Positions 1-36,573 of a stretch of 36,573 bases of DNA are shown one piece after another. The translations under genes and the position numbers were made by a program. The notes under the pieces are model-generated. The model was not told the DNA's origin. It worked only from the letters and a program-made list of their open reading frames with translations, and made no database searches. This DNA comes from Mycoplasmataceae bacterium. GTDB lineage: Bacteria > Bacillota_I > Bacilli_A > Mycoplasmatales > Mycoplasmoidaceae. Position 1 is the stretch's first letter, and each line of letters starts with the position of its first letter. The DNA lies in contig JAISPD010000033.1 of the NCBI GenBank assembly GCA_031275175.1, positions 1-36,573 of the forward strand, given 5' to 3'.

Positions 1-2
1 AA

Positions 3-92
3 TTGAATGACTTTTTAATATTTAAAAAGCAATATCGTGTTACTCCGAACGAAATTTATGAAAAAGTTGTAATTTCTAGCAGCTATAATTAG
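3..92 (+). CDS. C-terminal fragment of an unidentified protein
   Basis: An open frame enters from the left edge and ends at a TAG at 90-92, giving 29 residues that end in VVISSSYN. The stretch FKKQYRVTPNEIYEKV is helical and basic and loosely resembles the end of an AraC-type helix-turn-helix domain, but it is too short to assign. The stop lies just upstream of the efp promoter, so the gene is probably a separate transcription unit. I do not recognise it. Confidence 0.45.
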   Translation: MNDFLIFKKQYRVTPNEIYEKVVISSSYN

Positions 93-112
93 TGGGACAA
101 AGTCGCTGATCT

Positions 113-141
113 TTTACAATTTTATTGCTCCATTGTATAAT
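113..141 (+). promoter_or_regulatory. efp promoter, nearly leaderless
   Basis: A TTTACA -35 at 113-118 and a perfect TATAAT at 136-141 are separated by 17 bases. The efp ATG starts at 149, seven bases after the -10, so transcription should begin at or within a base of the start codon. No ribosome binding site can fit. Confidence 0.75.
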
Positions 142-148
142 TGATAAC

Positions 149-715
149 ATGTCAGATATTATTTGAGCAAAAGACTTAAGACCAGGGAATACTTTCTTAT
201 TTAAAGATAATTTATATCAAGTTATTGAAAATTCATTTAATAAGACAGCGATGCGTGAGGGTATTGTTAAGTGTAAAGTTAAAAATTTACGAACTGGAGC
301 AATTACAATTGAAGTCCTAACGGGAGAGAAATTGGAAAAAGCTCAAGTTTCCACAACTAAAATGGTATTTTCATATAGTGATGGTAATAATTTTGTGTTT
401 TTTGATAATTCAACTTATGAAACAATTGAAATTCCTCGTAGTCGTTTAGAATGAGAAAAGAATTTTATTGTTGAAGGGACTGAAGTATCTATTCAAAAAT
501 ATAATGATGAAATTTTGGGTGTTTCCTTACCAGATCAAGTGACCGTGGAAATTAAAGAAGCTGAAGAAGCTGTGCAAGGAAATACAGTAACCTCAGTACA
601 AAAAAAGGCTTGAATTACATCAGGTTATGAAGTTTTCGTGCCTCAATTTGTTAAAAAAGGTGATAAAATATTGATCAATACGACTACAGGAGAATACGTT
701 AGTAGGACTCATTAA
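149..715 (+). CDS. efp: Translation elongation factor P
   Basis: EF-P binds between the P and E sites of the ribosome and relieves stalling at proline runs. The 188-residue length is normal for the family. The N-terminal KOW-like domain carries the family signature DLRPGNTF followed by NKTAMREG, with Lys32 at the tip of the loop that reaches the peptidyl-transferase centre and is modified in many bacteria. Two OB domains follow. One UGA codon reads as Trp at residue 6, and more follow later in the gene. The start at 149 is set by homology and by the promoter position; the only later ATG in the region (251) would remove the conserved start of domain I. The gene heads a run with an Asp23-family gene and nusB, the same order as in many Firmicutes. 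Its stop overlaps the next ATG (TAATG). Confidence 0.95.
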
Positions 716-1005
716 TGAAGTATGTTATACAAAATAAAATTGGTAAAATTACGTTAGATCAAAATATTATTAGACAATCAATAATAAAGATGGCAACTAT
801 CAATTCTGCCTATAAAGTTATTGATTTTAAAATGGAACAGAAAAAACAACAAGAATTTATTTTTGTTTTGACTTTTACTCCACTCCTTAAGCAAAATATT
901 CTTAAAGACTTAGATGTTATGGTAAGCGATATCGTTAAAAATATTCAACAAAAATTAGAAATTTTTAATCCGATTGTAATCGCTAGAATAAGTAACGCTA
1001 ATTAA
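715..1005 (+). CDS. Asp23/Gls24 (DUF322) family protein
   Basis: This 96-residue protein lies between efp and nusB, the place held by YqhY/Asp23-family genes in Bacillus and relatives. It has the family's shape: an initial beta strand (GKITLDQNII), a helix, then an alternating hydrophobic strand and a C-terminal helix followed by PIVIARI. Conservation is weak, so the assignment rests on both size and position. Family members in Firmicutes associate with the membrane and have been linked to lipid metabolism or envelope stress; the role in mollicutes is unknown. The start codon overlaps the efp stop by one base, so the two are translationally coupled. Confidence 0.6.
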   Translation: MKYVIQNKIGKITLDQNIIRQSIIKMATINSAYKVIDFKMEQKKQQEFIFVLTFTPLLKQNILKDLDVMVSDIVKNIQQKLEIFNPIVIARISNAN

Positions 1006-1006
1006 A

Positions 1007-1402
1007 ATGTCGTTAAATAAGCAACAATGAAAAAAACGGATTGAAATTTTTTGTTTTATTTTTTCAATGATTGCTCAAGAAGAAACAAATAGCAAAAAAA
1101 TAAAGCAACAAGCTTTTGAGAAAGAATTATTTCAAAATGATCAAATGCAGATAATTGAATATTTTGCTGATAATCGTCAAAATATCATTGATTTAATTTG
1201 TAAGCAATTAGCTCCAAATTGAACATGAGCAAGAATTCCGCAAGTAGATAAAGCCATATTAATTACTGCTTATGCAGAATTTAGCGCTTTACAAATTGAT
1301 CGCAAGATTATCATTGACCAAGCGATTATCACTACCAAACATTTTAGTGAACCTAATTCTGTTGCTTACATTAATGCAATTTTAGATAAAATCATAAGAT
1401 AA
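1007..1402 (+). CDS. nusB: Transcription antitermination protein NusB
   Basis: NusB is an all-helical RNA-binding protein that with NusE (S10) forms part of the antitermination complex used on rRNA operons. The 131 residues end in the most typical part of the family: RIPQVDKAILITAYAEF, then a helix around IDQAIITTKHF, then AYINAILDKI, matching the usual pattern of an LR.A..E helix, a .EAV..AK.. helix and a FVNG.LD end. Four Trp codons are UGA, so standard-code gene finders split it. It starts one base after the preceding stop and belongs to the same operon. The N-terminal half is divergent. Confidence 0.8.
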
Positions 1403-1405
1403 GCT

Positions 1406-1987
1406 ATGCAAGATATAAATATTATTAAAAATCAAGATGATGAAAAAGCTATCAATTTACATTGAACATGATTTTTATTTTTGGGAGCCAACGTTTTAAT
1501 TATTATTGGTATTGCTATTAGTTGAGGGATATATGGCCATGGTTTTAATAACTCAACAGCATATATACCCATAATTATTTGCAATGTTATTTCTATAATT
1601 CTCATCGCGTTATTTTATTTTTTTGATTCACGAGATATTTATTTAATTCGTCAACATATTCCGACGAAATATTTTAAGATGTATTTTAGTGCGGGTTTTA
1701 TTTTTGTCACTAATTTATTTTTCATTTTCTTAACAATTGCTTTGATTGATAAAATTGTTGCTCCATTTAGTGGTAACAATAAAATTAACATAGCATTTGG
1801 CATAATTTTTGGGATTGCTTGCTTGATTTCTTTAATAACTGTGGGAATTTATCGTTATGCAAAATATCGTATTGATTTAGCACTATATTTGCGACGACGC
1901 GGTCAAAGCATAAATTTAGAACACGAACCTTCTGATTCAGATAATAAACCTACCAGTTCGTTGACTGCAAATGCTGATTCAAAATAA
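1406..1987 (+). CDS. Four-helix membrane protein of unknown function
   Basis: The 193-residue product has four likely transmembrane segments (about residues 22-41, 50-70, 94-114 and 126-147), a basic cytoplasmic patch YLRRRGQS after the last one, and a hydrophilic acidic tail rich in Ser, Asp and Asn. The mollicute pneumoniae group has an unnamed gene in the same place after nusB, which suggests a conserved but uncharacterised membrane protein. It starts three bases after nusB and its last 17 bases overlap the start of mtaB, so it is part of the operon. I do not recognise a functional motif. Confidence 0.7.
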
Positions 1988-3272
1988 AACATTTTGTATC
2001 AAAAATTTAGGATGTCGTACCAATATTTGCGAAACCAATGTTATTTTTGATCAATTAATTAAAAATAAAGCAATTAATGTTAAAAACTTTAATGATGCAA
2101 ATATTTGTATTATTAATTCGTGCTGCGTTACAAATAAAGCTGAACAAAAAACTTATTTATTTATAAATCAAGCAATTCGCTCAAGCAAATGTGAATTAAT
2201 TGCAGTTATTGGTTGTTTGCCACAAATAGGTAAACTAAAGCTTGTTCACCATAAGATTGGTATCGTTATTGGTAATAAACATAAAACTTCTTTAATTTCA
2301 TACATTAAGAAATATCAAAGTAAGCAAATTTATAATGTAGAAAAATTTAATAAAAGTGATGAATTTGAAAAATTTGGTAATTTTCACCACGGTAGCACAA
2401 CTAGAGCCTTTATCAAAATTCAAGAAGGTTGTAATTTTATGTGCAGTTACTGCATTATTCCATTTGCACGTGGTAGGCAACATTCTTTATCACATGTTAA
2501 TGTTTTAAAATTAATCAACTTATTTGTCAAAAACGGTTTCCAAGAAATTGTATTAGTAGGAGTAAATACTGCAGGGTATAAAGAAGGAACCAAATATTTT
2601 TTTATAGATCTACTAAAGGATATTAACAAAATGCCAGGGAATTTTCGGATTCGCATTTCTTCGTTAGAACCGTTCCAAATGAATAAGGCAATCGTAGATT
2701 TAATTACATCAAATCATCAACGTTGGTGTCAACATTTTCATATTTGTTTACAATCGGGTGCTGATATTACGATTAAGAATATGCAGCGTAAATACACAAT
2801 TCAAAAATTCTTCAAATTGTGTAAATATATTCGCTTTAAAAATCCCTTAGCTTCCATTACTACCGATTGTATCGTTGGTTTTCCTACGGAAACATCAAAA
2901 GATTTTAATGAAAGCTACTGAAATATTAAAAAAATTAATTTTGCTGACATCCATATTTTCCCATATTCGTCTCGTCCTTTTACAGCGGCAAGTAAATTAA
3001 AATCAATAGTAAAAGACATTGATAAGAAACAACGATTCATCAAATTGGATAAACTAAAAAACGATATGAAAATTCAATATTTAAAAAAATTTATTAATAA
3101 AAAAGTTCATGTTCTGTTTGAAAAGTCTACTGACAATAATTTGCAAACTGGTCATAGTGAATATTTTTTTAAATTAAATGTTATGACAAGCAAAAATCTT
3201 GCTAATAAATTGCTTATTGTAAAAATTAAAAAAATAATCTATGATAAAGTTTTTGGTGAACTTTCTAAATAA
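1971..3272 (+). CDS. mtaB: tRNA t6A37 methylthiotransferase MtaB
   Basis: This radical-SAM enzyme adds a methylthio group to N6-threonylcarbamoyladenosine at tRNA position 37. The 433 residues show the three parts of the family in order: an N-terminal domain with three cluster-binding cysteines (NLGCRTN, NSCCVTNKA, VIGCLPQ), a radical-SAM core with CNFMCSYC, and a C-terminal TRAM-like RNA-binding domain. The central motif GCRTN and short N-terminal domain fit MtaB better than MiaB. One UGA is read as Trp near residue 318. The start at 1971 overlaps the preceding gene by 17 bases and puts the first Cys motif about 15 residues in, as expected. It shares a pathway with tsaC at 17544. Its last eight bases overlap the convergent surface-protein gene. 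Confidence 0.88.
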
Positions 3273-5619
3273 GTTTTCGTCTTCTTTTAATGAATCAGAT
3301 ACCTATAGTTAGTAATGAAATAATCGAAACAATTGATATTACTAAAAAATATTTTTGTTGTCAAAAAGTAGTTTTGTAATTCATCTCATACTTGTAAGTT
3401 ACTTTAATAGGTTGATTAGTTTTATTGTCGTTATACTGAATTTCCGCAACCAATGAATGTTCGTCATCATTTGGTTTAAGGGTAATGGATAAATCATCTT
3501 GATGTTTATTTTTGAATGCTTCGCTTTCAACAATAAAATAATTTTTAAAGTCAGCTAATAATATTTTCGATGGTTTTTTATGTAAGAATAGTTTATCAAT
3601 GTTTTTATTTTGTTCAATGTAGTAAGGTTTCAAATTTTTGATTGTAAAAATTTGATTTTCGTATGTTTTATCAGAAGATTTATCATTACATTTTGTTATT
3701 AATACATCAACACTACCATTATGATCGTCAATGTTTTGCACGCTAAATTCTAATGAATCTGCAACAGCTGGTGCAAAACCATTTGCTTTAAATATATTAG
3801 TAATGGTATTTTTGTCTAAATCATCACTAAGAAGTGCATCTGATAATAAAGTAGCATTTAAATCATGCATTTTACTTAAATCAATTTTAAAACTATTGTA
3901 AGTTTGACTAAATATTTGGTTATTAATTTTCACTGTTATTTTAATTTCGCCTTTAGCATTGTTTCTAGTTATTTGATATTGATCACGATTTAAAATAGTT
4001 CAATCAACGATTTCTTGGCAATCGTTAATTATGGTCAAATATTTTGACAATATTTGACCGTCGGTTAAATCTATGGGCATAAATTTATTATTAAAACTAT
4101 CATCTGTTTCTTTGAATTTAACATCTGTAATCTTCGAAGTTTTTACATAGAAAATTTCGTTATTGTTTATGACATTATGGTTACTTTCATTGTTGATATT
4201 TTCTATTGTTTGGGAATTAATGTAAGTATCTTTGGTATTTATTTCATCATTAACAATTGAATCAAAACGGAATGGAAGATTACCATTGCTATCTTTATTT
4301 AAAAGAATATCAACTCCTTTATCAAGATCTATAAAATTTAAATCAGCAGATTGCTTTACTCATTCAGTATCTTTTTGTGGATTTGTTACTTCATAATTTA
4401 ACTGTAATTTCATTTTATTTTTCAAATCATTAATTACAATTCATGGATTTTCAAATTTATCAAAACCTAGAGAATTTGCAAATTTAGTCTCATTTAACGA
4501 TGGTGTTTTTTTCATGAATTTATAAATGTTTAAAAAATCATAGACGTTGAATCTTTCTAGATAAAGAATTAAATTTTGAATATTATCTTCACCAAGAATA
4601 TTCATGTTGATCAAATTAATGAAAATTTGTTTATCAAAATTAGGATATTTACTAGTTATTATTTTTAATTGATCATCAAGTTTATTTATTGTTGATAAAT
4701 GGCGATCATTTAATTTTTTTGCATTAGCTAAATAGGATTGATTTAATCCAATTTTTATGGTTCTTTGTTCATAATTTGCACCAATAATTGCAAATAATTT
4801 TTTTAAGTTATACGTTGCGACTATGGGATTTTTGTCTCCAAAAGTTCATAGATTGTGCATTTTATAAGTTTCGTTTGGAATTCCTAAACCTTCTGCTCAA
4901 TAAGCGATTAAATGTTCCTTAGATTTATGTTTACGGTTGGTTATTTTTTCATCCTTAATATAAAGGAACGGCATACCTTCACGATAATTACTAGTGTTTC
5001 TTAAATTTTCTTTAAATCCATCCGATTCATTAATTTTTTCAAAGAGGGTTTTATTATTATTTTTATCCTTAAAAGCTCCGGGGATGGATAACTCAGATAA
5101 TTCCTTACCTTTTGGTCACAATTCTACGTTTGGTAATTGCAAATTTATCGGGGTAATACCGAATTCACTATAAAATTGCTTGTAATCAAAAGATAAATTA
5201 TCTAAATACGGATTAACCCAATTTTCTACTCTTTCATTCAAATCTTTCTTGTCTTCATGAGCAGAATCACTATATTCAAAATAACCATAATCGTTGGAAT
5301 CGTTAGTCGGTGTGGTTTGCTGTTCACATAAACTTAACATCGCTCTCGCATTTCAATTTACTTCATCAGGGCAAAGATAATTTTTTTTAAATTTATTACA
5401 AATATTAATTTCTTTAACATGATTTTTCTTGTCATCATAAGCTGAACCAACAGCAAGTTGTTGATTTAATTTAATATTGGTATTTTGTGGTTTTAAATAA
5501 TCTGCATCGCTAAAATTATTTATAGCAGTTGTTTCGTATTTTGTAATGGTATTAACATTAGATTGATTGAAAATCGTTCCGGTGGTTAAACAACCTATTA
5601 TTAGTTTAGATATAAGCAT
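3265..5619 (-). CDS. Large surface protein with C-terminal membrane anchor
   Basis: A single frame of 784 residues runs through several UGA codons. It begins with a short hydrophobic export segment that contains IIGC, which could serve as a lipobox but is unusually close to the start. It ends with one transmembrane helix at about residues 757-777 followed by the basic tail KRRRKLI. The bulk is hydrophilic, Asn/Lys/Asp-rich and likely extracellular. The C-terminal third shows repeated beta-strand units such as KGEIKITVKI, NGSVDVLITK and HSLVAEIQY, which resemble the lipoprotein-associated type-17 domain of mollicute surface proteins; this is inference. I prefer the start at 5619 because AGAGGGA sits seven bases upstream; an in-frame ATG at 5640 has no such site. 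It overlaps mtaB tail to tail by eight bases. Its function is unknown. Confidence 0.75.
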
Positions 5620-5793
5620 TTGTTTGTCCCTCTTTGTCATTTAATATGCTGAAAAAAAAGAATTTGCTATTTTTTATTGAATTTGTTATTAGTTTTTTAA
5701 AAAAATAAGACTATTTTGTTAATGAATTTATCAACACAAACACTGATGAAATTTAGTCATAAAATATGCACTAAATATTTCTTGGATTTTCTA

Positions 5794-5799
5794 TATAAT
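5794..5799 (+). promoter_or_regulatory. -10 box of the eno-pfkA-pyk operon
   Basis: A perfect TATAAT lies about 37 bases before the eno start. No good -35 is visible at 16-18 bases. The leader would be about 30 bases and contains the ribosome binding site TAGGAGA at 5826-5832. Confidence 0.6.
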
Positions 5800-5835
5800 G
5801 GAATTACTTTTTACAATAAACATTCTAGGAGAAAT

Positions 5836-7188
<1,353 letters not shown>

Positions 7189-7191
7189 TTT

Positions 7192-8172
7192 ATGAAAATT
7201 GGTGTTTTAGCATCCGGAGGAAATTCACCGGCAATGAATAATGCTGTGATTACTTTGGTGAAAGCTGCGACTTTAAACAAATTTACTGTTGCTCTTATCC
7301 ATGATGGTTTTCAAGGATTATTGGAAAATAAAATTTATGAACCAGATATTAGATATTTAGAAGAGTTTAGCACTCGCGGTAATGTAGTCATCGGTACATC
7401 ACGTAGCAAAGATTTTTATAAAGTAGAATACAAAAAAAAGGCGATTAAGATATTAAAGCAAAATAAGATTGATGTTTTAGTAGTAATTGGTGGTGATGGT
7501 TCATATCGTGGAGCAGCTGGTTTAGCAGAATTAGGGGTTAAAGTAATGGCACTACCAGGCACCATTGATAATGACATCTCTTCAACTGATTCTACAATTG
7601 GATTTTATTCATGTTTACATACGATTGTAGAATCAATTGATCATTTACGCGATAGTTTTGATTCACACTCTGGAATATGTTTTGTAGAAGTTATGGGTAG
7701 AGGATTTAGTGATTTAGCAGTCCAATCAGGGGTAGCATCAATTGCTGAAGCAATTGTTACCAAAGAAAATATTTTAAATACAGCAGACTTTGTTGCCATC
7801 GCCAATGAAACTAAAAAAAACCATAAACGTTCTTGTATTTTTGTGATTACTGAAAAAATTTATGGATTAAATGGGTTACCAACATTAGATCAAATTGCTA
7901 AAGAAGTAGAAGAAATTACCAATCGTGTTTGTCGGGTTAATATTATTGGCCATGCACAACGTGGTGGAGTACCAGCAGCGATTGATCGTTATTGAGCAGC
8001 CATGATGGCTAATCATTGCATTAAGTGTGTTAAAGAAAAACGCTTTAATCGAGCGATTGGAGAAAAATATCGTAAGTTAGTTGATGTGGATATTTTCAAA
8101 GCCATTAAAATGCCACAAAAACATAATCGTGTTTCATTAGCCAAAGAATTTCAGGAGATAAATAGAATTTAA
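7192..8172 (+). CDS. pfkA: ATP-dependent 6-phosphofructokinase
   Basis: PfkA phosphorylates fructose 6-phosphate to fructose 1,6-bisphosphate. The 326 residues are typical of the bacterial ATP-dependent type. Visible motifs are the nucleotide-binding GGDGSYRGA, the catalytic PGTIDNDI, VEVMGRGFSD and the sugar-phosphate-binding GHAQRGG. The Gly after GGD and the Gly in PGTIDND are those of ATP-using rather than pyrophosphate-using enzymes. One oddity is the N-terminal loop, SGGNSPAMN instead of the usual SGGDAPGMN. One UGA codes for Trp in RYWAAMM. It sits three bases after eno and one base before pyk. Confidence 0.95.
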
Positions 8173-8173
8173 A

Positions 8174-9703
8174 ATGAATAATAAAATTACACCAATTAGG
8201 GTTAAAAGCTATTATAAGAGAACAAAAATAATCGCCACTTTAGGTCCAGCCATTACCCAAAAATTGTGAACTTTGGCAGATCTTGAAAATCCTCAAAATA
8301 AAGCAATGATTGATTTAGCATACCAACGAATGGAAGGTATTATTAAAGCTGGTGTAACTTGTGTGCGTTTAAATTTTTCGCACGGTACTTATGAAGAACA
8401 ACAAGTGCGTATCAAAATAGTACGTGATGTTGCTAAAAAATTAAATCGTAATATTTCTGTCATGTTAGATACCAAGGGGCCAGAAATAAGAGTTGGCAAA
8501 ATTAAAGATGGTCCATTATCGGTTTTAAAAGATTCGTCTATAACAGTCTATACAAAAAAAGATATTTTGGGAGATAGCGCAGCTTTTTCAGTTAGCGATT
8601 CCACTGGTACATATAACATGGCAAAAGATGTAAAAATTGGGGGAATTATTCTTGTTGATGATGGTAAATTACAATTACGTGTTAATGAAGTGGATGAAAT
8701 AGCTGGTGTCATTAAAACGACAGTTTTGAATAATCACACAATTAATGATAAAAAACGAATTAATTTACCAAATACGGAATATTCAATGCCATTCATGTCC
8801 AGCAAAGATCAAAATGATATTTTGTTTGGCATTAAAAATAATGTGGACTATATTGCTGCCAGTTTTGTCAATTCTAAAGAAAACGTCCATGAAATTCGTG
8901 ATTTTTTAGATAAAAATGGTGGGGCACAAATTCAAATCATTTCCAAAATTGAATCCACACATGCAATTCATAATATTGATGAAATTTTAGACGCTACTAA
9001 TGGAGTAATGGTGGCTCGTGGTGATTTAGCTTTAGAAATTCCTTTTTATGATGTACCATATTGACAAAAATACATTATTCGTAAATGTCGATTAATTGGT
9101 AAACCATCAATTGTGGCAACACAAATGTTAGATTCACTTGAACGTAACATCCAACCAACACGTGCTGAAGTAACCGATGTCTTCTTTGCAGTTGATCGTG
9201 GTGCAGATGCCACCATGTTGTCAGGTGAATCTGCACAAGGTCAATTTCCTGTGGAAGCAGTATATATCATGCGACAAATTGATAAGAAATCAGAATTATT
9301 ATTTGATTATCAAAGAGCAATTAATTGGTATTTTCCTAAAACTAATTTACCAAAATATGCTAAAAAAATTGCTAAAAAAATTGCCACTAAATGTATTCCA
9401 TATGGTAGTCATATTGCCCCAGCATTTCCTTATAATTTTGTTATCATTTTTACTAACGATAAAGCCACTATCTGGACTATTTCTAATATTCGTCCTGCCG
9501 CTACTATCATTGTGGTTACTGATCAATTAGAATTACTTGCATGCTTCGGTATTAATTATGCAATTCAAACTCATTATGTAAAAAATCTTAATGAAGCTAA
9601 ACAGGATTTCAAAGCGGTTGCACGTGAAGCAATTAATCGTTTTGAACTTGACGAACAGCAAGCAATAGTTTTTATTGATAAAAAATTCAAAACACTAGTT
9701 TAA
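8174..9703 (+). CDS. pyk: Pyruvate kinase
   Basis: Pyruvate kinase makes ATP and pyruvate from phosphoenolpyruvate. The 509-residue product shows the family motifs in order: KIIATLGPA, RLNFSHGTYEE, LDTKGPEIRVG, the B domain, the active-site lysine in IISKIES, the metal-binding VARGDLALEIP, ATQMLDSL, PTRAEVTDV and LSGESAQGQFPVEAV. A regulatory C-terminal domain completes it. UGA encodes Trp in KLWTL and PYWQKY. The start follows pfkA by a single base, so both are translated from one message. About 36 residues of N-terminal sequence are included, in line with other mollicute enzymes. Downstream, transcription runs toward tRNA-Gly. Confidence 0.96.
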
Positions 9704-9829
9704 ACCTAGACTATATTTTACTTTGTTAACTTTCTGTCATTTATGGATGTTAATTTTGGAATTTGCATTAAATTCATTCTTGTGAATTTGATTAATTGTT
9801 CGCTGTAAAATTGATATAAATAATTGTTT

Positions 9830-9903
9830 GTGGGCATAGTTTAGTGGTAAAACAACAGCTTCCCAAGCTGTGGTCGTCGGTTCAATCCCGATTGCCCACT
9901 CCA
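9830..9903 (+). tRNA. tRNA-Gly (anticodon CCC), CCA encoded
   Basis: A full cloverleaf can be drawn: acceptor GTGGGCA with TGCCCAC, discriminator T and encoded CCA; D-arm with TGG in the loop; anticodon stem ACAGC/GCTGT with loop TTCCCAA; T-arm GTCGG/CCGAT with loop TTCAATC. Bases 34-36 are CCC, so it reads GGG. The U discriminator is the Gly identity base. A TATAAA at 9815-9820 is a possible own -10. Confidence 0.93.
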
Positions 9904-9908
9904 GATAT

Positions 9909-9925
9909 AATTTGTTAAACAAATT
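9909..9925. terminator. Weak palindromic hairpin between tRNA-Gly and clpB
   Basis: AATTTGTT and AACAAATT form a perfect palindrome around one base, followed by TTTTA on the + strand. It lies between the convergent tRNA-Gly and clpB genes and could stop both, but it has no GC-rich stem and so would be weak. Confidence 0.35.
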
Positions 9926-9932
9926 TTACCAG

Positions 9933-12065
9933 TTAATTTTTTTTAGCTTCCATGATGGATATTTTTTTGTTTTTATCTAAATAGACGCGATATGTTTTAT
10001 TTTTCTTAATGATATTTGTTAATATTTGATTAGCTAAATAATTTTCGATGTGTTTTTGAATATAACGTTTAATTGGCCGAGCACCATAAGTGGCGTCATA
10101 ACCTTCTTGACGAATTTTTGTTAATAATGATTCATCAAAATTAACATAAATATCTTCGTTTTTGAGACGTTGTGCTAGTTCATTCAAAGATTTTAAAATA
10201 ATTTCATTGATTACCTTTTCATCCAAAGCATTAAAAATAACAATTTCATCAATTCGATTAATGAATTCAGGTTTTAAATATTTTTTAAGTTCCGCTAATG
10301 CTTGTGCTTTTTGGTTATTTAAAATTTCTTGATGTCCTAAATTGGTAGTCAAAATAATGATGGTATTCTTGAAGTTTACCAATCTACCTTGAGAATCTTT
10401 TAAGTGACCATCATCTAATACTTGTAATAATATGTTAAGTACATCAACATGTGCTTTTTCAATTTCATCAAAAAGTAAGACCGAATATGGTCGACGACGG
10501 ATTGCTTCGGTTAAATTGCCAGCTTGTTCATAACCCACATATCCTGGTGGAGCACCGATTAATTTAGATATAGAATGTTTCTCCATATATTCGCTCATAT
10601 CAAAACGCACCATGGCTTTTTCATTATCAAATAATTCATATGCTAAAGTTTTTGCCAATTCAGTTTTGCCCACACCAGTTGGCCCAACAAATAAAAATGA
10701 ACCAATGGGACGATTGGGATCATTAATTCCTACACGACCTCTTAATACAGCTTGAGCCACTAAATCTATTGCTTCACTTTGTCCCTTAACTCTTTTTGTG
10801 AGATCATCACGTAAATTTAGCAATTTAGTACGTTCTTCATTCATCAATTTATTTAAAGGAATTCCTGTCGCCTTAGAAACTACTTCACCAATCTCATTAG
10901 CAGTGACTGCATCACGAATAATGCGTTTGCCTTCTTCATGAACCTTTTTTTCATATTCGTGAATTTGTTTGTGCAAATCAGGAATAACTACATACAAAAG
11001 TTTACTAGCCTTTTCAAATTCTCCTTCACTTTGTAAACGGTCAATTTTTTGTTTGGATGCTTCCAACTCTTTTTTATAATTTATTAATTTTTGTAATTCA
11101 TCTTTTTCTTTTGTTCATTCAGCATTGCGTTTATTTTGTTCAGCTTTTAGGTCTTCTAGTTCTTTTTCTACAATTTTTAAACGGTGTTTAGATTTATCAT
11201 CAGTTTCATTTAAAAGTGCGGCACGTTCCGTTTCCACATGAATGATTTCACGATTGATTTGATCTAATTCTGTTGGCAATGAATGCATCTCAGTTTTTAC
11301 TTTTGCCGCCGCTTCATCAATTAAATCTATGGCTTTGTCTGGTAAAAAGCGATCAGAAATATAACGATCGGACATGTTCACGGCTGCAATTAATGCTGAG
11401 TCATGAATTTTTACTTGGTGAAATAGTTCTCATTTTTCCTTCAAACCACGCATGATGGTTAAAGCTTCTTGTTTGGATGGTTCATTTATAAAAATCTTTT
11501 GCATACGTCTTTCTAATGCTGCATCCTTTTCAATATATTGACGATATTCATTTAATGTAGTGGCGCCAATAATTTTTACTTCACCTCTAGCCATCATTGG
11601 TTTAAAAATATTCGCGGCATCCATTGATGAATTACCGCTTCTTCCTGTTCCCACAAGTTGATGCACTTCGTCAATAAATAAGATGATGCTACCATTACTA
11701 TCTTTGACTTGTTTAATTACAGCATTTAAACGTTCTTCAAATTGTCCTTGATATGAAGCCCCGCTAATGAGAGCAGGCAAAGATAATTCATAAATTACTT
11801 TATTTTTTAAATTATCGGGAACATCATTATTAACGATTCTTTGTGCTAGGCCTTCAACAATCGCTGTTTTTCCCACGCCAGGCTCACCAATTAATACTGG
11901 ATTGTTTTTAGTTTTCCTTGAAATGATTTCAATCAATCGGCGTATTTCTTCATCTCTACCAATTATGGGATCAATTTTATTATCAATGGCATCTTGATTT
12001 AAATTACGACCATATTTTTTTAATGGATCTTTTTCATTTTCAGGTGGAGTGTAGTTAAAATTCAT
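9933..12065 (-). CDS. clpB: ATP-dependent disaggregase ClpB, lacking the N-terminal domain
   Basis: ClpB is a hexameric AAA+ machine that works with DnaK to dissolve protein aggregates. The 710-residue protein begins almost directly with the first AAA+ module, so the Clp N-domain of the roughly 860-residue enzymes is absent, as in other mycoplasma ClpB. Visible are Walker A GEPGVGKT at about 60-67, Walker B ILFIDEVH near 130, the coiled-coil middle domain at about 250-370 that distinguishes ClpB from ClpC, the second Walker A GPTGVGKT near 458 and second Walker [12 protein letters not shown] near 527. UGA codes for Trp in KEKWELF and NAEWTKE. The start at 12065 has AAAGGAG nearby. A CIRCE operator lies upstream, so heat-shock control by HrcA is expected. 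Confidence 0.97.
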
Positions 12066-12107
12066 ATATGCTCCTTTGCTTAGTTATTTTTTACTAATGT
12101 ATCAAAA

Positions 12108-12134
12108 TTAGCACTCTACATTATACAGTGCTAA
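12108..12134 (-). promoter_or_regulatory. CIRCE operator with -10 inside, controlling clpB
   Basis: TTAGCACTC, nine bases, then CAGTGCTAA match the CIRCE inverted repeat with a single mismatch. The nine-base spacer reads TATAATGTA on the minus strand, so the -10 hexamer of the clpB promoter (12120-12125) lies inside the operator. HrcA bound here would block RNA polymerase directly. A possible -35 is TTGCTT at 12145-12150. Confidence 0.92.
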
Positions 12135-12199
12135 TTGACAAAAAAAGCAAAAATATTTGATTTTAAGATTTCTAATTTTAGATATGTGAGAAATAAATA

Positions 12200-12205
12200 T
12201 ATAAT
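12200..12205 (+). promoter_or_regulatory. -10 box of alanine dehydrogenase
   Basis: A perfect TATAAT lies 40 bases before the ATG at 12246, with AAGGAAG at 12234-12240 as ribosome binding site. No convincing -35 is seen. It faces away from the CIRCE-controlled clpB promoter. Confidence 0.55.
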
Positions 12206-12245
12206 TCATCTAAGGAAAAAAATAAAAAAATAAAGGAAGAAAAAT

Positions 12246-13403
12246 ATGAAAATCGGATTACCCAAAGAAATCAAAAATAATGAAAATCGTGTAGGTTTAA
12301 CACCTAAAGCCGTGGAAACACTGGTTAACAATGGTAACGAAGTGTTTGTAGAAACAAATGCTGGTATCGGTTCAGGTTTTAGTGATGATGAATACATTAA
12401 AGCTGGAGCTAAAATTTTACCATCTGCCGCACAAGTTTGAGACAATGAAATGGTTGTCAAAGTAAAAGAACCGTTAGAGAGCGAGTACAAATATTTTAAA
12501 CCAGGGCTATTATTGTTTACATATTTACACTTGGCTGATAATTTGCCATTGACTAAAGCTTTATTAGAAAAAAAAGTTACTGGTATAGCATATGAAACAA
12601 TGAGCAAAGATCATACTTTGCCGTTGTTAGCACCTATGTCCAGAGTTGCTGGTAGACGTGCTGCAATCATTGCTGCGACATTTTTAGAATCACATCGTGG
12701 TGGTAATGGTTTATTACCAGGTGGTGTTGATGATAATGATCCAAAAAAACCGACAACCGAAAAAGGTTTGTTTTTGATAATTGGAGGTGGTGTTGCTGGA
12801 TACAATGCTGCTTACACAGCTATGGGATTGGGAGCTAATGTTACTTTATTAGAACGTAACCCTGAAAGGATAAAAGTATTGAAGGTAGATAAAAGATTAG
12901 AAGCTTTAAGTGCTGTTTTCAATAATAAATTAGTTGTTGAAGAATCTAATGATACAAATATTAACAAATGAATTTCATCAGCTGATGCTTTAATTTCTAC
13001 CGTTTTAATTCCTGGAGCAAAGGCCCCTAAAGTTATTAAAACTCCAATGGTACAAAACATGAAACAAGGTGCTATCGTGATTGATATTGCTATTGATCAA
13101 GGTGGTTCAGTTGAAACCATTACTAAAATTACTACCCATGATGATCCTACCTACAATGTTCATGGAGTATCACATTATGCGGTTGCTAATATGCCAGGTG
13201 CTACCCCACGTACTTCTACAGCAGCTTTAGTCAATGCAACGACAGAATATGCTGTTAAACTCGCTAAAAATGGAATCAATAGTGCTTTAAGTGATAAAAC
13301 TATTTTTGAAGGTATTAATACAATTGATGGCAAACTTACATCTAAACCTGTGGCTGAAGCATTAAAATTGCAATTCACGGATGCAATGTCACTATTGAAA
13401 TAA
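12246..13403 (+). CDS. ald: Alanine dehydrogenase
   Basis: Ald interconverts pyruvate plus ammonia plus NADH with L-alanine and NAD+. The 385 residues begin [20 protein letters not shown], the diagnostic start of the family with the substrate-binding Arg. Further residues are the catalytic Lys in VVKVKEPL, the catalytic His in YLHLAD, the Rossmann motif GGGVAGYNA, the Asp in DIAIDQGG and the C-terminal [18 protein letters not shown], which is almost invariant in Ald. UGA encodes Trp in QVWDNE and NKWISS. All catalytic residues appear present. A segment between the substrate and nucleotide domains is a little longer than usual. Own promoter and ribosome binding site precede it. In a fermenting mollicute the likely role is to recycle NADH by making alanine. 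Confidence 0.93.
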
Positions 13404-13437
13404 TATCGCGTCAATAAAATTTATGAATTACTAATTT

Positions 13438-13899
13438 ATGATGTGTTTAATTGGTCAAGGCAGTGATACACATGAATTAGCAGAAATTTCTAAAACCACC
13501 ATTATTTTGGGTGGTTTTAGTTTAAAAACTAATTGAAGAATCATTTCATTTTCTGATGGTGACATCGTTTTACATGCCATTGCTAATGCCATTCTTGGAG
13601 CATTGCAATTAGGAGACATTGGTAAATATTTCAAAGATACAGACTATAAAAATAAAGGTATTAGTTCAATAAATATTGTTAATTTTGCGTTACAAAAATT
13701 GCGAGCTTCAAAATATAAATTAGTAAATGTAGATTTAACCATTACCTGTGAGAATATCCTATTAGGTGCTAATAAAGAACTAATTCAAAATTCACTTTGT
13801 AAAATTTTAAAGACAAAACTAGTTAATGTTAAAGCTACAAGGTTTGAACATCCGTCAAATTTGATTAAGTGCGATGCCGTTATTTTAATTAAAAAATAA
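13438..13899 (+). CDS. ispF: 2-C-methyl-D-erythritol 2,4-cyclodiphosphate synthase
   Basis: IspF closes the cyclodiphosphate ring in the MEP pathway of isoprenoid synthesis, using a zinc ion in a trimer. The 153-residue product has the zinc ligands of the family, GQGSDTHEL (Asp and His) and the His of SDGDIVLHAIANAILGA, then LGDIGKYFKDTD and the nucleotide-binding NVDLTI and VNVKAT. The end is divergent: the usual TTEKLGFTGRGEG turn is replaced by a shorter RFEHPSNLIKC. Two adjacent ATGs (13438, 13441) can start it and no ribosome binding site is visible. Translation may follow from ald, 34 bases upstream. ispD lies one gene downstream. Confidence 0.88.
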
Positions 13900-13902
13900 C
13901 TT

Positions 13903-13908
13903 TATAAT
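13903..13908 (+). promoter_or_regulatory. folD -10 box, predicted leaderless start
   Basis: A perfect TATAAT is placed three bases after the ispF stop and exactly seven bases before the folD ATG at 13916. Transcription should start at or next to the ATG. No strong -35 is seen at the right distance. Confidence 0.6.
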
Positions 13909-13915
13909 CTTGATT

Positions 13916-14773
13916 ATGATTATCATTGATGGTAAGAAAGTTTCTCAAGAAATTTGTGCACAATTAGAATTACAAGTCGAACAATTTAAATCATTGGATA
14001 TCATTCCTACATTAGCCATTATTCAATTGGGCTCTAATTTTGCTAGTAATGTCTACATTCGTAATAAAATTCGTTTAGCAGATGAATTAGGAATTGCGAC
14101 TAAACTGCATAAGTTACCCATTGATACAACTAATGATGCGTTACTAACATTGATTAAGCAATTAAATGAAGATGCTCAAATTAATGGAATTTTAGTGCAA
14201 ATGCCTTTACCTGCACACATTTCAGAGGCAAACATAATTGCTAACATCAACCCTAATAAAGATGTTGATTGTTTTCATTTGGAAAACATTGGTAAATTGT
14301 GAACTGCCCGTAAATCAGAAATTCATTTAAAACCATGTACACCAGCAGGAATAATTGAATTACTTAAACATTATCACATTAAAATTTTAGGACAAAAAGT
14401 GGTGGTTATAGGTAGGAGTAATATTGTAGGTAAACCGATGGCGTCCTTATTATTGTTGGATGATGCAACAGTGACCTTGTGTCATTCTAAAACACAAAGG
14501 TTACATGAGATTTGCCGAGGTGCTGATATATTGATTTCAGCGATTGGTAAACCAAAATTTATTGATGCAACTTATGTAAAAAAAGGGGCTACGGTTATCG
14601 ATGTCGGCATGAATCGCGATAAAGATGGACAGTTATGTGGTGATGTAGACTTTGTGCAAGTTAGTAAAATTGTTAACTACATTACACCTGTGCCTGGTGG
14701 AGTTGGGCCAATGACAGTTACAATGTTGATGAAAAATTTAATTGAATTAACTAAAATACAACGAAGTATTTAA
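13916..14773 (+). CDS. folD: Bifunctional methylenetetrahydrofolate dehydrogenase/cyclohydrolase
   Basis: FolD interconverts 5,10-methylene- and 10-formyl-tetrahydrofolate, supplying one-carbon units for formyl-Met-tRNA and nucleotides. The 285 residues include the catalytic Tyr and Lys in [27 protein letters not shown], the nucleotide-binding [13 protein letters not shown], and [12 protein letters not shown]. The motif KDVDGF is here KDVDCF, a Gly to Cys change beside the conserved Asp. The start is the ATG at 13916; a TTG at 13910 is in frame but lies inside the space between -10 and transcription start. UGA gives Trp in GKLWTAR. It sits between ispF and ispD although it is not in their pathway. 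Confidence 0.95.
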
Positions 14774-14786
14774 TGCTGAGTAATAT

Positions 14787-15443
14787 ATGGTATATGCGAT
14801 TATTTTAGCTGCTGGGATTGGGAAACGTTTCAAATACACTCCTATAAAACCTTTGTACCTTGTTAAAGGTAAACCCTTATTTTTACATTCAATTGATACT
14901 TTTATTACTAATAAAAAAATTGACAAAGTTTTATTAGTAATAAATAAAAATTATTTAATTCATTATCAAAAATATTTGCAGAAAACCAAATATAAAAATG
15001 TATTAATTTGTTTTGGAGATGTTAGTGCACGTTGAAAATCACTAATTAAAGGTGTGCAGTTCGCAAATAATCATTTCAAACTTCAACCGCAAGACATACT
15101 TGTTACACACGATGCAGCAAGGATTAATGTATCGCGTAAAATCATTGATAAAAATATTGAAATTGCTCGTAAATATGGGTTTGCTTCAACAGTATTATCA
15201 TTACATGATTCAATTGTAGAAGTCAAAGAACAAATCAAATATTTAGAACGTTCACATAAATATATAGTACAAACTCCGCAAACTATTCAATATCGATTTT
15301 GAAGTATATTAAATCCAAAAAATCAAAAAACTATTACTGATTTATTTACATACTTAAATATTAAATTAACCTCAAAAAATCTTGTAAATGGTGATTTACA
15401 AAACTTTAAAATTACAACAATTGAGGACTTAAAACTTATTTAA
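14787..15443 (+). CDS. ispD: 2-C-methyl-D-erythritol 4-phosphate cytidylyltransferase
   Basis: IspD transfers CMP from CTP to methylerythritol 4-phosphate, the third step of the MEP pathway. The 218-residue protein has the nucleotidyltransferase start ILAAGIGKRF, a Lys-Pro pair in PIKPLYLVKGKPL, HDAARINVS (the metal-binding Asp) and VQTPQTIQYRF, all characteristic of IspD. The related TarI enzymes share these motifs, but the neighbouring ispF favours IspD. UGA gives Trp in SARWKSL and YRFWSIL. There is no clear ribosome binding site; it starts 13 bases after folD. The final eight bases overlap the stop of the convergent hydrolase gene. Confidence 0.87.
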
Positions 15444-16242
15444 CGAAGCTCAGCACTTCTTCAATAAATTGTTGTAGTTCTTCTTCAAAAATTAAGTGAC
15501 CAGAATGCATAAATTCATAAGTAACTAATAAATCACTTGGCATATGCTTTTTAAAAAATTTTATTGTATGTTTAGGTGGAATAGTTTTATCATAATGTCC
15601 CACCATTAGTAATGTAGGAACTTTAATATTCTTTTGAGCTTTTTTAACATTAGTAAGTAGACTAAAAGAGAGATTTTTAAACAGTTTTTTCATATTGACT
15701 CAATTAGCTAATTGAAATTCTAATTGTTTTTTACTCAACTCTACCCATAGTGGGTTTTGTAAAAATTTTGACAAATTTTCTGGAGCATACAAACACTTTA
15801 ATAAACGATTTTTTTGTTTCATATTTCTTGGATAAAAAATGTACAAATTTTTAAGCCCAGCATGCATAGCTGCTGGATTTGCTGGGCATAATAAAAATAA
15901 TTTTTTAATTTTATTAGGAATGATATTAGCCACAATTGAAACTAATGCCCCACCCATTGAATGCCCCATTAAATAAAAGTTATTTAATTTTTTAAATTCG
16001 ATGTAAGACACAATGTAGTCAGCTAACTTTTTAGTTTTTAAATCTTCTGGTGTTACACCTTCAGTGTTACTACCATGTCCCGGTAAATCGATCATGTATA
16101 CATTAAAATATTTTGCTAATTCTCTACTAGCAGTGAAATAACCATGTTCAACACAAAAACCATGAATGAATAATAAGTCACCTAAACAAGTGTTTTTATT
16201 GGTACACGGAATTATGAATTCTTTAAATGTAGTAGGTAGCAT
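15436..16242 (-). CDS. Alpha/beta hydrolase, lysophospholipase-like
   Basis: The 268-residue protein has the full alpha/beta hydrolase layout: oxyanion-hole LFIHGFCVEHG, DLPGHGSNTEG, the nucleophile elbow GHSMGG with Ser near residue 95, the catalytic Asp region GHYDKTIP and the catalytic His in HSGHLIF. The fold subgroup looks like monoacylglycerol lipases and lysophospholipases (serine aminopeptidase S33 group). There is no signal peptide, so it is cytoplasmic. UGA gives Trp in LANWVN. It follows the DhaL-DhaM gene by eight bases, so it is probably co-transcribed. A link to glycerol or glyceride use is conceivable but not shown. Substrate cannot be told from sequence. Confidence 0.85.
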
Positions 16243-16250
16243 GATTGATT

Positions 16251-17330
16251 TTACTTATTAATTTTAGCCTGTGATTCAACAATTTCACAAAGTTCTTTAG
16301 CACTATTTGTATTATTACTTGAAACCGCAATCATAATTCCTTCTAGAAAAGCACAATTAGCAATTTTAATACGAGTAGCATATTCTGGAATTAGATTGAT
16401 GGCCATTTCTGCATTCATTTTTGATGAACCTAAATCATAAATAATTAATACTTCTGCATCAGTAGCTAGTTTTTGAATTGTTTCTTTAATTTCATATGGA
16501 TTAGTGCCAAATGATTTACCTTGTTCTATTCCGGCAACATATGCAAAAGCAAAATCAGCTGTTTTCATTTCATTAGCAAACTCTCACATAGCTTTTGCTA
16601 GTGCTAAACTATGAGAAATCATTAAAATACTTACATTTTTAGTGATTGGTAGCAACGAATACTTGTTTGTTTCATTTTGATTATGCACTTCACTTTTTAA
16701 TGAATCATTTTTGTTTTCTTCTGGAGTCATTTGATTAATTTTTGCCAACGCTGAAAAAATGATGGCAACCGAACAGGCCCCTGGATCCATGTGGCCGATT
16801 GATCTTTCTCCTAAATATGACGCTCTTCCTTTGGTGGCTAACATTTTAATTGTAGCTTCAGCGCCATCTTTAGCTGCGACAGCTGCTTTAGTAAAATCTA
16901 AAATTTCTGGTGTAGTCTTTAAAGCAGCAATTGTTGGGTATAAAGCATCCAACATGGTTTTTTCACCAATCTTAGATTTTCCTAGTTGACACATACGTGT
17001 GTATGCCGTTTCCAGTGCATTAGCTAAATCTTCATTAACAATTTTAGTTTTACCTTTTAAAACTGTGGCTAACGCCATGAAAGCTGTACCTAAAATTGGA
17101 CCCGAACTACCACCAACTTTAGACATCAATTGTTGAGCACAAATCATTAAATCTTTTTCAATCAAGCTTTCATTTGTAAAATTACTAACTTGACTTAATA
17201 TAGCTTGAAAACCTCTAACGATGTTTGAACCATGATCACCATCACCGATAGAAGCATCAAGTTTGTTTAAATTATCTTCGTTTAGTACTAAATTGTCAGT
17301 AATCACTTTTATATATTGTGTAATTTTCAT
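16251..17330 (-). CDS. Fused DhaL-DhaM dihydroxyacetone kinase protein
   Basis: One 359-residue frame joins two subunits of the PTS-dependent dihydroxyacetone kinase that are usually separate. Residues 1-205 are DhaL, the ADP-binding subunit, with DGDHGSNIVRG at about 30 (Mg-ADP-binding Asp cluster) and GGSSGP at about 73. A low-complexity Asn/Glu/Lys linker follows. Residues 230-359 are DhaM, an EIIA-Man-like domain, with MISHS (His240 is the expected phosphorylated histidine), GKSFGTNPYEI and IIYDLGSSKMNAEMA. The junction crosses a UGA-Trp codon in KAMWEFA, so a standard-code reading would show two genes. Start is the ATG at 17330. DhaK, which holds the substrate, is not in this window. An alternative is that it serves another kinase partner. 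Confidence 0.87.
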
Positions 17331-17386
17331 AATCAATAATTTATTAATTATAAGTTTTTATGAGGATAAATCATATTTAAGGTCTT

Positions 17387-17527
17387 ATGTACTTTTTATT
17401 TAATGTTGCACTTGCAATTGGAATTTGGAATTTTTGACGAAATATCTGGGAAGTTAGGGGTTTACTTAACCAATTAGATTATTTTCTTAATTTGCTAGTT
17501 GAGTTTATATTTTCAAATCAAATATAA
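17387..17527 (+). CDS. Possible 46-residue hydrophobic peptide
   Basis: A small frame starts with MYFLFNVALAIGIWNFW, is hydrophobic at its start and middle, and is preceded by AAGG four bases before the ATG. It reads one UGA as Trp. Against it, two of three Trp codons are UGG, unlike most genes here, and its end covers the tsaC promoter. It may be chance. Confidence 0.25.
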
Positions 17528-17528
17528 T
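17499..17528 (+). promoter_or_regulatory. tsaC promoter
   Basis: TTGAGT at 17499-17504 and a perfect TATAAT at 17523-17528 are separated by 18 bases. The predicted leader is about 8-9 bases, too short for a normal ribosome binding site before the ATG at 17544. Confidence 0.65.
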
Positions 17529-17543
17529 CACCAAGAATAAACT

Positions 17544-18101
17544 ATGAGACTGTACGACTGAAGTGAAATTGATCAAATTGTATTTGAATTAAAAAATCAT
17601 AAAGTAGCAGTTGTCGAAACTGATACTGTAATTGGATTAATTAGTCTTAATGCTAATCTAATTTACACCATTAAAAAACGCAGTCAGAATAAAAAAATTA
17701 TTCGTTTCATCACTAAAATAAGTGATGTCAAAGGATTAAGCGAAGCAGAGCAAGCAATTATCAAACCATATTGACCTGGTGGATTGACAATTATTAAGCA
17801 TAATATTAGTTATCGCATTCCCAATCATCAAAAATTATTAGAATTAATTAGTAAAGTAGATTTCGTTTATTCATCTAGTGCCAATATTTCAGGCAACAAT
17901 CCGATACTTCATACACAAGACGCTATAAATATTTTTAAAAAACATAATTTCGATATAGTCATTGTTGATGGACATCAATTAGGCGAAAGACCATCTACCA
18001 TTATAGATTTAGATCGCATCAAAGTATTGAGGATTGGAACAATTAATCCAGAACCCATAATCAAGCAATTAAAAGATATAAAATCATCGTCAAATATTTA
18101 A
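17544..18101 (+). CDS. tsaC: Threonylcarbamoyl-AMP synthase (YrdC/Sua5 family)
   Basis: TsaC makes threonylcarbamoyl-AMP from threonine, bicarbonate and ATP, the first step of the t6A37 modification of ANN-decoding tRNAs. The 185 residues show VAVVETDTVIGL, a basic KKRSQNKK patch, the substrate-binding PYWPGGLTII, SSANISGN and RPSTIIDL, all hallmarks of the family. UGA gives Trp in YDWSEI and PYWPGG. It lacks the extra C-terminal domain of Sua5. It stands alone between a minus-strand operon and the ABC transporter operon and has its own promoter. MtaB at 1971 would act on the t6A made through this enzyme. Confidence 0.9.
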
Positions 18102-18110
18102 TTAAATATT
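18093..18110. repeat. 18-base perfect AT palindrome at the tsaC stop
   Basis: AATATTTAATTAAATATT is its own reverse complement and spans the tsaC stop codon. It could form a weak hairpin that slows transcription before the BMP operon, or could be chance in AT-rich DNA. No U-tract follows. Confidence 0.3.
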
Positions 18111-18154
18111 ACTCATATTTTTGTTGTATATTATTTGTGGAAGACTAAAATTTT

Positions 18155-19702
18155 ATGGGAATAAATTGAAACAGAAATCCATTAAAATTATTTGGTGGTC
18201 TTAGTGCCTTAATTATTAGTTTCGGAATCGTTTTTGGTTTAGCATTTACTAGTAATCACAATCGGTTTATTGATCTTGACAATCCTAAACAAACAATCAG
18301 TTATTATGAGGATACACCACAACAAACAAAATGAAATGTTGTTGGTGCTGATCCAACTCAAGCATGATTTCCTGATGCCACTAAAGTAGATTTGAACAAC
18401 CAAACTAATAAACAACAAAAATATGATTATGGAGCATTAGTGATTGATGGCGCGTCACATCAAGTTTTAGATAAAAGTTTTAATCAAAGTGGATACCAAG
18501 GATTGGTAGATTGAATTTGAACTGATAATTGATGAAATAATCGTCAAACAATTAATAATTTATTACCGCCATCAACTTCCTACAATGCTAGTAGTGTTGG
18601 CTCTGCTAATGGTGTTAAACCACCATCAGATGATGTAAATATTTTTTGACAAGTTTATTCTCGTTTAGTTGAAAGCAATCATAAATCATTGGTGCTTCCT
18701 GGTTACATGCATCAGAACGCATTGGGCACTTTCAAACAAAAGGATCTGGTAAATTATTCAAAATGTGGTTATATTTTATTAGATGCTAATACATCTGATG
18801 ATTTGAACATTGCTTCAATAATTTTCCGTGCAGATGAAGCAGCTTTTATGACAGGGATTGCGGTGTCTCAATATTTAAATGATAATTTTAATGAATATCG
18901 CGGTAATGGTGGTTTGTGTATTGGTACATTTGGAGGGTTAGCGATTCCTTCAGTGACCATCTACATGGGAGGAATTGAATATGGTGTTAAAGTTTACAAT
19001 GACAACATTGAACAAATTGCTAATTATTATCAACAAAACCCCCAATTTGCAAACGGTGTAGATTGAAGTGATCCAGATGAACATAAAATTCATCTTATTA
19101 ATCTTGGGGGGATGGATTCATATTTTAGTAATTCATTTTCGATTGGCGATGGTAAAACTACAGTGCAATCATTATTACAATATGGAGCAGATGCAATTTT
19201 ACCAGTTGCTGGGCCACAAACTATTGACACCGTGAAAGAAATCAAAGCTCAAAATTCAAATTGTGTTGTGATTGGTGTAGATACTGCGCAAGAGAACGAC
19301 AACACTATTAACGAAAAAAGTTCTTTTAAGGATGCTGCCGGTAATCAAGATATTATTAAATTTTCTGCTACGAAAAATATTTCAAGCATTACATCGCAAA
19401 TTCTTTCATTATCCATGGCTAAACAAGCAACTAATGATCAAACGGATGTTCAAGTTGGTACTTATGGATATCTAACAGTTGCAGACATTAGAAATCGTGG
19501 GATTGAGCCAACCAAAAATTCATGACCTTATTTGTTAGAATTTATTAAAGCTACGACTCAAAATACACCAGCTCCAGATCAAGATCCATATGATTTTATC
19601 TTAGCACAATTACAAAGTTTTCCTATAGATGATGAGAGCAACATTGATTATTTTGATACAGATCATTTGTCAAGCCCAGAGTATATGCAATTCAGAGTAT
19701 AA
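18155..19702 (+). CDS. BMP-family nucleoside-binding protein, N-terminally anchored
   Basis: This is the solute-binding part of a BMP/Med-type ABC transporter, usually importing purine nucleosides. The 515-residue protein has the family segment DGASHQVLDKSFNQSGYQGL near residue 100, a GGLCIGTFGG stretch and the ligand-domain ADAILPVAGPQ. Its N-terminus (residues about 10-30) is a single hydrophobic segment ending AFTSN, with no lipobox cysteine, so it would be held by a signal anchor or be released rather than be a lipoprotein. It has many UGA-Trp codons; one stretch has three near TDNWW. It is followed after four bases by the ATPase gene. Possible -10: TATATT at 18127-18132. Confidence 0.85.
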
Positions 19703-19706
19703 AAAA

Positions 19707-21311
19707 ATGTCAGTAAATAACTTAAAAAAATTATCTAAAGCTAAACATGCTGGACAAAAATATGCTGTTGAAATGTTGGGTATAACCAAAACATTTGCTA
19801 ATGGAATTATTGCCAACCAGGATTTTGATTTAAGTGTTAAACCAAATACAATTCATGCACTCATTGGCGAAAATGGTGCTGGGAAATCAACCTTAATGTC
19901 AATATTATTTGGAATTTATCATCCAGATAATGGCAAGATCAAAATTAATGGGGCGGAAGTTAAATTTAATTCACCGCATGATGCTACTCAAATAGGTTTG
20001 GGAATGGTACATCAACATTTTAAATTAATTCCAGTTTTTTCCATTCTTAAGAATATCGTATTAGGCGCTGAAGTAACTAGTCGTTTTGGATTTTTAAATA
20101 TGCGTAAAGCCAAAACTAAGATTATGGCTTTGTCTGAAAAATATAACCTACCTATAAATTTAAATCGCAAGATCAATGAAACCAGCGTTGGTGAACAACA
20201 ACGAGTGGAAATTCTTAAGTTATTGTACCATGATTCTCACATACTAATTTTTGATGAACCTACCGCAGTTTTAAGCGATAGTGAAATCAAAGTCTTTTTG
20301 CAAATGTTGCTCCATTTTAAAAAGCAAGGCAAAACAATCATCATCATTACACATAAACTAAATGAAGTAAAGGAAGTGGCAGATTATGCAACAATTATAC
20401 GCCATGGTAAAAAGGTGGGGGATTTTGATGTAAAAAAAACTTCAGTTCAAGTTATGACAGATGCAATGGTAGGGTGTCATTTGCATATTGAAAAAAATAC
20501 CATGTTAAATTTTCAAACTGAACGACGCCCAGTAATTTTAAAAGTAGAAGATTTACATGCGCTAAATGTAGGTGGTCATAAAATTGAAGCATTAAAAGGT
20601 ATTTCCTTCAATGTGCATGCAGGTGAAATTTTAGGAATTGCAGGAGTGGAAGGTAATGGACAAACAGAATTGGCAATGCTGATTGGGGGTTTATTAAGAC
20701 CAACAAGTGGTCAAATTAGTTTACTAACAGATACCAATACTTACACACAATTAAATCATTTATCAGTCAAAGAACATTATCGTCATGGGATTGCGCACGT
20801 TCCCGAAGATCGTCATAAATACGGTTTATTACTAGATGAAACAGTGGCATTTAATTGTGTTGCACCATTAATTAATGAGAAACCGTTCTCACGATTTGGT
20901 TTCATTAATAAACAAGCTATTAGAGAATACGCTACTAACATTTGTACCCAATTTGATGTTCGTGGTGCCAAAGGTGGTAAAAACATCGCTCGTAGTTTAT
21001 CGGGGGGGAATCAACAAAAATTAGTATTTGGGCGAGAAATTAGTCGACCACATAAACTAATTGTTTATGTGCAACCAACACGCGGATTAGATTTTGGTGC
21101 AATTCAAAAAATTCATAAAGATATTGTCAAAGACGCTAAGCATGGAGCTGCAGTTATTTTGATTTCGTATGAACTTGATGAAATTTTTAATGTTGCCACA
21201 AATGTGATTGCACTTCTTAAAGGCAGAATTACCTATTACGGTGCTGTTAAAAAAACTAATCGATCAATGTTAGGCAATTATATTTCGCTTCACGAAGGGG
21301 CAACTTCTTAA
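19707..21311 (+). CDS. Nucleoside ABC transporter ATPase, two nucleotide-binding domains
   Basis: The 534-residue protein contains two ABC cassettes in tandem, as in RbsA/NupA-type importers. Domain 1 has Walker A GENGAGKST, signature SVGEQQRVE and Walker B ILIFDEPTA. Domain 2 has a degenerate Walker A GVEGNGQTE, signature LSGGNQQK, and Walker B with Gln in place of the catalytic Glu (VYVQPTRGLD), so ATP hydrolysis is probably confined to one site; this asymmetry is typical of the family. The start at 19707 lies four bases after the binding-protein stop; an upstream in-frame ATG at 19629 lies inside that gene. Its stop is one base ahead of the first permease. Confidence 0.93.
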   Translation: MSVNNLKKLSKAKHAGQKYAVEMLGITKTFANGIIANQDFDLSVKPNTIHALIGENGAGKSTLMSILFGIYHPDNGKIKINGAEVKFNSPHDATQIGLGMVHQHFKLIPVFSILKNIVLGAEVTSRFGFLNMRKAKTKIMALSEKYNLPINLNRKINETSVGEQQRVEILKLLYHDSHILIFDEPTAVLSDSEIKVFLQMLLHFKKQGKTIIIITHKLNEVKEVADYATIIRHGKKVGDFDVKKTSVQVMTDAMVGCHLHIEKNTMLNFQTERRPVILKVEDLHALNVGGHKIEALKGISFNVHAGEILGIAGVEGNGQTELAMLIGGLLRPTSGQISLLTDTNTYTQLNHLSVKEHYRHGIAHVPEDRHKYGLLLDETVAFNCVAPLINEKPFSRFGFINKQAIREYATNICTQFDVRGAKGGKNIARSLSGGNQQKLVFGREISRPHKLIVYVQPTRGLDFGAIQKIHKDIVKDAKHGAAVILISYELDEIFNVATNVIALLKGRITYYGAVKKTNRSMLGNYISLHEGATS

Positions 21312-21312
21312 T

Positions 21313-22743
21313 ATGAAAAATGTTACTAAATTTTATTGAAACAAATATTGCTATAGTGATAAACGAAAAGCTAGCACTAAAAGTATTAGTCTTTCAGCAT
21401 TAACTATTATTATTTCATTAATTTTTGCGCTAATTATTACTTGCATTATTTATAAAGACTTCTCCTTATTTTCAAAAATTTTTGCAGATTTTTTTACACT
21501 GCCATTTTCTCAAAATACATATGTAAACAGTACCATTAGTACCATCGCCATATTTATGGTTGCTGCGGTAGCTTTTCTAATACCCATGAAATCTGGTCTA
21601 TTTAACATAGGTATTTCTGGACAAATGATGTTCGGTGGAGCAATTGCTACGATTATGGCCCAGCATATGATACACACCCCAAATGGTTTGAGCCAAGTTT
21701 TATTATTACTAATTAGTATCTTGAGTGCTGCGGTAATAAGTACTTTAATTGGTATTTTTAAAGCTTTTTGAAATGTGAATGAAGTTGTGTCAAGCATTAT
21801 GCTCAACTGAATTGTATATTTCATTGCAACAATGATGGTAGCAAAACTATGTCTAGGTAATGGTGATGGACTTTATACAAAAGATTTAAGTAATTTAGAT
21901 GGACATACTCCCAATTTAGTATTTCAAACTACTTCTGGTGAATCATGATTACCACTCATAATTTTGGCAATTACTGTCACTTTATTTGCTGCAGTATTAC
22001 TTATGTACACTACATTTGGTAAAAAAATTATTATGACAGGTATGTCATTGTCGGCTGCTAAATATGCAGGTTATTCAGTTAAATTAAACCAAATTTTAGC
22101 GATGACTATTTCGGGAATAATAGCTGGAATTATGGGGGTAATGGTGTATTTAGGACAAAATACGACTATGCCTGTTCAAGTGGCAGCTAAAACAATTCCT
22201 CAACAAGGTTTTGTGGGTATTTCAGTGGGTCTCATTGCCATGTCTAACCCATGAGGAATTCTACCAGTTGCTTGTCTTTTTGGAATGATTGATGGTTCTA
22301 AAGGTGGCTTATCTGTGAATTTAGGAATTGATCCATCAATATCAGATGCTATTTTCGGTATTGTTGTTTATGGTGCAGCAGTCATTAGTATCTTTTATTT
22401 TCTCGTACCGTATCAGTGGTATCTACGTATTTTTAAAGGTAAAGTTTTTGCCAATAATTATCAACAATACATCAATCGGATTAATCATTATTTAGATGAT
22501 GCACAAAGTGCAATTCATTATTTAAAACAAAGAGTGAATCATAAAAAAAATATTGAGGATCACGAATTAATTTTAGCGAGATTAAAAGAGTTTAAAATTC
22601 ATCTGAATGAACATCAACCAGTCACTAAGCAAGCATTTTATCAATACTCACAACAAATTTATCAAGCATTTTTCCAATATAAAAATAAAAGTAAAGCTAT
22701 GCTTTATCAAGCAAATAATGAAAATGAATGGACGATAAAATAA
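21313..22743 (+). CDS. Nucleoside ABC transporter permease 1 with C-terminal extension
   Basis: A 476-residue membrane protein of the BPD-transp-2 (RbsC-like) family. About eight to ten transmembrane segments occupy residues 25-375. The typical MKSGLFNIGISGQMMFGGA and VNEVVSSIML motifs, then AKYAGYSV and GLIAMSNPWG, match BMP-system permeases. After the last membrane segment there is a hydrophilic tail of about 100 residues (from YLRIFKGK onward), rich in Gln, His and Lys and likely a helical coiled coil in the cytoplasm; this is more than usual permeases have. UGA codons give Trp throughout. It is one base after the ATPase and two bases before permease 2. Confidence 0.9.
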
Positions 22744-22744
22744 T

Positions 22745-23671
22745 ATGATAGATGCAGGAATATTATTTAATGAATTCTTAATGTTTGGCACCATCTTACT
22801 GGCGGGGGCGCTTAGTGGTTATTTGTCAGAACGTGTGGGGATTGTTAATATAGGAATTGATGGGATGATGTGCATTGGTGCATTATTTTTTGGTATTTAT
22901 TCTTCACCCGTTTTAGGAATGTCAAATTATGGATTTGGCATGTTAATTGTACCGTTAATTCTAACGATGATTTCAACCATGCTGATGGGTGGGTTGCACG
23001 CATTTGCCACCATCAAATTTAAAGCCAACCATATTATCTCAGGTACCGCCATTAATATGATGGGTTTAGCATTTGCTACCTTTTTAAATAATGCTTTAGC
23101 TAAAACTTTATACAATGGTGCAACTAAATTACAAAGTGGTTTTACTAGTTTTGTATTTTTAGGTAACGGGATTTATCTTTCGTCAATTATTTTATTTGTG
23201 GTAATGCTCATGGTAACAGTAATAATGTTTATTTTTATGAATTACACTAAAATCGGTTTGAGATATTGTGCAATTGGTGAAAATCCTAACGCGGTTGATA
23301 CACAAGGAATTAACGTAATTAAATATCAAATTATCGGTGTACTCGTATCTTCATTATTCGCTGGTTTAGCTGGGGCAATCTTTTTATATAAAGTGCAGCA
23401 ATTTGCTGGTAACACCCAAGGTTTGGGTTTCTTAGCTTTAGCAATTATGGTGGCTGGTAGTTGAAAAATAGAATGAATTGCTTTAATTTCTTATTGCTTT
23501 GCTTTATTTACTGCATTATCTTCAACGACTATTTTAACTAATATGGGAGTGCCTAAAGAAGTAGTATTTGCGATGCCTTATGTCATTACAATTGTTGTGC
23601 TATTAGCATTTTCTAAACATAATTTAGCGCCAGCGAATGACGGGATACCGTTTGATAAAACCAAGCGGTAA
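22745..23671 (+). CDS. Nucleoside ABC transporter permease 2
   Basis: The 308-residue partner permease of the BMP-type importer has about eight membrane segments and the family motifs AGALSGYLSERVGIVNIGIDGMM cut short as VNIGIDGMM, HAFATIKFKANHIISGTAIN (visible as KANHIISGTAIN), IGENPNAVDTQGI and GLAGAIFL. Length is normal for the second subunit. It ends just nine bases from the stop of the convergent HAD gene, with no terminator visible. UGA codes for Trp in GSWKIEWIAL. Together the four genes from 18155 form a complete importer. Confidence 0.92.
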
Positions 23672-23680
23672 TTAAGATTG

Positions 23681-24613
23681 CTAATATTTTTTTGCTTCGT
23701 TCACGATTTTATTTAAAGTTTTGATATCTAAGATCTCTTTAGTTTTGTAGGTATTATTAGATCCACTTTGGTTAAAAAAGAAGTTACGTATGTTAGTAAT
23801 GATTTGATCTATATTAGCTTGAATGGTAATTTTATTGTAATAGTTTGATAATAGTGCAATGTCTTGGTGAATTAAATGATTTTTAAAAGCGACAACGCAT
23901 TGATCATCAATGGTATTTAAAGCGTAATAATAAACATCATTGATGTTGATAATTTTTAAAAATTCCATTATTTTTAAAATAGCGTTATATTTGCTATCGT
24001 TTTTGTCGGTAATGACAAAAAATGAATGTTGTCCAGCTAGGGCACTAAAATTTCAATCTTTTTTTACCATATTAAAAGCGTCATAGACTCGTTTCATCTG
24101 TTGACGATTTTTTTGTAAGATTAAAATACTATGAATAATTGTGGAATTAATGAATTTAGTAAATTTAGTGTAGTCATTAGTATAAGGTAATGGTAAATAG
24201 TGATGTTTATTTAAAAATGAAGCATTGATTAAATTTAAGCTATAAGCATATTCACGTTGGTTACCAGAAATAAGCACCAATGAATTTTGCATAATACCAT
24301 AATGCACAATCGCCGATACTTCATTATGGTTGATGGAATTATCGTAAATAGTTTTGTCACGAGCAATATCATAAATTCTCGCACCATTATCACTAATGAT
24401 GTACCCTTTTTTCAAACCAATATCTTTAGTCATTTTTTTTAGCAATAATAATGTTGAGTGCGCTAAAATAACGACGTTTTGGTATAAAGCAACATTCTTT
24501 ATTACTTTAGATAAACGTCCAATAACTAAATCTTTGGTTATTTCATCGTTGCCAGGATTAATATCAATGATAATTAACTTTTTAAATTGTTCAATGTTTA
24601 ATGAAGATGACAT
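23681..24613 (-). CDS. Degenerate Cof-type HAD-superfamily protein
   Basis: The 310 residues follow the Cof/YbiV layout: an N-terminal strand where motif I should be, a cap, and a C-terminal Rossmann end. Support includes LKKGYIISDNGARIYD, the segment where Cof proteins have I..NGA.I. The catalytic motifs are lost: DxDGT is D17-I-N19-P-G, the ATGR of motif II is AHST, and the GD..ND of motif IV is replaced near YALNTIDDQ. It probably does not catalyse phosphate transfer. A standard-code reading breaks at a UGA-Trp (KDWNFS). It starts five bases after thrS and is the last gene of that operon. Its assignment as HAD is inference from spacing and secondary structure. Confidence 0.55.
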
Positions 24614-24618
24614 AATTT

Positions 24619-26343
24619 TTATTGATGATTAGCAATTTGTGTTTGCAACATTTTAACAAAATCTTTAAAATCAACGGTAGAGCTTGTTTGTTCACCATAG
24701 CGACGATAAGAAACAGAATTGTTTTTAATTTCTTGATCGCCAATTATTAATTGGTAAGGAATTTTTTGGATTTGTGCATCACGGATTCTTTTTGCTAGAC
24801 GTTCATCACTATTATCAAATTCCACTCGAATCAAGTTTTGTTGTAATTCATAGGTTATTTTTTCACAATAGACACCATGTTTTGATGGATTAATAGGGAT
24901 GACTGCTACTTGAACGGGGGATAATCATAAGGGAAATACACCTTTATTTTGTTCTAATAAAATAGAAACAAAGCGTTCTAACGTACCAATAACACTAGCG
25001 TGTATTAATACTGGTCTTTGCATTTGTCCTTTTTCATCTTTGTATGTCAATTTGAATTGATCAGGTAATAAAAAATCTAATTGGATGGTATAAGCAGTAA
25101 TGATTCTTCCTAAAGCTGTTTGCACTTGTAAATCAATTTTTGGTCCATAAAATGCAGCTTCACCAACTTCCTCTTTAAAATTGATTTTTAAATCTTGTAG
25201 CACCTTACGTAAACTATTTTCGGCATTAGTTCAAATTAATTCATTATCAAAAAACTTCTCTTTGTTATTTTTTGTGTGTAGAGCTAAATCAACTGAATAT
25301 ATTTTGACTTCAAAGGTATTACTAGCTTCATTAATAATTTTATAACAACTGGCAACCACATCTTTTATTTGACTAGGTGTGCAAATGATATGAGTATCAA
25401 TCAATTGCATACTACGAACACGTTCTAAACCTGTTAATGAACCTGAAGATTCATAACGGTGTAAAATTGCGTGTTCAGCAATTTTGAATGGTAATTCACG
25501 GTATGAGCGAGGTTTTTGTTGATATACCAATAAATGATGCGGACATGTCATTGGTCTTAATACATGAATATCGTCATCTACATTTAAGGCCGGGAACATG
25601 TTTTCGCGATAATGTGTCCAATGTCCACTTGTTTCATATAAAGCTTTTGATCCTAAAATTGGTGAATTAACAAATTTATAACCATTACGTTGTAACAGAC
25701 TGTGAATATATGCATCAATCTCATATTTAATGGCTGATCCTTTTGGTAATCAAATTGGTAAACCTTGACCAGCTAATTGATTAAAAGTAAATAATTCCAA
25801 TTCGTTTCCTAATTTACGATGATCTCTTTCTCTACGTTCAGTTAATATCGTTTCAAAAGTGTTAAGCTCAGCTTGTGTTGCAAAAGCGACACCATTAATG
25901 CTAGTTAATTGTGTGTTTTTAGCATTGGCTTTTCAATAAACACCTGCGACATTAAATAATTTAAATGCTTTAATGGCTGATAAAGTTGAAAAATCAGTTT
26001 TAGAACAAATATCGATAAAATCATTATTAAATCTCACTATGGGAATCTGTTCCATAGCATCTATAAGTTCTAATTTATATTTCTGGTTTGCAAATATTTT
26101 TTGAGCTACATCTTTTTTAATTGTCTCATAAGTTAAAGCATAATTACGGTCAATGTTTTTATGCATTTGTTTAAGAATTTTAGGTAAATCTTTTATGGAA
26201 ATAATTTTATTTGTGACAAAACTGTAAGAAAATCCGTTTTCATCAACGAGACTTTCTCCAAAAATAACATCGGGATATATATCTTTAACAGATTTAGCTA
26301 ATAAGATACTAGATAATTCATTCAGTTGTTTATTGAAGGCCAT
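24619..26343 (-). CDS. thrS: Threonyl-tRNA synthetase, editing site degenerate
   Basis: ThrRS charges tRNA-Thr. The 574 residues comprise a shortened N-terminal editing-like domain, the class II catalytic core with [33 protein letters not shown] (motif 2), [11 protein letters not shown] and the motif 3 region [12 protein letters not shown], then an anticodon-binding domain. The zinc-binding Cys and His of the core are present. The TGS domain is absent. In the editing domain the HxxxH motif is replaced (E9, I13) and CxxxH has Asp117 in place of His after Cys113, so Ser-tRNA-Thr clearance is likely lost. Several UGA-Trp codons. Four bases separate it from the OB-fold gene upstream. Confidence 0.95.
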
Positions 26344-26347
26344 AAAT

Positions 26348-26632
26348 TTATTCTAATGGTTCAATTTTATCAATTTCTAATAACATCTTATGAATGTTAA
26401 ATTTCCTTACGCGAAAAATGGTTAATACCCCGTAAACTTTTACTTTTTTATCAACAGCAATTTGATCAATTAGATCTTTTCGTTCTGCATTGATTAATGT
26501 TTCGAATAATCTCACACGTTCTACACCACCGAAAGTAACATTTTGTTTAATCATAACAAAATTTGTACCTCTTTCTGATGTACGGATTTCAGCGATAACT
26601 CCTGATAATTCAACCTTATTAATGTATTCCAT
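26348..26632 (-). CDS. Small OB-fold protein, SSB-like
   Basis: The 94-residue product has the strand pattern of a single-stranded-DNA-binding OB fold: NKVELSGVIAEIR, then NFVMIKQNV, RLFETL, a helix ending DQIAVDKKVKVYGVLTIF and a last strand KMLLEIDKIEPLE. It lacks the acidic tail of true SSB. The M. pneumoniae group has an SSB-like paralogue next to thrS, which supports this. It could bind DNA or RNA. It lies between a second OB-fold gene and thrS with gaps of five and four bases. Confidence 0.6.
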   Translation of the reverse strand: MEYINKVELSGVIAEIRTSERGTNFVMIKQNVTFGGVERVRLFETLINAERKDLIDQIAVDKKVKVYGVLTIFRVRKFNIHKMLLEIDKIEPLE

Positions 26633-26637
26633 AATGT

Positions 26638-26949
26638 TTATGCCACCTGTTTATTTTCTTCATTCTGAATAATTTTTTCTACTTGAATAGAAATTTTTCA
26701 TTCATTGGTTTTTTTTGAATGATAAGTTCTCAATTGACCTTCAACTGTAATATTAGCATTGGGATTTTTTTCAACGATAGCTGCCAAATCTTTAGCCAAT
26801 GGTTGGTTAGCATAAAGTGGGAAATAATTAGCCCAAGTGAATTGATTAACTTTTCGTTCTTGTTTAATGGTTACAAAGAAGCCAGCATCTTTAGTCTTCC
26901 CTCAAGTACTTCTTACAACTTGACCTTCAATTAATACTTTATTTAACAT
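26638..26949 (-). CDS. Second small OB-fold protein, SSB-like
   Basis: This 103-residue protein starts MLNKVLIEGQVVRSTWG and continues FFVTIKQER, a Trp/Tyr-rich middle (FTWANYFPLY), a helix LAKDLAAIVEK, then ITVEGQLRTYHSKK and a last strand ISIQVEKII. This is the SSB order of strands with aromatic residues where single-stranded DNA would stack. It lacks the acidic C-terminal tip. Two Trp codons are UGA, which hides it from a standard-code scan. GAGG precedes the ATG at 26949. It heads the operon OB-OB-thrS-HAD. Confidence 0.65.
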
Positions 26950-26974
26950 TTATTACCTCGTAAATATGACATTA

Positions 26975-26980
26975 TATAAT
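26975..26980 (+). promoter_or_regulatory. degV -10 box
   Basis: A perfect TATAAT lies 17 bases before the degV ATG, giving a predicted leader of about ten bases without a ribosome binding site. The divergent OB-fold gene starts at 26949, so its promoter region overlaps this one. Confidence 0.5.
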
Positions 26981-26997
26981 AGTACAATATTAATAGT

Positions 26998-27894
26998 ATG
27001 AAAAAACAAACAGGTATCTTAATTGACTCAGCATCTACTTATGATGCACATTACCTTCAAACTCACAATATCGAAGTTATTCCTTTAACTTTTTCTGATC
27101 CACAAAACCGTGTTTATGATGATGACAATCAGACAATTTCGCAAGAGGAATTACTTCGGCGACTTGATAAAAAAGAAATTTTTAAAACTAGCGCTACCCC
27201 AATTGGCAAACTCATTAAAAAAGTTGAGCAAATGTTAGAAAATTATGAAAAAGTCATTTTTATTCCTATTGCCATAGGTTTATCAAGCCAGTATGCGCAA
27301 TCATTAATAGTTCAACAAGATTTTCCTGAAACTTTTTTTCCGATACGTTCTACTAATGCAGCTTTAGCTAATGAATTTGTGTTAATGAATGTTGTTGAAT
27401 TAATTGAACAAAGAATCCAAATCAATGACATCTTAGCTAAGGTTGATGAAATGTACAAGCATATTGTTACTTATTTCTCTTGTGAGGATTTAAGCGGAAT
27501 GTTGATGGGTGGACGTGTTACTAAAGCAATTGTCAAAGTCATTAATTTCTTGAAATTAAAGCCAATTATTAAGCTAGATAATAAAAATCATTACGCTGGA
27601 GTTGGTAAAAACTATAAGACAGTTACCAAAAAAATTATTAATGCAATTTGTGATGATTTTTCTAACAACATCACTACAGAACAAATTAAAAGAATTGGTA
27701 TTTATTATTCGGGATACGATGATCAAAAAAAAGAGGATATCTTAAATATGGTGACTACTGCATTTAACTTTCCAAAAGATAAAATTTTGATTCGTTGAGT
27801 CCCTAATACCGTGTTAATTCACACGCATCGTGGTGCGTACGGAATTAGCCTGGAATCGACAATAGAACATAAACCTAACAAATACGACGATTAG
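26998..27894 (+). CDS. DegV family fatty-acid-binding protein (FakB-like)
   Basis: DegV proteins bind a fatty acid and present it to the kinase FakA for phosphorylation and membrane lipid synthesis. The 298 residues include the family start GILIDSASTYD, IEVIPLTFS, the KTSATPIGK segment with the Ser that contacts the carboxylate, IPIAIGLSSQYAQS, MLMGGRVTKA and the last strand HTHRGAYGIS. UGA gives Trp at LIRWVPN. No FakA gene is in the window; the DhaL-like protein at 16251 shares the FakA N-terminal fold but carries a DhaM domain instead. Its stop directly abuts that of the convergent EIIB-like gene. Confidence 0.87.
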
Positions 27895-28260
27895 TTAATG
27901 TGCCATTATTTTTTCTTGTAACATTACATTAATTACTTGGGCATTATCACCGAATACTAAAATTACTTGATTAGTATTTTTCATAAATCCATGAATTTTG
28001 TATTTTGCAAATTTTTCTTTAGTTAATGTTTCAGCATTTTTTAAGTTTATTTTTAATGTTGACATGGTAGCTGATGAATCTAAAATATTATCAACACCAC
28101 CTAGATCTTCAATTAAATCATCGAGTTTAAAGTCAACTTTATCAGAAATTTGTAATTGATCATTAATTTTTGCATTATTCTTTTTCGCTTGGTGTTTTAC
28201 ATAAATATATAAAATACCGAAGGTGATGATGTTTAATAAGATTCATTTAAATTTACGCAT
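27895..28260 (-). CDS. Membrane-anchored EIIB-like protein without the active cysteine
   Basis: A 121-residue protein begins with one membrane segment (about residues 6-21), then a basic linker, then a domain that matches glucose-type PTS EIIB: LIEDLGGVDNIL, a strand TLKINLKNAE, HGFMKNTNQVILVFGDNAQVI and a last helix. The phosphorylated Cys of the motif D-A-C-x-T-R-L is replaced: D61-S-S63-A-T-M. So it cannot take a phosphate on cysteine. The M. pneumoniae group has an EIIB-like gene next to NAD kinase, in the same arrangement. Internal UGA-Trp codon at residue 6. It follows the NAD kinase gene by two bases. Function unknown; a binding or regulatory role is possible. Confidence 0.75.
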
Positions 28261-28262
28261 AT

Positions 28263-29051
28263 TTAATCCTTAATAAATGTTTGTTGCAATTTGTTAATGT
28301 AATTCTTGGTATCATCACTAAAACATAAGCGGAAATTAGCTAGTTGTTTAGTGATGATTAGATGATCAGTAGGGTTGATGTGTTTTACACGTATTCCATC
28401 AATGATTAAATCACAACGCTGAGCAGAAACGAAGTTAAATAATTCAATTTTGGTATTACCATTTAATATAGTAGGTGCATTAAAAGAGCGATGTTGTGAA
28501 TGATTTGTTGGAGCAATTTCTACTAATTCAATGGCATCAACATTTGGGAAAATAATAGCTCCACCATCGGACTTACCTTGTCCTGTAGAACCTGTTCGAG
28601 TGGCGATTAAAATACCAGTTCCCATATATTTTTCGTACAAATCACTATTAATTTTTATATCCATCTTAATGGTATTTAAAGACTGAACAACCATTTCATT
28701 CATTGCATTGTAGACTAACTTATTATTAATACTGATTGTCAATACATGAGGGTGAATGTAATTATTTTCGTTTGTGATTACTTTCACAAAGTTACTTAAA
28801 TTACGATTATTAAATTTGGCATAGAAGCCTACAGTTCCGGTGTTGACACAAATAATTTTTGTATCTTTTGCATAATATTTTCGCAAAAAACGTACATAAG
28901 TACCATCTCCGCCTACCACAATCAAATATTGATGGTTATTCTTATCAAATTTTCATCCAGCTTTATTTAGAGTAGTTTTAATAAGATTAGTTACTTTGTT
29001 GGATAATGGACGAGCATTATTAACGATGTAATAAGTATTTTGTTTATGCAT
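28263..29051 (-). CDS. nadK: NAD kinase
   Basis: NadK phosphorylates NAD+ to NADP+. The 262 residues, from MHKQNTYYIVNN, include the GGDGT motif that forms the catalytic loop, NTGTVGFYA, NAMNEMVV (the conserved Asn-Glu), TRTGSTGQGKSDGGAI and the C-terminal LIIDGIRV. The start at 29051 matches the first beta strand of the family; an in-frame ATG at 29102 would add 17 residues without homology. UGA gives Trp in KAGWKFD. It is followed by the EIIB-like gene after two bases and faces trpS across a short divergent region. Confidence 0.9.
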
Positions 29052-29136
29052 AATAACTTTTCCATTATCTCATGTTCTTTGGTAAATTTTTCAAAATGTC
29101 ATGTATCATTGTAAAGTGTGTTAGATAATATAAGAT

Positions 29137-30138
29137 ATGAAAAGAATTATTAGTGGTATTCAACCTACTAACAAATTGACTTTGGGCAATTATTTGGGAG
29201 CAATTAAACAACTTGTAGAATCTCAAGATAAATATGAAATGTATATTTTTATCGCTGATTTACACTCGTTAAGTACTAATTTTGATGCTCAAATAATTTA
29301 TCAAAATAAATTAAGTTTATTAGTTAGCTACCAAGCTTTAGGATTAGATGTTAATAAAAGTGTTATTTTTAATCAATCTGACATTGCTGCACATACAGCT
29401 TTATATTGAGTTTTAACTTGTCATATAACCATGGGTGAACTAAGTCGAATGACTCAATATAAAGAAAAATCTCAAAAGCACGTATTAAGCAATAGAACCA
29501 CTAGTGCACCAACTGGTTTATTTATGTATCCAGTGCTAATGGCTGCTGATATTCTTTTATATGATGCAGATTTTGTTATTGTTGGCAATGATCAAAAACA
29601 ACATATCGAATTAACACGTGATGTTGCATTGAGAATGAATAATAAGTATGGCAAACTTTTTAAAGTACCAGAACCTATCATTCCTAAACACGGTGCTAGA
29701 ATTATGGATTTAGTGAATCCATTAATTAAAATGTCTAAATCTAACCTTAATGAGAAGGGAACTATTTTTTTATTAGATAAACCACAAGATGTTATCAATA
29801 AAATTAATTCTGCAAAGACTGATTCATTGAATAAAGTTAAATATGATCCACAAAATCAACCAGGTATAAGTAATTTATTAGTAATTTATAGTTGCTTAAC
29901 AAATTTAGAAATTAATGGTATTGTTGATAAATATAAAGAACAAACCTACAGTATTTTTAAAAATGATTTAGCTAAAATTGTTAGTGATTTCTTAATAAAT
30001 TTTCAAAGCAAATATGAACACATCATCAATGATTCTCAAAAATTAACTCGTATCTTAGAACAGAATGCTAAAAAGTGCAAAGCAATTGCTGACAATAAAT
30101 TACTAAATATTTATCGCAGTATTGGTTTAATAAAATAA
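29137..30138 (+). CDS. trpS: Tryptophanyl-tRNA synthetase
   Basis: TrpRS charges tRNA-Trp; here that includes decoding UGA. The 333-residue class I enzyme has the start IISGIQPTNKLTLGNYLGA (with the GNYLGA form of the HIGH motif), ADLHSLS, FNQSDI, SAPTGLFMYPVLMAADILL, GNDQKQHIELTRD and KMSKS for ATP binding. One Trp codon (LYWVL) is UGA, so the enzyme needs UGA decoding for its own synthesis. A GATAAT at 29124-29129 lies seven bases before the ATG and could give a leaderless message. The gene is divergent from NAD kinase; in the M. genitalium group the two are also near each other. Confidence 0.96.
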
Positions 30139-30270
30139 AGCTCCATCAGAGCATTAGTTTCAATGTATTATGTTATGTAACCAGAAGATTAGACATGATT
30201 ACGTTGATTTATAGAATGTTGCAATAAAACTTATCCACTACAAGTACTACATAAAAGTTTCATTATTTTG

Positions 30271-30298
30271 TTGCTGAATTTTCAAGTTTCCATATAAT
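30271..30298 (+). promoter_or_regulatory. rpsU promoter
   Basis: TTGCTG at 30271-30276 and a perfect TATAAT at 30293-30298, spacing 16. The leader is about 28 bases and includes AAAGTGGTGAT close to the ATG at 30333 as ribosome binding region. The rest of the 194-base gap after trpS holds nothing I can support. Confidence 0.7.
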
Positions 30299-30332
30299 GC
30301 AACAAGTTTAACATAGAAAGTGGTGATAATAA

Positions 30333-30518
30333 ATGCCTAAAATCATAGTAAAGGATGGAGAATTAAACGAAGCTTTAAAACGTTTTTCACGAATCACTTC
30401 GGAAACTCGTAGAATCGCTAAAAGACACGAATTTTATTTACGGCCAGGATTACGTGCTAAAGAAAAATCTAAAGAAGCACGTAAATATCAGAAAAAAGTA
30501 CGAACTAGCAGGCCTTAA
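30333..30518 (+). CDS. rpsU: 30S ribosomal protein S21
   Basis: S21 is a small basic protein near the anti-Shine-Dalgarno end of 16S rRNA and helps start translation. The 61-residue sequence has the S21 pattern: a first strand KIIVKDGE, ALKRFSRITSE, EFYLRPGLRAKEKSKEA and a basic tail. Size and charge are normal. It has its own promoter. The stop lies one base from the stop of the convergent NifU-like gene. Confidence 0.9.
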   Translation: MPKIIVKDGELNEALKRFSRITSETRRIAKRHEFYLRPGLRAKEKSKEARKYQKKVRTSRP

Positions 30519-30519
30519 T

Positions 30520-30789
30520 TTAGATTTTTTTTGATTTTAATTCAAATTTAACATCTTTGATATAGTCGGGAAATTCCGTTAAAAAAACTTCTTTTACTCC
30601 TTGATCAAAAGTAAGACTAAATGATGCACATCCCACACAGGCACCACTAATTGCTAAAGTTAATATCCCATCTTTAAAATTCACAAATGATAAGTCACCA
30701 CCATCATTGTTTATAAAAACACGTAATGATTCAACTGTATCATGAATTTGTTTTAATAATTTAGTAGCAGATAGTTTTTTGTTAGACAC
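30520..30789 (-). CDS. NifU-like (Nfu) iron-sulfur carrier domain protein
   Basis: An 89-residue protein consisting only of the NifU C-terminal domain. It carries the cluster-binding CVGC (Cys51, Cys54) after ISGA, with DTVESLRVFINNDGGDLSF, the usual start of the domain. Such proteins pass Fe-S clusters to target enzymes; MtaB in this window is a possible client (inference). The start codon is GTG at 30789, supported by a TATAAT (30797-30802, minus strand) exactly seven bases ahead, so the message is predicted to be leaderless. Its stop is one base from that of rpsU. Confidence 0.9.
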   Translation of the reverse strand: MSNKKLSATKLLKQIHDTVESLRVFINNDGGDLSFVNFKDGILTLAISGACVGCASFSLTFDQGVKEVFLTEFPDYIKDVKFELKSKKI

Positions 30790-30796
30790 TTTTGTA

Positions 30797-30806
30797 ATTA
30801 TATAAT
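30797..30806. promoter_or_regulatory. Shared palindromic -10 for two divergent genes
   Basis: ATTATATAAT is its own reverse complement and gives TATAAT on both strands (30801-30806 on +, 30797-30802 on -). On - it lies seven bases before the GTG of the NifU-like gene. On + it serves the S1-domain gene at 30822, which has AAAGGTGG as ribosome binding site. The two promoters share four bases and cannot be used at the same time. Confidence 0.7.
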
Positions 30807-30821
30807 ATCAAAGGTGGATTA

Positions 30822-31157
30822 ATGATTGATACTAAAAACATAGTTAACGGTAAAGTAATTCGAATTATGCCTACATTTGCGATCATACTTTTTGATCAGC
30901 ATTTAGGGATTTGTCATATTTCTGAAATTAGCGATTATCACGTAAACGACATAAAAAGTTACCTATTACTTGAACAAACTTATTCATTTTTATTAATTGA
31001 TGTTGATGCTAAAAACGACAAATACCGTTTATCTTTTAAACGTATTCGTCCAAAATTATTAAAACATCATCGTGAAATTATTCCTTCAGTCTCTGGTTTT
31101 AAACAACTTTACGATCAAACTTTAAAAATCCTTAATGAGGAATCCTTCCGCTCTTAG
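30822..31157 (+). CDS. Single S1-domain RNA-binding protein
   Basis: A 111-residue protein with one S1 OB domain at residues 6-70: GKVIRIMPTFAIILFDQHLGICHISEISD, then SFLLIDVDAKNDKYRLSFK (fragments VDAKNDKYRLSFKR are the hallmark end). It resembles the YugI/CvfD family of small S1 proteins, which bind RNA or ribosomes in Firmicutes. AAAGGTGG is its ribosome binding site. Its last ten bases, including the TAG stop, are the first ten bases of tRNA-Arg, so the coding message contains the tRNA start and is cut when the tRNA is processed. Confidence 0.85.
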   Translation: MIDTKNIVNGKVIRIMPTFAIILFDQHLGICHISEISDYHVNDIKSYLLLEQTYSFLLIDVDAKNDKYRLSFKRIRPKLLKHHREIIPSVSGFKQLYDQTLKILNEESFRS

Positions 31158-31224
31158 CTCAATTGAATAGAGCATCTGACTTCGGATCAGAAGGTTAGGG
31201 GTTTAACTCCCTTAGAGCGGGCCA
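31148..31224 (+). tRNA. tRNA-Arg (anticodon UCG), CCA encoded
   Basis: Full cloverleaf: acceptor CCGCTCT with AGAGCGG, G discriminator, encoded CCA; D-stem GCTC/GAGC; anticodon stem TCTGA/TCAGA with loop CTTCGGA; T-stem AGGGG/CCCTT with loop TTTAACT. The anticodon TCG reads CGA and, if unmodified, possibly all CGN. In the D-loop the second G of GG is A, and C56 of the T-loop is T. It is co-transcribed with the S1-domain gene. Confidence 0.95.
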
Positions 31225-31227
31225 AAT

Positions 31228-31257
31228 AAAAAGCAACCAAAGATTTGGTTGCTTTTT
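31228..31257 (+). terminator. Intrinsic terminator after tRNA-Arg
   Basis: AAAAAGCAACCAA, loop AGAT, TTGGTTGCTTTTT forms a perfect 13-bp stem with a U-tract at its 3' side. It sits three bases after the tRNA. The mirror-image A-tract means it can also work on the opposite strand for the convergent membrane-protein gene. Confidence 0.92.
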
Positions 31258-31270
31258 AAATGAAAGGGGG

Positions 31271-31519
31271 TTATTGTTGCGTTGATACTTTACGATATTT
31301 GTGTCTAAAAATGCTACCGACGATTATAAAAATAACCCCTTCAATTAAAAAAGCGGAAATGCCAAATCACAACAAAATAGTACCAATAATATAGCGATTA
31401 TCTTCATCGATATGTAAGGTTCAAGTATATGCCACAATAATTCCGATTACAGAAATCAAAGTACCAATAGTTGTAAGCACTATGCCAGCGATTTGCATGC
31501 GAAGTGGTCAACGTTTCAT
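31271..31519 (-). CDS. Small two-helix membrane protein
   Basis: An 82-residue protein read through three UGA-Trp codons, which hide it from a standard-code scan. It has two membrane segments (about residues 9-31 and 45-69) joined by a short acidic loop HIDEDNR, and a basic tail FRHKYRKVSTQQ, so both ends are likely cytoplasmic. It begins seven bases after rpsD in the same direction, so it is co-transcribed with it. The bidirectional hairpin at 31228-31257 follows its stop. I do not recognise a family. Confidence 0.65.
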
Positions 31520-31526
31520 GATATCG

Positions 31527-32135
31527 TTATTTTACTAATCTATTGTATCATTCAACTACGTAGGTTTCGTTAATTTCTTGATTCAATTCATTACGTTCAG
31601 GATAACGTAGATATTCGCCTGACATGGTTGCATTATCAGTTTTTACAAAAGGTAATGTGCCAACTTTTTCTTCCCGCGCAATTAAAGGTATTTTTTTTGA
31701 TTTTTCTTTAATAGAAACAATTGCTTTTGGTTGAATAATTGCACTAGGAATATCTAATTTTTTACCATTAACCAATACATGGCCATGATTAACTAATTGT
31801 CGAGCACTACGTCTAGTTGGTGCAAAACCCATGCGGTAGACTAAATTATCCAATCGTGATTCTAAGACAATCAATAAGTTTAAAGCATTGGAGCCTTTCA
31901 TTTTTTTAGCCACTGTAAATAAACGTCGTAATTGACGATCATTTACACCGTATAGATACGCAATTTTTTGTTTTTCGGCTAATTGTTCACCATAGCCACT
32001 TAATTTTTTATTACTCTGACCGTGTTGTCCGGGTGCATAAGTACGCTTTTTACCTTTTAAAAATTCTTTATTATTTTCTAAAATTGAAAATCCTAATCTG
32101 CGAGATTTACGATTAATACTTCCAGTGTATCGCAT
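31527..32135 (-). CDS. rpsD: 30S ribosomal protein S4
   Basis: S4 is a primary 16S rRNA-binding protein that nucleates 30S assembly. The 202 residues start MRYTGSINRKSRRLGFSI and contain KRTYAPGQHGQ, YGVNDRQLRRLF, LESRLDNLVYRMGFAPTRRS and the S4 RNA-binding domain ARQLVNHGHVLVNG. A UGA near the end is Trp: the protein continues VVEWYNRLVK, matching the usual VEFYSR end. A standard-code reading stops too early. The start at 32135 has AAGGAG eight bases upstream. It lies alone in its transcription unit after ftsZ with a leader of about 150 bases. Confidence 0.96.
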
Positions 32136-32298
32136 TTTTTTGCTCCTTAAAATTATTAACACAAGAGTATTGAATGATTCTTAATTTATTATCTAGTACT
32201 AATAGGTTCGGTTAAAACAGCCTAACTTACTTCTAAAACTTTGTTACTAGCTATTGATAAATTAATATCACTTATGCTGCTGTGTAAAACCAATTATA
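32136..32298 (-). promoter_or_regulatory. rpsD promoter and long structured leader
   Basis: On the minus strand a perfect TATAAT lies at 32293-32298, about 150 bases ahead of the rpsD ATG, giving a long untranslated leader in a genome of very short ones. CTAGTA and TACTAG (32245-32250 and 32193-32198) can form a 6-bp helix that encloses a smaller TAGG/CCTA pair (32203-32206 and 32221-32224). This could be an S4 autoregulatory site, but the structure is my inference. No gene is seen in it. Confidence 0.45.
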
Positions 32299-32311
32299 TC
32301 GTTTATTTAAA

Positions 32312-33685
32312 TTAGTTATATTTTTTAGTGAATTTAGCTGTTTGATTATTAGGGTTTAACACATCATTAATTACTTGGGTAGTTAAACTATCAATTCGAT
32401 TATTGCTAGAAGTTGCTTCATCAATTAAAATTTCTTCAGTGGCTAATTTAATATTTTCATGTTTTACACCACTAGTTTTATTTTCAATTTCATTCATTGA
32501 TTCATCTAAGTTAATGAATGCTTCATTTGTAAAAATTTCATTAATGTCACCGCTAACATTTTCATTATGTTTTAAAGCATTAGAAGGAATTTCGTTAACA
32601 ATACATTCTTGTTCGTTTGCCGACATTAGAAATGATGCCTTTATTCCATCGACATTTGTGTAATCAATTCCATAAATTAATGATGGTGATTGATCTGATG
32701 TTATGTCTTTAAATATGTTTCTTAGATCATGAGTTACTGATGAAGGCACATTTGTGTTTATATTTAAATTCATTAATAATTTACAATTTTCTGTTTGTAA
32801 ATTCATATCACAGTAACTTGCCTTAATGTTATGATTGATAATCTCTTTTAATGCATCAAAACTGTAATTTTCTTTAAGTTCAAAATTACCAGACATAAAA
32901 GTTTTGTTATTTTTAAAGAAATTAGTCACATCGGCAAAGTCAAGATTAATATTTGAAGCACTATCAATCATATTTACAATGTTACCAACCACATTAGTAA
33001 CTTCACTATTTGCATGTTCTAAAGCTAATGTAAAGGAAATTGAACGGTCATTTAAAATAATTTTGTCATTGCTGATTTTGGTAATTGCATCGACTTCATT
33101 TTTTAAAATATTAAAACTATTTAATGCATTTTCATAAACTTGACGTCCTTCAGCATTAACTGAAGGAAAATTAATAATTGCTACTGTTAAGATTCCTAAA
33201 CTGCGAGCAATTTTTGCAATTTCTGGTGATGCCCCACTACCTGTACCTTTGCCTAGACCAGCAATGATGAACAAAATATCTGTATTTTCTAATACATTAT
33301 GGATATCATTGATGGATTCTTCCACAGATAATTTACCAATAATCGGATCACCTCCGCTTCCTGAACCGCGCAATGCTTTTTTCCCTAACAAATAAACATT
33401 AGTTAATCCTTGGATGCGTTTTAAAGCTTTATAGTCTGTATTTAACGCATAAAGATTTACGTTGTTTGCTCAAGTACGTGCACTAATCATGTAATCAATC
33501 ACATTGCAACCAGCACCACCAATGCCAAAAATTTTTATACGAAAACGACCTAATGTTTCATTTTCATCATCCAAATTACTTAGTAAGTTATTAGTTCGTT
33601 CATTGACATTAATTTGTTTATCAAAAATTGCAGATTTTTCATCTACTTTAATTTCACCAATAATTTCTTTTAAAATATCTGCCAT
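32312..33685 (-). CDS. ftsZ: Cell division protein FtsZ, divergent
   Basis: FtsZ is the tubulin-like GTPase of the division ring. The 457 residues show GIGGAGCNVI at about 54-63, NTDYKAL, the tubulin signature as GLGKGTGSGASP (Lys146 replaces a Gly of GGGTGTG), and the synergy-loop NLDFADV. GTP-binding Gly residues are otherwise kept. There is an N-terminal extension of about 35 acidic residues before the first glycine loop, and a long variable C-terminus ending TKKYN without the usual C-terminal peptide. UGA gives Trp at ARTWANN. GGGAGA precedes the start, two bases after the ftsA-like stop. Confidence 0.92.
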
Positions 33686-33687
33686 TA

Positions 33688-34956
33688 CTATTCTCCCAAC
33701 TTAGCAGCTCAACGAGTTGAAATAATCCCTAACCTAGTTCACAAATTTTGTTTAAGTTGATAATTTTCTGCTTTATCTGAAATAAATGGATCGATGCTAT
33801 ATATGTAACTATTATTAGCACTTTGTAAATTATGAACGTATGTTGTAGCTAGTAACATGTCGTTGACAGCATAATCTTCTAAACCGACAATCGTATTAGT
33901 TAACATTTCAATTGGTAAATTTTCTAAAATTGAATGTGGGCAAACGTCTTTAAAAACTAATTGCAATGATTCAATAACATTCAAATAAATTTTATTGAAA
34001 TTAGCATGACATTTAATTTGCAATTCACTTAATGCTGAACTAATATCTTTGAACAATTTATTGGTAATTATTTTTAATGCAATTACAAAAGATTGTGTGT
34101 CGGCGTCTTGTATTGTAAGGAATTCATTACCGTGTTTATACAATAAAACAGTATTGGGATTTACATTTTTAATGGTGTTTAATGCGTTGATTGTTGGTAG
34201 AATATCAGTTTTTTCATTAACTCCAAATATTTTCTTAACTTCATCATAATACCAACGACTACCTTTATTTAAAGTTGTAATAGATTTAATGTCACCTGCT
34301 TTGTTATAGAGATTAATAATGGTTGAAGTCGTTTTGATATCAACTACTACAGCGTCACTTCCGTTATTAATGGCACAAACTCCTAAACATAAACTATTGC
34401 AAGTAATTTCTAAAACATTCCCACCAATTTCTTTTAGTAAATCTACAAATTGATCAACAATTCGTCTTTCAGAGACGATCCCTACATAATCAAAGCTAAT
34501 TTTTTTACCATGTGAACCTTTAGGAAAATTAGGAAAACTTTGCCCATCCAAATATCAAGTTGTTGGGTAAATACGTAATGTATATTGTTTCTCATCTCGC
34601 TTAGAGACGGTTAATTTATTTACATAATTTCGTTCGTGTTTTTCAGAAAGTGTTTCAAAAACTAAAGATTCTGGATAATGTCCTTGAATTGACTTAATTG
34701 GTAAGCATGAAATATTGACGATGTAACGCCTAATATTGATACCTAAAAAATTGTCAGCATTACGGATTAATATTTTCAATTTATCCAACAAGTGTTCATA
34801 GTTAATAAAAATGACATTTTCATCTAAATAATCGTGCTCAAAATTATTGAAATACAGATAATTTACTTTACCATTAGGAGCATTTTCGACTACTAATAGA
34901 TTAATCTTATTACGTTCAAATGAAATTACAGCATACACATTTTTTAGGTTATACAT
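33688..34956 (-). CDS. FtsA-like actin-family protein
   Basis: The 422-residue protein occupies the slot between rsmH and ftsZ. It reads like a divergent FtsA: an N-terminal strand pair VYAVISFERNKINLLVVE, a middle IRRYIVNISCLPIKSI where FtsA has the SHS2 (1C) domain, a phosphate-binding strand DAVVVDIKTTSTIINLYN with a following TTLNKGSRWYYDEVKK, and a helix-rich end. It tethers FtsZ to the membrane in other bacteria. The end RLGIISTRWAAKLGE is basic and amphipathic, like the membrane-targeting helix of FtsA. Two UGA codons near the end give Trp. AAGGAG is 11 bases before the ATG. Homology is distant, so function is an inference from fold and place. Confidence 0.65.
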
Positions 34957-35018
34957 CGTTAGTTTTCTCCTTCATTTTGACTGGTGATTTTGATATCTTT
35001 ATATTTCATTGCATTCAC

Positions 35019-35951
35019 CTATTTTCTTTCAATCGCCCTTAATTTTGCAGATCGTGCACGGTGATTAATCGTTACTTCTTCTTGATTAGCAATGATTGGA
35101 TGTTTTGTTATGAGAAGGTAATCAATCTGTTCTGAAAGCACAGGTACTTCTTTTGGTATTCGCATGGTAGTTTTTTTAATAAAGGCTTGTTTTACAATAC
35201 GATCTTCGAGTGAATGGAAAGTAATAATCACAAGTCGCCCATACTTATTTAATAAACCAAAAGCTTTTGATAAAAATAGTTTAAGTTTATTTAGTTCATC
35301 ATTAACCGCGATACGTATGGCTTGGAAGTAATTGCGTGCTGGGTGTTTTTTAATATGTAATTGTTTTGGTGGCAAAGCGCTTTTAATAATTTCAACTAGT
35401 TGAGTGGTGGTGTTAATTTCATGTTTTTTACGAAAATTAATAATAGCATCTGTTACTTTTTTACACTTGCGAATTTCTCCATAGTATTTGAAAATAAAGT
35501 TCAATTGTTTTGCATCATACTTGTTAAGTATTAATCACGCATCTAATTTTTGATTTTGATTCATACGCATGTCTAATTTACCTTCATGATGATAACTAAA
35601 ACCACGTTTGGGATCATCAAACATTGGACTAGAAACACCCAAGTCTAACAAGATACCATCAACTTTTTTTATTTTCAAATCATCAAGTACATGTTGTATA
35701 CTGATGAAGTCATCATGGATTATTTTTACTCTTTGATCACCAGCGAATAATTGTTTAATACTTTGAATACTATTTTTATCTTGGTCAATACAAATTAGTT
35801 TACCTTCGCTGCCAAGTTTATTTAATAAAGCTTGACTATGTCCTCCTAATCCTGCGGTGCAATCAACATAAATGCCATTAGGTTGAATCTGCATTGCAGC
35901 AACGACTTCATTTAATAATACTGGGATATGTTGATTATTTCTTCTGTTCAT
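35019..35951 (-). CDS. rsmH: 16S rRNA (cytosine1402-N4)-methyltransferase RsmH
   Basis: RsmH (MraW) methylates C1402 of 16S rRNA in the decoding site. The 310 residues include HIPVLLNEVV, the SAM-binding DCTAGLGGHSQALL, ILLDLGVSSPMFDDPKRGFS, KLDMRMN, and VIITFHSLEDRIVK, all diagnostic of the family. UGA gives Trp in LDAWLIL. The start at 35951 overlaps the mraZ end by 17 bases, so translation is coupled. It leads into the ftsA-like and ftsZ genes after 62 bases. Confidence 0.97.
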
Positions 35952-36369
35952 CTAAGCGCTCCGCAATCGACTCGTATAGGGGGATTGTTAATTTTTGAAA
36001 TTTCTGATATTTAGTTTTATCTCAAATTTCGATTTTATTACCGACACCAATAATTACCACGTCTTTTACAATTCCAGCAGCGGATATTAGTTCGTTAGGG
36101 AATAAAATTCGTTTAGCACTATCGATTTCAACATCATGAGAGTTGGCGAAATAAATACGTGCCGCATTTCGACTATCACGTTTATTTTCAGAATATTGAT
36201 TCAAATATTCATAGCGTTTATTAAAGTCTTCTGGTGTTCTAATTTCTAAACAACCGTCAAACCCTTTGCTCAAAAAGATTTTTTTAGGAAGGCGAGCGAT
36301 AAACTTAGTCGGTAAAACCAACCTATTCTTATCGTCAAGTGTATGTTTATATGTTCCTAAAAAAATCAT
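35935..36369 (-). CDS. mraZ: Transcriptional regulator MraZ
   Basis: MraZ is a double AbrB-like DNA-binding protein that controls the division gene cluster. The 144 residues carry two copies of the DxxxR motif, DDKNRLVLPTKF and DSAKRILFPNEL, one in each half. A UGA-Trp codon (EIWDKT) extends it by about 29 residues past the standard-code stop. The ATG at 36369 follows two repeats of its probable binding box. It is the first gene of mraZ-rsmH-ftsA-like-ftsZ. Confidence 0.95.
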
Positions 36370-36372
36370 TTT

Positions 36373-36389
36373 CCACTTTCTCCCACTTT
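36373..36389 (-). promoter_or_regulatory. MraZ operator repeats
   Basis: Reading the minus strand, AAAGTGG occurs twice (36383-36389 and 36373-36379) with exactly 10-base periodicity, immediately before the mraZ ATG. A third, degraded unit may follow upstream (GTGTAAG at 36390-36396). This matches the AAAGTG[T/G] boxes bound by mollicute MraZ. A possible -10 TATGAT lies at 36401-36406 on the minus strand. Confidence 0.8.
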
Positions 36390-36481
36390 CTTACACAATA
36401 ATCATATCATATATATTCGTTAATAAATTATTTTTAATAAATTTTATTAATTAGTGGATTAAAAATTAATTAAGTGACAAA

Positions 36482-36571
36482 TTAGTTTATGTGTTTTTCT
36501 AAATAACTGTAATCGTATTTATAGACATTTCTTTTGAATTCGTCCCATCTTTCTATCGGTGTTTTAATAAA
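36482..36571 (-). CDS. C-terminal fragment of an unidentified protein
   Basis: An open frame enters from the right edge on the minus strand and ends at TAA (36482-36484). The 29 residues include TPIERWDEFKRNVYKYDY and end LEKHIN. It is charged and aromatic-rich. Its only Trp codon is UGG. I do not recognise it. About 110 bases separate it from the mraZ start. Confidence 0.4.
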   Translation of the reverse strand, partial: FIKTPIERWDEFKRNVYKYDYSYLEKHIN

Positions 36572-36573
36572 TT

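Follow-up and report, generated by a model that had tools for sequence, protein, structure and literature searches.

Does the long reading frame of this locus really join DhaL and DhaM, two subunits of the PTS-dependent dihydroxyacetone kinase, in one protein, and if it does, what would such a protein do with no DhaK beside it? In the window, by which we mean the whole stretch of 36,573 nucleotides that was analysed, the frame runs on the minus strand from an ATG at 17330 to a last sense codon at 16254 and a stop at 16251-16253, encoding 359 residues when read with code 4 (Table 1). The two domains had been named in a preliminary description made from the letters of the DNA, and family models run on the full code-4 translation recovered both. 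The first matches PF02734 (Pfam, E 6.6e-51), passes the TIGR02365 DhaL equivalog cut-off (198 bits against 138.3), and carries the motifs LDASIGDGDHG (Asp25, Asp30, Asp32), GGSSGP and KGRASYLGERSIGHMDPG; the three aspartates align with Asp30, Asp35 and Asp37 of E. coli DhaL, and the motif was also aligned with DhaL of L. lactis. The second matches PF03610 over residues 233-346 with 61.8 bits (cut-off 21.4), and its predicted phosphohistidine, placed at position 240 in the preliminary description as well, aligns with the histidine of the solved L. lactis DhaM. The roles of these residues, Mg-ADP binding for the aspartates and phosphate carriage for His240, we take to be established for the family. 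The AlphaFold model shows two confident domains (mean pLDDT 93) and a low-confidence spacer around residues 213-218, the best PDB matches being, for the first domain, E. coli DhaL and the DhaL chain of the L. lactis complex with DhaM (structures 2btd, 3pnl and 3cr3) and, for the second, DhaM-type proteins.

Table 1. Features of the fused gene, its surroundings and related loci
Feature	Position	Strand	Remarks
Alpha/beta hydrolase	15436..16242	(-)	8 bases downstream of the fused gene
Fused dhaL-dhaM gene	16251..17330	(-)	359 codons and stop, code 4; same fusion in six further genomes
DhaL domain, residues 4-196	16743..17321	(-)	Family models and fold match
Spacer, residues 197-232 (~36 residues)	16635..16742	(-)	Near-neutral over 197-225; model partly of low confidence
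DhaM (EIIA-Man-like) domain, residues 233-359	16254..16634	(-)	Family models, alignment, fold
Predicted phospho-His240 codon	16611..16613	(-)	Invariant in 7/7 fused proteins
Single in-frame UGA (Trp249)	16584..16586	(-)	Inside DhaM
dhaK run, contig C23 of the window's genome (G000)	L046:6185-9945		dhaK, LacA-like, LacB-like, class II aldolase, ROK kinase
Altered extra DhaL copies	L049:5570-6166, L047:6164-6673, L052:7052-7648, L065:6017-6610, L159:6913-7503, L160, L161
Second DhaL copies	L162, L163		DGDYG and GGTSGI

The fusion in the window is real: the same fused chain, 58-68% identical, was found in six further genomes of the genus (G037, G038, G042, G044, G053 and G055), and chance or an assembly error is thereby excluded. 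A search with a profile of the fused protein, covering 320 genomes from the order, 392 spread across the phylum and 315 from one further order, returned matches over both domains from these seven genomes only. About 70 other genomes had a match in the DhaM range (counted from the match tables) and none of them joins it to DhaL; among the best 80 loci from named genomes, a sample rather than a census, one is that of G044 and none of the other 79 holds both domains in one frame, 76 of these being loci that test joining, as the stretches retrieved for L112, L123 and L146 contain no DhaM. Ten apparent fusions, reported as long frames of 335-363 residues over both matches (G024, G030, G082, G181, G258, G271, G595, G598, G623 and G785), turned out on reading of their sequences to be two adjacent genes that share a frame but have a stop between them. 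Within the genomes searchable here, the fusion is thus rare, and the claim that the two subunits are separate elsewhere held in all of those compared; this is a known enzyme in an unusual packaging, with no new reaction. In the literature that we searched we found no paper on a DhaL-DhaM fusion, which does not exclude that one exists. The simplest history would be that dhaL lost its stop in front of an in-frame dhaM and that dhaK was relocated, and for a single origin of the fusion the AU test gave a p value of 0.23. In other mollicutes (L060:8558-9601, L061:6246-7271, L182, L183 and L184), dhaL and dhaM lie in the same frame with one stop codon between them, a short step from fusion.

It had also been proposed that the junction crosses a UGA codon, and that annotation with the standard code would therefore hide the fusion. 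The first point has to be corrected: the single UGA is codon 249, nine residues past His240 and inside DhaM, and the spacer contains none. The second holds for the window's own gene, which the standard code would truncate within DhaM, so that the practical warning on annotation stands; it does not extend to the six other fused genes, which are without UGA and hence open, and visible as fusions, under either code.

As for the missing subunit, the window indeed contains no DhaK, as first described, but the genome does, and of the two alternatives then offered, a DhaK elsewhere or a different phosphate acceptor, it is the former that our searches support. The assembly, a draft that is 86% complete, encodes one canonical DhaK on another contig (C23:6233-7162), with 432.7 bits against the TIGR02363 cut-off of 406.25, that keeps His56, Asp109 and His218 in numbering identical to that of E. 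coli, His218 being the histidine that binds the substrate covalently. One EI (contig C11; TIGR01417, 726 bits) and one HPr (C27) were likewise recovered, and a glycerol dehydrogenase lies on the EI contig (NF006941, 461 bits, cut-off 336); the genome also encodes a MIP-type channel, and family searches of the draft found no second DhaM. Because DhaK, EI, HPr and glycerol dehydrogenase are all present, and because relatives keep dhaK, dhaL, dhaM and the hydrolase in one row, a different acceptor is not favoured. Glycerol dehydrogenase, in fact, accompanies full-length DhaK in 10 of 10 genomes of the genus and occurs in 1 of the remaining 26 (Fisher p 4e-8, with no correction for kinship), counting in the ten a fragment at a contig end in G055. 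In that same genome, a 152-residue DhaK-like fragment (L055:16490-16948), 38% identical to the DhaK of the window's genome, exists in addition to the full-length gene. Long frames resembling AdhE, the aldehyde-alcohol dehydrogenase, were seen by reading near dhaK in G055 (L056:929-3568) and G041 (L063:12553-15177).

In known systems, ADP bound by DhaL receives phosphate from DhaM, after which DhaL phosphorylates a substrate that is covalently attached to DhaK (PMC3863723, PMC6429413). Given a conserved fusion, the expected residues, the predicted folds and a full set of partner genes, we consider it highly probable that the window encodes the phosphate-delivering half of a PTS-dependent dihydroxyacetone kinase that is ordinary in kind and belongs to a route of glycerol oxidation, two of its subunits having been fused and its dhaK having moved away. 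EI and HPr would hand phosphate from PEP on to the DhaM domain, where His240 would receive it, and the next acceptor would be ADP bound in a DhaL domain, either of that chain or of a neighbouring one; the DhaL domain would then act on dihydroxyacetone held by the separate DhaK from the other contig, which would dock on the fused chain, and the dihydroxyacetone would presumably derive from glycerol by way of the genome's glycerol dehydrogenase. That the fusion would tie the transfer from DhaM to DhaL into one chain, as originally suggested, agrees with this scheme, and the spacer might help transfer or fix the ratio of the two domains. Some observations run counter to it: the DhaM domain scores 92.1 bits with TIGR02364, the DhaM model, slightly below the cut-off of 98.25, the fused gene of G053 is without an adjoining hydrolase, and the company that dhaK keeps in five genomes of the genus, described below, would also suit another ketose. 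Among phosphate relays whose subunits mix freely, the PTS-dependent dihydroxyacetone kinase is a standard case, and a natural DhaL-DhaM fusion offers a simple system in which to ask whether rate or specificity changes once the donor is tethered to the ADP carrier. Our results also point, for some members of one uncultured mycoplasma genus, to a glycerol-oxidation route made of glycerol dehydrogenase and dihydroxyacetone kinase.

Several relatives encode, in addition, an extra unfused DhaL, which in G044 and G037 sits immediately upstream of the fused gene; none was found in the window's own assembly at its 86% completeness. These copies still pass the DhaL model and keep the Asp residues, but in place of DGDHG they read DGD[Y/F]G and in place of GGSSGP they read GGSSG[F/L/Q]; the ATP-dependent enzyme of C. 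freundii has Thr and Val at the same two positions (DGDTG, GGSSGV). Second DhaL copies of G020 and G021, which belong to another genus and fall in a different part of the tree, read DGDYG and GGTSGI. A role of the altered copies that is ATP-fed or regulatory is possible. One could go further and imagine that the fusion is an intramolecular relay for one DhaK, and that the altered DhaL of the relatives (DGD[Y/F]G, GGSSG[F/L]) serves that same DhaK from ATP; we regard this as a rather long shot, which, if true, would mean one substrate subunit common to PTS-fed and ATP-fed partners.

The surroundings of dhaK bear on which substrate the relay would serve. In the window's genome and in G037, G038, G042 and G044, dhaK follows a gyrA-like gene and precedes LacA-like, LacB-like and class II aldolase genes, and in the first four a ROK kinase gene comes next, the order in G044 being the same as far as the aldolase. 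In G038, G042 and G044, dhaK and the fused gene share a contig, on opposite strands and separated by about 6.5 to 9.4 kb. Such a run would fit a kinase of identical mechanism that phosphorylates another short ketose, for instance a tetrulose, in the service of the sugar-isomerase and aldolase genes among which dhaK is found. However, the DhaK scores above the dihydroxyacetone kinase equivalog cut-off, and in G036, G041, G050, G053 and G055 dhaK stands outside the run and glycerol dehydrogenase is present all the same, so we judge another ketose unlikely. The LacA-like and LacB-like proteins of the run in the window's genome score below their own equivalog cut-offs. In G053 (scored) and G055 (by reading), dhaK adjoins a gene for a MIP-type channel.

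The spacer raises the question of whether one protein is made or two. Among the seven fused genes, dN/dS is about 0.95 over spacer residues 197-225, against 0.14 in DhaL and 0.18 in DhaM, ratios that are rough because synonymous sites are near saturation. The frame is kept in all seven, with no stops and with length differences of whole codons, and no start codon is common to their spacers. A random stretch of 28 codons of the same composition would stay open about 14% of the time, a chance that cannot simply be multiplied over seven genes because the genes are related. Since the spacer changes in a near-neutral manner and yet keeps its frame without a conserved internal start, we read it as a flexible tether between DhaL and DhaM. 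Were two proteins made, whether from a start codon within the spacer or through cleavage of the chain, the fusion would lose its mechanistic meaning, and both the near-neutral change and an in-frame ATG at residue 201 of the window's gene would suit this; no start is conserved, though, in the spacers of the six others, and residues of the type LLPITKNV directly before DhaM are conserved in the fused genes, which makes two products improbable.

A regulatory function appears less probable still. E. coli DhaK and DhaL act on a regulator, and in the window dhaK does not adjoin the fused gene, so one might picture a sensor of PTS flux that is phosphorylated by the PTS and controls another protein, with a DhaL that is not enzymatic; against this, the catalytic residues are intact in all three subunits and no regulator gene lies beside the fused gene. 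That the protein is a relative of FakA, the fatty acid kinase, and no dihydroxyacetone kinase subunit at all is hardly credible: the DhaL fold is common to FakA, but the FakA-like model YloV scores 28 bits where the DhaL model scores 198, and a Dak2 protein of 566 residues, the size of FakA, is encoded separately on contig C32 of the genome.

Set beside the known systems, the locus and its genome provide the sequence features expected of DhaKLM, namely a DhaL with the three aspartates, a DhaM with its phosphohistidine, a DhaK with His218, and EI and HPr; they depart from the usual architecture, which the reaction does not need, in that DhaL and DhaM share one frame of 359 residues instead of being separate polypeptides. 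The DhaK-DhaL-DhaM system of L. lactis and other Gram-positive bacteria is alike in its three domain families, its catalytic residues and its single-domain DhaM fed by EI and HPr, and the transient DhaM-DhaL complex of L. lactis has been solved (3cr3). There, however, the three are distinct proteins, usually from adjacent genes, whereas here DhaL and DhaM form a single chain, with dhaK on a different contig. E. coli DhaKLM likewise keeps ADP on DhaL, takes phosphate from DhaM and holds the substrate on DhaK. In E. coli, DhaM has fusion partners of its own, HPr-like and EI-like domains, whereas the partner of DhaM here is DhaL; multidomain DhaM is mentioned in the literature (PMC3863723). The ATP-dependent C. 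freundii enzyme (1un9) and human TKFC also involve DhaL in a fusion, but with DhaK and using ATP, unlike the present DhaL, which is joined to DhaM and whose DGDHG and GGSSGP motifs are those of the PTS-fed form. Two other architectures were considered and rejected: the ATP-dependent dihydroxyacetone kinase, as TIGR02361 gives 135 bits (cut-off 575), DhaM is present and DhaK is separate, and that of FakA, in which the middle and C-terminal FakA domains come after a DhaL-like domain, as the second domain here is DhaM.

The next gene had been called a hydrolase, and it does encode an alpha/beta hydrolase, which in six genomes, all of those with the fusion except G053, adjoins the fused gene. The order dhaK-dhaL-dhaM-alpha/beta hydrolase is found in G050, of the same genus and with separate genes, and also in G020 and G021 of another genus, so that two genera keep a hydrolase of this kind adjacent to dhaM or dhaK. 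The solved relatives of the hydrolase, all of weak similarity, include a putative esterase and monoacylglycerol lipases, and our guess, from gene order and this weak similarity, is that the hydrolase may supply glycerol from lipids or esters.
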